DNA of 64,000 bases from Gemmatimonadota bacterium (lineage in GTDB: Bacteria > Gemmatimonadota > Gemmatimonadetes > Gemmatimonadales > Gemmatimonadaceae), in NCBI GenBank assembly GCA_014192065.1, contig BJHH01000002.1, positions 310,001 through 374,000 of the forward strand, in the 5' to 3' direction. Below, piece by piece: positions 1-64,000 of this stretch (position 1 is its first letter; each line of letters starts with the position of its first letter). A program made the position numbers and the translations under genes. The notes beneath the pieces are model-generated. The model made no database searches. It had not been told where the DNA came from and was given only the letters and a program-made list of their open reading frames with translations.

Positions 1-620
1 CCCGCATCGCTTCCGGTGGTGACGGCCAGCGCCGAATCCACATGGGCCAGCGCGACGGCGTACACCTCGGCATTGGTCAGCGGCTTGCCAAGGACGATCT
101 GGCCGTTGAGCGCGCTGCCAAGTGGGATGCCATTGCAGAAGCCCTCCGCCAGCGACAGCTCGACGAAGGCGAGTGACATATACAACTCGCCGATGTCTGC
201 CGTGGCCGTCGGCATGTACGTCTTCATGGCGTCAATCGCCGTGATCACGAATCCGCGCGCCTGCGTAACCGCCGTGTAGGGAATGCTGCCGTTGTCCGTC
301 GTGATCGAGCGCTGATCGACGTCCTGCCGGGTATTCTGGAAGTCCGTGTTCTTGAACTCGTCGGTCATGATGCCCGCTTCCGACCACAGGCACTCGTAGC
401 TACCGCAGTTCGCCAACAGTTTTACCCGACCAATAGCGCCCACCCGCAGCGCGGCGGCGGCTGCAGGCGAACCCGCAGCCGAGTTGTCGACGATGCCAGG
501 GTTTTCGGGCTGGAGCAGTTCCTTCGTATAGTCCTTGCACGCAAACGCCGTGAGCGAGGCGAGCGCGATGAACGTGCCCGCAGCAACGGCCGATCGAGCG
601 CGACTTTCAATTTTCGACAT
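1..620 (-). CDS. SusD/RagB-like outer-membrane lipoprotein, N-terminal part (runs off window edge)
   Basis: The frame is open from an ATG at 620 to the first base of the window, about 206 codons, so only the N-terminal part is visible. The protein starts MSKIESRARS, has a hydrophobic segment and then TAFACKDY, a lipoprotein-like cleavage region whose Cys is followed by Lys-Asp; the -3 residue is Ala rather than Leu, so the lipobox is imperfect. Helical sequence follows, with phrases typical of SusD proteins (NPGIVDN, TDEFKNTDF, YTAVTQARG). It begins 23 bp after the SusC stop on the same strand, the normal SusC-SusD order. In this family SusD is the surface lid that captures substrate for the SusC channel. 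The substrate cannot be read from the sequence. Confidence 0.85.
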   Translation of the reverse strand, partial: MSKIESRARSAVAAGTFIALASLTAFACKDYTKELLQPENPGIVDNSAAGSPAAAAALRVGAIGRVKLLANCGSYECLWSEAGIMTDEFKNTDFQNTRQDVDQRSITTDNGSIPYTAVTQARGFVITAIDAMKTYMPTATADIGELYMSLAFVELSLAEGFCNGIPLGSALNGQIVLGKPLTNAEVYAVALAHVDSALAVTTGSDA

Positions 621-643
621 GAGTATCGTCCTCGATGGGTGAT

Positions 644-3600
644 TTAGTATTTGAGATTGAAACGCAGCGTGATGTAGGTCGGCGGCGGCGCCGACTGGAA
701 GTTCGTCTGGTTGTCGTTCTGCGCGAGGCCCTGGTTGATCTCCGGGTCGATGTCCGTGAACCCAGTCCAGTGCTTGATATTCCGGACCGACAGCACGAGG
801 CTCGAACCGTCACGCGAGCGCAGATACTTCGTGGCGATCGCCGGCAGCTGGTACACGGCCGACAACTCGCGGAAGCGCCAGAACTGACCACTCATGAAGT
901 AGCCGCCGGCCGACTTGAAGTTCGTCGCACCAAAGTTGGACCCATACGTCTTGGCGATGTTGCGGGCCTGTTCGGCGAGCGGCGCCTTGGGGTTCTGCGT
1001 TTCTGAGCAGGCGCGCGGATCGGTGTTGCATTGGAAGTTGTTGCCACCGTCCTGCATGTTGAAGCCGCCCTTGTAGTCGAACGACATGTTCACACGCAGT
1101 TTGCGCTTGAAGAGGTCGATGCCGTTCTGGACGGAGAAGATGTCACGTGGCGCCGTCACGCCCTTAAACTTGAGAGCGGAGTCCACGTGCACCTCGGAGA
1201 GCGCGTTGTCCCTGTTCCACTGCAGCACGCCATCCTTGTTCACGTCGTCGTACGTGTACGGCCGGTACCACTGGCCGTTGATCGGCATCCCTTCGCGCTG
1301 CTGCGTGGTAGCACCGAACCCGATGATGCGGCGGGCGTTGGTCGCGGGGTCGAGGCCGAGGTTGACGACCATGTTGGTGTTGTGCGATCCGTTGAGCGTG
1401 ATGTCCCAGCCGAGGTTGACACGATCAATGAGCTGCGCCGTGACCTGTACCTCGTGGCCGGAGTTCCGAATGGAACCGACGTTCTGCAGCACACTCAGCT
1501 GCGAGGCGCCCGTCGACGGGGCGAGCGGAACGCTGATCAGCGCGTCGTAGCTCTGCCGACGATAGTAGGTGTAGTCGATGTGCGCCCGGCCGTCGAGGAA
1601 CTGGGCGTCGAAACCGGTTTCGAATTCCTTTGATGTTTCCGGCTTGAGGTCCGGAAGTCCCGGCTGCGCCGCGACGAGGCCCGGCGTATTGATGCCGGCG
1701 GTGGCCGCCGTACGGCTCGGAAGATTGACGCTGGCGGCGGTGAAGGTGACGAGCGCCGCCGTCGCGCCCGGCTGCACGCCGCTGGCACCGAACGCAGCGC
1801 GGAGGCGCAACGACTGCAGCCACTTGTACTCGGGGAAGAACGACTCGTCGGACACGAGCCACGAGGCGCTCAACTTGGGATAGACCACCTGCTGGAAGTT
1901 CGAACCGAACGCGCTGTTCTGGTCTGTGCGCACGGCGGCCGTGAAGAAGAGCCGGTCACGCAGCGCCACCTGCTCCTGAACGAAGAACCCGAGCGTCTTG
2001 ACGACCGTCGGCTGCAGGTTGGATGCGTTGCGGGTGGCCGCTGCGGCTACGCTATTGCCACCAGGCGGCAGGGTGAGCCCATTCGTGTTGAGGGCATCCT
2101 GCTCGATGTTGTTGTAATCGGCGCCGACCGTGGTCTTCGTGTTCATCCACGACCGCAGGTCGTAGTTCACCGTGCTCGACATCTTCGCCGAGAAGTTGCG
2201 CTGCATGTTGCGATTGTCGGTAATCGTGCCGACGCGCTGCGAAGCCTGAATCGGACACTCGTTCAGGCGGCAGATGAGATAGAAGTTGTAGCTCGCGAGG
2301 TCCATACCGACCGTCGCGTCATTCTGCATCCACGAGAATGGCCGCCAGTTCAGGTTGACGCTGCCGAGGAATCGCTGCAGGTCCTGCTTCCGGATTTCCT
2401 GCATCACGTCACCGGGGAGGTACTGGTAGTACTCGTTGAGCGGGTTGCCTTCGAGGGTCGTCGTGCCCTTGCCGGGACCCGGTCCAACGAACCCGTAGTT
2501 CTGCATGCCGGTGTAGTACAGCGCCTCAAAGGCCGCGTCGGTCGGCATCGTCCGGTTGTTCGACTTGTTGAACCCCATGCTCACGCCGACGTCGAGCTTC
2601 GGCGACATCGAGGCGTTGAGGTTTGTACGGAAATTGAGTTTCTGCTGGGCGAGCGGGCGCTTCCAGTCGTAGCGCACCGGCACCTTCGCGTCCTCAAACC
2701 GCTTCTGCTCGAATCCGGGCATCACGATCGGGGCTGTCTCGTCCGCCGCGTCGAAGGCAATGAAATAGCGAATAGCCTCGGTGCCGCCGCTGACGTTCAC
2801 GCCATACGACTTGGTCTGGCCGTCGCTGATGAACGTGCGTGTGGGGTCGCGGAGGAGCAGATACTTGGTGAGGCTGTCCGTGATGCAGGGCGTACCGCCC
2901 TGGGCCGCTGGCGTGGACTGCAGCGCGAGCTGGCACCGCGTCGGTGCCGTGGCACCGGGCGCATGGCCCCAGTTCATGTACATCGGCTGGTAGAGGTTCC
3001 GGTCCTGCACGCTGCCCATTTCGGCGAAGTAGCTCCAACGGGCGGAGCCGGCGCGTCCCTTCTTGGTCGTGATCACGACCACGCCGTTCGCGGCGCTGGT
3101 ACCGTACAGCGTGGCGGCCGACGGGCCCTTCACGATCTCGATGTCCTGGATCTCCTCAGGATTGAGCGAGTTGAGCAGGGAGAACGGCGTGCCCGATGCG
3201 GACGTCGTATTGGAGGCGTAGCGCACGCCGTCCACGACATAGATCGGGGAGTTGTTCAAGCTGATTGACGAGGTGCCGCGAATGCGGATCGACGGCGCGG
3301 CGCCCAGCGTGGATCCCGGGAGGGTGACCACGCCCGGCGCCTTGGCGACGAGCAGGTCGCCGATCGACGTCACCTTCATTTCTTCAACCTTTTTGGCGAC
3401 ATCGCCGAGGGTCGTCACGGAGTTGCCGAGCTCGACGCGGCGCTGCTGACCAGTGGCTGTCGTGACCACTTCCTGCAGCTGCACCACGGCAGCGGGAAGA
3501 AAAAAGTCGCCGGCATTGGCGGAGCCGGCCGTCGCCGTGACCGTCTTGCGAATGGACTGGTACCCGACGTGCATCACCATGACCGCGACGCTGCCGGGCG

Positions 3601-3811
3601 GGACGTTTCGCAGGGTGAACTTGCCCTGGTCATCCGACGTGGCCGTGAGCAGGCTGTTCACGATCACCACCCGGGCCTGTCCGAGCGGCCGAGCGGGATC
3701 GCCAACGGTAACGGTGCCGGTGACGGTGCCCTGCGCCGCAGCGGTGCGGCCTGCGGCCAACACCAACAGCGCGCAGAGGGCAAGGGTGAACCTGCAGACA
3801 AAACGCGACAT
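644..3811 (-). CDS. SusC/RagA-family TonB-dependent outer-membrane transporter
   Basis: 1055 residues. Order: signal peptide ending RTAAAQ, a carboxypeptidase-regulatory-like beta domain (about 27-110, GKFTLRNVPPGSVAVMV), a plug domain with the SusC signature PIYVVDGVRY and EIVKGPSAATLYGTSAANGV (about 150-260), then a long barrel ending in an aromatic residue (RFNLKY). The family imports oligosaccharides or peptides through the outer membrane with TonB energy and a SusD lid, and a SusD gene follows directly. I chose ATG 3811 because it opens a good signal peptide and has GGAGGT 7 nt upstream. The frame stays open for another 830 bases upstream, but that part is antisense to paaG and not protein-like. 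Confidence 0.95.
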   Translation of the reverse strand: MSRFVCRFTLALCALLVLAAGRTAAAQGTVTGTVTVGDPARPLGQARVVIVNSLLTATSDDQGKFTLRNVPPGSVAVMVMHVGYQSIRKTVTATAGSANAGDFFLPAAVVQLQEVVTTATGQQRRVELGNSVTTLGDVAKKVEEMKVTSIGDLLVAKAPGVVTLPGSTLGAAPSIRIRGTSSISLNNSPIYVVDGVRYASNTTSASGTPFSLLNSLNPEEIQDIEIVKGPSAATLYGTSAANGVVVITTKKGRAGSARWSYFAEMGSVQDRNLYQPMYMNWGHAPGATAPTRCQLALQSTPAAQGGTPCITDSLTKYLLLRDPTRTFISDGQTKSYGVNVSGGTEAIRYFIAFDAADETAPIVMPGFEQKRFEDAKVPVRYDWKRPLAQQKLNFRTNLNASMSPKLDVGVSMGFNKSNNRTMPTDAAFEALYYTGMQNYGFVGPGPGKGTTTLEGNPLNEYYQYLPGDVMQEIRKQDLQRFLGSVNLNWRPFSWMQNDATVGMDLASYNFYLICRLNECPIQASQRVGTITDNRNMQRNFSAKMSSTVNYDLRSWMNTKTTVGADYNNIEQDALNTNGLTLPPGGNSVAAAATRNASNLQPTVVKTLGFFVQEQVALRDRLFFTAAVRTDQNSAFGSNFQQVVYPKLSASWLVSDESFFPEYKWLQSLRLRAAFGASGVQPGATAALVTFTAASVNLPSRTAATAGINTPGLVAAQPGLPDLKPETSKEFETGFDAQFLDGRAHIDYTYYRRQSYDALISVPLAPSTGASQLSVLQNVGSIRNSGHEVQVTAQLIDRVNLGWDITLNGSHNTNMVVNLGLDPATNARRIIGFGATTQQREGMPINGQWYRPYTYDDVNKDGVLQWNRDNALSEVHVDSALKFKGVTAPRDIFSVQNGIDLFKRKLRVNMSFDYKGGFNMQDGGNNFQCNTDPRACSETQNPKAPLAEQARNIAKTYGSNFGATNFKSAGGYFMSGQFWRFRELSAVYQLPAIATKYLRSRDGSSLVLSVRNIKHWTGFTDIDPEINQGLAQNDNQTNFQSAPPPTYITLRFNLKY

Positions 3812-3818
3812 CAAGCAG

Positions 3819-3824
3819 ACCTCC
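3819..3824 (-). promoter_or_regulatory. Shine-Dalgarno of the susC-like gene
   Basis: GGAGGT on the minus strand, 7 nt before ATG 3811. It decides the start inside a much longer open frame. Confidence 0.7.
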
Positions 3825-3995
3825 GGGAAGGGACATGCAAACCGCCGCGCGCGGTCAGCCGCGGACTGGCGGAAAAAGATCACGAACGAGCGGCCACTAG
3901 ACCCCCAGATAATAACCCCAAAGGGTGGCTCGCCGCGAACCGGAGCCAGGACTGGTGCGTCGCGCCCCCATAGCGTCGGGCGGTAGATTCCCATC

Positions 3996-4781
3996 GTGAC
4001 GCAAACCCTCTTGACCGAACAGACGGAGGGCGTGCTTCGGCTCACGCTGAACCGCCCGGACGTCCTCAATAGTTTCAACGCCGAGATGGCGCTCGGACTC
4101 CAGTCGGCACTGGCCCGCGCCGCCACCGATTCCTCGATCCGCGCGGTCCTTTTGACCGGCTCCGGACGTGGCTTTTGTGCCGGCCAGGACCTCGCCGAGG
4201 CACTGCCCAAGGACGGCGTCATGCCGGACCTTGGTGAGTTTGTGCGCACCACCTGGAACCCGATCATCCGTGCGATTCGCACACTCGAGAAACCGGTCGT
4301 CTGCGCCGTGAACGGCACGGCCGCCGGCGCCGGCGCGAACCTCGCGTTCGCCTGCGACATCGTGTTCGCGGCTACGACCGCGGGCTTCATCCAGAGTTTT
4401 GCGAAGATCGGTGTCATTCCCGATTCGGGCGGCACCTTCATCCTGCCGCGACTCGTCGGGCTCCAGCGCGCCACCGCGCTCACGATGCTCGCCGAAAAGA
4501 TTTCGGCCCAGCAGGCGATGGACTGGGGGCTCGTGTACAAGGTCGTCGAGCCCACGTCGCTCGTGGCCGACTCCTTCGCCTGCGCGAAGCACCTCGCCAC
4601 GCAACCAACACGCGCGCTCGGACTCATCAAGCGGGGCTTCAATCATTCGCTCGGCGTATCGCTCGACGCGCAGCTCGCATTCGAAGAAGCGTTGCAGCGC
4701 GAAGCTGGCCGGTCGACCGATTACGCCGAGGGCGTCGCGGCGTTCCTTGAGAAACGACCCCCGACGTTTACCGGCCAATGA
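3996..4781 (+). CDS. paaG: PaaG-like enoyl-CoA hydratase/isomerase
   Basis: 261 residues, GTG start. Crotonase fold with the oxyanion-hole segments GFCAGQDL and GTAAGAGANLAFACDI, followed by GVIPDSGGTFILPRLVG. In the phenylacetate pathway PaaG isomerises ring-1,2-epoxyphenylacetyl-CoA to the oxepin and later acts on double-bond position. The assignment to PaaG rather than a generic crotonase rests on similarity plus its position as first gene of a coupled paaG-H-I-J-Z series; its stop overlaps the next start (ATGA). It is divergent from the susC-like gene, with 184 bp between them. Confidence 0.85.
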   Translation: MTQTLLTEQTEGVLRLTLNRPDVLNSFNAEMALGLQSALARAATDSSIRAVLLTGSGRGFCAGQDLAEALPKDGVMPDLGEFVRTTWNPIIRAIRTLEKPVVCAVNGTAAGAGANLAFACDIVFAATTAGFIQSFAKIGVIPDSGGTFILPRLVGLQRATALTMLAEKISAQQAMDWGLVYKVVEPTSLVADSFACAKHLATQPTRALGLIKRGFNHSLGVSLDAQLAFEEALQREAGRSTDYAEGVAAFLEKRPPTFTGQ

Positions 4782-6007
4782 CCGACTCGATGCCACACAC
4801 CGTCGCGTCGGCGATGGTGAACTCGCCAGCAGGCGAGATCAGGATCGGCATCGTCGGCGCCGGCGCCATGGGCACGGGCATCGCCCAAGTGGCCGCGACC
4901 GCGGGCCATCAGGTGCTGCTGGGCGACTCGATAGCCGGCGCGGCAAGCCGGGCGCAGGCGGGTATCCGCGTCTCACTCGACAAGTTGATGGCAAAAGGCA
5001 AGCTCGACGCGCCTGCATGCGGACGGATTCTCTCCCGAATCAGCTTTGTCGACGAACCGCTGGTCATGGACCTATCGCCCTACGGCGACTGCTCGCTCGT
5101 GATTGAGGCGATCCACGAGGACCTCGGCGCCAAGCAGGCACTGTTCGCTGCGTTGGCGTCCGTCGTTTCGCCGACCGCCGTGCTCGCGTCGAACACGTCA
5201 TCGCTCTCCATCGCGTCGATCGCCAGCCACGGTGCGCGCCCGGAGCGGGTGATCGGCGTTCATTTTTTCAATCCGGCGCCGGTGTTGCCCTTGGTGGAGA
5301 TCGTGCCCTGGCTCGGCACAGACCCGACCGTGCTGGAGGGTACACGCGCACTCGTGGATTCGTGGCGCAAGACGACCGTCATCGCGGCCGACACACCGGG
5401 GTTCATCGTGAACCGGGTGGCGCGCCCGTTCTACAGCGAGGCGCTGCGCATCCACGATGAAGGCATCGCCGACTGTGCCACGATCGACTGGGCCATGAAG
5501 GAACTCGGCGGCTTCAAGATGGGGCCATTCGAACTGATGGACTTTATCGGCAATGATGTGAACTTCGCCGTGACGCGCACGATGTTCGAGAGTTCATTCT
5601 GGGAACCACGGTACAAACCGTCGCTGACACAGAAGCGGCTCGTCGACGCCGGATTTCTCGGGCGGAAATCGGGACGCGGCTACTACCGCTACGACGGCAG
5701 CGCGATGCCTGACCCAGCGAAAGACGTCGGGGTCGGCCGAACGGTGTTCGAGCGGGTGCTCGCCATGCTGATCAACGAAGCCGCCGACGCCCTGTTCTAC
5801 CGCGTTGCCAGCGCAGGCGACATCGATCTCGCGATGATGAAGGGTGTGAACTATCCGAAGGGACTGCTCGCCTGGTCGGACGAACTGGGACCGACCTGGG
5901 CATTTGATCGACTCACTGCGCTGCAAGCTGAGTATGGCGAGGACCGGTACCGTCCGAGTCCGCTGCTCCGGCGTGTGGCACTGTCGAAGGGGAGATTCCA
6001 CGCATGA
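4778..6007 (+). CDS. paaH: 3-hydroxyacyl-CoA dehydrogenase, PaaH type
   Basis: 409 residues. The N-terminal Rossmann domain carries GIVGAGAMGTGIAQVAA; ASNTSSLSI and HFFNPAPVLPLVEIV are typical of 3-hydroxyacyl-CoA dehydrogenases. Two C-terminal 3HCDH domains follow, with PGFIVNRVARP in the first and NEAADALFYRVAS in the second. Family role: NAD-dependent oxidation of 3-hydroxyadipyl-CoA to 3-oxoadipyl-CoA. It is somewhat shorter than E. coli PaaH. The ATG overlaps the paaG stop by 4 bases and its own stop overlaps the paaI start, so the three are probably translationally coupled. Confidence 0.88.
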   Translation: MTDSMPHTVASAMVNSPAGEIRIGIVGAGAMGTGIAQVAATAGHQVLLGDSIAGAASRAQAGIRVSLDKLMAKGKLDAPACGRILSRISFVDEPLVMDLSPYGDCSLVIEAIHEDLGAKQALFAALASVVSPTAVLASNTSSLSIASIASHGARPERVIGVHFFNPAPVLPLVEIVPWLGTDPTVLEGTRALVDSWRKTTVIAADTPGFIVNRVARPFYSEALRIHDEGIADCATIDWAMKELGGFKMGPFELMDFIGNDVNFAVTRTMFESSFWEPRYKPSLTQKRLVDAGFLGRKSGRGYYRYDGSAMPDPAKDVGVGRTVFERVLAMLINEAADALFYRVASAGDIDLAMMKGVNYPKGLLAWSDELGPTWAFDRLTALQAEYGEDRYRPSPLLRRVALSKGRFHA

Positions 6008-6558
6008 AGCCGGCCAAGGGCAACCCCAAACCGCGTCCGCGCGCTGGAGTGAAGAACGAGCAGGTGCTCGCCGAGCGCGTCGCCGCGGCGATGATGGCGC
6101 GGGACAGGTTCAGTCAGTGGATGGGCATGACGATCGTGGACATTCGCCCGCGCACGGCGACCGTGCGAATGACCGTTCGGGCGGAGATGGTGAACGGGTT
6201 CGGCGTCGCGCACGGCGGCGTGGTCTACTCGCTCGCCGATAGCGCGCTGGCGTTCGCCTGCAACACGCACGGGAAAGTGACGATGGCAATCAATAACACA
6301 ATCAGCTATCCGGCTGCCGTACACGTAGGCGACGTGCTCACGGCGATCGCCGAGAGCGACGGCGAAACGCGGCGACTCGGCTACTACCGCGTGACGGTCA
6401 AGAATCAGAAGGACGAACTCGTCTCCGCATTCACAGGCACCGTGTACAAAACGAAGAACGAACACCTCAAGAGCGCCGACACGACCGAGAAGCTCGCTGA
6501 CAAGTCGGCGAAGGCCGCTATGCCAGCACCGGCCGCCGACGCGAAGGGAGCCAAGTGA
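6004..6558 (+). CDS. paaI: PaaI-like hotdog acyl-CoA thioesterase
   Basis: 184 residues. The hotdog core contains NGFGVAHGGVVYSLADSALAFACN, with the HGG and Asp positions expected for PaaI-type thioesterases. PaaI hydrolyses ring-hydroxylated phenylacetyl-CoA and so rescues CoA from dead-end intermediates. The first 20 residues are Lys/Arg/Pro-rich and the last 35 are Ala/Lys-rich and probably disordered; both extend beyond the usual size of about 140. ATGA overlap with paaH upstream and GTGA overlap with paaJ downstream. Confidence 0.85.
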   Translation: MKPAKGNPKPRPRAGVKNEQVLAERVAAAMMARDRFSQWMGMTIVDIRPRTATVRMTVRAEMVNGFGVAHGGVVYSLADSALAFACNTHGKVTMAINNTISYPAAVHVGDVLTAIAESDGETRRLGYYRVTVKNQKDELVSAFTGTVYKTKNEHLKSADTTEKLADKSAKAAMPAPAADAKGAK

Positions 6559-7766
6559 GTCACGCATTCATCGTTGACGGCGTTCGGACGGCGATCGGCA
6601 ACATCGGCGGTTCGCTGAGCGACGTACGAGCCGACGACCTCGGCGCGCGGGTGATCTCTGCGCTGATGGCGCGCAACAGCGGCGTGGATCCCGCCGCGAT
6701 CGAGGATCTGATCTTTGGCTGCGCCAACCAGGCAGGCGAAGACAACCGCAATGTGGCGCGAATGTCGGCTCTGCTGGCTGGGCTGCCTGTGACGGTGCCG
6801 GGTGAAACGGTGAACCGGCTGTGTGCGTCGGGCATGAGCGCCGTGGCCAACGCCGCGCGTGCCGTGAAAGATGGTGACGGCGAGTTTTACATCGCCGGTG
6901 GCGTCGAATCGATGACGCGCGCACCGTACGTGATGAGCAAGGGCTCCAAGCCGTTCGCGCGCGACCTCGAGTTCTTTGACACGTCGCTTGGCTGGCGCTT
7001 TGTGAACCCGGCGATGAAAGCCAAGTACGGCACCGATTCAATGGGCCAGACGGCAGAAAACGTTGCCGAACAGTTCGGCATCACGCGGGACGATCAGGAC
7101 AGATTCGCGCTTCGGTCACAGCAGAACGCGGCGCGGGCGCGCACGATGGGCCGCTTCACGAGCGAGATCGTGGCGGTCGACATCGCACAGAAGAAGGGCG
7201 AGCCGACCCGTGTGGATCAGGACGAGTTCATCCGCGCTGACACCACAATGGAAGGGCTGGGCAAACTGAAGCCAGCGTTTCGCACCGACGGCAAGGGATC
7301 GGTCACCGCCGGCAACGCGAGCGGCCTGAACGACGGCGCGGCCGCGCTCCTGATCGCGTCCAAGGGGGCGGTGAAGGACTTCGACCTGACGCCGCGCGCG
7401 CGCGTCATCGCGACGGCCGTCGCTGGCGTCGAGCCCCGCATCATGGGGATGGGCCCTGTCCCGGCCACGCAGAAGGTGCTGCACCGCGCACTGCTCAAAC
7501 TGGAACAGATGGACGTCATCGAACTCAATGAAGCATTCGCGGCTCAGTCGCTCGCCTGCCTGCGTGAACTCGGACTCAAGGACGACGACGCGCGCGTGAA
7601 CATCAACGGTGGCGCGATCGCGCTCGGGCATCCGCTCGGCATGAGCGGCGCGCGGCTCATCCTCACGGCGATGCGCGAACTGGAGCAGTCCGGCAAACGC
7701 TACGCGCTCTGCACGATGTGCATCGGCGTCGGCCAGGGCATGGCCATCATCATCGAGCGGGTTTAA
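6555..7766 (+). CDS. paaJ: 3-oxoadipyl-CoA/3-oxo-5,6-dehydrosuberyl-CoA thiolase
   Basis: 403 residues from a GTG that overlaps the paaI stop (GTGA). Thiolase residues are complete: nucleophilic Cys90 in NRLCASGMS, the [10 protein letters not shown] His motif and C-terminal [26 protein letters not shown] is characteristic of the PcaF/PaaJ branch, which cleaves beta-ketoadipyl-CoA to succinyl-CoA and acetyl-CoA. Its TAA overlaps the next ATG (TAATG), continuing the coupled operon. Confidence 0.9.
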
Positions 7767-9847
7767 TGCCCACACCATTGGATCTGACCGGCGCCCAGAC
7801 GCGCCGCCTCCAGAACTACATCTCGGGCGCATGGGTCGAAGGCTCCGGCAAGACCACACCACTCGTGCACGCCGTGACCGGCGTGCCATTCGCTGAGGCG
7901 GGCACCGGCGGCGTGGATTTCAAACGCGTCGTCGAATACGGGCGCACTGTCGGTGGTCCGAAACTCCGCACGATGACCTTTCATCAGCGGGCGCTGATGC
8001 TGAAGGCGATGGCGAAGCACCTAATGGAGCGGAAGGACGAGTTTTATCGCGTGTCGGCAGCGACTGGCGCGACAAAGCGCGACGGGTGGGTGGACATCGA
8101 GGGCGGCATCGGCACGCTGTTTGCTTATGCATCGCGTGGCCGCCGCGACTTCCCGAACGAGACCTTTCACGTCGAAGGCGCCACCGAACCGCTCTCTAAG
8201 GGCGGCACCTTCGTCGCGAAGCACATCTGCGTGCCCATCGAAGGGGTCGCGGTCCATATCAACGCCTTCAACTTTCCCGTCTGGGGTATGCTCGAGAAGC
8301 TCGCTCCAACGCTGCTCGCCGGCGTACCGGCCATCGTGAAGCCGGCAATGATCACGAGCTTTCTCACCGAGAGCGTATTCGCCGAGATGATCGCGAGCGG
8401 GATCGTTCCGGAGGGTGCGATTCAGCTGCTCTGTGGCAGTGCGGGCGACCTGCTCGACCACCTCGACGAACAGTGCGCCGTCGCGTTCACGGGATCGGCG
8501 TACACGGGCCAGTTGCTCAAGGCCAACAAGGCGATTCTTTCGAACAACGTCAGGTTCAATCAGGAAGCCGACTCGCTCAACTTCTCGATGCTCGGGCCCG
8601 ACGCGGCGCCCGGGACCGAGGAGTTCGACCTCTTCATCAAGGAAGTGGCGAACGAGATGACGACGAAGGCAGGGCAGAAGTGCACTGCCATTCGACGCAC
8701 CTTTGTACCGGAAGAGATGCTCACCGATGTGATTGGCGCGCTTGCCAAGCGGCTCGAGGGGGTGCGGATTGGTGATCCTGCGGTGGACGGGGTGCGAATG
8801 GGTCCGCTCGCCGGGGCGGCGCAGGTGCGCGAAGTACAAAAGAGCGTCGATCGCATTGCGCGCGTTGCCGAGCGCGTGTTCGGCCGACCAGACGACTTTG
8901 AAGTCGTCGGCGCCGACCGGAATGCAGGCGCCTTCTTCCCGACCCTGCTCTACTATGCAAAAGATCCGTTCGCCGCGACCGAAGCGCATGATGTCGAAGC
9001 GTTCGGCCCAGTGAACACCGTGATGCCCTACCGGTCGGTGGACGACGCCATCGCACTCGCGCGCAAGGGACGCGGCTCACTCTGCGGGTCGCTCTTTACG
9101 GCCAGCGACGACACGGCGCGTCAGGTCGCCTTGGGCACCGCCGCGTACCACGGCCGCCTGCTGATGGTGAACCGTCACAGCGCCAAGGAAAGCACCGGAC
9201 ACGGATCGCCGATGCCGCAGCTCGTGCACGGTGGTCCGGGCCGCGCCGGCGGTGGTGAGGAGATGGGCGGCGTACGTGGCGTGCTGCACTACATGCAGCG
9301 CACGGCACTTCAGGGACATCCGAGCACGCTGACACGCGTTGTCCGCGAATATCTACAGGGCGCCGAACAGAAGACCGGTGGCGTGCATCCGTTCCGCCGC
9401 TACTTCGAGGAACTCGAGATCGGCGACACGCTGATCACCGGCACGCGACAGATCACGCTCGAGGACGTGGAGAAGTTCGCCGCGCTTTCGGGCGACCTGT
9501 TCTACGCGCATATGAACGACAACGAGGCCAAAGCGCACGGCGTGTTCGAGAAGCGCGTGGCACATGGCTACTTCATTATCAGCGCAGCGGCAGGGCTCTT
9601 CGTTGAGCCCTCGCTCAGCCCGGTGATGGCGAACTACGGGCTCGAGAACCTGCGGTTCACGAAGCCGGTCTATCCCGGTGACACGATCCAGGTGCGGCTC
9701 ACCGTCAGGCAGAAGACCGCCAAAGAGACGCTGCCGGACGGAGTGCCGCAGGGCATTGTGGCATGGGACGTCGAGGTGAAGAACCAGCACGCCGAGCCTG
9801 TGGCGATTTACACGATTCTCACGCTCGTGAGAAAGAAAGACGCCTAA
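7766..9847 (+). CDS. paaZ: PaaZ: bifunctional oxepin-CoA hydrolase / aldehyde dehydrogenase
   Basis: 693 residues, close to the usual PaaZ size. The first 520 or so residues are an aldehyde dehydrogenase with a Glu near 267 in [10 protein letters not shown] and catalytic Cys306 in GQKCTAIR. The last 150 are a MaoC-like hydratase with [15 protein letters not shown] and [11 protein letters not shown]. In the pathway the hydratase half opens the oxepin ring and the dehydrogenase half oxidises the resulting semialdehyde. ATG 7766 overlaps the paaJ stop; an upstream GTG at 7718 gives only a tail antisense-like extension inside paaJ. This is the last gene of the operon. Confidence 0.92.
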
Positions 9848-9890
9848 TCCGCAGGCGCGGGGCGGACCGCCTCACTGATCTTATCCTGTT

Positions 9891-10325
9891 CTAGCCTTCC
9901 TGCTCACGCACCGGCCGCCTCGTGCTCGGTACATCCACAATCTGCTCCCACTCGCTGGCATCGGAGCGCGCCACGACCGCGACAACCGGCTCGGTGTCGC
10001 TCAGGTTGAGTACTTCGTGGGGCACGCCGGGCTCGATGTAGATGAAGTCGCCCGGACCATTCTCGACGCTCTGCTCGAGGTTGGGCCCGTACTCATGGCG
10101 CACGCGGCCCGCGAGGATATAGAGCATCACCTCGAAGTCCACATGGATGTGCGCGTAGGCGCACGCACCGGGCGGCACCGTCGCGACGTTCATCGAGAGC
10201 TTCTTCGCCGTAGTGTTTCGCGCGGCGAGGCCGGTCTTGTACTGGATGCCGTTCCAGGCGCGGGTGATGCCACCCTGCCGGAGCGTGAAGATGCCACCGA
10301 GGTCTTCGACTCTGGATTCGGTCAT
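9891..10325 (-). CDS. Cupin-domain protein
   Basis: 144 residues, no signal peptide. A single cupin: AYAHIHVDFEVMLYILAGRVRHEYG is motif 1 with two His and a Glu as likely metal ligands, and GDFIYIEPGVPHEVLN is motif 2 with its His. Such small cupins bind a divalent metal and include isomerases, dioxygenases and sensors, so the reaction cannot be named. It is convergent with paaZ. I took ATG 10325; a longer frame would overlap the next gene's end. Confidence 0.8.
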   Translation of the reverse strand: MTESRVEDLGGIFTLRQGGITRAWNGIQYKTGLAARNTTAKKLSMNVATVPPGACAYAHIHVDFEVMLYILAGRVRHEYGPNLEQSVENGPGDFIYIEPGVPHEVLNLSDTEPVVAVVARSDASEWEQIVDVPSTRRPVREQEG

Positions 10326-10395
10326 GGGCGCGACATCAGGCTTGGCGTGAGAGACGAAAAAGCGTGGGAGCGCGTGATCTGGCGCAGGCGTGGCG

Positions 10396-11307
10396 CTAGC
10401 CGGTCTTGAACACAAATAACCCCGCACCGGCCACATACGACGGATCGCAGACAATCTTGCGCCCATTGAACCCCGGGCCAATCACGGTCTGCTCACGCGT
10501 GAAACTGCGGCCGAGGTCATTGCTGCGGTAGGCAACAATGCCGGCGCCACAGACGTAGAGCCGCACCGCACCGTCCGGCGCGATCGCAAGTTCCGGCACG
10601 CCGCCGAACGTCAGTGTCGCCCCCTGCGAGAACCTCAGGCCGTCCGCTGATCGCGCCATCACGGTCTGCTGCCCAAGCGATATCGCCATCAGCCAGGTGC
10701 CATCGGCGAGCGGAACCACGCTCGGGTCGGTGTACGGTTCCCCCGTGCTCCAGACAAAGGCCGCCGCGCGCGTCGTGAACCGCACGCCATCATCAGATTC
10801 GGCGCTGCACATCGCGCGCGCGACGCCCACCGGCGCGCCAAACCCATTGAGGTAGAACATCCGGATCTTGTTGCCGACGACCGTTTGTACGTCCGGATCC
10901 ACAATGCCCACGGGTGCTGTTACACCATCGACGACGATCGGCCCAATTGGCTGCGCCGTGTCGGCAACAATGCGCGCCACCCAAGTAGCGCCGGTCGATC
11001 CATTCACATAGTAGACCAGTACCGAGCCATCGGCGCGGCGTACGCCATCGGGCACCGACGCGTGATCGATTATCTGGTGCGAGTTGGTGAGCGTGAGCCC
11101 GTTCGCGCTCTGCGCGATCACCGTCTGGTGGAAATAGGGCCCGTTGGGATCCGTAATGGGCTGGTTGTTAGAACTCTGCGTCGGCGTGCACGAAACCGTC
11201 GCGGTGGGCGCTGTTGGCGTTGGCGCGTCCGACGGTGACGACGGCGACCACGAGTTCTCGCACGCCACCGCGCCTAGGATCAGCAGTCCGCCCATGGTGG
11301 TCCGCAT
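10396..11307 (-). CDS. Lipoprotein with sialidase-like beta-propeller
   Basis: 303 residues. The N-terminus MRTTMGGLLILGAVACENSW is a lipoprotein signal, followed by a Ser/Pro/Thr-rich linker. The rest consists of repeats like PYTDPSVVPLADGTW and YRSNDLGRSFTREQTV, resembling BNR/Asp-box or glycosidase-like propellers that present substrate on the cell surface. Catalytic residues of a sialidase are not evident, so binding or an unrecognised hydrolase activity are equally possible. ATG 11307 is chosen because it places the signal sequence at the start. Confidence 0.7.
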   Translation of the reverse strand: MRTTMGGLLILGAVACENSWSPSSPSDAPTPTAPTATVSCTPTQSSNNQPITDPNGPYFHQTVIAQSANGLTLTNSHQIIDHASVPDGVRRADGSVLVYYVNGSTGATWVARIVADTAQPIGPIVVDGVTAPVGIVDPDVQTVVGNKIRMFYLNGFGAPVGVARAMCSAESDDGVRFTTRAAAFVWSTGEPYTDPSVVPLADGTWLMAISLGQQTVMARSADGLRFSQGATLTFGGVPELAIAPDGAVRLYVCGAGIVAYRSNDLGRSFTREQTVIGPGFNGRKIVCDPSYVAGAGLFVFKTG

Positions 11308-11353
11308 CGTGGGAGAAGTTACCGCCCAAGCCCCGGCTTGGCCCACACACGGC

Positions 11354-12472
11354 TTAGCGCTGATCCTTGGTCGGATGCAATGTGAGTTTTTGCACGCGCC
11401 AGCTCAGGATCTCGCCCACGAACAGTTCATTCTCCGACGGACAGGCAATCTGGTGCGCCCAGGCGAACTGACCGACCTTTTTTCCCGCTTCGCCCAGCGT
11501 GCCGAGCACTTTGCCGTCGAGCGTGAGTTTGTACATGCGGCCCGGCACGGCATCGACACTGTAGAGGTACTGCGTGCCCTGCGCATTGGGTGGCGTGATG
11601 CAGATGGCCCACGGCGCGCCGCTCACGGAAAGCGGCGTGGCGCCCGCACGCGGCATGGCCCCACTCAGAATGTCGGGCTCCTTGTTGAACGGCACGTCGA
11701 TCGTGATGATGCGCACCGGATTACCGTCCGGATCAAACACCTGAATGCGGCGGTTGGTGCGGTCGCCGACGTAGATGTTGCCCTTCGCGTCGCTCGCGAT
11801 CGTGTGCAACGTATTGAACTGGCCCGGGTTGCTGCCACGCTCACCCCAGGTCTTGAGCCACTTGCCATGCTTGTCGAGTTTCACGACCCGCGAATTATTG
11901 TAGCCGTCGGCGACGAAGATATTGCCGTCAAGATCCCAGGTCACATCGGTCGGGCGATTGAACACGCCCCAACGGGGAACGAACGGGGCGCCCGCTGCGT
12001 GCGGCACGACTTCTTCGACGGCTTCGTCGCGGCGGCCCAGCGCGAGAAGAACTTTCCCGGCGGGACTGAACTTCACGACCATGTTCGTCCCTTCGTCGCT
12101 CGTCCAGATGTTCTGGTCCTTGTCGACCTGGACCGTGTGCGCGAAGGAGAAGCCGTAGAGATCCTTGCCGATCTCTCGAATGAACGTGCCGTCGGGACCG
12201 AACTCCCAAAGCTGCGCGGCGGTGGCGCCATGCACGGTGCTCCGCTGACTGGAGCGATGAAAGACGTAGAAGTGCTTCGCCTTGTTGACGGCGATACCGG
12301 TGACCTCGCCAAAGTTGAGACCTGCGGGCGGTCTCAGGACATCGCCCTTGGCATCGAACTTGATCTCGGTGACCTGCGCGTTCGCGACGGCCACGTCGCC
12401 ACCGAACAGGCAGAGGAGGCCGACCAGCAACGGCAAAGTGCGGGGGAACAACGCGCGCAGCGAACCGGTCAT
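11354..12472 (-). CDS. Peptidyl-alpha-hydroxyglycine amidating lyase (PAL)-like NHL propeller
   Basis: 372 residues with a signal peptide ending VANAQ. The mature part is a six-bladed NHL-type propeller. It aligns by eye with animal PAL, the lyase half of peptidylglycine amidating monooxygenase: VADGYNNSRVV corresponds to the PAL GYCNSR segment (catalytic Tyr, here Y191), FHR at 72-73 corresponds to the conserved Arg, and His112, His223 and His340 each sit at the start of a blade where PAL has its three zinc ligands. If active it would cleave alpha-hydroxyglycine-type N-glyoxylate conjugates. The physiological substrate in bacteria is unknown to me. A PHM-like monooxygenase lies at 44.3 kb. 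Confidence 0.75.
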   Translation of the reverse strand: MTGSLRALFPRTLPLLVGLLCLFGGDVAVANAQVTEIKFDAKGDVLRPPAGLNFGEVTGIAVNKAKHFYVFHRSSQRSTVHGATAAQLWEFGPDGTFIREIGKDLYGFSFAHTVQVDKDQNIWTSDEGTNMVVKFSPAGKVLLALGRRDEAVEEVVPHAAGAPFVPRWGVFNRPTDVTWDLDGNIFVADGYNNSRVVKLDKHGKWLKTWGERGSNPGQFNTLHTIASDAKGNIYVGDRTNRRIQVFDPDGNPVRIITIDVPFNKEPDILSGAMPRAGATPLSVSGAPWAICITPPNAQGTQYLYSVDAVPGRMYKLTLDGKVLGTLGEAGKKVGQFAWAHQIACPSENELFVGEILSWRVQKLTLHPTKDQR

Positions 12473-12538
12473 CTACGGCTCCGGATGGTGGGGAGGAGTT
12501 GCCGTCGGCGGAGGGACTTCGACTTCATTCACCTGCAG

Positions 12539-12612
12539 TGCGCCCAGAGGGACTTGAACCCCCAACCCTTTGCTCCGAAGGCAAATGCTCTATCCAATTG
12601 AGCTATGAGCGC
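12539..12612 (-). tRNA. tRNA-Arg (TCG anticodon)
   Basis: The minus strand folds as a 74-nt class I cloverleaf: 7-bp acceptor GCGCTCA/TGGGCGC, D-arm GCTC...GAGC, anticodon stem TTTGC/GCAAA around loop CTTCGGA (anticodon TCG, reads CGA), 5-nt variable region, T-arm with TTCAAGT, and discriminator A. CCA is not encoded. Confidence 0.95.
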
Positions 12613-12636
12613 GTCTCAAAAAACTTAACTCCCTGC

Positions 12637-13248
12637 TCAGGGCGCCGCGATTGGCCTGACCGGCCCGTGCCCAGCGTACACCATCGTCGCGCCAAGTTCG
12701 CGGAGGGTGCGCCAGCTCCGCATGGTGATTTCCGCCTCTTCATCCGTGATGAACTGCGGGTGCGTGAGATCGCCCGTGAACACGTCGCCGGAGTCGAGCA
12801 GCAGGCTCACGCTGTCGTCCGAGTGGCCGGGCGTGTGCACGAACTGGGCATCGAAGCCGAGCCCTTTGAGAAACGCACGGCTCTCGGCGACCGGCACGAT
12901 GACGTTGTCGTCGAGGTTTATCTCCGTATAGTTGTCCGCAGGTTTCATCCATTGCTTCATTGCCGCGATCTGCGGTACCTGCTCCGGCGTGACGATGAGG
13001 CGCATCCCCTGGTTCTTGAGGTCCTGCGCCACGCCGGCATGGTCGCCGTGAAAATGGGTTGCGAATCCGTGCGTGATCTCGTTGAGCGGAATGTCCTTTC
13101 GCTTCAACTCCGCCTCGAGCGCACCGAACTGGCCCACCCAGCCGAGGTCGACGAGCAGGCGTGATGTGCCCGCGCTCAGCACCCAGAAGTTGGTGGAACG
13201 GTAGCCGACGTTGACGATGGAGAGCGATGCTGGCTTGGCGTTCAGCAT
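12637..13248 (-). CDS. Metallo-beta-lactamase-fold hydrolase
   Basis: 203 residues. It has the MBL metal motif THFHGDHAG, then HTPGHSDDSVSL and the Asp of VFTGDLTH. There is no signal peptide, so the protein is probably cytoplasmic. The size and loop pattern fit small glyoxalase II-like hydrolases, but the substrate is not defined. It lies 24 bp from the tRNA-Arg gene and is divergent from the S9 peptidase gene. Confidence 0.85.
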   Translation of the reverse strand: MLNAKPASLSIVNVGYRSTNFWVLSAGTSRLLVDLGWVGQFGALEAELKRKDIPLNEITHGFATHFHGDHAGVAQDLKNQGMRLIVTPEQVPQIAAMKQWMKPADNYTEINLDDNVIVPVAESRAFLKGLGFDAQFVHTPGHSDDSVSLLLDSGDVFTGDLTHPQFITDEEAEITMRSWRTLRELGATMVYAGHGPVRPIAAP

Positions 13249-13430
13249 GGGCGAACGATAGTGGCGTTGGCTACTGGCCGCCGCTCTTGAGCCGCGCTCG
13301 CACCTGCTGCGCCCAGTTCCGGATGATGATGTCGCTCGCCGCCGGTTCGCACGAGCGGCATCTTGTTCGCGGTGCCACCTCGCGACAGCGACTGATAAGG
13401 GCTACGATATGCACTCCTCCCACCGACACC

Positions 13431-15458
13431 ATGCGCGCACTCACCGCCCGTTCGCTCGTCGCCGCTGTCGCACTGTTCACCCCGTCCCTCGCGTCCTCTC
13501 AAAACGCGCGTGGGCTTCGTATCACGGACCTCCCCGCGCTGCGCACCTTCGGCGATGTCGAGATCTCGCCGGACGGGAGCCGGTTGGCCTACGCGATTAC
13601 CCGCAACGACGTCGGCACGCGACCGACCTCGGAAGTGTGGATCCGCGACCTGAAATCGGGCGCCACGACACGACTCGGCGACGGCGGCACGGCGTCGAGC
13701 CCGCGCTGGTCACCAGACGGATCGAAGATCGCATTCACCGGCCGCGTCGGCGACAGCTCGGGTGTGGCAGTTGCAAAGGCCGATGGCACGGGCGCGCAAC
13801 TCTTCGCCGCGACGACCGGCACCAATGCCGTACTGCCCCGCACCGGCGAACGACTCGCCTGGTCGCCCGACGGGAAGCAGATCGCCTATACGTCCACCGC
13901 GCCGGGTCCAGAGGCCGACGCCAACGGCGACCCGATGGTCATCACCCGCTACGCCTACAAACCCACCGCAAGCGAAGGGCTCACCCGGTTCAACGACAAC
14001 CGGCGAACGCACATCTATATAGTAGAGCTCGCCACGCGCCGGACTCGCCAGCTCACGTCCGGCGTACGCGACGAGCATTCCGTGGATTGGTCGCCGAATG
14101 GGAAAGAGATCGCGTTCGCGTCGAATCCGGAACAGGACCCGGATCGGGTCTTCCATCAGGATCTCTTCGCCGTCGACGTTGCGAACGGTGCGACTCGCAC
14201 GCTCGCCCACATGAACGCCGTCGCGACCCATCCCCAGTGGTCGCCCGACGGCTCGATGCTCGCATTCCTTGGCACGGTGCGGCCGTTCCAGTCGTCCGAA
14301 ACGAATATGGAGAACTCGCACGTCTGGGTCGTGAACGCCGATGGATCGAACCGTCGCGACATTGGCACCACCGTCGATAACCCGCACGGCCCTCCACGCT
14401 GGTCGCCGGACGGCAAGGCGCTCTACAGCGTGGTCGGCGAACGTGGGCGCTCATCGCTCTACCGCTTTCCGATCGCCGGCGGCGCAGCATCGCGCATCCT
14501 CGACGGACGTCGCGTCGGCTCATGGTCGATGGACGGGAAGGGCCAGGTCGCGTTCGCGTACTCCACGCCGTCCGAGCCCGGCACGCTCGAGCTGTTCAAC
14601 GGCACCGGCTCGCGCACGACACTGCTGACACTCAACAGCGAACTACTTGCGGCGCGAACGACAGCGCCGGTCGAGGCCCTGACATTCAAGGCAAAGGATG
14701 GGCTCGAGGTCGAGGCATACCTCACCCTTCCACTCGGCCGCACCGCCTCGTCCAAGCATCCGCTCATCGTGAACATCCACGGCGGCCCGCACGGCGCGCA
14801 GGGCCCTGAGTTCAACAACAAGGCGCAGGTCTATGCGGCGCGCGGTTTCGCGACACTCATGGTCAACTATCGCGGCTCGACGGGCTACGGACAGCAATTC
14901 ACCGACGCGATCTTCGGCGACCAGAACGGAAAAGAAGCTGAGGACGTACTCGCCGGCGTGGACGCGGCGCTCGCGAAGTACCCGTGGATGGACGCCGAAC
15001 GGCTGGGCATCGAGGGCGGCAGCTACGGCGGGCAGCTCACCGACTGGCTGATCACGCGCACGAACCGGTTCAAGGCGGCCGTGCCGAGCGCCGGAATCGC
15101 AAATCTCGTCAGCTTCAACTACATGGCGTACTACCACGACTACCTCGCCGTGGAGTACGGACGCTACCCGCACGAGGGCGGCCTGATGGACACGCTCTGG
15201 GCGCACAGTGCGCTGCGGTATGTCGATCGCGTGAAAACACCGACGATGTTCATTCACGGCGAGAACGACAACGACGTGCCGATCGCTGAGGCGGAGCAGT
15301 TCTACATCGCGCTCAAGGATGTCGGCGTGCCAACCATCATGGTGCGATATCCACGCGAAGGGCACGGCCTGCGCGAGACGAAGCATGTAGCCGATGCGAT
15401 GGAACGGAGTATCGCGTGGTACGAGCGGTGGTTCAGCGCGCCGAGGCCTCTGCCCTGA
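13431..15458 (+). CDS. S9 family prolyl oligopeptidase (acylaminoacyl-peptidase-like), exported
   Basis: 675 residues. Signal peptide ending LASSQ, an N-terminal seven-bladed propeller with repeated SPDG segments (EISPDGSRLA, WSPDGSKIAF, WSPDGKALYS), then an alpha/beta-hydrolase domain with HGGPHG, the nucleophile Ser in GIEGGSYGGQ, the Asp in GENDNDVP and the His in REGHGLRE. Enzymes of this type cleave short peptides, often after N-acyl or prolyl residues. ATG 13431 starts the signal sequence; the open frame upstream is not protein-like. Confidence 0.93.
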   Translation: MRALTARSLVAAVALFTPSLASSQNARGLRITDLPALRTFGDVEISPDGSRLAYAITRNDVGTRPTSEVWIRDLKSGATTRLGDGGTASSPRWSPDGSKIAFTGRVGDSSGVAVAKADGTGAQLFAATTGTNAVLPRTGERLAWSPDGKQIAYTSTAPGPEADANGDPMVITRYAYKPTASEGLTRFNDNRRTHIYIVELATRRTRQLTSGVRDEHSVDWSPNGKEIAFASNPEQDPDRVFHQDLFAVDVANGATRTLAHMNAVATHPQWSPDGSMLAFLGTVRPFQSSETNMENSHVWVVNADGSNRRDIGTTVDNPHGPPRWSPDGKALYSVVGERGRSSLYRFPIAGGAASRILDGRRVGSWSMDGKGQVAFAYSTPSEPGTLELFNGTGSRTTLLTLNSELLAARTTAPVEALTFKAKDGLEVEAYLTLPLGRTASSKHPLIVNIHGGPHGAQGPEFNNKAQVYAARGFATLMVNYRGSTGYGQQFTDAIFGDQNGKEAEDVLAGVDAALAKYPWMDAERLGIEGGSYGGQLTDWLITRTNRFKAAVPSAGIANLVSFNYMAYYHDYLAVEYGRYPHEGGLMDTLWAHSALRYVDRVKTPTMFIHGENDNDVPIAEAEQFYIALKDVGVPTIMVRYPREGHGLRETKHVADAMERSIAWYERWFSAPRPLP

Positions 15459-15467
15459 ACCACGCCT

Positions 15468-16202
15468 TCAGCATTGCGGAGGTGATGCCATCGCAGAGAT
15501 GCGCGCGGCATCCCGGCGACGGATCTGCCAGCCGGCTCCAAAGACGACGATTGCCGTAGCAACGAACCAGAGATCAACGCGCGAGAACAGCTGGTCGGCT
15601 ACGTAGCCGGCGGCCACCTGCGACCGAGACTGAAAGAAGCTGTGCGATTCCCGCCGTGGCGTGAGGACGGCAACCTCAGCCTCGGTACCGCGCGTGGCCT
15701 TGATGGAGAGCTCCCGTTCACTCGCCGCTGCGCCCCAGAAATCGGATTCCATGCGGACCAGTGCCGGCGGCGCGTCGAAGCGGCTCTTCATGAGTACCAC
15801 AAAGTGCGAGCTCCCCGCCGTTGATGCGGAATCGCGCTCATCCGGTTCGGCGGTCACCTGCAGGAACTCCAGCTGTCCAGCCCTCGTGCCGTCGGTAATG
15901 CGGATGCGGCGAGAAACTTCGTCGCGGATGACAGGCTCGTGGGCGAGCAGCTCCGTTGCCGACAGATGCCCGTCTCCGTTGTCGTCGACTCCGCGCAGCG
16001 CCGAGAGCGGCAGCGAGAACACCGCGAACACGGCATTCCCGAGGATATGCAGCGTGCCCTGCTGCGCCGGCATCAGGTGCGCCCAGGCTGGCTCGGCGGC
16101 CAGCATGAGCAGCCCAACCGCGAGTGACGGGAGGCGCAGGATACCGCGCACCGCGTTGCGCCGGTGGCTCAGCGCGGGATCCTCGGCGCCGCGACATGTC
16201 AT
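15468..16202 (-). CDS. Exported, C-terminally anchored protein with an EF-hand
   Basis: 244 residues. A signal peptide ends EPAWA. Next to it is a full EF-hand loop, DDNGDGHLSATE, with acidic or oxygen ligands at positions 1, 3, 5, 9 and 12. A predicted membrane helix (LWFVATAIVVFGAGWQI) lies near the C-terminus and is followed by Arg-rich residues, so most of the protein should face the periplasm. I recognise no enzymatic domain. Its ATG overlaps the stop of the YHYH gene by 4 bases, so the two are coupled and may act together. Confidence 0.75.
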   Translation of the reverse strand: MTCRGAEDPALSHRRNAVRGILRLPSLAVGLLMLAAEPAWAHLMPAQQGTLHILGNAVFAVFSLPLSALRGVDDNGDGHLSATELLAHEPVIRDEVSRRIRITDGTRAGQLEFLQVTAEPDERDSASTAGSSHFVVLMKSRFDAPPALVRMESDFWGAAASERELSIKATRGTEAEVAVLTPRRESHSFFQSRSQVAAGYVADQLFSRVDLWFVATAIVVFGAGWQIRRRDAARISAMASPPQC

Positions 16203-17194
16203 CGCGCCGCGCTCACCGGACCGAGCCGTCCCTTCATACAGCGCTGGATGTAGGGGTAGGTGTCGGTGATGTAGTAGTGGTACGTGCCATTCGGATACTC
16301 GGGCGTGACACCGGTGCGTCCGTTGCATTCGTCGAGCTCGCCAGAACCGGCCACGTACAGGTAATCCTGCGTGAATGTGCCCATCGGAAAGGTCGCGACC
16401 GAAGGACGTCCCGCGTCGGGCGTAGACTTCTTCTGCCAACTGCCGCGCATGACCTTGATTGGCGACGTGGCGCTGGTGGCGTCGGTGTAGCCGTATCGCG
16501 CGTAGATCGGAAACCCGTCGATAGCGAACGCGACCAGCGTCATGGCCTGGCCCTTGTTCAGCTTGTTGATGATGCCTTCGGGCATCCCGTGATAGTGGTA
16601 CTGACCATTGGGCTGCACGTGCGCATTGCTTTCGTCCGTTCCGAATGCGAACGCGCCCCCGAGTGCCTCGAGTCTCCAGGGATCCTGTCCGTTGGCGGCA
16701 ACGCAGCCGGCCCCCGGCGCCGTGCCCGTGGCCGTCGACATGCAGGTGCCAGCCGTACCCGGATCGAGCTTCACGCTATTGATGGCGTAGCCCGGATTCA
16801 TCACTGGGCCGGAGACGCCGCCCGTGCTCGTCGGCGAGAGCGTGAAGTTCACGACAATGTTCTGCACAGAGATCGGCGTCGCGAAGTTGCCAGTATTGAC
16901 TACATGATCCGGAATGCCGTTGCCCGCAACGGTGCGAACGGTGCTGGTGCAAGTCCAGCTGTAGACGCTGTTCGCCTGCACCTTGGCGCTGCCGTTGAAG
17001 GCGCTGTAGCTCAGGCCACAGAGCGCATCTCCAGCGCCCGTGGCCGGGGTAGACCCGGTCGGTGTCGCGGCCGTAGGTGAAGCACTACCGCCACAGGCCA
17101 TGAGGCTGACCGCGACGGCCAGCATTGTCAGGGCTACGATGACTGGACGCGTGACGCGGACCATCGCGCGCGATCGAGAGGACGAGGCTGGCAT
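16199..17194 (-). CDS. YHYH-domain lipoprotein
   Basis: Up to 331 residues. The N-terminus has a lipobox (AVSLMACGG) and a Ser/Thr/Pro linker. The core has the defining GQYHYHGMP motif, then AFAIDGFPIYARYG and a second His-Tyr element NGTYHYYITD near the C-terminus, with Cys residues that may form disulfides. YHYH proteins are widespread exported proteins without an assigned function; the clustered His/Tyr suggests metal binding. The start could be 17194 or 17164 (MVRVTRP); neither has a clear Shine-Dalgarno sequence. Fourth or fifth gene of a leftward operon. Confidence 0.8.
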   Translation of the reverse strand: MPASSSRSRAMVRVTRPVIVALTMLAVAVSLMACGGSASPTAATPTGSTPATGAGDALCGLSYSAFNGSAKVQANSVYSWTCTSTVRTVAGNGIPDHVVNTGNFATPISVQNIVVNFTLSPTSTGGVSGPVMNPGYAINSVKLDPGTAGTCMSTATGTAPGAGCVAANGQDPWRLEALGGAFAFGTDESNAHVQPNGQYHYHGMPEGIINKLNKGQAMTLVAFAIDGFPIYARYGYTDATSATSPIKVMRGSWQKKSTPDAGRPSVATFPMGTFTQDYLYVAGSGELDECNGRTGVTPEYPNGTYHYYITDTYPYIQRCMKGRLGPVSAAR

Positions 17195-17251
17195 GGGGTA
17201 GGCGTGCGAAGGTTGACCTGCATCAGTTCGACGCCCTTGGCCCGGATGATG

Positions 17252-18355
17252 TTAACGCCACTGCTGCACCGGCTTCCCGAGCAGGTCCATCTTTGGCCGC
17301 ACGCCGAGCCCCGGCTCATGCGACGCGGCCAGGCGACCGTGCTTTCGCTGCGGCGCACCATCGGCACACGCGACGGTCACGTACGAGTTGAAGTCCGTCG
17401 CCGAAAAGAGGAACCGCTCCGGCGTGCTGTGCGCGAGATGCGCGATGGCCGCGGTGATGATGTCGCCGCCCCAGGTGTCTTCGATGGTCATCGCGATGCC
17501 GGCCGATACGCAGAGATCGCGGATCTGCCGCGCTTTGGTGAGGCCTCCGACCTTGGAGATCTTGAGGTTGATCACGTCCATCGCCTGGTCGGCAATTCCA
17601 CGCACCACCATGTCGATGCCATCTACCACTTCGTCGAGCACGAAAGGGCGATTGGTGTGCCGCCGCACCGCGAGGCACTGCTCGTACGTCATGCAGGGCT
17701 GCTCGATGTACACGTTCACGTTCCGCACCGCGTCGACCACGCGCATCGCTACATGCTGCGTCCATCCGGTATTCGCGTCGGCGATGAGCACATCACCGGC
17801 ATGGAGTTTCGCCGCAGCGGCGTGAATGCGCGCGATATCGGTGTCGGCGTCTCCGCCCACCTTCAGCTGAAACTTGGTGTACCCCTCGCTCCGGTATTGC
17901 GCGATGCGCGCTGCCATCGCCTCCGGCGCATCCTGCGAAATCGCGCGGTAGAGCGCAAAATCGGCGCCCACATGCCCGCCCATCAGCGTAGCCACGGGCA
18001 ATCCACTTGCTTTGCCAAGCAGGTCCCAGCAGGCCATGTCGATCGCGGATTTCACATAGGGGTGGCCGCGCATCGCGGCGTCCATCCGTTCGTTCAGCAC
18101 GCCGAGTGCGAGCGGATCGGCGCCGATCAACTGCGGCGCGAGTTCGGCGATACCAGTGCGGGCGCCTCGCGCATACGCGGGGAGGTACGCCGGGCCGAGC
18201 GGACAGACCTCGCCCCAGCCGGTGAGGCCGGCGTCGGTATCGACTGCCACGACCGTCGAGTCGAATACGGAAACTGAATTCCCGCCCGACCACTTGTAGC
18301 TCCCCTCGTGCAGCGGGAGGTCCAGCTGGTACATCCGGATGCCGATGATCTTCAT
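17252..18355 (-). CDS. Mandelate racemase/enolase-superfamily dehydratase, cis-3-hydroxyproline dehydratase-like
   Basis: 367 residues. N-terminal capping domain, then a TIM barrel with the KFQLKVGG lysine motif, metal ligands in [15 protein letters not shown] and LDEVVDG, and the distal segment [18 protein letters not shown]. This arrangement resembles cis-3-hydroxy-L-proline dehydratase, which gives delta-1-pyrroline-2-carboxylate through an enamine, but other acid-sugar or amino-acid dehydratases and racemases of the superfamily cannot be excluded. A RidA-type protein, whose family hydrolyses reactive enamines, is in the same operon, which supports the idea. Confidence 0.75.
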
Positions 18356-18421
18356 GGGCGACAAAGATGTCGTGTGCGCGTCAGGTTGGCGACCCAGCAT
18401 GCCGGTAGCTGTCGCGGCGAT

Positions 18422-20083
18422 TCACTGCTTGCCGAAGCGCTGTTCCATCAAGACCCATGTGTTGGGGTCAAGCGCGACTGCGCCAGGCGCCTTGGCTGCC
18501 GCTATTTCGAATCGTTGCCGCCGTTGCGTCAGTTCGATTTTCTCCAGTTTTAGCACCCCGTCCGTCGTGACACCCACTTCGAGGGGCAGCCGATACGCAT
18601 CGCCCGGCTGAGCCTGCGTGAGATCGATCGTGACCTTGTGCGAGATGGCGTCATACTGCCAGCTGCCTTCGACGACTGGCGATCCCGCACGCGAAAGCCA
18701 CTGGTGGAAGAACCAGCCCAGATCGGCGCCGGAGACCTCCTCCATCACGCGGCGAAAATCGTCAGTGGATGCATTCCCGTTTCGGTACCGCCGGTAGTAC
18801 TCGCGAATTCCCTCACGAAACCGTTCGGAACCGACCTGCGCGCGCAACATGTGCAGCGTCCAGCCGCCTTTCTGATAGATGAGCTGATTGAGGACGTTCT
18901 TCATGTTCGCCAGGTTGTCGTGCAACACGGCCACGCCCGGCATCCGTCGTTCAAGCGTAAACGCCGTTTCACGACTGCGCTGCAGACCCGCCACGAAGGC
19001 ATCGCGGCCCTGGTAGTGCTCGGTAAAGAGCAGCGTGAAATAGGTCGCGAACCCTTCGCTGAGCCACACATCGTCCCAATCGCGCTCGGTGACGGCGTTG
19101 CCGAACCATTGATGCGCAATCTCGTGGGCAATGAGACCCGTACCGGAGCGCATCGCGCCGGTGGCCGGATTCTCCAGGATGGAGTTCTCCCCATAGAAAA
19201 TCACGCTGGCATGTTCGGTGCCGCCGCCAAATCCTGCGGCCTCCACGTTGGCGAGTTTTTCATAGGAATACGGTCCGATCATTTCACTGAAGAGCTCCAT
19301 CGCCTGCCGCGCGGTGGGTTCGAACCACGCGGGACCTGTCGCGCGCTCCTGCCGGTACACCCACGTCTGCAACTCCACGCCCGCGACCGTGCCGGCGTGA
19401 TGTACTGCAAACTCGGCGACGCCTACTGCGTTCAGCCACGACGAAATCGGCACTGATTGTTTCCAGTGCGTAAGGCGCCGTCCGTCGCCCAGGTCGACCT
19501 CCTCCTGCAACAAGCCGTTGGCCACCACCTGGTACTTTGCTGGCGCCGTGACGATAAAGGCGCTCGTCGCCTTGTCGTATGGGTGATCGATCATCGGCAG
19601 CCACTGGCGCGCGTTGTTGGGCCAGTTTTCGCTGAAGAAGGAGCGCTGGCCAAACTTGTTCTTGAGGATGCGCAACCCACCCGCGGGAATGCCGCGATAC
19701 TGAATGGTGAACTTGCGTCGCTCGCCCGCCTTCGGCGCCGCGCTGAGCGAAATGCGCAGGCGATCGGCGTCGTGCGTGAATCGCAATGGTGCGCCTGCCG
19801 AAATGAGGCTCGTGACGCGCATCCCCTTGCCATCGTTCTCCGACGCAAGGTCGAGCGCGACATCAGTGACGCCGTCGGTGACAAACCGGAGGTCAACAAT
19901 CGCTTCGCCCACGATCTCGTCGGTCTCGTCGCTGAGCGTCAGGTGAAACGCGTAGTCGAGCGCGTCCACACCCGACTGCCGCGGATACGTGTCCACCGGT
20001 GAGTGCCAAGCCGCGGCGCTGGCACACACGAAGAACGCGACTGCGACGCTCAGGAACTTCCACCGGCTGTGCCGTGCGGTCAT
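18422..20083 (-). CDS. M1 family zinc metallopeptidase, exported
   Basis: 553 residues with a signal peptide ending CASAAA. The gluzincin motif HEIAHQWFG with the downstream Glu in LSEGFATYF is complete. Instead of the usual GAMEN exopeptidase motif it has GGGTEHAS, so the N-terminal amine may be held differently. The usual C-terminal helical domain is short, as in other bacterial M1 enzymes of this size. Expected role: removal of N-terminal residues from peptides outside the cytoplasm. It lies 46 bp after ridA on the same strand. Confidence 0.9.
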   Translation of the reverse strand: MTARHSRWKFLSVAVAFFVCASAAAWHSPVDTYPRQSGVDALDYAFHLTLSDETDEIVGEAIVDLRFVTDGVTDVALDLASENDGKGMRVTSLISAGAPLRFTHDADRLRISLSAAPKAGERRKFTIQYRGIPAGGLRILKNKFGQRSFFSENWPNNARQWLPMIDHPYDKATSAFIVTAPAKYQVVANGLLQEEVDLGDGRRLTHWKQSVPISSWLNAVGVAEFAVHHAGTVAGVELQTWVYRQERATGPAWFEPTARQAMELFSEMIGPYSYEKLANVEAAGFGGGTEHASVIFYGENSILENPATGAMRSGTGLIAHEIAHQWFGNAVTERDWDDVWLSEGFATYFTLLFTEHYQGRDAFVAGLQRSRETAFTLERRMPGVAVLHDNLANMKNVLNQLIYQKGGWTLHMLRAQVGSERFREGIREYYRRYRNGNASTDDFRRVMEEVSGADLGWFFHQWLSRAGSPVVEGSWQYDAISHKVTIDLTQAQPGDAYRLPLEVGVTTDGVLKLEKIELTQRRQRFEIAAAKAPGAVALDPNTWVLMEQRFGKQ

Positions 20084-20129
20084 CTGTGTTCTCGCTTCCT
20101 GGTCATGCGGTGGCGGTAGGGCTGACCTG

Positions 20130-20621
20130 TCAGCGCTGCCGGATTCGCGCGCTGCACTTGATTTCCACACGGGCCGCGGGCCGTGGCAGTTCAGTCACCG
20201 CGAGCGTGGCACGCGCCGGTGGATCGACGCGAAAGAACTCGATGTACACGGCATTCATCGCGGCGTAGTCGGCCATGTCCTTCAGGAACACCGTGCACTC
20301 GTCCACATCGGCCATGGTCGCGCCGGCGGCCTGCAACGACGTCTTGATGTTCTCGAGCGTCTGGCGCGTCTGAGGAGTGACACCACCACTCACGATATCC
20401 TGCGTTCCAGGTTTGATGCCGGTCATTCCAGAGACGAACACCTGGTCGCCGGAACGGATGGCCACCGAATAGGCCGCGACCAGCGGTGCGATTCCCGGCG
20501 GGTTGATGACTTGCCGGCCAGACGCCGGCGCGACCGCCAGTGCCGGACCGGGTGCGTGTGTGCAAGCAGCGACCGCGAGCGCGGTCCACGATGCGATGAG
20601 TCCCCGCGTGGCGGCGGTCAC
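20130..20621 (-). CDS. Lipid-anchored RidA/YjgF-family protein
   Basis: 163 residues from a GTG that overlaps the stop of the upstream MBL gene (GTGA). The first 20 residues are a lipoprotein signal ending LAVAAC. The RidA domain follows: SGMTGIKPGT, the helix LENIKTSLQAAGATMADV, and the catalytic-type Arg137 in ARATLAVTELP with VEIKCSA. RidA enzymes hydrolyse 2-aminoacrylate and other enamines, normally in the cytoplasm; a lipoprotein form would act in the periplasm or at the outer membrane. The active-site Arg is present, so hydrolase function is possible. Confidence 0.85.
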   Translation of the reverse strand: MTAATRGLIASWTALAVAACTHAPGPALAVAPASGRQVINPPGIAPLVAAYSVAIRSGDQVFVSGMTGIKPGTQDIVSGGVTPQTRQTLENIKTSLQAAGATMADVDECTVFLKDMADYAAMNAVYIEFFRVDPPARATLAVTELPRPAARVEIKCSARIRQR

Positions 20622-21583
20622 TTGCGCGCTCCCACCACGATCGGTTCGAACCATTTCGGAAAGAGGTAGCGGCTCGACGGCGCCGCCGTGGCCACTTCCT
20701 GCTGGAATCGCTTCCGGTCGGCGAGCGCGGCGGCCGAGGGTTTCGGATCGCCGTAGGCGTCGGCGTGGCTGGGGATCACGAGCGCCGGCTTGCCGAGCGC
20801 GCGCATCAGGCGGCCAGTGAAATCGTGCACCTCGAGCCGCTGGCTGTTGGCGCCGACGAGCGCAATGTCGGGCCGGAGCCCTTCCATCTCGCGCTCGATG
20901 TAGTTCATCGAGCCCATGATCAGGATTTCGTGTCCCGCGATGCGCAGCAGGTAGGCGAGGTTGCCGCCTTCGACATAATCCTTGCGGCGGAGCGGTGCCT
21001 TGAGGCCGCGCGGCGCGGTGCCGACGATGCCGCGTGTGTTGTTGTAGTAGTGCTTCTTGTCGAGCGCGCTGTGAATGTTGGGAATCACACGCAGGGAGAA
21101 ATCGCCGAACTCGTAATCCTCGCCGCCAATCACCGTGATGAGGGAACTTTCGGTGACGCCGTAGGCGCGAGCGAGGTTGGCCGCCGTCTCGTGGCCGATA
21201 ATGGTCGCGCCGGTCTTGCGGGAGATGTAGCCCGCGTCGAGTGCGTGATCCGGGTGTCCGTGCGTGATCACGATGTAGTCGGCCCGCGTCACGTGCTGGC
21301 TGATCAGCGCGGTGTCGGCCGGGTAGAGCGCGTCGGGGGCCGGCCCGTCGGCCTGCGCTGCGGAGTTCGTCCACCGCGCGAACTGGGTGAGGAATGGGTC
21401 GACCAGGATGATCTTCTTGCCGTCGGTGATCTCCCAGCCGGCGTTGCCCAGGTAGGTGAGGCGAACCTCGCCAGTATTCAGCGCGGCGCCCGCGGGCGCC
21501 GATTTCGCCGGTTGGCCATCGGCCGCCATGGAGACGATTGCTATCAGCAGGCCTCCGATGGCGCTCGTCAGTCGTCGATGCAT
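20618..21583 (-). CDS. Exported metallo-beta-lactamase-fold hydrolase (UlaG-like)
   Basis: 321 residues. A signal sequence (AIGGLLIAIVSMAADGQ) precedes an MBL domain with VITHGHPDHALD, ATIIGHE and VIPSHADAYGD supplying the zinc ligands. YLGNAGWEIT and DPFLTQ are typical of the UlaG-like lactonase branch. The substrate is unknown. It is the first gene of a leftward series continuing with ridA, an M1 peptidase, the enolase-superfamily enzyme, the YHYH lipoprotein and the EF-hand protein. ATG 21583 is preferred over the in-frame TTG at 21595 because GGGAG lies 5 nt upstream. Confidence 0.85.
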   Translation of the reverse strand: MHRRLTSAIGGLLIAIVSMAADGQPAKSAPAGAALNTGEVRLTYLGNAGWEITDGKKIILVDPFLTQFARWTNSAAQADGPAPDALYPADTALISQHVTRADYIVITHGHPDHALDAGYISRKTGATIIGHETAANLARAYGVTESSLITVIGGEDYEFGDFSLRVIPNIHSALDKKHYYNNTRGIVGTAPRGLKAPLRRKDYVEGGNLAYLLRIAGHEILIMGSMNYIEREMEGLRPDIALVGANSQRLEVHDFTGRLMRALGKPALVIPSHADAYGDPKPSAAALADRKRFQQEVATAAPSSRYLFPKWFEPIVVGARK

Positions 21584-21588
21584 GCCGT

Positions 21589-21593
21589 CTCCC
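21589..21593 (-). promoter_or_regulatory. Shine-Dalgarno deciding the MBL gene start
   Basis: GGGAG on the minus strand, 5 nt before ATG 21583; the alternative TTG start overlaps this site. Confidence 0.6.
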
Positions 21594-21693
21594 AAAAGGA
21601 AATTTGTCTGCCCGAATATACTGCGCGACGGCCAGCCATGGTCGCCGGATTATCGCGTAGCCGCCGATTCACCTTGTGCGTAGCTTTGGCATT

Positions 21694-22851
21694 ATGAAAA
21701 CGATTCTCCGCTGCTCCGCGCCCACGCGCTTCGCGCTCGCCCTCGCGGGCGGCGCCACGCTTGCCTTCCAGCAGGGCGCGCCGCGCGGATTCGATCGTGT
21801 GCTGCTCCTCGAATCCACGAGTGAAACCTCGGCGAGTGCGAGCCTTGGCGACGTGGACGGCAACGGCACTCTCGACGTGGTCTTGGCCAAGGGCCGGCAC
21901 TGGCCGCTCAACAACCTGATCCTGCGCAACGATGGCAAGGGGCATTTCACGGCCGAGAACCTCGCGGACGCGCCCGATCGAACGTATTCCGCCGCAAGCG
22001 CCGATCTCGATGGTGACGGTGACCTCGACATCGTCGTGAGCAACGACAGCCCCGACAAGAAGCTCATCTACCTGAACGATGGCAAGGGACATTTTCACGT
22101 CAGCAGCACGTTTGGCGATCCCGACTGGAATACGCGGTATGTGACTGTGGCCGACCTGAACGGCGACAAGCGCCCCGATCTGATCGTCGCCAACCGGAGT
22201 TCGAATCCGGCCGCGCCTCGACCGAGTTTTGTGTGTCTCAACGACGGCAAGGGCGTGTTTCCATCGTGCGCGCCGCTCGCGACGCAGTCGGCCACGACCA
22301 TCGTCGCGGCAGATCTGGACGGCGACGGCACGATTGACCTCTTCGTGCCGCACCGCGACGGCAGACAAAACCTGATCTTCTGGAACGACGGTAGCGGCAA
22401 GTTCACTGCGGCGCCGGCCTCTGTTGGGCCGGCGGTGTCGCAGATCCGAGCGGCCGCGGCAGGCGACATTAATGGCGATAACGTCATCGACCTCGTGGTG
22501 GGCGATGAGAAGAACGGGATGTTCATTTACCTCGGCGCCGGCAAGCGCACGTTCGAGGCGCCCGTCGCGCTCGGTACCGGATCGGGGGCGCCATTTGCGG
22601 TCGGGCTGGCCGACATGAACCGCGACGGCAAGCCCGATATCATCGTCGGGCGCCAGGAAGCGGTAGGGTCAGTGTTCTTCAACCTCGGTGCCGGCCGTAT
22701 GCCGAAGTTCTCGGACAGGCCGTGGGGCGATGGCAAGGGCTCGGTCTACGGCGTCGCGATCGGCGACCTGGACGGCGATGGCTGGCCCGACATTGCCGCC
22801 GCCCGCTCGGAAGCGCCGAACGGCGTCTGGTTCAACGGGGCCGTGCGATGA
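21694..22851 (+). CDS. FG-GAP/VCBS-repeat beta-propeller protein
   Basis: 385 residues. A signal-like N-terminus (ALALAGGATLAFQQ) precedes seven repeats, each with a calcium-binding loop: DVDGNGTLD, DLDGDGDLD, DLNGDKRPD, DLDGDGTID, DINGDNVID, DMNRDGKPD and DLDGDGWPD. That is the pattern of a seven-bladed integrin-like propeller. Such proteins usually bind ligands or scaffold other exported proteins. Its stop overlaps the start of the M28 peptidase gene (ATGA), so the propeller may serve as its partner. ATG 21694 is chosen as the first that gives a compact signal sequence. Confidence 0.88.
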   Translation: MKTILRCSAPTRFALALAGGATLAFQQGAPRGFDRVLLLESTSETSASASLGDVDGNGTLDVVLAKGRHWPLNNLILRNDGKGHFTAENLADAPDRTYSAASADLDGDGDLDIVVSNDSPDKKLIYLNDGKGHFHVSSTFGDPDWNTRYVTVADLNGDKRPDLIVANRSSNPAAPRPSFVCLNDGKGVFPSCAPLATQSATTIVAADLDGDGTIDLFVPHRDGRQNLIFWNDGSGKFTAAPASVGPAVSQIRAAAAGDINGDNVIDLVVGDEKNGMFIYLGAGKRTFEAPVALGTGSGAPFAVGLADMNRDGKPDIIVGRQEAVGSVFFNLGAGRMPKFSDRPWGDGKGSVYGVAIGDLDGDGWPDIAAARSEAPNGVWFNGAVR

Positions 22852-24401
22852 GTTCGCGCTTCCGGCCGCTCGCCATCGCGCTGCTGCTCTTCCTGCTCCT
22901 CGTGCCTGCGGCCGCGATGCGGCAAGGCGTGCCCGTTGACCGCGCGATGGTGGCGAAGATTCGGGAAGAAGGACTTCAGCGCTCGCAGGTGATGGAGTAC
23001 GAGGGTTACCTCGCCGATGTACTCGGTGCGCGACTCACGCTTTCGGAAGACATGAAGCGCGCGCAGAAGTGGGTGCAGGGCGAGATGAAAAGCATGGGAC
23101 TGGTCAACGTCGCCGCCGAGCCGTTCATGGATTTTGGGGTGACGTGGGACAATGAGTTCGTCTCCATCCACCTGCTCGAGCCCGACTACACGCCGATGGT
23201 GGGCTATCCCATTGCGCACACCGCGGGCACGAACGGCCGGCAGGTGGCGCAGGCGGTGATCGTCGACCTGCTCGTGAAAGATGACCTCGCGAAGTATCGA
23301 GGAGCGCTCAAGGGAAAGGCCGTCCTCGCGACGCCGCCGGCCGTGATCGACATCGCCGCACTCACGAGAGGCGTGCCGCGCCTGACGCAGCAGGAGCTCG
23401 ACGCAATCGAGCGTACGACCATCGCGCCCGCACGCCCCGTAGCGCCGCGCGCGGCGCGCAACCCCGACCTGCTCACGCCGGAAGAAAAGATTGCGTTCTA
23501 CGCGAGCGAGGGTGTAGCCGCCGTGCTGCAGAGCGAGAGCGGCTGGCTCGGCGCGGTGCGTGGTTTTTCGCGGCCAGGCTCGCGGGCCGACCAGTGGTCG
23601 CGTGCGGGGATGCTCGCCTCGCCGGCGATTGTGGCGATCACGCCGGAGCACTACAACCGCATGTACCGGATTCTCAAGCGCAACATCCCGGTGAAGATCG
23701 AGATCGAGGTGCGCAACCGCATCGGGGACCGCGTCGAGCAGGCGATGAACGTGGTGGGTGAACTCGCGGGGAGCGACCTCCGCGACGAAGTCGTGATGAT
23801 CGGCGCGCACCTGGACTCATGGCATGCCAGTCCAAACGCGAGCGACAACGCCTCGGGCGTGGCAGTCGCGCTCGAGGCGATGCGCATTCTCAAGGCCGTT
23901 GGCGCGAAGCCGCGCCGCACGATTCGCGCGGCGTTCTGGGCCGGCGAGGAACAGGGACTCTTCGGCTCGCGCGCCTACGTGCGCCAGCACTTCGGCGACC
24001 CGCGTGACCCGGCCATCGGCGTGAAGCCCGCGTACGAAAAACTCTCGGCCTATTTTAACCAGGACTACGGGTCGGGCCAGTACCTCGGCATCTACCTGCA
24101 GGGAAATGAACAGGCGCGGGAGCAGTTCACCGCGTGGATGTCCCCGTTTCGCGACCTCGGCATGACAGTGGTGTCAAACCAGGGCGTGGGGAGCACCGAC
24201 CATATTGCGTTCGATGATGTTGGCTTGCCCGGATTTCAGTTTCTGCAGGATCACACGCCTGGGCAAGGCGGCCACACGAACCTGGATTTCTACGACACGA
24301 TCCAGGCCGGCGACTTGATGAAGAACGCGGTTATCATGGCGTCCTATGCGTATCACGCGGCGAATGCCGACGCCCGTATCCCGCGCAAACCGGTGCGGTA
24401 A
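22848..24401 (+). CDS. M28 family metallopeptidase with PA-type insert, exported
   Basis: 517 residues. Hydrophobic N-terminus (PLAIALLLFLLLVPAAA), an inserted region (about 130-290) in the place of the PA domain of larger M28 enzymes, then the catalytic domain. Zinc ligands: His and Asp in IGAHLDSW, Asp in SDNASGVA, the Glu pair in WAGEEQGLFGSR, Asp in NQDYGSG and His in GGHTNLDFYD. These are two-zinc aminopeptidases or carboxypeptidases of the PGCP/aminopeptidase Y type. The start overlaps the FG-GAP gene stop. It ends in a hairpin shared with the convergent gene. Confidence 0.92.
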   Translation: MSSRFRPLAIALLLFLLLVPAAAMRQGVPVDRAMVAKIREEGLQRSQVMEYEGYLADVLGARLTLSEDMKRAQKWVQGEMKSMGLVNVAAEPFMDFGVTWDNEFVSIHLLEPDYTPMVGYPIAHTAGTNGRQVAQAVIVDLLVKDDLAKYRGALKGKAVLATPPAVIDIAALTRGVPRLTQQELDAIERTTIAPARPVAPRAARNPDLLTPEEKIAFYASEGVAAVLQSESGWLGAVRGFSRPGSRADQWSRAGMLASPAIVAITPEHYNRMYRILKRNIPVKIEIEVRNRIGDRVEQAMNVVGELAGSDLRDEVVMIGAHLDSWHASPNASDNASGVAVALEAMRILKAVGAKPRRTIRAAFWAGEEQGLFGSRAYVRQHFGDPRDPAIGVKPAYEKLSAYFNQDYGSGQYLGIYLQGNEQAREQFTAWMSPFRDLGMTVVSNQGVGSTDHIAFDDVGLPGFQFLQDHTPGQGGHTNLDFYDTIQAGDLMKNAVIMASYAYHAANADARIPRKPVR

Positions 24402-24419
24402 CGACCGCGAGATTACCGC
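24395..24419. terminator. Bidirectional hairpin between convergent genes
   Basis: The 7-base arms GCGGTAA and TTACCGC contain the stop codons of both the M28 gene and the convergent gene, separated by 11 nt. There is no T-run, so termination is inferred. Confidence 0.45.
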
Positions 24420-26566
24420 GCGACCACCTCAATCCGGTGCTCGGCTCGTAGCGTCGGCTGCCCGGCGACTTCGATCTCGAGCTGCACGATGTATGTGCCC
24501 TTGGTCAGCGTCGAGATGTCGAGCTCGATCGCACGCGACGAGGTCGTCTGGCCACGCGCCGAGATGTCGTCCACACCGACGCTCACGGGCGCCCGGGCGC
24601 TCGACAGGCGAAGCGAACGGCCTAGTCGCTTGAAGAGGCCGCCCTCGTCCTGAGCATCCTCGCGCGCCACGATCAGCGACACCTTGAGCTTCTCACCGCC
24701 AGGATTCGTGCCGTACGCTTCCCAGTAGACGCCGAGTTTTTCGCTGGGATTCACGCGCTCCGTGGGCAACGCGTGGGGCGCGACCTCCTCAACCGAACTC
24801 GGGAACGAGCCGTATGACTTGTAGAACAGGAGATCCGAAAGCACCACACGCAATGCCGGGCCGCGCACCGGACCCACACCGTAACGCGCGCGCGCGACAG
24901 CATTGCGTTCCAGCGCCGCGGCTTCGGCACTCATCAGCAGCGGCGCCCAGGGCGCACGGACGGTCAGCACGCCCGATGCCGGCGCGCTGTCGCGCACTAC
25001 CACGAACTCGCGCGGCAGCTCTTCGGCGCGCGTGACGACAAGACCGACGCGGAGTTTCGCACCGTCAACGGCCTTCGTGCCTCTCGTGTCGTATGCCATC
25101 ACGACGATCGCGCTGTCGCCGCGCTTGAAGACGGCTTTCTGGTGCTCGAGCGGCACGAGCGCCTTCGCATATGGCGGCGCGTAGCGCCCCATCACGGGCG
25201 GCAACTGCAGGCGCCACGCGGCAGAATCAGACTGGGGCGGATCGCCGAGCACGAATCCCGCAGGGATGTAGCGGTACGCGGGGAACGCTTCGATCCCCGT
25301 AACATTGACGCCATCGCCTTCGCGTGGAATCAGCTGAATACCTCGGCCGGGACGCGCGGGCGGCCTGCTGTCGGGCGCGCCGCCCAGTCCGCCGGGAAGT
25401 CCGCCGGTACCCGGCATGTCAGGTGGGCGCACGAGCGGAGGAACGTTTGCGGGAATCTTGGTTCCGGGTGGATAACTCCCGACCGGTGTGCCGCCGCGAC
25501 CACGACCCTTCGCGCCGCCGACGTTCGGACCGGCGCCACCACCACCACCACCACCACCGCCACCGCCACCACCACCGCCACCCGGCACGCCGACGGACGG
25601 CGGCACCATCGCGATCGTGAACGGCAGCTGCATCGACCCGGACCACGCACGCGGCCAGCCAAACCGAATCAACAGCTCACGCTCATCCTGGTCGAATCCA
25701 TTCTGGTACGCGCTGGGCGCATTGGTAAACATCTGCGCCATCGTCATTCGCGCGAAGAACTCCGTGCGCGAATCGTTGCCCTGCATTGAATAGAGCGTGC
25801 GCGCGAGGAACCAGGTGCGCCATTCCCACGCCGCGCGCGCCGAACTGCCACAGGTGAGCGAGCGGTACTGCGCGATGGCCACGTCGTCGAGCAACGGGGC
25901 AATGTTCTGCCACTCACACTTCTGCCGGGCATCCATCTTGGCGAGCGCCTTGTCGTACACCTCGCCGGCCGCGACGTAGTCGCCGATGAGATGCAGGGCA
26001 AACCCTTCAAGGATTTCGCAGTTCCAACCGCCGGTGCCTGAGTCGGTACCGATGCCGGTGCCGGTGCCGCACCTACGCGCAACGTCGAGCGCCTCGTGCA
26101 ATCGGTCCGATTCCGCGAGATAGCGCACGCGCTGCTCAGCGAGCCAGTTGTTCGCAGGAATGATCTGCGCGAGCGAGTCGAGCACCTTGAGCATCTGCTC
26201 TCGCCGCTTGACGATCAGATCGGGTTCTTTGGGGACCTTCGCGTTTTCGTCGTACCAATAGCAGTACTTGCCGACGTGCTCGTCGCAATTAGGCGTGCGC
26301 GACAGAAGCGACATCGGTAGGTGCGTATGCCGGTACATCTCGAACTCGCGCTGCTCGAGCTGGGCGCGGTCGATCGGCGGAAGCGCTGCGCGCTCGGCGG
26401 CCGAAAGTGTCCGATTCGGCTGGCCGTCAGGCCGTGGCATCGTCGCAATCGGCGGCGGAACCGGCCGCGGCAGGGTCGAGTCCCGAATAATCTGCGCGCC
26501 GCCCGTCGCCGGCAGCGCGACGAGGCCAATCAGGAAAAGGGCCGAGAAAGCCGAGTGTGAGCGCAC
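24413..26566 (-). CDS. Large exported protein, GWxTD-like, with a 16-Gly tract; function unknown
   Basis: 717 residues. Signal peptide ending ATGGAQ. Residues about 100-290 look like helical TPR-type sequence (LIGDYVAAGEVYDKALAKM). ERELLIRFGWPRAWSG resembles the RxLxxRxG-P core of GWxTD domains. A run of 16 Gly and a Gly/Pro/Arg-rich linker of about 90 residues follow, then a beta-rich C-terminal half ending TYIVQLEIEVAG...EHRIEVVAR, like a surface-exposed domain. I do not recognise an enzyme. It is alone on its strand between the convergent M28 gene and the mobile-element scar. Confidence 0.7.
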   Translation of the reverse strand: MRSHSAFSALFLIGLVALPATGGAQIIRDSTLPRPVPPPIATMPRPDGQPNRTLSAAERAALPPIDRAQLEQREFEMYRHTHLPMSLLSRTPNCDEHVGKYCYWYDENAKVPKEPDLIVKRREQMLKVLDSLAQIIPANNWLAEQRVRYLAESDRLHEALDVARRCGTGTGIGTDSGTGGWNCEILEGFALHLIGDYVAAGEVYDKALAKMDARQKCEWQNIAPLLDDVAIAQYRSLTCGSSARAAWEWRTWFLARTLYSMQGNDSRTEFFARMTMAQMFTNAPSAYQNGFDQDERELLIRFGWPRAWSGSMQLPFTIAMVPPSVGVPGGGGGGGGGGGGGGGGAGPNVGGAKGRGRGGTPVGSYPPGTKIPANVPPLVRPPDMPGTGGLPGGLGGAPDSRPPARPGRGIQLIPREGDGVNVTGIEAFPAYRYIPAGFVLGDPPQSDSAAWRLQLPPVMGRYAPPYAKALVPLEHQKAVFKRGDSAIVVMAYDTRGTKAVDGAKLRVGLVVTRAEELPREFVVVRDSAPASGVLTVRAPWAPLLMSAEAAALERNAVARARYGVGPVRGPALRVVLSDLLFYKSYGSFPSSVEEVAPHALPTERVNPSEKLGVYWEAYGTNPGGEKLKVSLIVAREDAQDEGGLFKRLGRSLRLSSARAPVSVGVDDISARGQTTSSRAIELDISTLTKGTYIVQLEIEVAGQPTLRAEHRIEVVAR
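25535..25582 (-). repeat. GGN triplet repeat encoding 16 consecutive Gly
   Basis: 48 bp of GGT/GGC codons in frame within the gene at 24413-26566. Mixed codons limit slippage, but in-frame length variation is plausible. Confidence 0.9.
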
Positions 26567-26590
26567 GGGGGATACTACCCCTGAATGTTC

Positions 26591-26775
26591 CTAATGGCGA
26601 ACCGCCACTGCCGTCATCACCTGCACGGCAACCTGACCGCCATTTCTGATCTTCCAGCCCGCGCTGGCAGGCGCCCGGAACACTCCGCCCTTCCACGCGC
26701 CGGCACCCTCGACAGGGAGCGCGCGCTTCGCATCCATCGTATCGAGGGCGATCACCCAGGCGCGCGCCAGACCCC
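26591..26775 (-). other. Unassigned stretch to the left of the IS remnant
   Basis: The IS3 reading frame continues open through this stretch to a stop at 26591 with unrelated sequence (WVIALDTMDAKR, GWKIRNGGQVAVQVM). It may be the tail of another interrupted gene. I recognise no domain, and no start of its own is visible. Confidence 0.35.
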
Positions 26776-26883
26776 CCACCATCCGCACCGCGCGTTCACG
26801 CACTCCTGGAGAAAACCGTGTGGCTCGTGACATGACTCCAACCGCTCAGAGATTGGAGCCTCCGGCAATCCCGGGGCGGTTCA
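26776..26883 (-). mobile_element. Left-end remnant of an IS3-family insertion sequence
   Basis: Reading leftwards from 26883, the sequence begins TGAACCGCCCCGG and continues TTGCCGGAGGCT, the terminal inverted-repeat style of many IS3-family elements. After 50 bases ATG 26833 opens MSRATRFSPGVRERAVRMV, the N-terminus of an IS3 OrfA transposase. Similarity then stops at about 26776. No orfB or right end is present, so this is a dead fragment of roughly 110 bp. Confidence 0.75.
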
Positions 26884-26911
26884 CGTTTTTGGTTACTGAG
26901 AAGGTGCGTGA

Positions 26912-27175
26912 GTCATCCAAGTCGTTATGCGACATCACTTGGAGAATGTGTTGTAGTAGTACAGTTCTGTCTATCCGATTGAACCGACCGACGTTGAGCG
27001 CGCAAAGACGCTACTGCTTGGCCTCGGCCCGCTCTCGGCACGCGACGCAGTACACGTCGCGATCATGCAGCGGTATGAGATCGAGCGCATCCTCAGTTTC
27101 GATACGGGGTTCGACGGTATAGAATGGATTGAACGGATTGGACGCGCGGAGTCGCGCCGAGTCCCGCTCGAGTAA
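26912..27175 (+). pseudogene. C-terminal relic of a PIN-domain (VapC-type) toxin gene
   Basis: The frame from 26972 to TAA 27175 reads YPIEPTDVERAKTLL, LSARDAVHVAIMQRY and ERILSFDTGFD, which is the C-terminal half of PIN ribonucleases (the RDAVHVAIM Asp and SFDTGFD Asp are active-site positions). Upstream in the same frame are two TAG codons (26954-26959) and then TGA at 26909; no start codon or N-terminal half exists. The IS3 remnant lies 28 bp upstream, so insertion and later deletion probably removed the 5' half and any antitoxin gene. Confidence 0.75.
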
Positions 27176-27223
27176 GGCACGCCACGCAGCCCCCGATCGA
27201 TTCCCTGATCCGGTCCCTTTTAT

Positions 27224-28972
27224 ATGATGAAGCGTTTCGTCTTCGCGATTGCTGCAACAACCGCGCTCGGCGCCCTTGCGCTGACGGCGCAGGACCGTCG
27301 CACCGCGACCCCAGCCACGCGCGCACCAACGGCCGTGCAGCGGCCGATCTTCGACGTCGTCGAAGCGACGATCCCGCAGATGCAATCGGCGCTGACCGAA
27401 GGTCGCGTCACGTCGCGCGAACTCGTGCTACTGCACTTGGCGCGCATCGCCCAATACGAAGACCAACTCAACGCGGTGGTCACCGTCAGCAAATCGGCGC
27501 TCGCCGAGGCCGATGCGCTCGATCGTGAGCGCGCGGCGGGCCGAGTGCGTGGTCCGCTGCACGGGATTCCCGTCGCGCTCAAGGACAACATCCACACGAC
27601 GAACATGCGCACGACGGGCGGCGCACTGGCGTTCAGAGACCTCGTGCCGCCATACGATGCGACGCTGACCAAGAACCTTCAGGACGCCGGCGCGATCATC
27701 ATCGCGAAGACGGTGATGACGGAACTCGCGAACTGGGTGGCTGGGAGCCCGACACCGATGCCCGGCAACTACAGCGCCGTCGGCGGCTATGGGATCAACC
27801 CGTATGACCCGCGGTCCGATCCGCGCCCGGGCTTCAACGACGGGCGGCCGGTCATGGGCACCGGCGGCTCGAGTTCCGGCATCGGCACGGCGGCGAGTTT
27901 TTGGGCCGCGAACGTGGGCACCGAGACATCGGGATCGGTGCTGAGCCCATCAAACCAGAACATGCTGGTCGGCATCAAACCGACCGTCGGGCGCATTAGC
28001 CGCTGGGGCGTCATCCCGATCACAGCCGACCAGGACACCCCTGGCCCGATGGCCCGTACGGTCGAGGACGCCGCGATCTTTTTCGGCGCGCTCGAGAGTG
28101 CGGCGCCCGACCCGAACGACGCCGCGACGAAAGTCTGCACGCCGCCGCCGAATCGGGACTATCGCCCGTTCCTGAAACGCGATGGCCTCAAGGGCGCGCG
28201 CATCGGCATCCCACGCGCCTTCTGGTACGACGCGTTCACGATTCCGGGTCAGCCGAATACGCGCGGAGGGCTCAACGCCGCGCAGAAGGCATCAATGGAC
28301 GAAGCCATCGCGGCGCTCAAACGCGAAGGCGCAGTCATCGTGGACCCCGCCAACATTCCGAGCGTGGTAACCGCCGATACGCTGCGCAATTTCCTCCTCT
28401 GGAACACCTGCGGCGGCGTGGACGACCGCAAAGGCCGCAACGCTGGCTGCTCGGTGGACTTTGGCTATGGAATGAAGCGCGACTTCAACGCCTGGCTCGC
28501 ATCACTTGGTAGCGCCGCGCCGTTCAAGACGCTCACCGACCTCCGTTGGTTCAACATCACCAATGCGCCGCTCGGCGCAATCAAGTACGGGCAGTCACTG
28601 CTCGACATGTCCGACGAGATGGACCTCGTGGCCGACAAAGCGAAGTACGACGCCGATCGCGCGAAGGACATCGCACTCGGTGGCCCGGAAGGGATCGATG
28701 CCGTGATGAAAGCCGAACGACTCGATGCACTGCTCTTCCCCGGGGCCAGTGGCGCAAGCATCTCGGCGAAGCCGGGGTACCCCACGATCGTCGTACCGTT
28801 CGGAAGAATTCCCAACGCGCCGACGCCGGCGTTCCCTGCCGGATTCAACGCGCAGCAGACGCCGTACGGGGTGAGCTTCGCGGGCGGCGCGTGCAGCGAG
28901 CCGCGGTTGATTGAGCTCGCCTACTCGTTTGAGCAGGCGACGAAGAAACGCGTGGCGCCGGTACTTAAATAG
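27224..28972 (+). CDS. Amidase-signature family hydrolase, exported
   Basis: 582 residues with a signal peptide ending LALTAQ. The Ser-Ser-Lys triad of amidase-signature enzymes is present: Lys in PVALKDNIHT, the Gly/Ser loop GTGGSSSGIGTAASF and the nucleophile region GTETSGSVLSPS. The family hydrolyses carboxamides, from small amides to peptide or acyl amides; exported members are usual in this kind of genome. GTVEDAAIFFG-like and PTIVVPFG elements confirm the full-length fold. An ATGATG pair opens the gene, 48 bp after the PIN relic. Confidence 0.92.
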   Translation: MMKRFVFAIAATTALGALALTAQDRRTATPATRAPTAVQRPIFDVVEATIPQMQSALTEGRVTSRELVLLHLARIAQYEDQLNAVVTVSKSALAEADALDRERAAGRVRGPLHGIPVALKDNIHTTNMRTTGGALAFRDLVPPYDATLTKNLQDAGAIIIAKTVMTELANWVAGSPTPMPGNYSAVGGYGINPYDPRSDPRPGFNDGRPVMGTGGSSSGIGTAASFWAANVGTETSGSVLSPSNQNMLVGIKPTVGRISRWGVIPITADQDTPGPMARTVEDAAIFFGALESAAPDPNDAATKVCTPPPNRDYRPFLKRDGLKGARIGIPRAFWYDAFTIPGQPNTRGGLNAAQKASMDEAIAALKREGAVIVDPANIPSVVTADTLRNFLLWNTCGGVDDRKGRNAGCSVDFGYGMKRDFNAWLASLGSAAPFKTLTDLRWFNITNAPLGAIKYGQSLLDMSDEMDLVADKAKYDADRAKDIALGGPEGIDAVMKAERLDALLFPGASGASISAKPGYPTIVVPFGRIPNAPTPAFPAGFNAQQTPYGVSFAGGACSEPRLIELAYSFEQATKKRVAPVLK

Positions 28973-28998
28973 TGCCTATACTTTTGACTGGAGCAGCC

Positions 28999-29625
28999 AT
29001 GCTGCGCGGACGAATCACGCAGATGGGCATTGCAATCATGTTCGCTCTGACGGCCGCGGCGTGCGGCGGGACGAGCGCTGACTCGGTCGTGGCGCCCGTC
29101 GTGGCACCCGTCGCGACGATCCCGGCCGCCACGCCAACAAGCGCTGACAGATTCGTAACGGTCGGCTTCTGGCAAGAGCCCACGTGCAGCGGCCCACCGG
29201 GGAATACGGCAGCCTTTCCCGTCTCGTTCGGGAACGACCGGTGCTTCAGCTGGCCGGGACGCTCCGGCGAAAACTCGGCAAGCCAATTCGCCTGCGGTTC
29301 AGGGACGATGAGTTACACGCAGTGGACGACGCTCACATGCAGCGGCGGGCAGGTACCGGCCGGCACACGCAAGACCGTCACGCTCACCGGGTGCACGCAG
29401 GGCGTGCCGCCAACGCAGTACATGCGCATCATCGATAACAGTGGGTGCGCTGGTTCCACCGCGAGCGCCGGCGCGCAGATGATGCGACAGGTACCGCTGG
29501 CCCTCGTCGGGCTCCCGAGTTCAGGAATGTTCTTCAACGCGTTCGGCAGACTCGCGAGTTCGTCGGCACCTCCGGCGGGCAGCTGTGATGGCGGTGCTGA
29601 GGGAGACGGCGCGACGACGCGATAG
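28999..29625 (+). CDS. Small Cys-rich lipoprotein of unknown function
   Basis: 208 residues. Lipoprotein signal ending ALTAAACGG, then a Val/Ala/Pro-rich linker. The mature part has eight or so Cys residues (PTCSGPPGN, DRCFSW, FACGSGT, LTCSGG, LTGCTQG, SGCAG), probably forming disulfides. No family recognised. Start ATG 28999 has GGAG 5 nt upstream, better than the GTG that overlaps the amidase stop. Same strand as the amidase, 26 bp later, so likely co-transcribed. Confidence 0.75.
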   Translation: MLRGRITQMGIAIMFALTAAACGGTSADSVVAPVVAPVATIPAATPTSADRFVTVGFWQEPTCSGPPGNTAAFPVSFGNDRCFSWPGRSGENSASQFACGSGTMSYTQWTTLTCSGGQVPAGTRKTVTLTGCTQGVPPTQYMRIIDNSGCAGSTASAGAQMMRQVPLALVGLPSSGMFFNAFGRLASSSAPPAGSCDGGAEGDGATTR

Positions 29626-29632
29626 CTGGTGC

Positions 29633-29662
29633 GCGGATGCGCCTACACGCCGACGCATCCGC
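29633..29662. terminator. Hairpin terminator between convergent genes
   Basis: Perfect 9-bp stem GCGGATGCG/CGCATCCGC with a 12-nt loop, just after the lipoprotein stop. No T-run follows. Confidence 0.5.
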
Positions 29663-29703
29663 ATGCGGCCCTACGCAAACCGGCTGCCGTTTTCGGATCG
29701 ATA

Positions 29704-32022
29704 TCAGGGCGCCGGACGCAACGTGAGCCGATGCGCTGCCGCTCGCTCGACGGCGGTTCGCGAATAAGTCATCGGGAAGTAGGCGCCGCGGCCGTAGCTC
29801 TCGACGAGGTTGGAGTAAAACGGACTTCCCGGTTGCCCCGACTGTCCGGGCGCGTTGGTCACCATGGATGCGTCGAGATTGCCGAGGTCGATGATCTCAC
29901 GGTACGTCGCGCCAACCGCCGCCACGAAGCCGGCACCACCATGGCGTTCGACCGGCGCAATGTCGAACGCACGCACCAACGAGTGGGGCAACTGCGACGT
30001 GTTGTTGCGTCCCCATCGCCATTGGGCGGGATCGTCTCCCTGCGCCTTGCGAACGGCAGTGAGTCCGGAAGTGATCGCGGTTTCAATCAACGCGCGGCGC
30101 TGGTTGGCCGCCGTTCCTTCAGCGCGCGCTTCAGCAGGTAACGCAGCGGCCACCGCACGATAGATCACCGGAGCGGCACTTTCGCGGCGGTGCTGAGCGT
30201 CCCACGCCGCAAGCAGCGCGCGGGCCCGTTCCACCTCTGCGTTGGCCGACGTCCAACCGCGAAACAACGGGAGGTCGCGGGCGGCGGCCGCCGAGTAGGC
30301 GTCGTGCTGCAGCGCCTCCATGTCGGCGATTGAAAAGCCGGTCTTGCTCGTGAGCACTTCGGCAATGCGACGGTAGCGTGCGTCCTGCGGACCATCCTTG
30401 AAAAAGAGCGGCGGGTCGTAGCCTGTGGGATGGATGTCATGATTGGCCGTCGCGATCCATCCGCGCTCGGGATTGAGTTCGCGCGGAAGATCGCTGCGCA
30501 AACCATCCCACTCGTACTCGCCGGTGCCGGGCACCGGCAGTCGTCCGTGCCAGTTGGGCCGCTTGGGCGACGCGGCGGACGCCTGCCACGCAATGTTTCC
30601 GCCACGATCCCCGCAGATCATGTTCTCGGTGGGCGCGAGGGTGTACGACTGCGCCGCGAGGAACTGCTGGCAATCATCAAGGCTGTGGTAGCGGAGTGCA
30701 CTGATGTAGCCGGCGTTGCCCGGCAAGTGCATCGTCGAGCGCATCGCGTAGGCTTTGTGATGCACCGTGTCTTCATGGAAGACCGGCCCATGGCGCGAAA
30801 ACTTCTGCTCGACCACCGTCGACGCTGCGCCCTTCACCTTGATCGTGTCACGCACGATGCGGAGCGGTTCCCACGCCCCGCGGAATCGCACCTGATTGCG
30901 ACTCGCCGGATTGACCTCTTCGACGTACACGTCCGACTGGTCGGTGCCGACAATGGTCAGGCCCCACGCAATTCGTCCGTTATGACCAATCGCGACACCT
31001 GGCAACGCGGCCTCGGTGGCGCCGATCACATCCCACCCCGGCGCGTTTAGATGCACGATGTAGCGAATCGACGGATTGGAGACGTTGCGATGCGGATCGT
31101 TCGCCACGATCACCTTGCCCGATGCCGTTAGGCGGCCGCTCACCACCCAGTTGTTGCTTCCCGGCGAGTTCTCCTGCACGCCGGTGTTCTCGCTTGGGCT
31201 CGAGCCGCCGAGCGCGCGGTACTGCGGTAGCAACTCAGGACGCACAACGCCGGTGCGCATGCCGGCGAGTGCCGCCGCCACCTCCTCGGTGATGACGGAA
31301 AGATCGACGCCTGATGGCACAACGAGATCGCGGTAAGGCGACGGGCGTGCCGCGCGGTTTGCCGAGTCGACGCCGAGTCGCATCACGCTGCGGGCCAGCG
31401 CCAGTTCGGCGTTCGCGTCGCCGGTCGGCATCGCCGTCTGCGTGCGGAGGAGCGCGACGTCGGCGGTCCAGGGTTGCGGCCGAATTCCGGTCATTTTGAA
31501 CTCGACCGGGAGGCGATCACCCGCCTGAGTGATGAAAGCATTCACCCCAGCGGCAAAGGCGTCGAAGATGCGTCGGCCTTCAGGGTGGTAGTGCTTCCAT
31601 TCGCGGTCATCCCACGGGCCGCGAAACTTGACCAGGCGCGCCAGTCGGTCGTGACGGATGAAATCCGGCCCCATGATTTCCGACAACGTGCCCTCGTACG
31701 TCCGCCGATACATCTCCATCTGCCAGAGGCGGTCCTGCGCCTGCACAAAGCCCTGGGCGAAAAAGAGGTCGTCAATATTGCGGGCGTAGATATGCGGAAC
31801 GCCCCAGCGGTCGCGGATCACCTGCACGCTGTCGCGCACCCCTCGGAGCGCGACCTGCCCATCGATTTGGGCCAGTGACGCCTGCGCAAGCGAGGCGAAC
31901 GACTCCTGGCGAGACGGTGCGACGCCGGCGATCGGCAGGAGCAGGACGAGCGCGACCGTTGCGCGCTTCGCCAGCCGGCGGCGTGCCTTGTCCTGAAACT
32001 GGTTGCGGAGTTGCTCGGTCAT
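29704..32022 (-). CDS. Penicillin acylase-type N-terminal nucleophile hydrolase (S45)
   Basis: 772 residues. N-terminal hydrophobic segment (ATVALVLLLPIAGVA), an alpha part with WGVPHIYA and GFVQAQDRLWQMEMYRR, a spacer, and the autoproteolytic site PGSNNWVVSG where Ser289 would become the beta-chain N-terminus. Downstream NDPHRNVSNP and HNGRIAWGLT are typical of the family. S45 enzymes cleave amide side chains of beta-lactams, acyl-homoserine lactones or acyl amino acids; AHL quorum quenching is possible but not proven here. The length matches the family. Confidence 0.93.
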   Translation of the reverse strand: MTEQLRNQFQDKARRRLAKRATVALVLLLPIAGVAPSRQESFASLAQASLAQIDGQVALRGVRDSVQVIRDRWGVPHIYARNIDDLFFAQGFVQAQDRLWQMEMYRRTYEGTLSEIMGPDFIRHDRLARLVKFRGPWDDREWKHYHPEGRRIFDAFAAGVNAFITQAGDRLPVEFKMTGIRPQPWTADVALLRTQTAMPTGDANAELALARSVMRLGVDSANRAARPSPYRDLVVPSGVDLSVITEEVAAALAGMRTGVVRPELLPQYRALGGSSPSENTGVQENSPGSNNWVVSGRLTASGKVIVANDPHRNVSNPSIRYIVHLNAPGWDVIGATEAALPGVAIGHNGRIAWGLTIVGTDQSDVYVEEVNPASRNQVRFRGAWEPLRIVRDTIKVKGAASTVVEQKFSRHGPVFHEDTVHHKAYAMRSTMHLPGNAGYISALRYHSLDDCQQFLAAQSYTLAPTENMICGDRGGNIAWQASAASPKRPNWHGRLPVPGTGEYEWDGLRSDLPRELNPERGWIATANHDIHPTGYDPPLFFKDGPQDARYRRIAEVLTSKTGFSIADMEALQHDAYSAAAARDLPLFRGWTSANAEVERARALLAAWDAQHRRESAAPVIYRAVAAALPAEARAEGTAANQRRALIETAITSGLTAVRKAQGDDPAQWRWGRNNTSQLPHSLVRAFDIAPVERHGGAGFVAAVGATYREIIDLGNLDASMVTNAPGQSGQPGSPFYSNLVESYGRGAYFPMTYSRTAVERAAAHRLTLRPAP

Positions 32023-32205
32023 GTTCGACAGGGAGTTGGGGGGACCGCATGAAATCTCAGAGAAGCTACGACACCGAATTCACCGCTGCCAGAGAGCACA
32101 GAGCACCAGTCAGCGCACGACACACGTGCCGAGCTGCAGCCCACCCGATGATTTCGTAGGTTTAGGCGCATCGTACGCTGCTTCCCCCCTGCCAAGTCCG
32201 TCATT

Positions 32206-33861
32206 ATGCGCACTGCCATTCCGCTGCTCGCCATCGCCGCTATCGTGCAGGCAGCCGGCGCCCAACGCACCGTCGCCCCGGCCGAACTGCTTACGCCGCC
32301 CGCGGGAGAGTGGCTGAACCACGGGCGCACCTATGACAACCAGCGCTACTCGCCGCTCACGCAGGTCACCCGCGCGAACGTCGCACGCCTCGTCCCGACA
32401 ACCGTCTACCAGATGAACGTGCAGCGCGCCGACGGCCTCGAAGCCACACCGATCGTCGCGGGCGGCGTGATGTACATGACCACCTCGCACAACAGCGTCC
32501 TCGCGTTCGACCTCCGCACCAACAAGCGGCTCTGGCAGTACGACCATGAGAAACCCGAGCGCGCAATCTTCTGCTGTGGCCCGGTGAATCGCGGCGTGGC
32601 GGTCGCGGGCGACAAGGTGTTCATGGCGACGCTCGACGCGCGGCTCGTGGCGCTCGACTCGAAGACCGGCGCGGTGAAGTGGAACATCATCACGCACCCG
32701 GCCGATTCTGGCTACTCCAATACATCGGCGCCACTCGTGATCGGCAACAAGGTCATCATCGGCGCGGCCGGTGGTGAATACGGCATCCGCGGCTCGGTCA
32801 CGGCGTATGACGCGGAAACGGGCAGGCAGATCTGGCGCTTCTACACCGTTCCGTCCCCCGCTGCGGGCGGCTGGTGGGGCAAGTGGGCCACGAAGACGCC
32901 GTGGGGCGACAACCTGCCGCGCGATCTCGCGAAGGAGCGCGCCGACTCAGCGAAGCACGTCGACACGTGGAAGATCGGCGGCGCGCCGGTCTGGGTGACG
33001 CCGGCGTACGACGCTGAACTCGGGCTGATCTACTTCGGGACCGGCAACCCGTCGCCGTCGAATGATGGCGGCGAACGCCCCGGCGACAACCTCTACAACA
33101 ACAGCACCGTCGCGCTCGAGGCGGAGACCGGCACGCTGCGCTGGTACGTGCAGCATATCCCGCACGACCTTTGGGACTATGACCTCCCGAACCCGCCGAT
33201 CCTCGCGCGTGTGGACGGGCGGAAGGTCGTGCTGCATGCTGGCAAAGAAGGCTGGCTCTACGTGATGGACGCCGTGACGGGCGCGACGATCAGGCGCAGC
33301 GAAGGATTCGTTCCGCAAGAAAACATGTGGGTCGCGCCGGACGCCAAGGGGATCCTGATGCGCCCCGGCATCTTTGGCGGCGCCAACTGGCCGCCGTCGT
33401 CGTTCTCACCGCAGACCGGGCTCATGTATATCCCGGCGCGCGACCGACCGAACATGGCAACCGTCAACGAATCGGCGGAGCGTGAAGTGGGCAAGATGTA
33501 CACAGCCGGTTCTTTCCCGGCAATCCGCGGTCGTCCGCCGACCGGTGTGCTCTCGGCCGTCGACCCCGCGACGGGGAAAGTGCGCTGGACGGTACCGACG
33601 CCGACCTGGACCTGGAGCGGAACGCTCGCAACGGCCGGCGGACTCGTGTTCATGGGCGAGTCGGACGGCTGGTTCCGCGCATACGACGCGACGGACGGGC
33701 GCGTGCTTTGGTCGTACTTCTGCGGCGCAGGCGTGGACTCGTCGCCTATCACCTACGAGATAGACGGCAGGCAGTACATCGCCGTCCCGGCCGGCGGGAT
33801 TCGCTATGCGCCGCTCAAGGGGAATGCGGTGTTCATTTTTGCGCTTGGGGAGGCGAAGTAG
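32206..33861 (+). CDS. PQQ-dependent dehydrogenase (quinoprotein), periplasmic
   Basis: 551 residues with a signal peptide ending QAAGAQ. Eight-bladed propeller with tryptophan-docking repeats. Adjacent cysteines in IFCCGPVNRG match the vicinal disulfide of PQQ alcohol dehydrogenases. FGTGNPSPSND holds a metal ligand, and HDLWDYDLPNPP holds the catalytic Asp with a further Asp two residues on. No haem-binding CxxCH domain is present, so electrons must go to a separate acceptor. No PQQ biosynthesis gene lies in the window. Substrate could be an alcohol or sugar. Confidence 0.9.
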   Translation: MRTAIPLLAIAAIVQAAGAQRTVAPAELLTPPAGEWLNHGRTYDNQRYSPLTQVTRANVARLVPTTVYQMNVQRADGLEATPIVAGGVMYMTTSHNSVLAFDLRTNKRLWQYDHEKPERAIFCCGPVNRGVAVAGDKVFMATLDARLVALDSKTGAVKWNIITHPADSGYSNTSAPLVIGNKVIIGAAGGEYGIRGSVTAYDAETGRQIWRFYTVPSPAAGGWWGKWATKTPWGDNLPRDLAKERADSAKHVDTWKIGGAPVWVTPAYDAELGLIYFGTGNPSPSNDGGERPGDNLYNNSTVALEAETGTLRWYVQHIPHDLWDYDLPNPPILARVDGRKVVLHAGKEGWLYVMDAVTGATIRRSEGFVPQENMWVAPDAKGILMRPGIFGGANWPPSSFSPQTGLMYIPARDRPNMATVNESAEREVGKMYTAGSFPAIRGRPPTGVLSAVDPATGKVRWTVPTPTWTWSGTLATAGGLVFMGESDGWFRAYDATDGRVLWSYFCGAGVDSSPITYEIDGRQYIAVPAGGIRYAPLKGNAVFIFALGEAK

Positions 33862-33903
33862 CGCGAACTCACCGGCGGCCCAGCCTCGCCATCGGCAGAA
33901 CGG

Positions 33904-35634
33904 TTAGCGCGCGTCCGGCTTGTACCCTGGCCCGCGCACGATCTGCCCCGGCTTCGCCCCGGTGTGCGTGCCACCACGAATCACTGCTGTGCCGTTCACG
34001 AACACATCGCGCACGCCGATCGACACCTGTACCGGATCCTCGAACGTCGCCTTGTCGATGATCGTTTTCGGATCGAAGACCACGACGTCGGCGAACATCC
34101 CTGGCTTGAGCAGGCCGCGATCGTGCAGTGAAAGCCTCGTCGCAGTGGCCGATGTCATTTTGCGTACTGCGTCTTCGAGCGGCATTAGCTGTTCATCGCG
34201 GGCGTAGTGGCCGAGTATGCGCGGAAAGGTGCCAAGCGAACGGGGATGCACGAGTCCCTTGAACGTGGCCGGGTCCACCGCGCCCGCGTCAGTCCCGATC
34301 TTCATCCACGGCTGCTGGAGATTGAGGCGCACATTGGCCTCGTCCATCATGAAGTAGGTCGTCTCGACACGATTGTGCTCGGTGAGCACGAGGTCCATCA
34401 TCGTCTCGATCCAGTCCTTGTTCATCGCGATGGCGATCTCGCTGAGCCGTTTGCCGGAATACTGCCGGTTCGCGGGCTGGAGCAGCCGCGAGATCAGCAC
34501 GTTCGGCGGCGTCGCCAGCTCACAGAGCGACTCCCAGTCGAAGGTCTGGTGCTCGATCTCGGCGCGCATCTTCGCGCGCACTTCCTTGCTGGCCAGATTG
34601 TCGAACAGCTTGCCGTCGGCAGCGCTCCAGGGTGGAAGGCACGAGCTGAGCCCGGTCGCGCCCGCCGTGTACGGGTACATATCAGCCTGCACGTCGAGCC
34701 CCGCCGCGCGCGCGGCGTTGATCTTTGCGATGGCCTGCGGGCCCTTGGGATAGTTCCGAATGCCGCTCGCTTTCAAGTGATATATCTCGGCGGCGATTCC
34801 GCTCTCGCGACTAATCCGCACCACTTCGTCGATGGACTCGAGGAGTTGGTCGCCTTCCGACCGCATGTGGGTGATGTAGATGCCACCGGCGTTCTTCACG
34901 ACCTTGGCGATCTCCACGAGTTCTTCTGTCGTCGCGAAGTTGCTTGGCGGATAGATGAGCGCCGTGGCGAAACCGAGCGCGCCGTCGTCCATCGCCCGCT
35001 GAGCAGCACCCTTCATGGCATCGAGCGCGGCGGGCGTCGGCTTGCCCTGCGCGAGAGCCATCCCGTACTCGCGCAACGTGCCGCCGCCCACGAACGCACC
35101 AACATTCACGCTCGCACCGCGCCCTTCAATCACCTCCATCATCTCGGCGAATCCGTGCGGCCGAGCAAAGATCGGCAACAACCGACGCGACACGGAATCT
35201 GCCGGGTCGAGCGCCGCCATGGCACGCGCGAACATGTCGGCGCTCAGCGGCGCCGGCGTGCTGTTTTCTCCGAAAATCTCGGTCGTAATTCCCTGCGTCA
35301 CCTTGCCGACCACCCGCGAATCGCCACGAAGGAACGCACCCGTGGAACCGCTCTGGATGTCGATGAATCCCGGCGCGACCACCATGCCCGTCGCGTCGAG
35401 GCGTTGTTTGGTGGAGGCGTTGCGCAACGTACCGCTTGGCACCACGGCCATGATGCGCTGTCCGGTGATCGCGACGTCACCGTAGAACCAGGCGGCGCCC
35501 GTTCCGTCGATGACGCGCCCGTTCTCGATGATCAGGTCGAAGCCGCCGCGAGCCGGCACGGTCCCCGTGGTGGGCTGGTGGGTGGCGCAGCCGGCAACGA
35601 TAGCGACCAGCGCGGCGATCAAGGGGTGTTTCAT
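33904..35634 (-). CDS. D-aminoacylase/N-acyl-D-amino-acid deacylase family lipoprotein, paralogue 1
   Basis: 576 residues. Lipobox LVAIVAGC, then an amidohydrolase composite beta domain and barrel. The family His residues in YITHMRSEG and EIYHLKASG and the Asp in IGTDAGAVD are present. The usual first metal motif (DxHxH) is replaced by PGFIDIQSGSTG, and the Cys of the GNCG loop is replaced in IFGENSTPAP. Only part of the classical metal site therefore remains. HPRSLGTFPRIL and the C-terminal strand ADVVVFDPKTI are conserved. Lies 40 bp after the DUF5117-type protease gene on the same strand. Confidence 0.88.
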   Translation of the reverse strand: MKHPLIAALVAIVAGCATHQPTTGTVPARGGFDLIIENGRVIDGTGAAWFYGDVAITGQRIMAVVPSGTLRNASTKQRLDATGMVVAPGFIDIQSGSTGAFLRGDSRVVGKVTQGITTEIFGENSTPAPLSADMFARAMAALDPADSVSRRLLPIFARPHGFAEMMEVIEGRGASVNVGAFVGGGTLREYGMALAQGKPTPAALDAMKGAAQRAMDDGALGFATALIYPPSNFATTEELVEIAKVVKNAGGIYITHMRSEGDQLLESIDEVVRISRESGIAAEIYHLKASGIRNYPKGPQAIAKINAARAAGLDVQADMYPYTAGATGLSSCLPPWSAADGKLFDNLASKEVRAKMRAEIEHQTFDWESLCELATPPNVLISRLLQPANRQYSGKRLSEIAIAMNKDWIETMMDLVLTEHNRVETTYFMMDEANVRLNLQQPWMKIGTDAGAVDPATFKGLVHPRSLGTFPRILGHYARDEQLMPLEDAVRKMTSATATRLSLHDRGLLKPGMFADVVVFDPKTIIDKATFEDPVQVSIGVRDVFVNGTAVIRGGTHTGAKPGQIVRGPGYKPDAR

Positions 35635-35674
35635 GAAAGCGATCCCTGAATAGAGTGAGGCGGGGACTGCGCGC

Positions 35675-38197
35675 CTACGGCTGCCGGCTCGCGCTCGCTC
35701 CGATCGGATCGCCAGGGGGCAACCTGAGCGCCGGTCCCGGAATGGTCGCGATCGTGCGGTGCTCCCAACGGCGAATGTCCGCCGCCACCGTGGTGCGGTG
35801 CGCGTTGTTCGTCGCGGCCTGCGCGTCGAGCCGCTTCGCCAGCTTGCCGAGTCGGTCCGAAAGAATGGCACGCACCGCAGGCGAGTTGTCGGCCCGCATG
35901 CCCATCAGCATCAACTGGTCGGCGACCGCGCGCTGGATCACCCGTTGGACCTCGGCCTGATATTTGTCGCTCGGCGCCGGCGTATTCCACGTCGCGCTGA
36001 TGACCTTGTCCGTGACTTCCTCAAGTGTTGGGTAGTTGCCGATGCTGCCGTACGACACGAGACGCGCCATCCGCTCGGGATTGATGATCTCCCCAACCGT
36101 GAAGGTCGCTGACGCCTCCGCGGCCGCGAGCGGGTCGAACGTCACGTCGGTACGACGGTCGAAGCCTTCGCCCACATCGTGTCGGTCGGCGGGCGGCGGA
36201 ATGAGATCCACGATGCGCTTCGGAAGCGCGGTGAACTCCACCGTGAGTGTCGACAGGAGCACGTCGAGCGCACGGCGTTGTTCGGCCGCTGGCACGATCG
36301 TGATCGGCTTCTGGCCATCGCCGCGGAGCGCATTCGTATAGTCGGCGCCACCGAGGCTCTGTGCCGCAGCGCGAAGCTGAAACCGGTGATGCATATAGAG
36401 CGGGAGCAGCACGTACTCGAGCTTCGACATCGGTTCGCCAGGGCGAATGACCTGCGGTCCGAACTGGTCCAGGCCGATCTTGCGGACCTGGATCTCGACC
36501 TTGAGCTGGTCGACGAGATTCGCACCGTTGTCCCAGACGGAGGCGTACTGTGCCGGTGCGCCGATGAAGTTGTTGTTCGTATAGCCCACATAGCGGAGCC
36601 CGCGCTTGTAGCCCTCCTCGACGATCTGGTTGAGCGCGACCCTCTCATCGGTCCCGGCGGGGAAGTCTTGATAGAGATAGGCGATCGACATCTTATCGTA
36701 GTCGCCGATCAGCTGCGGATAGGCATCCGACAGATCGAGTGTGCCTTGCGGCGTGATCTTTACGAGCGGCGCCGGATAGTCCATGACCGTGTTGCGTCCA
36801 AGCGCACTGCCGATGTAGTTGTGCGGAAGCCCGAGCGTGTGCCCGACCTCGTGCGCGCCCAGTTGGCGGACACGATCGAGTGCCAGCTTGAGCGCGTCAC
36901 CGTTGTCGGCTACGGCGGCGAGGTACTCGAAGTTCGGCGCGTCAGCGTGTGAGCCGTCGTCACCGTTGCCGTTGCCGAACGGCGGCACCAACCCTTCGCC
37001 GAGCAGGTAGTCCTGCTGGAGGCGAAGACTGCCGAGGTTCACGTTACCGCGGATGATCTCGCCAGTGCGCGGATCGACCACACTGGCGCCGTACGAATAG
37101 CCGCGCGTCCTGTTGTGCGTCCAATGCACCATGTTGTAGCGAATGTCGCCGGGGTCGGCGCTGTCGGGCAAGATCGCGACGCGGAACGCGTTGATGTAAC
37201 CCGCCGCCTCGAATGCCTGGTTCCACCAGCTCACACCGAGGGCGAGCGCCGAGCGCACCGGCTCCGGTGTGCCGGGGTCGATGTAATAGATGATCGGCTT
37301 GACAGGTTCGGAGCGTGCGGCCGTTGGGTCCTTTTTCTTCAGGCGATGGCGCGCAACGAAACGGAGGTAGATGTCTCGGTCGATTGGCTGCGCAAAATCC
37401 ATCACGTTCGGGCCACTCACGCCGACACGCGGATCTGCAAAGCGCGGTGTGTAGCCGCCGTCTGGCAGTTTCACGAGCGAATGGTGCTGACGCAGGGTGA
37501 TCGCCTCGCCGGATGCGGCGACGCCATTGACGAGGGGGCCGGGCTGAGGGCTGGTGAACGTGAGCAGCGCCTCGATCTCATTGTTCTCGGGGTACGACCT
37601 GATGCGTTCGGGATAGAGCGTGCTGCGCGAGGGGTCAAGCTGGAACCGTCCCTGCTGGCGGGCAGCGATCTGCTCGGCAACACCGCGCGCGTCGCGCATG
37701 AAAAATCCGGTGGCGTCGACGAGGACGCTGTTCCCCGTCTGCGCGACAATGTCGAAACCCCAGTGCACCGACGGCGCAAAGGCGTCGCGCACGGCTTCCT
37801 TCTCCTTCACGTTGCTCGTACCGCGGGACTGGAACCGATAGTTCGGCTCCATCAGCAGCACGCGCGGTCCCGTGCGCTTGGCAACGAGGACTGCCGTGCC
37901 ACCGAGCTGCCCGCGGTCGATGCCGATCGGGTTGCTGCCGAGTCCGCTGGCCATCGACACCTGATAGAGGAACTCGGTGTCGAGTTTATCGATTTCCCAG
38001 AAGAGCTTTCCGGTCGCTTCGTCCCAGAAGAGGTTGAAGTAGCCGGGTTTTGCGGCCATGCCGGCGGTGCGTTCGGCGATGCTTGGAACAGGGCGGGCCT
38101 GGGCGGAACTTGGCGCGGCCACGCCCGCGGCGAGTACGACGGTGCCGAACAACAGCGTCAGGGCGTGGGTGGCTGTACGACGAATGATGGATGACAT
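35675..38197 (-). CDS. DUF5117/DUF4953-type zinc metalloprotease, exported
   Basis: 840 residues with a signal peptide ending VAAPSSAQ. The N-terminal 300 residues are the DUF5117-like region (GYFNLFWDEATGKLFWEI). The central part has the extended zinc motif GAHEVGHTLGLPHN with the Met-turn VMDYPAP, a metzincin-like protease pattern. RYNMVHWTH and GNGDDGSH are conserved parts of the family. The role is unknown beyond probable extracellular proteolysis. ATG 38197 has AGGAG 5 nt upstream. Probably co-transcribed with the D-aminoacylase paralogue that follows. Confidence 0.9.
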   Translation of the reverse strand: MSSIIRRTATHALTLLFGTVVLAAGVAAPSSAQARPVPSIAERTAGMAAKPGYFNLFWDEATGKLFWEIDKLDTEFLYQVSMASGLGSNPIGIDRGQLGGTAVLVAKRTGPRVLLMEPNYRFQSRGTSNVKEKEAVRDAFAPSVHWGFDIVAQTGNSVLVDATGFFMRDARGVAEQIAARQQGRFQLDPSRSTLYPERIRSYPENNEIEALLTFTSPQPGPLVNGVAASGEAITLRQHHSLVKLPDGGYTPRFADPRVGVSGPNVMDFAQPIDRDIYLRFVARHRLKKKDPTAARSEPVKPIIYYIDPGTPEPVRSALALGVSWWNQAFEAAGYINAFRVAILPDSADPGDIRYNMVHWTHNRTRGYSYGASVVDPRTGEIIRGNVNLGSLRLQQDYLLGEGLVPPFGNGNGDDGSHADAPNFEYLAAVADNGDALKLALDRVRQLGAHEVGHTLGLPHNYIGSALGRNTVMDYPAPLVKITPQGTLDLSDAYPQLIGDYDKMSIAYLYQDFPAGTDERVALNQIVEEGYKRGLRYVGYTNNNFIGAPAQYASVWDNGANLVDQLKVEIQVRKIGLDQFGPQVIRPGEPMSKLEYVLLPLYMHHRFQLRAAAQSLGGADYTNALRGDGQKPITIVPAAEQRRALDVLLSTLTVEFTALPKRIVDLIPPPADRHDVGEGFDRRTDVTFDPLAAAEASATFTVGEIINPERMARLVSYGSIGNYPTLEEVTDKVISATWNTPAPSDKYQAEVQRVIQRAVADQLMLMGMRADNSPAVRAILSDRLGKLAKRLDAQAATNNAHRTTVAADIRRWEHRTIATIPGPALRLPPGDPIGASASRQP

Positions 38198-38588
38198 CAG
38201 CTCTCCTCTGATGGTGGCATGGTCAGGCATATGTTACGTCATGGCGGGGCGCCCGACTATGGCGGGCGCACGATTACGGCGGGCCAGCGGTACATCCCGG
38301 ACTCGCGCCGACGACCTACCGTCCGTGGGTCAGCGCCAGCACCGCGACATTGTGTTCCACTCCGCGCCTTGCGCGATCAGGCTCGGTGCCGAGAGAACGG
38401 ACGCACCGATCGGGCTTAACACCCAGACCAGACGGCAGCAAATCATCGGAGCACGTTGGCCCGACTGCTGACGACTGGTCAAGCAAGCCGCGACCTGCTG
38501 CACCGTCTGATGGTTCCCCTGGAAACGGCGCGTGGCGGCTAATTCTATATTGTAAGTCGTTCCAAAAGCAGATTCTTTCGGAGGCTCG
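38198..38588. other. Divergent intergenic region (391 bp)
   Basis: No gene is supported here. It must hold the promoters of the leftward protease gene and the rightward amidohydrolase gene. A TATATT at 38546-38551 could be the -10 element for the rightward gene; no good -35 is seen. Three imperfect GGCGGGC-type steps lie at about 38250-38290. Confidence 0.4.
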
Positions 38589-39809
38589 ATGCGTTATCGG
38601 TTTATGGCGGCAGCAGCTGGTACGGTTGCCCTGATTGTCAGCACACAGACGGCACCCCTCGCGGCGCAGGGACGCGGTGGCCGGGGCACGCCCATCCAAG
38701 CCGGTGAACAGTGCCCGCCGGGCACGACCGAGATCCGGCCACGCAGCTGCATGGCCCCCGAGTTTCCCGCGCCGAGTATTATCGACTACCGCCCGCGCAA
38801 TACGCTCAAGGTGCCGGAACACAAGGTGCCCAAGGCCAAGTTTCCTGCCATCGACTACCACGCGCACGTCGGCAGTTTCCTCAACGATGCCGCCGGGCTC
38901 GCGAATCTCAGCGCGCAGATGGACAGCCTCAACCTCGGGATGATGGTCGTCGCCGACAATATCTCTGGTGACCGGCTCAAGCAGGCCGTCGCGCTGGTCA
39001 GCGCGTCGCCGACGATGAAGAACAGGGTCCGCATTCTCACGGGCATTCGGTTCAATGGCGTCGGAAGCCCCGGCTGGGCCGAGGCGGCGGTGAAGCAACT
39101 CGAGGACGACGTCGCCGCCGGCGCCGTGGGTGTTGGCGAGATCGGCAAGGGGTTCGGACTCAGCACGAGGAAAGCGGACGGCTCGCTCCTCAAGATCGAC
39201 GATCCCGAGCTGGATCCGGTCTGGGCCGCGGCGGCAAGGCTGGGCATGCCGATCTTCATTCACACCGCCGAGCCCGAGGAGTTCTTCAAGCCGATTGACT
39301 TCAATAACGAACGGTGGCTCGAACTCTCGCTCTTCAACGACCGCCGCAACGGCCCCGGCACCGGCCGCCCGACATTCGACGACCTGATGGCGCAACGCGA
39401 CAACCTCTTCCGCAAACACCCCAAGACCACCTTCGTCGTCGCGCATATGGGCTGGCACACCGCCGACCTCGCGCGACTTGGCACGATGTTCGACGAGATG
39501 CCCAACCTGACCGCCGAACTCGGCGCCGTGCTCTACGATATCGGCCGTCAACCGCGCGCGGCGCACGACTTCTTCGTGAAGTACCAGGACCGCATCCTGT
39601 TCGGGAAGGACTCGTTCCAGCCTGAGGAGTATCCGTATTACTGGCGCGTTCTGGAAACCAAGGACGACTACTTCGACTACTACCGCGACTACCACGCCTT
39701 CTGGAAGCTCTACGGCATCAACCTGCCGGACGATGTACTGAAGAAGGTTTATTACAAGAACGCGCAGCGGATCACGAAGGGGCTGCCGACGGCCGGGTTC
39801 CCGAGGTAG
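38589..39809 (+). CDS. Amidohydrolase_2-family metal-dependent hydrolase, exported
   Basis: 406 residues with a signal peptide ending APLAAQ and a mature N-terminus GRGGRGTPI. TIM-barrel amidohydrolase: IDYHAHVGS (HxH), PIFIHTAEPEE and VVAHMGWHTADL (His ligands), and ILFGKDSF (Asp). This is the pattern of the ACMSD/decarboxylase-related amidohydrolases. The substrate is unknown. GGAGG 4 nt before the ATG supports the start. The D-aminoacylase paralogue 2 gene follows 34 bp later, so the two are probably one transcript. Confidence 0.88.
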   Translation: MRYRFMAAAAGTVALIVSTQTAPLAAQGRGGRGTPIQAGEQCPPGTTEIRPRSCMAPEFPAPSIIDYRPRNTLKVPEHKVPKAKFPAIDYHAHVGSFLNDAAGLANLSAQMDSLNLGMMVVADNISGDRLKQAVALVSASPTMKNRVRILTGIRFNGVGSPGWAEAAVKQLEDDVAAGAVGVGEIGKGFGLSTRKADGSLLKIDDPELDPVWAAAARLGMPIFIHTAEPEEFFKPIDFNNERWLELSLFNDRRNGPGTGRPTFDDLMAQRDNLFRKHPKTTFVVAHMGWHTADLARLGTMFDEMPNLTAELGAVLYDIGRQPRAAHDFFVKYQDRILFGKDSFQPEEYPYYWRVLETKDDYFDYYRDYHAFWKLYGINLPDDVLKKVYYKNAQRITKGLPTAGFPR

Positions 39810-39843
39810 CAGAGGCCACGCCGCAATCCACTGGAGCTCGCCC

Positions 39844-41394
39844 ATGCGAAGGTCGATCGTCGCTCTTGTCGGGCTCGTCGCCGCACAATCACTCGGCGCG
39901 CAGCAAACCGTTGATCTCCTCGTCCGCGGCGGCACCGTCGTCGACGGCACCGGAAGCGCGGCGCGCACGGCAGACATCGGCATCAAGGGTGATCGCATCG
40001 TCTTCGTAGGCGACGCCGCGACCAGCAAAACCACCGGCACCCGGACGATCGACGCCACAGGATTCATCGTCGCGCCGGGGTTTATCGATCCACACTCCCA
40101 CACTGCCGGCGACCTCTCCTCGGCCACCCAGAGCCGGCGCGCGAATGTCGCGTACCTGATGCAGGGCGTCACGACCGTTATCTCGAATAACGACGGCGGC
40201 GGATCCGTGGACATCGGTCAAACGCTTGCTGCGTGGACCAAGCAGGGGATCGGTACCAACGGCGCGCTCTTTATTGGCCACGGCTCGGTGCGTGGAAAAG
40301 TGATGGGCGCGGCTGGCGCCCTGCCGACTGCTGCACAGCTGGCGGCGATGCGCGCGATCGTGGTCAAGGCGATGGACGAAGGCGCGATCGGCATGTCCAC
40401 CGGACTCTACTACGCGCCGGGCAGTTTCTCGAAGACCGACGAAGTGATCATGTTGGCAAAGATCGTCGCGCAAAAGGGCGGCATCTACGACACGCACATG
40501 CGCGACGAGAGCTCGTACACGATCGGCCTCATCGGGTCGGTCCACGAGACGGTCCGCATCGCGCGCGAAGCGAAGATCCCCGTCCACATCTCGCACATCA
40601 AGGCACTCGGCGTGGATGTGTGGGGCAAGGCCGACTCGGTCATCAGGATCGTACGGGCCGCGCGCGCCGCCGGACTCGACGTCACCGCCAATCAGTATCC
40701 GTACACGGCGTCGGGCACCGGAGTCAGTGCCGCGCTGTTGCCGCGCTGGGTCGAAGAGGGCGGCAACGAAGCCATGCGCAAACGGCTCGTGGATCCAGAA
40801 CTTCACGACCAGATCGTCACCGAGATGACCAACAACATGCGTCGCCGTGGTGGTGCGGCATCACTACTGATGACGTCCACGCGCGTCCCCGGCATACTCG
40901 GCAAGAACCTCGACCAGATCGCGAAGGAGCGGAACGCGGACCCGATCATCACCGCCATCGACATCATCCTCAAGGGTGGTTCGTCGGTCGCGTCGTTCAA
41001 CATGAACGAGAACGACATTCGCACCTTCATGGTGCAGGACTGGGTCGCGACCGGCTCGGACGGCAGCGATGGCCACCCGCGTAAGTACGGCACATTCCCA
41101 AAACTGCTGCACCAGTATGTGTACACCGATCACGTACTCACGATCGAGCAGGCCATACGACGGAGCAGCGCGATGCCGGCGGCCATGTTGCGGATCAAGG
41201 ACCGCGGCCTCATCGCCAACGGCATGTTCGCGGACCTGATCGTGTTCGACCCCAAGACCGTCACCGACCGCTCGACCTATCGTGAGCCCGAACTGCTCGC
41301 GACGGGAATGAAGTTCGTGCTGGTGAACGGCACCGTCGCCATCGACGACGGGAAGTTCAGCGGTGCGATGGCGGGTCGCGCACTCAAGCGGTAG
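39844..41394 (+). CDS. D-aminoacylase family amidohydrolase, exported, paralogue 2
   Basis: 516 residues with a signal peptide ending QSLGAQ. Of the three paralogues this one keeps the first metal motif, GFIDPHSHTAG. The bridging Cys of the family loop is replaced by Asp (VISNNDGGG). His in YDTHMRDES and HISHIKALG and the Asp in GSDGSDGHPRKYG are present. Family role: removal of the acyl group from N-acyl-D-amino acids or related peptides. A Shine-Dalgarno GGAG lies 8 nt before the ATG. It is convergent with paralogue 3. Confidence 0.9.
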   Translation: MRRSIVALVGLVAAQSLGAQQTVDLLVRGGTVVDGTGSAARTADIGIKGDRIVFVGDAATSKTTGTRTIDATGFIVAPGFIDPHSHTAGDLSSATQSRRANVAYLMQGVTTVISNNDGGGSVDIGQTLAAWTKQGIGTNGALFIGHGSVRGKVMGAAGALPTAAQLAAMRAIVVKAMDEGAIGMSTGLYYAPGSFSKTDEVIMLAKIVAQKGGIYDTHMRDESSYTIGLIGSVHETVRIAREAKIPVHISHIKALGVDVWGKADSVIRIVRAARAAGLDVTANQYPYTASGTGVSAALLPRWVEEGGNEAMRKRLVDPELHDQIVTEMTNNMRRRGGAASLLMTSTRVPGILGKNLDQIAKERNADPIITAIDIILKGGSSVASFNMNENDIRTFMVQDWVATGSDGSDGHPRKYGTFPKLLHQYVYTDHVLTIEQAIRRSSAMPAAMLRIKDRGLIANGMFADLIVFDPKTVTDRSTYREPELLATGMKFVLVNGTVAIDDGKFSGAMAGRALKR

Positions 41395-41409
41395 CTCAGC
41401 GCCCTACCG
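41389..41409. terminator. Short hairpin between convergent D-aminoacylase genes
   Basis: CGGTAG/CTACCG arms of 6 bp span the paralogue 2 stop; an alternative AGCGCC/GGCGCT stem follows, then TTT. Weak. Confidence 0.3.
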
Positions 41410-41421
41410 TAGTTCGGCGCT

Positions 41422-43176
41422 TTACGGCACCTGCGCGCCAGGACCCCAGAGCACCCGGCCCGCCTTTGCTCCCGTGTGCTTGCCGTGATCGATCGTGACC
41501 GTGCCGTTCACGAGCACCCATTCGATCCCCGTCGGAAACTCCATCGGCCGCTCGTACGTCGCGCCATCCTGCAACGTGTCGTAGTCGAATATTGTCACGT
41601 CGGCCCAGTTGCCCACCGCGATCGTGCCACGGTTCGCGAGCCGCATCCGCGTCGCCGGCCAGCCGGTCATCTTGCGCACCGCTTCCGGTAGCGTGAGGAC
41701 CTTCCGCTCCTTCACGTACTTCGCGATCACGCGCGGAAAGTTTCCGAAGCTGCGCGGGTGCGGCAGCCCGGTCTGGTCCACGACGCCGATTTTCTCGACC
41801 GCACCGGCGTCGCTGCCGATACTGGTCCACGGGAACCGCAGCGCCGTCTCGATGTCCTGCTCACCCATCATATGGTAGATCGCCATCACGCGGCCGCTAC
41901 CCTGCGCGACCAGATCCCAGGCGACGTCGGCCGGTTCCTTCCCCAGCTCGCGCGCGATCTGCGCGATGTTCTTCTGCTCGTACTTCACGTTGGCGGGATT
42001 CTGTGCATTCACGAGCACGACACCGTCCCATCCGCCCGCTGCCTCGATGATGTTCCACCAGCCAGGTGAGCCGGTCGTGACTTCGCGTTTCAGCCTCGCA
42101 CGCACGGACGGATCCGCGAGGCGTGCTCGCAACGAATCGGCTCCGCCCTCGTGCGCCCAACTGGGAATCGTCGCCTCGAGTCCCGTGCCACCGGCGGTAT
42201 AGACATAAAGATCGGCCGCGACATCTACGCCACGCGCCCGTGCCGCGTCCACCACGCGCGCGATGGTGTCCATCAGGATTCCCCAGCTTGGCCGGTCAGC
42301 CACCTTGAGATGAAACACCTCAACGGGCGTACCAGCGCGCTCGCCGACGGCGATGGCCTCCTTCACCGATTCGACGACTTCCTTCCCTTCGCCGCGGATG
42401 TGACTGGCGTACGTGCCACCGTATGGCGCGATCGCCTTGGCCACTTCGACGAGCTCGTCCGTCGTACTGTAACTGGAAGGCGGATAGATGAGCGCCGTAG
42501 TCATCCCCATCGCGCCGCCACGCATCGCGGTGTCCATGATCGCGCGCATCCGCGCGAGTTCGGCCACGTTCGGCGCGCGTGCCGAGTTGCCGAGCACGGC
42601 AACGCGGGCCTGCGTCTGACTGAAGTAGCTCCCAAAGTTGATGCTGATGCCGGTGCGTTCAAGGCCGGCGAAGTATTCGCGGACGCGCGCGGCCGGCACC
42701 GGTGTACCGCCCTCGCCGCCGATCGCCGTGGTGACACCCTGCTGCAGCTTGTTCTCGGCGAGCCCGTTGCGCGGGAGTACACCGCCCGACTGGTCCATCA
42801 TGTCGATCCAACCCGGGCTCACGTACTTGCCCGTCGCGTCGATCTCGGTACGGCCGCGGCCGACGACCTTGCCGATCTTCACGAAGCGGCCGCCTTGGAT
42901 CGCGACGTCGGCGAGAATCCACGGATTGCCCTGACCGTCGAGTACGCGCCCATTCCGAATGACGAGATCGTACGTCCCGTTCGACGGCAGGTCCGGCGGT
43001 GCGATCGTTGCGCGCGCGGGAACAGGTGGTTGCGTGGGAACGGGCGGTTGCGCGGTTGGCGTGGTACCGCTGCCCGTAGCGCATCCGGCCACGGCCAGCA
43101 CGCTCAGCGCACCCAGCGCGAGGGTGACGATAGCCGAGCCGCAACGCACGCCGCCGAGTCGCACGATCAATTCCAT
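41422..43176 (-). CDS. D-aminoacylase family lipoprotein, paralogue 3
   Basis: 584 residues. Lipobox SVLAVAGC and a Pro/Thr/Val linker, then the amidohydrolase domain. The DxHxH motif is replaced by GWIDMMDQSGG and the GNCG loop by AIGGEGGTPVP; His in TYASHIRGEG and VEVFHLKVAD and the Asp in IGSDAGAVE remain. It is therefore close to paralogue 1 in its altered metal site. The ATG lies inside the last codons of the threonine dehydratase gene (10-bp overlap), indicating translational coupling. Confidence 0.9.
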   Translation of the reverse strand: MELIVRLGGVRCGSAIVTLALGALSVLAVAGCATGSGTTPTAQPPVPTQPPVPARATIAPPDLPSNGTYDLVIRNGRVLDGQGNPWILADVAIQGGRFVKIGKVVGRGRTEIDATGKYVSPGWIDMMDQSGGVLPRNGLAENKLQQGVTTAIGGEGGTPVPAARVREYFAGLERTGISINFGSYFSQTQARVAVLGNSARAPNVAELARMRAIMDTAMRGGAMGMTTALIYPPSSYSTTDELVEVAKAIAPYGGTYASHIRGEGKEVVESVKEAIAVGERAGTPVEVFHLKVADRPSWGILMDTIARVVDAARARGVDVAADLYVYTAGGTGLEATIPSWAHEGGADSLRARLADPSVRARLKREVTTGSPGWWNIIEAAGGWDGVVLVNAQNPANVKYEQKNIAQIARELGKEPADVAWDLVAQGSGRVMAIYHMMGEQDIETALRFPWTSIGSDAGAVEKIGVVDQTGLPHPRSFGNFPRVIAKYVKERKVLTLPEAVRKMTGWPATRMRLANRGTIAVGNWADVTIFDYDTLQDGATYERPMEFPTGIEWVLVNGTVTIDHGKHTGAKAGRVLWGPGAQVP

Positions 43177-44126
43177 GTGAGCGCGCGCAACTGGCCCAGG
43201 TTCATGTTGCCGCCCGAAATCACGGCGGCGACCTTCGACCCCTTGGGCATCTTGATCAGGCCGTGCAACAGCGCACCAACCGGCGCGGCCGCGGCGCCCT
43301 CGAGCACGAGCTTGCAACGCTCCATCGTCCAGAGCATTGCCTCGAAGATCTCCTTGTCTGGCAACGTGACGATCTCGTCCACGTAGCGCTGCACAACGGA
43401 GAAGTTGAGCACGCCCGCGCGGCGTACGCGCAGTCCGTCGATGATCGTATTGCACTCAATGGTTTGCAACGACCCGGCCTTCACGCTCTCCTGCATCGCG
43501 GGGCCGTCGCTCGACTCTACGCCGATGACTTTGCACTTGGGGTTGTGGCTCTTGATGGCCATTGAGACGCCGGCAATGAGTCCGCCGCCGCCGATGGGGA
43601 CGACGATCGCGTCGAGTTCAGGCCAATCCCTAACGACCTCGAGGCCGAGTGTGCCCTGCCCTGCGATCACCTGCTCGTCGTCGAACGGATGGACATAGGT
43701 CAGGCCGTCCCGCTCGACGAGTTCTTTGGCCTTCTCGTTCGCCTCGTCCCAGATGCTGCCGTGCAGCACGACCTCGGCGCCATACGCTCTGGTGGCAGCA
43801 ATTTTTGCCGGTGTGGCGTTGGTGGCCATGCAGACCACGGCCCGGATGCCGTGGATTCGTGCTGCCAACGCAACGCCTTGCGCGTGGTTGCCGGCTGATG
43901 AGCAGATGACGCCGCGTTGTTTGTCGGCCTCGCTCATCTGTGCAAACTTGTTGAGCGGTCCGCGAATCTTGTAACTCCCCACCTTTTGGAAGTTTTCCGC
44001 CTTGAGTCGCGTCTCAAAACCCGTGAGCTCGCTCAGCGTCTGCGAAGCGAGGAGGGGCGTCCAGTGAATGTGCTTGGCGATCCGCGCGCGCGCGGCTTCG
44101 TAGTCGTTCAGCGTCAATGAGAACAT
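43167..44126 (-). CDS. Threonine/serine dehydratase, short (catabolic) type
   Basis: 319 residues. PLP fold type II with Lys53 in VGSYKIRGP, SSAGNHAQG (substrate loop) and the PLP phosphate loop GGGGLIAG. It has no C-terminal ACT regulatory domain, as in TdcB-type threonine ammonia-lyases; serine racemase is a close alternative. Product: 2-oxobutyrate or pyruvate plus ammonia, through a reactive enamine. It is coupled to the D-aminoacylase lipoprotein gene, which fits a route from N-acyl-amino acids to keto acids. Confidence 0.92.
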   Translation of the reverse strand: MFSLTLNDYEAARARIAKHIHWTPLLASQTLSELTGFETRLKAENFQKVGSYKIRGPLNKFAQMSEADKQRGVICSSAGNHAQGVALAARIHGIRAVVCMATNATPAKIAATRAYGAEVVLHGSIWDEANEKAKELVERDGLTYVHPFDDEQVIAGQGTLGLEVVRDWPELDAIVVPIGGGGLIAGVSMAIKSHNPKCKVIGVESSDGPAMQESVKAGSLQTIECNTIIDGLRVRRAGVLNFSVVQRYVDEIVTLPDKEIFEAMLWTMERCKLVLEGAAAAPVGALLHGLIKMPKGSKVAAVISGGNMNLGQLRALTWN

Positions 44127-44306
44127 TTGCCAAATGTAGCAGTAATAGTGAAAGCGCGAAGATTCACGGAGAAAGGCACAGCAGAGAGGCGCAGGTACTG
44201 CACACAATAGGGCGCACTGCGACGACGGTGCGGGCGTCGTGGCAGTTCCCCATGCAGTTGTTGTGCTCTACGAATCTTGCGAAATCGGTGGCGAAGCGGT
44301 GCGCCG

Positions 44307-45698
44307 TTACGGCTTGACCAGCGCTGCCTTCTTGCGGTCGGCGACTTTCTTGTCGAAGTCGTCCTGCTCGAGGTAGGTCACGTCCACCCAGACGTGTGCC
44401 ATCTCGTCCACCGTGCGATCACCCCAGCCCACCCACTGCTCAGGATCCGGATTGCTCGCGTTGTCTTTCGTGTTGTCGTGCCACGCGGTGAACACGAGCA
44501 TCGTGCCCTTGGGGAGGAGCGGCGCCACGTGGTCGGCATAGATGTAGTTGACGTGCCAGTTCCACTGGAAATTATTCACGTGACTGAGCACTTCGCGGCG
44601 ACCGTCTGGGTACACCGCCTCCATCATCGCCGCCTTGCCGCGCATATGCATGTGCGGCTGAAAGTTTTCGATACGCGCCGGACCACGCAGCGTAATGAAG
44701 TTCTGCGTGATGGTCTTCTGGCCTGGCGGAATGTCGAGCTCCGATCCGGCGGCGATGTTGAACATGTTGAGAATCGTGCGGTTCTTCGGCTTGTATCCCT
44801 TGGGGTAGTACCAGACGCCGATCTCGACCTGGTCGTCTTTCACTTCCTGCCCGATCGCATAGTAGTGCACTTCCCAGCGCAGCTTCGCGCCGGGGAGGAG
44901 CAGCTTGCCCGCGTCGTCATTGAAGATCTCGCCGGCTTTGCCGAGCGCCCATTCCATGAAGAGGCCCGCACCCATCGGGCGCGCGCCGGGGCTGTGATCC
45001 ATCGCGCTGCTCGCGAGGCCCTGCAGCATCGGCCCTTCGTCCTGCTGCAGGGTGGTGAGCACGTGATGCACAACGCGCTTGCCGAGCGGAACCGACGGCT
45101 TGATCTCGATAGCACGGACCCAGCGTTCCTCGGTGAGGCCCATATCCACCTCGGGGCGCCACCACTTGTCCTGCCCGCTCGGGGCAACGGTGTACGGCGC
45201 GGACTTCACAATGAGATCCGGCTGTCCGAACTTTTCCGCGTACTGCCAGATAGCGGGATCCGGCAGCGTCATCGGCGGCGGCGCGTCCTTCGCGTCACCT
45301 TCAGGCGCGCCGTTGTCGACCCAGGTGACAATAGTGTTGATCTCGGCGTCCGAGAGTGAACGGTCGTTCTTGTATTCCCGGATGCCGACCGATTTGTCGA
45401 GGTGCCAGGGCGGCATGCGCCGCGTGGCAACGCGCGCCTTGATCTTGTCGGCGAACTTCTTCGCGTCCTGATAGGTGACAAGCACCATCGGTGCGATCGA
45501 GCCCGGGGTGTGGCAGACCTGACACTTGGCCTGCATGATGCGCGAGACCTCCTTCGACCAGGTCGGCGCGTCACCGGCCCGCTTCGCCGCAACATTCGCT
45601 GCCACGGTGGCGACCGACACGTCGGCCTGCGCGCTGAGCGTTGCGGCCGGCGCGGCGGCCATCGAGGCAATACAGAAGACGAACATGGAACGCTTCAT
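44307..45698 (-). CDS. Cytochrome c/PHM-like copper monooxygenase fusion, exported
   Basis: 463 residues with a signal peptide ending LSAQ. Residues 59-63 (CQVCH) with MPPW at about 95-98 form a small cytochrome c-type domain. The rest resembles the type II copper, ascorbate-dependent monooxygenases (PHM, DBM): His211-His212 and His278 correspond to the CuH ligands; His349-x-His351 (QPHMHMRGK) and Met433 (VDEMAHVW, compare PHM DEMCNL) correspond to the CuM ligands. Both copper sites look complete. A haem next to the copper core could supply electrons in place of ascorbate. Substrate unknown. Followed upstream on the same strand by a companion secreted protein gene. Confidence 0.85.
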   Translation of the reverse strand: MKRSMFVFCIASMAAAPAATLSAQADVSVATVAANVAAKRAGDAPTWSKEVSRIMQAKCQVCHTPGSIAPMVLVTYQDAKKFADKIKARVATRRMPPWHLDKSVGIREYKNDRSLSDAEINTIVTWVDNGAPEGDAKDAPPPMTLPDPAIWQYAEKFGQPDLIVKSAPYTVAPSGQDKWWRPEVDMGLTEERWVRAIEIKPSVPLGKRVVHHVLTTLQQDEGPMLQGLASSAMDHSPGARPMGAGLFMEWALGKAGEIFNDDAGKLLLPGAKLRWEVHYYAIGQEVKDDQVEIGVWYYPKGYKPKNRTILNMFNIAAGSELDIPPGQKTITQNFITLRGPARIENFQPHMHMRGKAAMMEAVYPDGRREVLSHVNNFQWNWHVNYIYADHVAPLLPKGTMLVFTAWHDNTKDNASNPDPEQWVGWGDRTVDEMAHVWVDVTYLEQDDFDKKVADRKKAALVKP

Positions 45699-45734
45699 CG
45701 TGCCATCCGTTGGGAAGGTGTCGCTACGGAGTGA

Positions 45735-46586
45735 CTATTTGGAAACGCGGACTTTCACGAACCCATTCGACCAGCAGCACTGCGCGTGCCCCGCGCCCGC
45801 AACGCCCGAGGCGTCGTTCGCGCGAACGCGTAACAGGTAATCGCCAGGCTCGCTGAATCGGGCCGTGGTCGTGGCTAGACCGCCGGGCCCGCTCGCACGT
45901 GGTGCCGCGTCACTGAACGTGACCTCACCCGGCCCCGAGTGCTTGAACCAGCGAAGCGTCACCGGAATCGCGCCGCCGCGTGCCACACCGCCGATCGTCG
46001 AGCGTCCCTTGCCGTCATCGGTGGCCCAGACCTGCACTTCGACTGCCACGCCAACTTTGGCGACGAGTGGCACGCCGGCCGTTGCGCCTCCGGGCCCAGC
46101 ACCCGTTTTCCCGTCGGCCGAAAACTTGAGCGCGGGGGGCGTATTGCCGCTGCCCGCCTCGCCCTGCAGCGCGTCGAGCTCCCAGTTGGGCCTGAGATGT
46201 CCCGGGACGCGCAGCGTGTCGCCCTTGATCACGAGCGTCCAGACCACTTTATCGCGCGGCGGCCAGTTGGCCGGCACCGTCACCGCGAATACGCCCCAGT
46301 GGCGACGGGGCTGAAAACTCGTGGGCTGGCCACGATCGGCCGGCCCGGGCGTGAAGAAGTTGTTCGGGCCGATCGGCAGCTCGACGACTTCTGTGGCATT
46401 TCGATTGAAATAGCCAAACGAGAGCGAGATGGTCCCGTCGGGGTTCCGGTACCAGCCTTCGAATGCGGGGCTGACCGATTGGCCCGACTCGCGGACGGGC
46501 GAGAGCGGTTGACCCTGTGCCTCAAGGGGCGAGACGGCGACCCAGGAACAGAAGAGGGTCGCCACCAGAATTCGAGTACGGTGCAT
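45735..46586 (-). CDS. Exported protein upstream of the copper monooxygenase; function unknown
   Basis: 283 residues with a signal peptide ending PLEAQ. Predicted all-beta sequence: an N-terminal part (FEGWYRNPDGTISLSFGYFNRN) and an Ig-like C-terminal part (RFSEPGDYLLRVRANDA) that ends with adjacent cysteines (AQCCWSNGF). I know no domain with an assigned function. Its position 36 bp before the PHM-like gene on the same strand suggests a shared role, for example substrate binding. Confidence 0.75.
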   Translation of the reverse strand: MHRTRILVATLFCSWVAVSPLEAQGQPLSPVRESGQSVSPAFEGWYRNPDGTISLSFGYFNRNATEVVELPIGPNNFFTPGPADRGQPTSFQPRRHWGVFAVTVPANWPPRDKVVWTLVIKGDTLRVPGHLRPNWELDALQGEAGSGNTPPALKFSADGKTGAGPGGATAGVPLVAKVGVAVEVQVWATDDGKGRSTIGGVARGGAIPVTLRWFKHSGPGEVTFSDAAPRASGPGGLATTTARFSEPGDYLLRVRANDASGVAGAGHAQCCWSNGFVKVRVSK

Positions 46587-46675
46587 AGGCGTTAGGTATG
46601 CTGGTTTTCAGGCACCCTGTCAACATGCTAGGACGCTTCGCCTGCGCGTCCCCTGCGTGGGAACGGACCGGCTAC

Positions 46676-47281
46676 TCAGCCCCCGCGACCGCCCGCCGAG
46701 ATCAAGCGATCAACCTCGTCTTCCTGCTCCTTCACGAACTCCTCGGCCCGCTTCTGCTGTTCCGGCGTGAGCAGCGCCAACGCCTCGGCGAGGTCGGCGG
46801 GCCGGCGCTCGCGAATCTGCATGGCAATGACACGCAGAGCAATCGTCTGCTCACGCATCTTGGCCGCTGCTTCGGGTGTCTGCATTGTGGACCCGCTACC
46901 CGACGACGCGTTCCGGTTGCGACCGCCAGCCGCACCCATCGAGGCACCCATGCTTCCCGGTACCGGTGCCACGTTTCCGAACCGCATTTCGCCGCGCACG
47001 GAGTCGTACTGCGCAATGATCGCGGCGTTGCGGTCGGTAATCTTCTTCTCGAGCGCCTTCATCTGGCTCAGCTGCGAGTCGGCGAGCGAAAGCTTCTTGC
47101 GCTTGTCAACCAGCATCCGGGCCGGATTGAGGTCTTCAAGCTGGCTCGCGGTGGCAGGGCGGACGGCGCGCGGCGGCGCTTCGCCGGACGGCGTGGAACC
47201 GCCACGTCCACCGCGTTGTGCTGACAGGGCCGCGAACGGCAGCACGAGAATCGCACAGGCCATCAGGGCATGGTTTCGCAT
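46676..47281 (-). CDS. Spy/CpxP-like LTXXQ-motif periplasmic protein
   Basis: 201 residues with a signal peptide ending ALSAQ and a mature start RGGRGGSTP. Helical, with LADSQLSQMKALEKKI and LTPEQQKRAEEF, the paired LTxxQ motifs of Spy/CpxP-type chaperones or metal-resistance sensors. A Gly/Ser/Asn-rich linker separates the two helical parts. GGAGA lies 5 nt before ATG 47281. Expected to be a soluble periplasmic protein responding to envelope stress. Confidence 0.78.
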   Translation of the reverse strand: MRNHALMACAILVLPFAALSAQRGGRGGSTPSGEAPPRAVRPATASQLEDLNPARMLVDKRKKLSLADSQLSQMKALEKKITDRNAAIIAQYDSVRGEMRFGNVAPVPGSMGASMGAAGGRNRNASSGSGSTMQTPEAAAKMREQTIALRVIAMQIRERRPADLAEALALLTPEQQKRAEEFVKEQEDEVDRLISAGGRGG

Positions 47282-47318
47282 TGCAATCTCCGGCAACGAA
47301 TAGTTGTGTCGACCCAAT

Positions 47319-47327
47319 CCCCCCCCC
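47319..47327 (-). repeat. G9 homopolymer upstream of the Spy-like gene
   Basis: Nine consecutive C on the plus strand (G on the coding strand) 38-46 nt before ATG 47281, in the likely promoter or leader. Confidence 0.8.
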
Positions 47328-47400
47328 AAAGTACGGGGCGATACTCGGTCACGTTCGGATTCGGCGTTCCACCCAGACGAGACCGGATCGGCACCTACTG

Positions 47401-48318
47401 CTACAGCCCCTTCGGTCCGGTCTTGATAAACGTATTGCTCCGCAGCTCGTTGAGTGCGACCTGCAGTTCCTCACGCGTATTCATCACGATCGGACCGTAC
47501 CAGGCCACGGGTTCCTCAATAGGACGGCCAGAGACGAGGAGAAAGCGAATCCCCTGCTCGCCCGCCTGCACGACGACTTCGTCGCCGCTACCAAAGGTGA
47601 CGAGCGAACGATTGCCGGTCATCGACCGAACGGGATTGTCGTCCTCGACGTGGCGCTCGGTGAGCACGCCGGTCGGCACGGACGCATCACGAAAGTTGCC
47701 CTCGCCCTCGAACACATACGCAAAGGCGTTCGACCGCGTGTCCACCTTGAGGTGCTTCTTCTTGCCCGGCGGCACGGACACGTCGAGGTATCGCGGATTC
47801 GCGGAGATGCCATCGACCGGCCCTTTCTTCCCCCAGAACTCGCCGATGATCACCCGCACCTTCGTGCCGTCATCGTCGGTCACCTCGGCGATGTCCTGCG
47901 ATTTCACGTCCTGGTAGCGCGGGTCGGTCATCTTCTGTGCCGACGGAAGATTTGCCCAGAGCTGGAATCCGTGCATCCGGCCTTGCGAGTCGCCGTGCGG
48001 CATTTCCTGGTGCATGATGCCGCTGCCAGCCGTCATCCACTGGACGTCGCCTGCGCCGAGCCGGCCTTCGTTGCCGAGCGAGTCGGCGTGCGAGACATCA
48101 CCGGCGAGCACGTAGGTGATCGTCTCGATGCCGCGGTGCGGATGCCACGGGAACCCGGCGAGATAATCGCTCGGGCGGTCGCCGCGAAAATCGTCAAACA
48201 GGAGAAAGGGATCTTGTTCGTTCTTTTCACCGAAGCCGAACGCACGGCGGAGCCTGACGCCGGCGCCCTCCATCGTGGGGGTGGCTTCGATGATCGTGTT
48301 GACTGGCCTGATAGACAC
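47401..48318 (-). CDS. Pirin-family bicupin
   Basis: 305 residues, no signal peptide. The four metal ligands of pirins are in place: His59 and His61 in WHPHRGIETIT, His103 and Glu105 in GSGIMHQEMPHG. Bacterial pirins include quercetin 2,3-dioxygenases and regulators of central metabolism; which applies is not visible. The GTG at 48318 is chosen because GAGGAG lies 7 nt upstream and because the product then starts like other pirins (SIRPVNTI); an in-frame TTG at 48333 is less likely. Confidence 0.9.
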   Translation of the reverse strand: MSIRPVNTIIEATPTMEGAGVRLRRAFGFGEKNEQDPFLLFDDFRGDRPSDYLAGFPWHPHRGIETITYVLAGDVSHADSLGNEGRLGAGDVQWMTAGSGIMHQEMPHGDSQGRMHGFQLWANLPSAQKMTDPRYQDVKSQDIAEVTDDDGTKVRVIIGEFWGKKGPVDGISANPRYLDVSVPPGKKKHLKVDTRSNAFAYVFEGEGNFRDASVPTGVLTERHVEDDNPVRSMTGNRSLVTFGSGDEVVVQAGEQGIRFLLVSGRPIEEPVAWYGPIVMNTREELQVALNELRSNTFIKTGPKGL

Positions 48319-48325
48319 GGCGCTG

Positions 48326-48331
48326 CTCCTC
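48326..48331 (-). promoter_or_regulatory. Shine-Dalgarno of the pirin gene (GTG start)
   Basis: GAGGAG on the minus strand, 7 nt before GTG 48318. Confidence 0.65.
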
Positions 48332-48495
48332 AAATACCTGAATCGCGGATTACTGCGTGAACAGCCTACCTCTATAGATTAACCATCGTGGCAAGGGGGG
48401 CCGGGCCGAATCCAGCGCGGGCATCCCCCCGTACGGTATATGCAGCCCCCGCCAGATCGATCCCAGGAGCCGGACGCTGCCAATGATGCAAAGCA

Positions 48496-48609
48496 ATGCA
48501 GGACGTCGAACGGACCAGCGAGGGTCAGCGGTTCGTGACGCAGGTGCTCGTTGCACGAAGTGACGCGCGCGAAGGCCAAGCTGACCCGGTGCTAAATTTC
48601 AATCGATGA
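48496..48609 (+). other. Small open frame, possible relic of a PD40-type protein tail
   Basis: 37 codons ending in a TGA that overlaps the next gene's ATG (ATGA). TSEGQRFVTQVLV followed by DPVLNFNR recalls the DGQRFL...VVLNW ending common in PD40/WD40-like proteins. It could be a remnant or chance. Confidence 0.25.
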
Positions 48610-49295
48610 AACCGTTCAAACGACTCGGCGATGCACGGACACCGGACGGCTCGCTGCTAGAGCTGTTCAGCCACGACGGCTCGTACCTGATTCGCGCGAA
48701 CGGCATCGAGCTGATGACCTCGCGCCGCCACCTCTCAGAGGACCGGCTCGCCGAGGTGGCCTGCGCGCCGTTCAAGGATTCGCCGCTCGCTCGCGTGCTC
48801 GTCGGCGGACTCGGGCTCGGCTTCACGCTCCGCGCCGCGCTCAAGGAACTGCGCGACAGCGCCGAGGTCGTGGTGGCAGAGCTGATGGCCGAGGTGATCG
48901 CGTGGAATGCAAATCCTGAGTGGAACATCTCCGTGGAGGCGATGCAGGATCTGCGCGTGCGCATTGTACAGGACGACGTGTACAAGGTGCTCCGGGCCAA
49001 TCCCGGCGGTTTCGACGCGCTCATGCTCGACACCGACAATGGCCCCGATGGCCTGCTGATGTCGGAGAACGCGGCGCTCTACGAAAAACGCGGCATCGAG
49101 ATCACGATCGCCGCGCTGCGCCCGAGTGGCGTGATCGCCTATTGGTCGGTGGGCGAAGACCGGAGTTTTGTGGGCGCGCTGCAACGCGCCGGATTGAGCG
49201 TGGAAGCCATTCGCGTGCGCGCGCACGAGACGGCGGGGCCGATGCACTGGCTGTATGTCGCGCGACGGAAGGGTGAGGCGCGGGCACGCGCTTAG
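48606..49295 (+). CDS. Spermidine synthase-like methyltransferase-fold protein
   Basis: 229 residues, no signal peptide. A short N-terminal beta region is followed by a Rossmann-like fold: VLVGGLGLGFTLRAAL (nucleotide-binding Gly loop), EVVVAELMAEVIAW (acidic residue at the end of strand 2) and FDALMLDTDNGPDG (loop with the Asp residues). This is the spermidine/spermine synthase-like subgroup found widely in bacteria. True polyamine synthesis is not supported by specific residues, so the substrate remains open. Confidence 0.8.
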   Translation: MKPFKRLGDARTPDGSLLELFSHDGSYLIRANGIELMTSRRHLSEDRLAEVACAPFKDSPLARVLVGGLGLGFTLRAALKELRDSAEVVVAELMAEVIAWNANPEWNISVEAMQDLRVRIVQDDVYKVLRANPGGFDALMLDTDNGPDGLLMSENAALYEKRGIEITIAALRPSGVIAYWSVGEDRSFVGALQRAGLSVEAIRVRAHETAGPMHWLYVARRKGEARARA

Positions 49296-49376
49296 GGCCG
49301 CGGCGCCAAGAGTTCCAGAATGGGACCATTCAGGCGTAGACTTCAGCAGCGCTCCCTTCCCACTCCCAATCCGCCA

Positions 49377-51119
49377 ATGCCTGCTTTCCGAACCGCTTTC
49401 CGAACCGCTGCTCGTACCGCTGCTCGAACCGGTCGCGCCGTTTTGCTGACGACCCTCGCCGCGGTCGTCGCCATGGCATCCGCCAACCCGGCCGACGCAC
49501 AGGACGCCAGGCTCGCCGCGGCAAAGAAAGCCGCCGAACAGATTCGCGCGGAGGAAATCCGTCGCGATGTGGACTACCTCGCGTCGGATGCCAATATGGG
49601 ACGCCGGACGCCCCACCCGGGCGCTCCCTCGCCAGGCTACGACTCGGCGGCGGCGTACATCGCCGCGCGGCTCAAGACGCTTGGCATCAAGCCGATGGGC
49701 GACAGCGGCACCTATTTCCAACACTACACCGTCACCCGTTCCACGCTCGACACGACCAAGGTCTCGGCTGCGATTGGCGCTGAGCCGCTGCAGTGGGGCG
49801 ATGACTTCGTCGTCAACAACTTTCTCATTGGCGGCATGCGTGAGGCGAATGTCATCTACGTCGGCAACGGCACCCGTCTCCTCAAGCAGGGAGTCGATCC
49901 GTACGCTGGATTCGACATCAAGGGAAAGTGGCTGCTCGTTAACGCGCCCACGGCTGGAGGCGGCCGAGCGACGGCAGCCGCTGGTGGAGCGGCACCACCG
50001 AATGTGGGTCGTGGCGGGGTGCCGCCCGGCATCGTTGGCGTGGACTACACGACGATCAGTGAAGTCGCCCGGCACGGTGGCGCGCTGGGAATCATCCTCG
50101 TGCCGACGCCCGCGCTGCTTGCTCGCTGGACCCGTGCCGCGACCGTTGGACAGGACCTGAATCCGTCGGTTGGGATTGCGTACGCACAGTTTCAGGTGCC
50201 GCGCATCGTATTGACGGCGGCCGCGCTCCGGCGCCTGCTCGCGGGTACCGGCATCTCGGCGGACGACGTGCTCGCAGCCGATTCGCTTGGCAGGTACCCG
50301 GCGTCAAAGGATCTTGGCAAACGGCTGAAGGTCGACTTTGTCGCGACCGTGGTCGAGGCACGCCCGTATAACGTCGTGGGTCTGCTCGAGGGATCGGACC
50401 CGCGACTCAAGGAGGAATGGATCTCCCTAGCGGCGCACCTCGACGGCGCCGTGCCGGCCGCGGCCAGTGTGCCCGGCAACGCATTGCCAGATCAGTACAA
50501 TGCCGCCGACGACAACGCGAGCGGGAGCGCAGGGAACCTGGCCATCGTGCGTGCGTTGCTCGCCGGCCCGCGCCCGAAGCGATCGATTCTGCTGATCTGG
50601 GATTCTGGCGAGGAAGTTGGCCTCTGGGGTACACGCACGATTGCGTACGGCCCCTGGTCGGAAAAGCTGGTGCTGCACGTGAGCAACGACATGATCGGTA
50701 AGAGCCGGCCAGCCAACAGCGCGCGCAATGGCGAACTCTCCGCGCCCGACACGATTTACATCACCGGCCCCAAGGTGCTGAGCACCAACACCGAAGCCAA
50801 TCTCCAGAAGGCACTGAAGGAGTTTCCCTTCATTAAGACGGATCGGGTGTACGAGGATATCGGCAGCTCGTTCTTTTACCCGCGCACGGATGCCGGCCCG
50901 TACCTCGAGCGTGGCATTCTGATCATGCAGTTCTTCAACGGATCAGACTCGGATTACCACCGCCCCACCGACGAGCCGCAGAAGCTCGACATCGCCAAGA
51001 TCGTCGCGGTATCGAAGCTCTCGTACGGTGCGCTCTGGATTGCAGCAGACGACGTGAACCGGCCCAGGTGGGACGGGATCGTGCCGAGCACGCTCTGGTG
51101 GGTGACGCCGAAGCGCTGA
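49377..51119 (+). CDS. M28 family metallopeptidase, exported
   Basis: 580 residues. The n-region has an RTA-type repeat (FRTAFRTAARTAARTG), then a hydrophobic core and cleavage at PADAQ. A PA-like insert with a Gly-rich loop (about 190-230) precedes the catalytic domain: SLAAHLDGA (His, Asp), AADDNASGSA (Asp), WDSGEEVGLWGT (Glu pair), SNDMIG (Asp) and SDYHRPTDE (His). These are the five M28 zinc ligands. Aminopeptidase or carboxypeptidase activity is expected. ATG 49377 is chosen as the start of the signal sequence. A terminator hairpin follows. Confidence 0.92.
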   Translation: MPAFRTAFRTAARTAARTGRAVLLTTLAAVVAMASANPADAQDARLAAAKKAAEQIRAEEIRRDVDYLASDANMGRRTPHPGAPSPGYDSAAAYIAARLKTLGIKPMGDSGTYFQHYTVTRSTLDTTKVSAAIGAEPLQWGDDFVVNNFLIGGMREANVIYVGNGTRLLKQGVDPYAGFDIKGKWLLVNAPTAGGGRATAAAGGAAPPNVGRGGVPPGIVGVDYTTISEVARHGGALGIILVPTPALLARWTRAATVGQDLNPSVGIAYAQFQVPRIVLTAAALRRLLAGTGISADDVLAADSLGRYPASKDLGKRLKVDFVATVVEARPYNVVGLLEGSDPRLKEEWISLAAHLDGAVPAAASVPGNALPDQYNAADDNASGSAGNLAIVRALLAGPRPKRSILLIWDSGEEVGLWGTRTIAYGPWSEKLVLHVSNDMIGKSRPANSARNGELSAPDTIYITGPKVLSTNTEANLQKALKEFPFIKTDRVYEDIGSSFFYPRTDAGPYLERGILIMQFFNGSDSDYHRPTDEPQKLDIAKIVAVSKLSYGALWIAADDVNRPRWDGIVPSTLWWVTPKR

Positions 51120-51131
51120 GCGCGAACGCAA

Positions 51132-51170
51132 GAAACGGGGCAGCGCGTGTGAATAGCGTTGCCCCGTTTC
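51132..51170 (+). terminator. Hairpin terminator after the M28 gene
   Basis: Perfect 11-bp arms GAAACGGGGCA and TGCCCCGTTTC around a 17-nt loop, 12 bp after the stop. Confidence 0.7.
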
Positions 51171-51247
51171 AAGCTGTGCACCCTGCTCTCTAACGAGTAA
51201 CCGAAGTGTGCGCCGTCGCGAACAATTCGTCAATGGCGACTCACCCG

Positions 51248-51331
51248 TGCTCGGAGCGGGACTCGAACCCGCACTCTCGTTAGAGAACCGGATCCACAGT
51301 CCGGCGCGTCTACCCATTTCACCATCCGAGC
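51248..51331 (-). tRNA. Class II (leucine-like) tRNA with GTG (His) anticodon
   Basis: 84 nt on the minus strand. Acceptor GCTCGGA/TCCGAGC; D-arm GTG...CGC with a tRNA-Leu-style loop (AAATGGGTAGA); anticodon stem CCGGA/TCCGG around loop CTGTGGA, anticodon GTG; a 15-nt variable arm that folds as CTCT-AACG-AGAG; T-arm GCGGG/CCCGC with TTCGAGT; discriminator A73; CCA not encoded. The GTG anticodon would read His codons, but a bacterial tRNA-His has a short variable loop, an extra G at -1 and C73. Here -1 is T and the body is that of tRNA-Leu. Identity is therefore uncertain. Confidence 0.9.
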
Positions 51332-51464
51332 AGGGTTCCCACCGGAACGCCGGTGCAGAACGACGCGCACGCTGTGACGCACGCGCTGCGAGTCAGATGG
51401 CACGATGGATCTGCCCGCAGGTGAACCCGTCACCGAAACAACGCGCACCACATCAAATCCATTC

Positions 51465-51560
51465 GTAGCTAGGCACGGCCGCGATCTGACTCGGGGTAAG
51501 CTGGACAAGTTCAGTATCGATACGCTCCTCGCCATGCTTGGCAGCGCTGCCACCGCAGCA
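51465..51560 (+). pseudogene. Relic of a Cro/C1-type HTH (HTH_37-like antitoxin) gene
   Basis: The frame contains RDLTRGKLDKFSIDTLLAMLG, which matches the end of the DNA-binding domain of HigA-like antitoxins (typically QPRVSDLxRGKxxxFSxDxL). The upstream helix is not recognisable (VARHGRD in its place), and the frame afterwards runs without a conserved end. It lies 134 bp beyond the tRNA and 50 bp before the S9 gene. Confidence 0.45.
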
Positions 51561-51609
51561 GCCGTACTATATGAAGAGCCAATCTCGCCCCCCAGCCGGA
51601 CGCCTTCCC

Positions 51610-54600
51610 ATGATGCCTGTTCGACGCGCATGTGCCCTGCTCTTCCTCGTCGCGACCACCGTCACGGCCCAATCGAAAAAGCCCCTCACCCAGGCCGATT
51701 GGGACCGCTGGCAGACCATCGCCGCGCCGACCCTTTCGCCCGACGGCAAGTGGGCCGCGTACACGTTGAACCCACGCGTCGGCGAGGGCGAGTTCGTGGT
51801 GCGGTCGACGAGCACTTCGTCCGAACATCGCGTGAACCTCGGCTACACGAATCGCGAGAACAACACGCCGGGCGCCGAGCGCGGTCGTGGGGGTGCGGCA
51901 GGCGCCGGTGGACGTGGTGGTCGCGGTGGCGGTGGGGGCCCATCGGGCGCTGGCCCATTCAGCGCCGACGGCAAGTTCGCGTTCGTCATGGTGACGACGC
52001 CGAGCAAGGCCCAAGTGGACAGCACCGAAGCAGCCCAGCGTACGGCTGGTGCCGCAGGCCGTGGCGGAGCGGGCCGTGGCGGTCAGGGTGCCGGCGCTGC
52101 AGGTGGCGCTGCGGCGACCAACAACGCGAACTCGCTGCGCGTGATTCGCCTCGCCGACGGCAACATCGAAGCCATCAAGGGCGCACGGAGTTTCCGAGTG
52201 CCCAACGACAACGGTAAGTGGCTGGCGTACGGCGCGCCGGATTCGGCGGCCGCAGCTGAAGCGGCGGCAGGTGGTGGGCGCGGTGGACGTGGCGGGCGTG
52301 GCGGTGCCGCAGCTGGTGCCGCAGCTGGTGCCGCAGCTGGTGCCGCGGCCGACCCGGCTGTTGCGCGTCGTGCGTATGGTGGCCCAGTGGTGCTCCGTAA
52401 CCTCAACACCGGCGCCGAAGAAAAGCTCGCTGACGTAGTGAACTACACCTTTGACGACAGCGCGAAAGTGCTCGCGTACACGGTGACCTCGCGCGACTCT
52501 TTCAAGGATGGCGTCTACCTCCGCGATCTGGCGACTGGCACGACGCGCACGGTCATGAGCGGACCGGGCAACTACCGCGCCTTCACCTTCGACCGTGCGC
52601 AGCAGCAGTTCGTCTTCACCTCCGACAAGGACGAGTTCGGGCGCGCGAATGCCAACGCCGTCGTCTATCACGGCACGGTAAAGGCGGGCACGGCACAGCC
52701 AATCCTCACCACGGCCGCGCTGCCAGCGTTCTACCGGTTCCCCGACAGCTTTCAGGCGAGCTTCACGCGCTCAGGCAACGCGGTGACTGTCAGTATCGCC
52801 CCGCCTCGCGAAGAAGCGGTGCCCAACGACTCGCTTGTTGGGAAAGCCAAGTTCGACCTTTGGCACTGGAAGGACGCCCAGATCCAGCCCACGCAGTTGC
52901 TGCAGGTGAATGCGGCGTTGAATCGCACCTTTCAGGGACTCGTCAATCTCACGACGAAGAAGTTCACGCGGCTCACCGACGAGAACTTCCCGAGCGTGCA
53001 GCTCTCCGACGACGCGAAAGTTGGTATGCAGAGCACCGGAGTGCCCTACGACCTCGAACGCACTTGGGGCGATGGCGGCAACGACGTGCACGTTGTGGAC
53101 CCCGCGACCGGCGTGCGGAAGCAGATCGCCACCAAGGTCAGCGGCCAAGCCCAGCTCTCCGTGGGCGGCAAGTATGTCACCTGGTACGACAAGGATCATT
53201 GGCACGCGTACAACATTGCCACGGCAAAAACGGTTGACCTCAACGCCGCAGTGCAGCGTGTGCACTTCGAGCAGGAAAACTCCAGCCAGACGGGCGAGCC
53301 CGCGGCGTGGGGCATGGCCGGATGGACGAAGGACGACCGCTCCGTGCTCATCTACGACCGCTTTGACGTCTGGGAGATCGATCCCGCGGGCGTAAAGGCG
53401 CCGACGATACTTACCGACTCGCTGGGCCGTCGCGAGAACCTCACGCTCCGCCTGATTGCACTGGACAACAACGCCGACGAACGCTGGATTGACGCATCGA
53501 AACAGACCTGGCTCTCGGCATTTGACGAGGACACCAAGGAGAGCGGGTTCTACCGCGCACGTCTCGACGCACGCCGCGCGCCAGAAAAGGTGATGCTCGA
53601 CGCGGTGCGCTACGGTAGTCCGAGCAAGGCCGCCAACGCCGACGTCTACATGCTCACCAGGAGCACCTTCCAGGACTTCCCGAACCTGTTCGTCGGGCCG
53701 ACCATCAACACAGCGAAGACGCGCATCACCGACGCCAACGCATTCCAGAAGGAGTACAGCTGGGGGAGTGCGGAACTCGTGGAGTGGAGCAGCCAGGATG
53801 GCGTGCCGCAGCAGGGAATTCTCTACAAGCCGGAGAACTTCGATCCGACAAAGAAGTACCCGATGATCACCTACTTCTACGAAGATCTCTCGGACGGATT
53901 GCACACCTACATTGCGCCCAACGGCGGGACGTCGGTGAACATCGCCCACTACGTGTCGAACGGATACCTGATGTTCGAGCCCGACATCTACTACGAGGAC
54001 GGACATCCGGGTCAGAGCGCGCTCAAATCCATCGTGCCCGGCGTGCAGAAGCTGATTGACCGCGGCTTCGTCGACCCGAAGAAGGTGGGGCTCCAAGGGC
54101 ATTCGTGGGGCGGCTACCAGATCGCATATATGATCACGCAGACGAACATGTTCGTGGCCGCCGAAGCAGGCGCGCCGGTGTCGAACATGACGAGCGCGTA
54201 CGGCGGGATTCGCTGGGAGAGCGGCGTGAATCGCGCCATGCAGTACGAGAACGGCCAGAGCCGGATCGGCAAGTCACTGCAGGAAGGGCTTCCGCTGTAT
54301 CTGGAAAACTCGCCGCTCTTCCACCTCGACCGCATCAAGACGCCGCTGCTGATTTTGCACAACGATCAAGACGGCGCGGTGCCGTGGTACCAGGGCATCG
54401 AGATGTACATCGGCATGCGCCGGCAGGGAAAAGAGGCGTACCTGTTCAACTACAACAACGAACTGCACGGCATTCAGGGTCGCGCCAACCAGAAAGACTG
54501 GGCCAATCGGATGCAAACGTTCTTCGACGTGAAGTTGAAGGGCGCACCAGAACCCGAGTGGATGACCAAGGGAATCGCGGCGAAGGACAAGGGCAAGGAT

Positions 54601-54627
54601 CAGCTGGTGCCGGTGATCAGGCCGTAA
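51610..54627 (+). CDS. S9 family peptidase (DPP IV-like) with Gly/Arg-rich propeller inserts, exported
   Basis: 1005 residues. Signal peptide ending TTVTAQ, N-terminal propeller, C-terminal alpha/beta-hydrolase with the nucleophile Ser in GLQGHSWGGYQ, Asp in HNDQDGAVPW and His in NNELHGIQG. The propeller is enlarged by low-complexity inserts: one RGG-rich at about 90-115, one at about 155-185, and one with GGRGGRGG followed by (GAAA)n at about 220-250. These are absent from standard DPP IV. Expected role: cleavage of short peptides. ATG 51610 directly opens the signal sequence; the frame upstream runs through the HTH relic region in another phase. Confidence 0.92.
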   Translation: MMPVRRACALLFLVATTVTAQSKKPLTQADWDRWQTIAAPTLSPDGKWAAYTLNPRVGEGEFVVRSTSTSSEHRVNLGYTNRENNTPGAERGRGGAAGAGGRGGRGGGGGPSGAGPFSADGKFAFVMVTTPSKAQVDSTEAAQRTAGAAGRGGAGRGGQGAGAAGGAAATNNANSLRVIRLADGNIEAIKGARSFRVPNDNGKWLAYGAPDSAAAAEAAAGGGRGGRGGRGGAAAGAAAGAAAGAAADPAVARRAYGGPVVLRNLNTGAEEKLADVVNYTFDDSAKVLAYTVTSRDSFKDGVYLRDLATGTTRTVMSGPGNYRAFTFDRAQQQFVFTSDKDEFGRANANAVVYHGTVKAGTAQPILTTAALPAFYRFPDSFQASFTRSGNAVTVSIAPPREEAVPNDSLVGKAKFDLWHWKDAQIQPTQLLQVNAALNRTFQGLVNLTTKKFTRLTDENFPSVQLSDDAKVGMQSTGVPYDLERTWGDGGNDVHVVDPATGVRKQIATKVSGQAQLSVGGKYVTWYDKDHWHAYNIATAKTVDLNAAVQRVHFEQENSSQTGEPAAWGMAGWTKDDRSVLIYDRFDVWEIDPAGVKAPTILTDSLGRRENLTLRLIALDNNADERWIDASKQTWLSAFDEDTKESGFYRARLDARRAPEKVMLDAVRYGSPSKAANADVYMLTRSTFQDFPNLFVGPTINTAKTRITDANAFQKEYSWGSAELVEWSSQDGVPQQGILYKPENFDPTKKYPMITYFYEDLSDGLHTYIAPNGGTSVNIAHYVSNGYLMFEPDIYYEDGHPGQSALKSIVPGVQKLIDRGFVDPKKVGLQGHSWGGYQIAYMITQTNMFVAAEAGAPVSNMTSAYGGIRWESGVNRAMQYENGQSRIGKSLQEGLPLYLENSPLFHLDRIKTPLLILHNDQDGAVPWYQGIEMYIGMRRQGKEAYLFNYNNELHGIQGRANQKDWANRMQTFFDVKLKGAPEPEWMTKGIAAKDKGKDQLVPVIRP
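52303..52350 (+). repeat. 12-bp tandem repeat in the S9 gene, four copies
   Basis: Unit GGTGCCGCAGCT, three perfect copies and one imperfect, encoding GAAA steps in a surface insert. Confidence 0.9.
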
Positions 54628-54631
54628 AGAA

Positions 54632-54665
54632 GCGGGGCGGGGGCAACGACTTGCCCTCGCCCCGT
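54632..54665 (+). terminator. Rho-independent-type terminator after the S9 gene
   Basis: GC-rich inverted repeat (GCGGGGCGGGGGCAA against TTGCCCTCGCCCCGT, two mismatches or bulges) followed by TGTCTTC, a few bases after the stop. Confidence 0.7.
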
Positions 54666-54727
54666 TGTCTTCACTGGATGCCCAACTGGAAGGCGCGAGG
54701 ATAGCTACGCGGTCGTAGTTTTCCGGA

Positions 54728-55183
54728 ATGCCCGGACGCATCGAAGCACTCTGGCTCAAGCGCGCGCATCGCGGCCCGATGGACCCCGTGCAACAGGTGG
54801 AGTTCGTCGTTGATCAGGGGCTCGCGGGGAGCGTAGGGCGCAGCCGGCGACGCCAAGTCACGCTGATGGAGCGCGAAGTGTGGAAGGCGCACATGGCCAC
54901 GCTCGGCGGCGATATCGATCCCGCGTCGAGGCGCGCCAACGTGATGCTCTCCGGCATCTCGCTTCCAAACACTCGCGGACGCGTGCTGCGCATTGGTACA
55001 ACCGTGCGCCTCACCATCGGCGGCGAGACGACTCCCTGTGAGCGCATGGAAGAAGCGCTGCCCGGACTGCAGGAGTTGATGCGCACCGATTGGGGCGGCG
55101 GCGCGTTCGCGCAGGTGCTGGCCGGCGGTATGGTGCGCATCGGTGATCCCGTGGAATGGGAGCCGGACGCCGCCCAACCGTAG
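54728..55183 (+). CDS. MOSC-domain protein
   Basis: 151 residues, no signal. DQGLAGSVGRSRRRQVTL, the Arg in SRRANVMLSGISL and the conserved Cys in TPCERMEEALPGL are the marks of MOSC domains, which carry molybdenum-cofactor-linked sulfur or substrates in enzymes such as YiiM and mARC. It stands alone, so it may handle metal-sulfur groups or reduce N-hydroxylated compounds with a partner elsewhere. 254 bp of sequence without an identifiable gene separate it from the next gene. Confidence 0.85.
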   Translation: MPGRIEALWLKRAHRGPMDPVQQVEFVVDQGLAGSVGRSRRRQVTLMEREVWKAHMATLGGDIDPASRRANVMLSGISLPNTRGRVLRIGTTVRLTIGGETTPCERMEEALPGLQELMRTDWGGGAFAQVLAGGMVRIGDPVEWEPDAAQP

Positions 55184-55437
55184 GGGTTCGTTGGGCGCAT
55201 GCGGCGAGTGAGAATACAAAGCGAAGCCTGTATCTCCTAACCGTATCGCCCCATGTCGCGCCTGATGTCGGCGTAGCGCACTCCCTGATGACGCGCCGAG
55301 TCTTTCCTGGCAGCGTCTCGCGCCACGTTCAGCGTCGGTGGGTCGGAGGGCGCGAGCTACAACCTGTTTGACCGATCGATCGGCAAGTGATGGCAACCGT
55401 GAGTGGACAACAGCGGCGGCCAGCAACGCGCTTTGGG

Positions 55438-58212
55438 CTACGGCTTTGCCGCCTTCAGCTGCCGGAGCACCGCACCGAGCTGTTCGATCTCGCGGCCATA
55501 CGCCGCCCAGTCGCCGGCGCGCTGCGCCGCGATCGCACGATCGTAGTGCTGCTGCGCCGCGGTGAGCAGGCCGGCGTTCGTGGTTGCGCCCGGCGTCGCC
55601 GCCGAGGGTCGACCGGCTTCGGCGTCCGCCGCTTGGGCAGCGGACGGCTTGGCCGCCGCCCCGCCGAACAGTATCGCCAACCCTTCATCCAGCGTCTCGG
55701 CCATCGCCACCTGGTTGTCGTATGCCACCACCACGCGTTTGAGTTCGGGAATGTTCCCGCCCTCGGCACGCAAATACACCGGCTGCACGTAGATCAATGA
55801 TTCGTTGATCGGAATGACAAGCAGTTCGCCACGAATCACCTCTGAGCCCTTCTGGTCCCAGAGCGTCACCTGACGCGAAATGTCGGTGTCCTGATTGATC
55901 CGGTTGGTGATCTGCTTTGGACCGTACACGAGGCTCTGCTTAGGAAAGCGGTAGACCACGAGCTTGCCGTAGTGGTCGCCGTCCATGCGCGCGACCATCC
56001 AGGCCGCGAGGTTGTCCTTCCCCCTCGGCGTGAATGGCGTCATGTAGATGAACTCCGGTTCGGTTTCGCCCGGGAGCTTCATGATGATGTGGCGCATGAA
56101 CGGATTGATGCTGCGGTCCGCATCGGTGGCGCCGGCAGGGTACTGCCACTGGTCTTCGCGATGATAGAACGCGTCGGCCGCCACCATATGGTAAGTGCCG
56201 TGGAGCTGCGTCTGCAGGCGGAAGAGGTCGCCCGGGTACCGTGTGTGCCGCTTAATATCGGCGGTCATAGCACTCATCGGCTTGAAAATCGAGCCGAAGA
56301 TCGCCGCGTACGTGCGCACGACAGGATCATTGGGATCGACGAGATACGCCTCGACAGTCCCGTCGTAGGCATCGATCACAACCTTCACGCTGTTGCGCAT
56401 ATAGTTCGTGCCGTCGCGCGCGCGCTGCGAATACGGATACTCCGTGCTCGAGGTATACGCATCGAGAATCCACTGGAGCTGCCCCGAGTCGGTCACGACC
56501 AGGTAGGGCTCGGCATCGAAGCGGAGGAACGGCAGCGCCAGCTTCGCGCGCTCGAGCACGTTGCGCCGGTACAGGATGCGCGCGTCGCCCTTGAGGTACG
56601 ACGAGAGGATCATATCGGTCGAGCCGAACTGCCAGGCATAGAGTCCACGGCGGAGCATCGTACCGATCGGCACGCCCCCCTTCCCCGTGTAGTTCGTGTA
56701 GACGTTCGTCTCGCCAGCGGGATAGTCGAACTCCTTCTGTCCCGTGCCCACGATCACGTAGCTGCTGGTGAGTTCGCCGTAGTAGATCTGCGGGCGCGTG
56801 ATTTTCACCGAAATGTTCGAGACGGGCGGCACATCCTTGATGAAGAGCACCGGCAGGCCTTCGGGCGTGACCTGATTGACCGGGGCCATCGTGATGCCCA
56901 TGCCGTGCGTGAACGTCAGCCGCTCGTTGATGAAGTTGCGCGTCGGAAGCGACGCGGGATTCAATTCGCGCGCCGAGAGGTGCACCTGACGGTAGCGACC
57001 GTCGATCATGTACCGATCGTCATTGACGGAAGCGAAATCGTAGTACGTGCGAATCTCCTGCAGCTGACCAAAGGTCTGCTTCAGCAGGTCGCGTTCCCAG
57101 AGGCGCACGTTGTCGATCGTGGGCGCGTTGGCCTTGATATCAGCCATCGTGAGCTGCGTACCACCCACCAGGTCACGGGTCTCGACACTGTCGAGGTTCC
57201 AGGCCCGGCGCGTGGCCGCAATATGCCACTCGAGGTAGGGCTGTTCCTTGGTCAGTTCGTTTGGCAACACACTAAAACTCTGCAATGCGGACGGTACGAT
57301 GCCGCGGAAGACCACTCCCGTGGCGACATACGCGACGACTGCGATGGCGGCCCAGCGCACAAACCCGCCGCGGAATGCACCGAACAGCGCGAGGCCGGCC
57401 GCGATGAGTCCGACGACGGCATTGAGCCGAATACCAGGAAGCCTCGCGTGCACGTCGGTGTAGCTCGCACCGAGGAGCGGGCCGGTGGCCGAGTAGAGCA
57501 GCGCCGACGCGCCAACGATCCAGAGGCGGACGGCCAGGAGCACCAAGAACGCACCGAGCAGGAGCCCAAGGTGCCGCGTAGCGCGCGACGGCGCGCTGGC
57601 ACGATTGAACGAAAGCATGAGTTCGCCACGCAAGGCGTGAATCGCCACCGACGCGATCAGCGAGAACACCAGCAGCGCCGTCAGTGTGTTGAGCACTGTG
57701 GCGATTCGCGGCAACTTGAATAGATAGAAGCCGATGTCACGACCGAAGAGCGGGTCGACGGTTCCGACGTCCACGCCATGCAACGCAGTGAGATAGGTCA
57801 GCCACTGCGCGGAGACGATCGTACCGATCAAGAGCGCGGCAAGCGCGGCGCCAATCAGAAAGAGTCGCGGCACGATCGCGCTCACATCGATGCGCACGCC
57901 GTCGCTGCGGTTCATGAACAGCGCCGGAGCAGTGCCCGTCCGATTCTCAGCGTATCGCACATTCGCATAGATGAACACGAAGGCGAACGCGGCCGCGCCG
58001 ACGAAGAGCCCCGCACGCCAGACCAGGGACTTCGTGAACACCGACTCGAAGCCGATTTCGCGGAACCAGAGGAGGTCGGTGGCAAAGGTCGCGAGCCAGG
58101 GCGCGATGACCAACGCAAAGAATGCCGCGCCGATCAGAGTGAGCAGGACGCGGCGGATGGACTCGACGGGTGGACCGCCCGAGCCGAAGGCGTTCCGAAT
58201 GGGGTTGGTCAT
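55438..58212 (-). CDS. UPF0182 (COG1615) integral membrane protein
   Basis: 924 residues. The N-terminal third has about seven membrane helices (VLLTLIGAAFFALVIAPWL, AGLFVGAAAFAFVFIYANV and others). The rest is a large extracytoplasmic domain with conserved segments NERLTFTHGMGITMAPVN, YGELTSSYVIVGT and WILDAYTSSTEYPYSQ. The C-terminus is Ala-rich with a predicted helix (QHYDRAIAAQRAGDW). The family is widespread but of unknown function. The ATG at 58212 is immediately preceded by a 27-bp tandem repeat on its upstream side. Confidence 0.93.
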   Translation of the reverse strand: MTNPIRNAFGSGGPPVESIRRVLLTLIGAAFFALVIAPWLATFATDLLWFREIGFESVFTKSLVWRAGLFVGAAAFAFVFIYANVRYAENRTGTAPALFMNRSDGVRIDVSAIVPRLFLIGAALAALLIGTIVSAQWLTYLTALHGVDVGTVDPLFGRDIGFYLFKLPRIATVLNTLTALLVFSLIASVAIHALRGELMLSFNRASAPSRATRHLGLLLGAFLVLLAVRLWIVGASALLYSATGPLLGASYTDVHARLPGIRLNAVVGLIAAGLALFGAFRGGFVRWAAIAVVAYVATGVVFRGIVPSALQSFSVLPNELTKEQPYLEWHIAATRRAWNLDSVETRDLVGGTQLTMADIKANAPTIDNVRLWERDLLKQTFGQLQEIRTYYDFASVNDDRYMIDGRYRQVHLSARELNPASLPTRNFINERLTFTHGMGITMAPVNQVTPEGLPVLFIKDVPPVSNISVKITRPQIYYGELTSSYVIVGTGQKEFDYPAGETNVYTNYTGKGGVPIGTMLRRGLYAWQFGSTDMILSSYLKGDARILYRRNVLERAKLALPFLRFDAEPYLVVTDSGQLQWILDAYTSSTEYPYSQRARDGTNYMRNSVKVVIDAYDGTVEAYLVDPNDPVVRTYAAIFGSIFKPMSAMTADIKRHTRYPGDLFRLQTQLHGTYHMVAADAFYHREDQWQYPAGATDADRSINPFMRHIIMKLPGETEPEFIYMTPFTPRGKDNLAAWMVARMDGDHYGKLVVYRFPKQSLVYGPKQITNRINQDTDISRQVTLWDQKGSEVIRGELLVIPINESLIYVQPVYLRAEGGNIPELKRVVVAYDNQVAMAETLDEGLAILFGGAAAKPSAAQAADAEAGRPSAATPGATTNAGLLTAAQQHYDRAIAAQRAGDWAAYGREIEQLGAVLRQLKAAKP

Positions 58213-58223
58213 GCTCTAAAGAT

Positions 58224-58274
58224 GTAGTGCACCGAGGGCTCATGCACTACGTAGTGCACCGAGGGCTGATGCAC
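58224..58274. repeat. 27-bp-period direct repeat forming a 16-bp palindrome
   Basis: GTAGTGCACCGAGGGCT-ATGCAC occurs at 58224-58247 and 58251-58274 with one mismatch (C/G). The junction TGCACTACGTAGTGCA (58243-58258) is a perfect palindrome. It sits 12 bp upstream of the UPF0182 start, in its leader or promoter. Confidence 0.9.
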
Positions 58275-58275
58275 G

Positions 58276-58308
58276 ACCGGCGGACCCGAGATGCCAGGAC
58301 CCGCCGGT
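58276..58308 (-). terminator. Hairpin downstream of the PEBP-like gene
   Basis: 8-bp arms ACCGGCGG/CCGCCGGT with a 17-nt loop between the PEBP-like stop and the repeat. No T-run. Confidence 0.4.
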
Positions 58309-58334
58309 TCAGATCGTGCCTTGGGTAAGCGCGA

Positions 58335-58979
58335 CTACGGTGCCGGCCTTCTATAAAGCCCGACCAGCACGGCCTTTCCGCGGATATGCGTTTTCATCGC
58401 ATCCATCACGGCATCGCGCGTCACCGCCGTGCTGACGATCCCGGACTGCACGTTGATATTGACGTCGAGGGCATAGAGCTCAAAGACGTAGTGATGGGCC
58501 GGACCCGTCGAGGGCGCCGCCGGACCACGATAGTAGGGCCCGCTCACGCTCAGCTGACGGATTCCACCGCCGGCGCCGCCGCGACCCCCGCCACCGCCTC
58601 CACCCACTGCGCCTGCGACCTGGACAGGCGCCGAGATCGGAATCGTCGGCCCCTGCGGCAATCCTTCCGGGAGCGAAAGCATCGTACCGGGAATACCCCA
58701 CACCATCCAGTGCAGTACGTCGGCGGTGCCGTCGCCGCTCACGGCATCGATGTCGTGCAGCAGCAGCACAAAGCTCGCCGTCGAGTCCGGCGCGCCACTC
58801 CAAGAGAGTGGCGGCGAGACGTCGCGACCCGGCTGCGCATGCTTGTCGGGAATCATCCCGCCATCCTGAAACGCCGACGAGGTGAGCGTCATGTTGCGAA
58901 TGCCGCCGCGGCCGCCGCGTTGTGCCGCTAGATCGCCCGCGCAGAGGATCAAGAGCGCGAGCATCGGTGCCAGCTTCAT
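58335..58979 (-). CDS. YbhB/YbcL-type phosphatidylethanolamine-binding-like protein, exported
   Basis: 214 residues with a signal peptide ending GDLAAQ and a mature start RGGRGGIRN. DVSPPLSWSGAPDST, LLLHDID and LHWMVWGIPGT are the PEBP ligand-pocket motifs. A Gly/Arg-rich insert (AVGGGGGGGRGGAGGG) interrupts the C-terminal half and the final strand resumes with HHYVFELYALD. Periplasmic PEBP-like proteins have no settled role in bacteria. It starts 8 bp after the DUF1028 gene's stop, so both are probably one transcript. Confidence 0.88.
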   Translation of the reverse strand: MKLAPMLALLILCAGDLAAQRGGRGGIRNMTLTSSAFQDGGMIPDKHAQPGRDVSPPLSWSGAPDSTASFVLLLHDIDAVSGDGTADVLHWMVWGIPGTMLSLPEGLPQGPTIPISAPVQVAGAVGGGGGGGRGGAGGGIRQLSVSGPYYRGPAAPSTGPAHHYVFELYALDVNINVQSGIVSTAVTRDAVMDAMKTHIRGKAVLVGLYRRPAP

Positions 58980-58987
58980 TGGCCGGC

Positions 58988-59881
58988 TCACTTGAACGAC
59001 GCCGGCTGGAGCTTCCGCCACGCGTCATAGCGCGTACGGAGGGTCTTCACGGGATTCAGATTCTCGCCTGGTTTGATCACATTCGCGCCCGGCTGGTCGG
59101 GCTGCGTCACGGTGAGGTACATCGCGTACTTGCCGTTGTTGTGCGCCCAGGTCGTGTCGGCCGTGCGCAGCGCGCCTTCGCCGGCCTTATCGGTCTTCTC
59201 GGCCATCAGGATGTAGGCGATGTGCGAGGTCTTGCCCTCGCATGCGATCGCGGGAAGCGGACCGTTGACCGGCAGCGGTGGGCAGGTGCAGCGGCTGTCG
59301 CCACCGAACTTGTCGGCCGTCTCAAGCGCGGCCATTACGCGGTCGGTGATGGCGCCATTCGTGCCGAGGAATGCGCGCACGGCATTCGGCACTACTTCGC
59401 CAGGTCGCAGGATGTTGCCCTGGATCGAGTAATAGATCTGCGTGCCGGGGACCATGCCCTGAATGTCCTGCGTCACGTAGCCATTGCCGAGTCCCGAGTG
59501 GCCCGCGGTGCGCCCCTTGAGATCGATGATCCCAAACTGACGCGACTGATAGGACGGGTCGGCGCTGAGCATCTCGATGATCCGCTTCGGATCGGTGCCC
59601 TTCTTCAGTTCCTCGAAGACAAGCATCTGGTTGGCGTGCGTGCCGTCGACGCCGGCTTGGCAGGCGGCGACGCCGATGCCCGGCACGACAACGGCCTGCA
59701 CGCCCATGAGGAAGCGGTCGTTGTTGGCGACACAGGTGGCCGAGGCAATGACGATGCGCCCGGTCGCCATGTCGACGGCGATGACGGACCAGGTGGCGTA
59801 CGCAACGCTTGGCAGCGAAACGGCGAGCGCGAAGACCGCGGCGAGGCGCGCGGTCAGTCGCAGAATTGGGGAATTTTGCAT
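58988..59881 (-). CDS. DUF1028-family exported protein
   Basis: 297 residues with a signal peptide ending SVAYA, so the mature protein begins TWSVIAVDMATG. This TxS start followed by a Thr/Ser-rich strand is the conserved start of DUF1028, proposed to be an Ntn-hydrolase-like fold; a nucleophile exposed by signal cleavage is consistent. GVDGTHANQ, GHSGLGNGYVTQDIQGMVPGTQ and RAFLGTNG are also conserved. The enzyme activity is unknown. ATG 59881 is chosen; the frame extends upstream only through the 16-bp tandem repeat. Confidence 0.85.
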   Translation of the reverse strand: MQNSPILRLTARLAAVFALAVSLPSVAYATWSVIAVDMATGRIVIASATCVANNDRFLMGVQAVVVPGIGVAACQAGVDGTHANQMLVFEELKKGTDPKRIIEMLSADPSYQSRQFGIIDLKGRTAGHSGLGNGYVTQDIQGMVPGTQIYYSIQGNILRPGEVVPNAVRAFLGTNGAITDRVMAALETADKFGGDSRCTCPPLPVNGPLPAIACEGKTSHIAYILMAEKTDKAGEGALRTADTTWAHNNGKYAMYLTVTQPDQPGANVIKPGENLNPVKTLRTRYDAWRKLQPASFK

Positions 59882-59904
59882 CCGCGAAACGTGTGGCCGA
59901 CGTG

Positions 59905-59968
59905 GCACGCTCCGCAAGCCGCACGCTCCGCAAGCCGCACGCTCCGCAAGCCGCACGCTCCGCAAGCC
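59905..59968. repeat. 16-bp perfect tandem repeat, four copies
   Basis: Unit GCACGCTCCGCAAGCC repeated four times without mismatch, 24 bp upstream of the DUF1028 start and before the terminator of the next gene. Confidence 0.95.
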
Positions 59969-59976
59969 GAAACGCG

Positions 59977-60010
59977 CAACGCCGCCAGGAGGGCTCTCCC
60001 GGCGGCGTTG
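59977..60010 (-). terminator. Strong hairpin after the creatininase-like gene
   Basis: 10-bp arms CAACGCCGCC/GGCGGCGTTG around a 14-nt loop, 50 bp after the leftward stop at 60061. No long T-run. Confidence 0.65.
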
Positions 60011-60060
60011 CAATGCGTGCATCCCGACTGTCCAGCCTCCGTGTACGGCCCTACTGCGGC

Positions 60061-61038
60061 CTATTGCGGCGGCGGACCACCCCGGCGGCCGGTCGGCGCC
60101 GGAATCGTTCCCTTGTTGGCGATCGCCTTCTGCATGGCCTCGATCGTGTACTGTGCACGGAAGGCCACGATCTTCGTCGCCAGTTCCTTGTTCTTCTTGT
60201 CGTCAGCGATCGAGATGCCGTTGATCGACGCCTTGCCGACCTTCTTCCGTTCGGCGGCCCGCACCGACTTCGGGTCGTCAATCCACATGTTCAGCGTGAT
60301 GATCGGATCGTCGTGCATCCGCTCGGCCTTCGCAGTGTCTTCCTTGATGCCGTGCTCTTCCATATGGGTCGCGACGACGTTGTAGGTGTAGTAGTCCTGG
60401 ATGTGCGCGACGAGCGGATCGGCGTTCCAGAGCTTGTTCAGCGAATCGGCCACGGCGCGCTGACCAGCTTGATTGCCACCCGAGTCGCCGATCAGGAAGA
60501 TCTGCTTAAAGCCGTGCATCTTGAGCGAGTGCACGATGTCGACGAGGACGTTGCGAAAGGTGTCCTCGCGCATCGAGATCGTCCCGGGGCTCACCATGTG
60601 GCTCGACTGCGGGTCGATGCGGCCCTCGGGCACGAACTTCACCGTCGGAGCGCAGAGGGCATTACCCAACTTGCGGGCGATGGCTTCGCAGTTCGCGTGC
60701 AGCACGTAGTTGTGCTTGCCCGTAACGAGCCACGGACCGTTCGGCTCCATGCCGCCCGTGGTGATGATCGCAGTGGTCTTGCCCGCCTTGAGCGCGTCGC
60801 GGACATCCATCCACGTCATCTCCTCCATCCAGACCGTGTTCGCCGGCGGAAGGGGGTTCGCCGCATCCTTGCAGTTGTACGCGTTGGCAGCGCAGGTGCC
60901 GCCACCCATATCGCGCGGATCGGGGGCGCCACGCCCACCCTGGCCAGCGCGGCCACCGCGGCCGGCGGCCGGCGGATCCTGCGCGAGCGCAGCAGTCGAA
61001 ACGAGAACCAATAAGCCAAGGGCGACGAGCTTCTTCAT
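60061..61038 (-). CDS. Creatininase-family protein with altered metal motif, exported
   Basis: 325 residues with a signal peptide ending AALAQ and an RGG-rich mature start (AGRGGRAGQGGRG). The creatininase core is recognisable (TTGGMEPNGPWLVTGKHN, CEAIARKLGNALCAPTVKFVPEG, FLIGDSGGNQAGQ). Compared with the usual EQHGPHLP...D and GHGGN motifs, His, Asp and His ligands are replaced by Asn, His and Ser. Related GKHN-type proteins occur, so it may be a distinct branch with another metal or none. Creatinine amidohydrolase activity should not be assumed. Confidence 0.8.
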   Translation of the reverse strand: MKKLVALGLLVLVSTAALAQDPPAAGRGGRAGQGGRGAPDPRDMGGGTCAANAYNCKDAANPLPPANTVWMEEMTWMDVRDALKAGKTTAIITTGGMEPNGPWLVTGKHNYVLHANCEAIARKLGNALCAPTVKFVPEGRIDPQSSHMVSPGTISMREDTFRNVLVDIVHSLKMHGFKQIFLIGDSGGNQAGQRAVADSLNKLWNADPLVAHIQDYYTYNVVATHMEEHGIKEDTAKAERMHDDPIITLNMWIDDPKSVRAAERKKVGKASINGISIADDKKNKELATKIVAFRAQYTIEAMQKAIANKGTIPAPTGRRGGPPPQ

Positions 61039-61222
61039 TGACGTGCTCCGGTGTTGGGCGGAATCTGGCGAACGGTGAAGCTGCGACAGTACGGCTGGCC
61101 TGCGCAAGTCTGCGGCCGGACTTGAGCAACGTATCAGCTGGAGTCGTGGGTCACCTCTGCCTCCGGACGATAGATTCGGGGGGGGTGCGACCCCCGGCCC
61201 TTCACGTACCTCGAGGTTCACA

Positions 61223-62071
61223 ATGCGCGCACACTTGATTGCCACGGCCACTCTCTGCGTTGTCGCGTTGGCCCACGCCACGGCAGGCGCACAATCCGTC
61301 CAATACCGCTCGCCCGCTGGCGTCGAATACCGCTCGCAGCAGGACGCTGGCGCCGTGGCGCGCGCCCAGCAGGCGCTCGCCGCGAACCCGAAGGACCTGA
61401 ACCTGATCGTTGCGCTCGGCACGGCGCAGGCCGGCGTGCGCGACATGCGCGGCGCGGTGGTCACCTTCACGAAGGGGCTTGAAGCGCATCCCAACAATGC
61501 GCTGCTCTACCGCTGGCGTGGACACCGGCATCTCTCGCTCCGTGAGTTCGACGCCGCGCTGGCCGATTTCGCGAGCGGCCTTAAGACCGACAGCACGGTG
61601 TACGGCATCTGGTTTCACTTGGGGATCGTGAAGTTCGTGCGCGGAGACTTCAACGGCGCAGCCGACGCCTTCACGCGCGCACAGCCTCGTGCGCCGGACG
61701 CCGGTGAACTCGCGGGCTCCACTGACTGGCTCTGGATGTCGCTCTCGCGAGCGGGCAAGCACGCGGAGGCCCAGGCAATGCTCGACCGGAAACCCGACTC
61801 ACTCAAGGTGGCGGATCCGGAGTACGCCTATGTGAAGCGGCTCCGTATGTACCGCGGCCAGGTCAAACCAGAAGCCCTGATCACCACGACCGACACCGCC
61901 GATGTGCAGCAAGCCACACTGAACTTCGGACTCGGCAACTACTACATCGTGAAGGGCGACACCGCGCACGCGAAGCAGGCCTTCGAGCGCGCGGTCAGAT
62001 CTGGCGGGTGGCCCGGCTTCGGGTTCATCGTGTCGGAAGCGGAGCTCAAACGACTGAAGGAGCCGAACTAG
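61223..62071 (+). CDS. TPR-repeat exported protein
   Basis: 282 residues with a signal peptide ending ATAGAQ. About five tetratricopeptide-like units (ALYRWRGHRHLSLREFDAAL, YGIWFHLGIVKFVRGDFNGA, NFGLGNYYIVKGDTAHAKQAF). Such proteins bind partners in the periplasm; no enzyme domain is seen. A G8 run with a GGGGGTGCGACCCCC hairpin lies about 30 bp upstream of the ATG. The stop codon overlaps that of the convergent dehydrogenase gene within CTAG. Confidence 0.85.
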   Translation: MRAHLIATATLCVVALAHATAGAQSVQYRSPAGVEYRSQQDAGAVARAQQALAANPKDLNLIVALGTAQAGVRDMRGAVVTFTKGLEAHPNNALLYRWRGHRHLSLREFDAALADFASGLKTDSTVYGIWFHLGIVKFVRGDFNGAADAFTRAQPRAPDAGELAGSTDWLWMSLSRAGKHAEAQAMLDRKPDSLKVADPEYAYVKRLRMYRGQVKPEALITTTDTADVQQATLNFGLGNYYIVKGDTAHAKQAFERAVRSGGWPGFGFIVSEAELKRLKEPN

Positions 62072-63102
62072 AACCCCAGCGCACGATCGTACACGTTCAG
62101 CAGCGGCTTCACATCCAGGTACCGCCGCAGGTTGTCGCAGAAAATGTCGGTGATACGCTCGTTCTCACGATCGGCGGTACTCGCCGAGTGCGGGCAGACG
62201 ATAACGTTGTCCATCTCCCAAAAGGGACTCGAAGGCGGCAGCGGTTCGGTTGCGAACACATCGAGTCCCGCGCCACGCAGGTGACCGGAGCGGAGTGACG
62301 CGATCAGCGCGGGTTCGTCCACGAGCGCGCCGCGGCCGATGTTAATGAACAGGGCGCCCTTGGGGAGCATCGCCAATTCGCGTGCGCCAATCATCTGCTC
62401 GGTTTCTTTCGTGCGCGGCGTGATGAGCACGAGGTTCTGGGCTTCTTTCAGCGCGACGTGCAGGTCATGGGGTCCGTAGAGCGCGTCGAGGTGCAGGTCG
62501 GCGGGCACGATGCCAGCGATCGTCCGTTTCACCCCGATCGTGCGCATGCCAAATGCCTTGCCCATGCGGGCGACTTCGGTGCCGATGTTGCCCATGCCGA
62601 CGATCACGAGCGTCTGGTCCTTGAGGTCAGCGGTCGCAAACCGCTCCCAATGTTTTCGGCGCTGATCGGCCAGCGTTTCGAGAAACTTCTTGTGAAAAGC
62701 CAACAGCACCAGCACGCACCACTCGGCGAGTGGCTGTGCATGCACTCCTGAGCAGGTCGTGAACGTCACGTTCGGCATCTGCGTGGCATACGAGTGCTTG
62801 GCCATGAACTCACCAATACCGGCGCTGGTCGCCTGGATCCACCTGAGCTTCGGCGCCAGCGTCGCGAGATCGGCGGCGTTGGACTTGTCGAAGTCAAAAA
62901 GAATCTCCGACTCGGCCAGCATCGCTCGCCACCGCGTTTCGCCTTCCGCCGTGCGCGTGAACTCACCGGGCCAGTGGTCGGCCGGATAGCGCGGCGTGTA
63001 CAGCAGCTCGGGATGGTAGTGGACGGTCAGCCGAGCGTCGACAGCGCGGATGCGATCGACGTACTCGGGCTCGAGATAGGAGGCAATCAGGATGGTGGGC
63101 AC
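62068..63102 (-). CDS. D-isomer-specific 2-hydroxyacid dehydrogenase
   Basis: 344 residues from GTG 63102, no signal peptide. NAD-binding GMGNIGTEVARMGKAFGM, and the catalytic set Arg in INIGRGALVDE, Glu in GLDVFATEPLP and His in VCPHSAS. The N-terminal substrate domain has ATSAGIGEF. Close relatives include glyoxylate/hydroxypyruvate reductases and D-3-phosphoglycerate-type enzymes. The stops of this gene and the TPR gene share bases. The GTG is favoured because PTILIAS matches the usual start of the family; the frame further upstream is not protein-like. Confidence 0.9.
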   Translation of the reverse strand: MPTILIASYLEPEYVDRIRAVDARLTVHYHPELLYTPRYPADHWPGEFTRTAEGETRWRAMLAESEILFDFDKSNAADLATLAPKLRWIQATSAGIGEFMAKHSYATQMPNVTFTTCSGVHAQPLAEWCVLVLLAFHKKFLETLADQRRKHWERFATADLKDQTLVIVGMGNIGTEVARMGKAFGMRTIGVKRTIAGIVPADLHLDALYGPHDLHVALKEAQNLVLITPRTKETEQMIGARELAMLPKGALFINIGRGALVDEPALIASLRSGHLRGAGLDVFATEPLPPSSPFWEMDNVIVCPHSASTADRENERITDIFCDNLRRYLDVKPLLNVYDRALGF

Positions 63103-63277
63103 AGGATAAAAATGGCGATGGGTGACGCGAAAGGGGTGAATGGCGACGGACGCCGCCGCCCTGCGTGAACCGGTCCTCGTACGACTCGGCGAGCCGAGCC
63201 ACTGCTGCAGAAGCCCGCCGCGGCGAAGGCGCAGCAGGCGGCATAACTTGTCCGAGCCCTGACCTGGAACACTGCCC

Positions 63278-64000
63278 ATGCTCCGATTGCTGATTGTTGC
63301 CTCCGCCGTATGCGTGCTCAGCGCCTCGCCCGAGGCGCGCGCGCAGGCCGGACGCGACCAGTCGTCCGCCGCGTCGGTCTCACCCAATGGCAAACAGCTC
63401 GGCTACCTGTGCGACCGCGGCGACGGCTCGCAGGTCTGTGTCAGCAACGTAGACGGCTCGCAGGAACTGCAACTCACCCAGGGTCCTATTCCCTACGGCC
63501 GCCCGCGCTGGAACCGGGACGGATTGCGCCTCAACTACGCAGTGTTCGAGAATGGTGTGTCGCTGTTGTTTGAGAGTGCACCGGACGGCGGTCAGTCAGT
63601 TCGTGTGGCGACGGTGCCAGGCCGGAACCCAATCCTGCTGCCCGATCCCAAGAGCGTACTTTTTTCGACGCCCGATGGGCTCACCATGCAGATCATGGTC
63701 TCGTACCGTGACGGCTCGAACGCCAAGCGCATTTCGGACGGCGTCGGCGCGATTTCCAACGCCGTGATTTCGCCGGACGGCAAGCAGGTCGCGTTCACGC
63801 GGAACGTGCGCCCGGCCCCGCTCTCTGTCTGGGTAATGAACATCGACGGCACCAGCGCGCGTCAGGTGACCCGGTTTTCAGCAGGGGACGGCGGCCCCCA
63901 GTTCCCCGCCTGGTCGCCTGACGGAAGACAGCTGGCCGTGCAATCCGCCGTACGGAGTCCGCGCGACACCACGAAGTTTATCGGCCACATCTGGGTCGTC
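63278..64000 (+). CDS. TolB/PD40-type beta-propeller protein, start (runs off window edge)
   Basis: 241 codons from ATG 63278 to the window end without a stop. Signal peptide ending EARAQ. Repeated WD40-like PD40 segments: SVSPNGKQLGY, VSNVDGSQELQLTQ, RWNRDGLRLNY, VISPDGKQVAFTRN, WVMNIDGTSARQVT and WSPDGRQLAV. The truncated C-terminus decides between a TolB-like protein, a further S9 peptidase and an amidohydrolase fusion. Confidence 0.85.
   Translation, partial: MLRLLIVASAVCVLSASPEARAQAGRDQSSAASVSPNGKQLGYLCDRGDGSQVCVSNVDGSQELQLTQGPIPYGRPRWNRDGLRLNYAVFENGVSLLFESAPDGGQSVRVATVPGRNPILLPDPKSVLFSTPDGLTMQIMVSYRDGSNAKRISDGVGAISNAVISPDGKQVAFTRNVRPAPLSVWVMNIDGTSARQVTRFSAGDGGPQFPAWSPDGRQLAVQSAVRSPRDTTKFIGHIWVV

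Follow-up and report, generated by a model that had tools for sequence, protein, structure and literature searches.

The window analysed here is a 64,000-nucleotide stretch of contig BJHH01000002.1 (positions 310,001 to 374,000) from the Gemmatimonadota assembly GCA_014192065.1. Gemmatimonadota are soil and freshwater bacteria. On the minus strand, from 51331 to 51248, the window carries a complete 84-nt class II tRNA gene of leucine type with the anticodon GUG. An Rfam search of the window returned tRNAs as its sole matches, this one at 57 bits (E 1.2e-9), and ARAGORN labels the gene tRNA-His(gtg). The first-pass annotation, made from the letters alone, had described a complete class II leucine-type body with a His (GUG) anticodon, A73 and no G-1, and the cloverleaf, Rfam and ARAGORN confirm that description. 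It overlooked the second RNA of the cassette to which the tRNA belongs, a dedicated antisense RNA, as well as the leader hairpin directed against the anticodon and the versions of the cassette with the anticodons GCG, GCC and GGC. The features of the locus are collected in Table 1.

Table 1. Features of the cassette in the window (nt numbers within the tRNA are those of the tRNA; all other coordinates are window positions)
Feature	Coordinates	Strand	Basis
Promoter-like element CGGTGACG-N21-ATCGTG, upstream of the leader, non-sigma70 spacing	51401..51435	-	Recurrent spacing
5' leader, two hairpins, MFE -30.5 kcal/mol, z -2.1	51332..51394	-	Conserved in cassettes of 4 genera; covariance model R1 match
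Leader hairpin 1, loop GUCACAG at 51378-51372, complementary to anticodon-loop nt 32-36 (CUGUG)	51366..51384	-	21-cassette pairing
Class II leucine-type tRNA, GUG, A73, U-1, no encoded CCA	51248..51331	-	Cloverleaf, Rfam, identity comparison
Sigma70-type small-RNA promoter, TTGACG-N17-CACACT	51205..51233	-	Scored over 21 cassettes
Predicted antisense small RNA, ~69 nt, terminator hairpin ~51169-51130 at its end	51130..51198	-	Folding z -3.8, duplex energy
Small-RNA segment, 11 nt perfectly antisense to the tRNA variable arm (nt 46-56, window 51286-51276)	51187..51197	-	Shuffle P 0.005
Small-RNA core UGCACAG, complementary to anticodon-loop nt 32-36	51174..51180	-	Cassette comparison

Structure and predicted identity of the tRNA

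The acceptor stem has 7 perfect base pairs (GCUCGGA/UCCGAGC), the discriminator is A73, and the base at -1 is U, which leaves the tRNA without G-1. The D arm is of leucine type, the variable region is 15 nt long (UUCUCUAACGAGAGU), and the anticodon loop CUGUGGA gives GUG. By pairwise identity the nearest relative is tRNA-Leu, with 73% to Leu-CAG compared with 67% to tRNA-His and 62% to the best tRNA-Ser.

In E. coli, the leucine determinants include A73 and A14 but not the anticodon (PMC9976931). The window tRNA has A73, A14, the class II body and the leucine-type D loop of LeuRS substrates; it does not have an A35 anticodon for a leucine codon, and its GUG reads CAC/CAU. Bacterial HisRS requires G-1 and C73. 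With U-1 and A73, the window tRNA shares the GUG anticodon with tRNA-His and lacks the G-1:C73 pair. Some alphaproteobacterial tRNA-His are without G-1; notwithstanding these, the source genome's own tRNA-His has it. That genome (2.45 Mb, 16 contigs, 48 tRNA matches) contains a standard tRNA-His(GUG) with G-1:C73 and five tRNA-Leu isoacceptors (GAG, UAA, UAG, CAG and CAA), so that both the standard tRNA-His and the full leucine set that the first-pass annotation had proposed to look for are present. LeuRS is the best candidate for charging the window tRNA, which would then decode histidine codons. Each of the 16 genomes tested has one full-length LeuRS, and no second copy was found in any of them.

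All of the deviant anticodons read NNC codons, and their targets CAC, CGC, GGC and GCC are frequent, with 15.6, 38.4, 51.5 and 43.3 occurrences per thousand codons, respectively, in the long ORFs of the window. If the leucine assignment is true, genes annotated in these genomes as tRNA-His, tRNA-Arg(GCG), tRNA-Gly or tRNA-Ala would be mislabelled.

Class II, leucine-like GUG tRNAs of a contrasting kind occur on two viral (phage) contigs (L217, 9659-9745; L218, 672-756) and in a Reyranella MAG (L101, 7-90). These carry G-1:C73 and are probably true tRNA-His that evolved on a class II body, and as cassettes the viral contigs were ruled out on this account. Since the phage and Reyranella examples have G-1:C73, a true tRNA-His can evidently arise on a class II body and looks different from the window tRNA. 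Two other viral contigs share a class II tRNA-like GCG gene with an apparently mismatched acceptor stem (L215, 7461-7518; L216, 11319-11376).

Leader, upstream element and downstream small RNA

Across the cassettes the leader is 60-70 nt long and has two hairpins. The hexaloop of hairpin 1 is U-CAC-AG in the GUG cassettes and U-CGC-AG in the GCG cassettes. About 100 nt upstream of the tRNA there is an element with the consensus NGRTGACG-N21-AYCNTC, with an information content of 13.2 bits, compared with 10.1-10.4 bits in shuffles. In about 14 of 20 cassettes its spacing is identical and its distance nearly so. This element is presumably a promoter.

The predicted promoter of the small RNA lies about 50 nt downstream of the tRNA on the same strand and follows the consensus TTGNNN-N17-YANNNT. 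A -35 box starting with TTG and a 17-nt spacer (18 nt in one case) were found in all 21 cassettes, with a mean promoter score of 7.7 versus 3.3 in shuffles. A generic promoter and terminator scan with strict thresholds did not pick up the cassette sites.

The antisense segments are arranged in two ways. In most GCG and GGC cassettes the segment lies 5-10 nt past the -10 box and is antisense to the 5' strand of the anticodon stem together with the anticodon loop. In the GUG cassettes and two GCG cassettes (G029 and G151), the first antisense segment is directed at the variable arm, and a second, shorter segment, 21-25 nt past the -10 box, is directed at the anticodon loop. The anticodon-loop core of the GUG cassettes pairs over just 5-7 nt, and their specificity rests on the variable arm. 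The weakest case is G128 (GCC), where the small RNA matches its tRNA imperfectly.

Complementarity between the RNAs

Folding of whole downstream duplexes is dominated by GC-rich terminators, and we used longest-match tests and the 5' part of the small RNA. When nt 21-66 of the tRNA were compared with the 150 nt that follow it, the longest perfect antisense match was 11-18 nt in 12 of 17 cassettes, compared with 5-10 nt for 51 ordinary tRNAs and about 6.5 nt in shuffles. In computed duplexes, all of the small RNAs tested (10/10) bound their own tRNA more strongly than any of 47 ordinary tRNAs, these being the ones of the window's genome; for the window small RNA the values were -38.2 kcal/mol with its own tRNA and -27.3 kcal/mol with the best of the 47.

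The detailed analysis took in 21 of the 23 intact cassettes, and in these the pairing partners have changed together. The six pairs between leader loop and anticodon loop are 96.8% paired over the 21 cassettes, with the leader loops of G128 and G135 picked by eye outside the standard hairpin position, and two-sided changes occur at positions 33, 35 and 36. The joint structure of leader stem, loop:loop contact and anticodon stem has a covariation score of 0.760, versus 0.232 when shuffled. In the helix between small RNA and tRNA, 9 of 12 pairs show two-sided changes, and the covariation score of 0.498 compares with 0.170 when shuffled and at most 0.146 when slid, a slide of one base being enough to abolish the covariation. 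Such counts are inflated by related sequences, yet the changes span differing stems and genera. The most telling single case, in our view, is that of two tRNAs in which U33 has become C33 (G009 and G002:C218), where A has become G in the leader loop and in the small RNA alike. A regulatory pairing of the leader and the small RNA with the tRNA is strongly supported by these comparisons. The cassette consists of two adjacent RNA genes, one of which is specifically complementary to the other.

Distribution among relatives

A GUG tRNA of the same kind is also present in three genomes of the same genus (G001, G008 and G010), so a base-call error in the anticodon, which the first-pass annotation had considered, is excluded. 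Other genomes of the genus have leucine-bodied tRNAs with GCG (Arg CGC), and in further genera there are such tRNAs with GCG, GCC (Gly GGC) or GGC (Ala GCC). In total we found 23 intact cassettes in 20 genomes. At least one cassette is carried by 10 of the 18 genomes of the genus, and several per genome occur, with three in G002. Two contigs from Gemmatimonadota MAGs have tRNAs identical to those of G001 and G010.

A73 is invariant in the 21 aligned divergent cassettes (21/21), and the acceptor stem is fully paired in all 17 cassettes checked while its sequence varies. The first-pass annotation had offered leucine charging alongside a mistranslating, regulatory or decaying tRNA. The part that stands is leucine identity as the best prediction, given the invariant A73 and a true tRNA-His that keeps G-1:C73. 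Decay is contradicted by the conservation in relatives and the compensatory changes, and a pseudogene is likewise ruled out by conservation. The window tRNA may be mistranslating or regulatory.

A covariance model of the leader and the 5' half of the tRNA found cassettes within one family of the phylum only. A pattern search added one more cassette, with GGC, from another family of the same order (G050:C116), which indicates that the cassette is older or more mobile than one family. This member (L248, ~1480-1700) has a GGC (Ala) class II tRNA, a downstream promoter TTGACG-N17-TATTGT and a 14-nt antisense match that includes one G-U pair. A search for anticodons with A, C or G at position 35 and a pyrimidine at position 36 returned only the known GCC and GGC tRNAs and chance matches, and plasmid and phage collections yielded no cassette, only tRNA-like partial matches.

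The genes adjoining the cassettes differ from locus to locus. There is no partner gene common to the loci, the sampled neighbours being peptidases and other unrelated genes, and no partner synthetase was found among them. In G004, the alignment of the ortholog of the M28 gene stops at the stop codon, and hence the comparison gives no cassette boundary. No mobility machinery was found and one locus shows vertical persistence, so the cassette is at most a candidate selfish element.

Order of loss

At six loci the small RNA is kept and the tRNA is missing or broken (G007:C129, G002:C189, G014:C2, a copy beside the G001 cassette, G136:C4 and G187); in G136:C4 the tRNA is broken by a deletion in the D arm. 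The first five of these loci retain the promoter region of the small RNA as well. In another genus the hemW locus carries the complete cassette in G021 and G186 and, at the corresponding position, the small RNA alone in G187, while this site in G192 and more distant relatives has neither tRNA nor small RNA. Among the deviant tRNAs examined in Gemmatimonadota, none is without a following small-RNA unit, with the qualification that the searches targeted the tRNA and that the pairing in G128 is imperfect. At the loci examined, the candidate antitoxin is tolerated without the candidate toxin, and the reverse was not seen. If the tRNA by itself is harmful, the small RNA should outlast it, as it does at these loci.

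Some of the remnants have features of their own. The orphan small RNA at L056 (G014:C2) has the core ACUUACCAGGUGC, which would imply a lost GGU (Thr) tRNA and a fifth target codon, ACC. In three remnants (L045, L056 and L057) the surviving piece of the tRNA starts near the T arm, with similar breakpoints that may reflect recombination at tRNA 3' ends. Upstream of the GUG cassette of G001 the trailer and small RNA occur a second time without a tRNA (L103), with the terminator region repeated almost identically over about 38 nt. This repeat suggests tandem duplication as one route of cassette multiplication.

A possible RNA-only toxin-antitoxin module

At the level of sequence, the comparisons establish a conserved cassette, a specific complementarity that covaries, and a small RNA that outlasts the tRNA at six loci. 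We propose, with a probability of roughly 0.6, that the cassette is a two-RNA, toxin-antitoxin-like module in which a Leu-charged misreading tRNA is held off by the antisense RNA. The first RNA would be a leucine-type tRNA with an altered anticodon, which LeuRS would charge and which would insert leucine at the codons of another amino acid, in the window at CAC/CAU (His). The second RNA would be made from a sigma70-type promoter of its own, immediately downstream in the same orientation, and would sequester the tRNA with its antisense 5' end, and in the tRNA precursor the loop of the leader hairpin would kiss the anticodon loop as a second lock. The anatomy suggests that the cell must be able to block the tRNA twice, by the leader loop in the precursor and by the small RNA in trans. 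Unlike tRNAs, small antisense RNAs are usually not stable, and the module would combine a stable tRNA toxin with a short antisense antitoxin. A tRNA that turns His, Arg, Gly or Ala into Leu is a plausible toxin. We infer that both RNAs are expressed and have the relative stabilities that such a module calls for, and that the tRNA is leucylated, decodes and is toxic. The fuller version, in which the toxin of an RNA-only module misreads abundant NNC codons and is locked by the leader loop and by an antisense RNA coevolving with the anticodon, seems to us slightly better than an even bet. An addiction-type module is favored because the varied neighbours, the patchy presence, the several copies per genome and the order of loss fit it. 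Against the module reading are C33 in two of the tRNAs, which is unusual for a decoding tRNA, and the imperfect match of the GCC cassette.

The main rival has the same anatomy and is an adaptive switch, in which controlled misincorporation of Leu for His, Arg, Gly or Ala would be useful under stress, with the tRNA under its own regulated promoter and the small RNA setting a threshold. The conserved promoter-like element upstream of the leader, with its non-sigma70 spacing, would suit a switch, as would a cassette in 10 of 18 genomes of the genus and the benefit that Streptomyces has from its dual-identity tRNA-ProX (PMC10365949). However, addiction is the better match for a patchy presence, a shifting target codon, the lack of a partner synthetase and a tRNA that is lost earlier than its small RNA, and we consider the switch unlikely. 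Less likely again is that decoding is irrelevant and the tRNA body serves as a stable scaffold or sponge controlling the small RNA, or as a leucine carrier for another enzyme. C33 in two members would suit this reading, and tRNA-derived spacers are known as small-RNA sponges, such as 3'ETS-leuZ in E. coli. However, A73, the acceptor, the T arm and a canonical anticodon loop have been kept through many compensatory changes, the best partner of the small RNA is its own tRNA, and small RNAs survive without the tRNA, so that their usefulness does not come from it.

Two further explanations are less probable still. An odd or decayed tRNA-His, or a plain spare tRNA, agrees with the label given by annotation tools and is very improbable, since the G-1:C73 found in the genome's own tRNA-His and in unrelated class II tRNA-His is missing, and since the gene is conserved in relatives with compensatory changes and is linked to a leader and a small RNA. 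Two adjacent small RNAs, one complementary to the gene of the other, also recall a CRISPR-regulated pair of the CreTA kind with the downstream RNA as a crRNA-like guide, an explanation to which we give next to no credence: a search aimed at Cas1 found none in 14 carrier genomes, the small RNA has a plain terminator hairpin at its end and no repeat-like handles on inspection, and its pairing is to the anticodon loop of the mature tRNA, with the covariation with the leader loop that an RNA:RNA contact would lead one to expect.

If the module reading is true, the genetic code would be used here as a weapon or a switch, through a tRNA that rewrites sense codons and is checked by base pairing at its anticodon. 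The cassette would then be a toxin-antitoxin of a new kind and would silence a tRNA by a new mechanism, which combines an antisense RNA with a leader directed against the anticodon. It would also be a mistranslation device that is natural and inducible.

Comparison with known systems

We found no description of a tRNA with a dedicated antisense RNA and an anti-anticodon leader in the open-licence PMC literature. The anatomy of the cassette appears to be new, without a described equivalent that we could find, and the function is a candidate one. As in T-box riboswitches, the loop of an RNA leader pairs with an anticodon. T-box leaders are on mRNAs and sense the charging of ordinary tRNA, whereas the cassette leader forms part of the transcript of the tRNA that it matches, over nt 32-37 rather than at the anticodon alone. 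The small antisense RNA with its own promoter adjoining its target is like that of a type I toxin-antitoxin, where the target is an mRNA instead of a tRNA. CreT/CreA, classified as a type VIII toxin-antitoxin, shares with the proposed module that both partners are RNA, that the toxin acts on translation and that the antitoxin gene is adjacent. CreT acts by sequestering rare tRNAs or blocking initiation, and CreA depends on a CRISPR effector (PMC10097628, PMC8501985), whereas in the cassette the toxin candidate is the tRNA itself, the antitoxin candidate is a plain antisense RNA, and no Cas1 was found in the 14 carrier genomes.

Class II tRNAs with non-leucine anticodons are also found in nematodes, where the nev-tRNAs (V-arm tRNA-Gly CCC and tRNA-Ile UAU) are charged with leucine in vitro (PMC4300185). 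Mistranslation by these odd-anticodon tRNAs was not detectable in C. elegans, which argues against a misreading toxin (PMC4300185). The nev-tRNAs differ from the cassette in being eukaryotic, and the abstract on them describes no linked antisense RNA (PMC4300185).

Also close in kind are the tRNA-ProX of Streptomyces and Kitasatospora (tRNA-ProA, -ProN and -ProT), dual-identity tRNAs that have been shown to mistranslate and are beneficial in Streptomyces (PMC10365949). Like the window tRNA, they are bacterial tRNAs in which body and anticodon belong to different amino acids. Their body is that of proline and they are linked to an unusual ProRS (ProRSx), whereas the cassette has a leucine class II body and no partner synthetase. 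No antisense RNA or anti-anticodon leader is described for tRNA-ProX in the sources consulted, in contrast to the cassette, whose small RNA and leader both covary with the anticodon.
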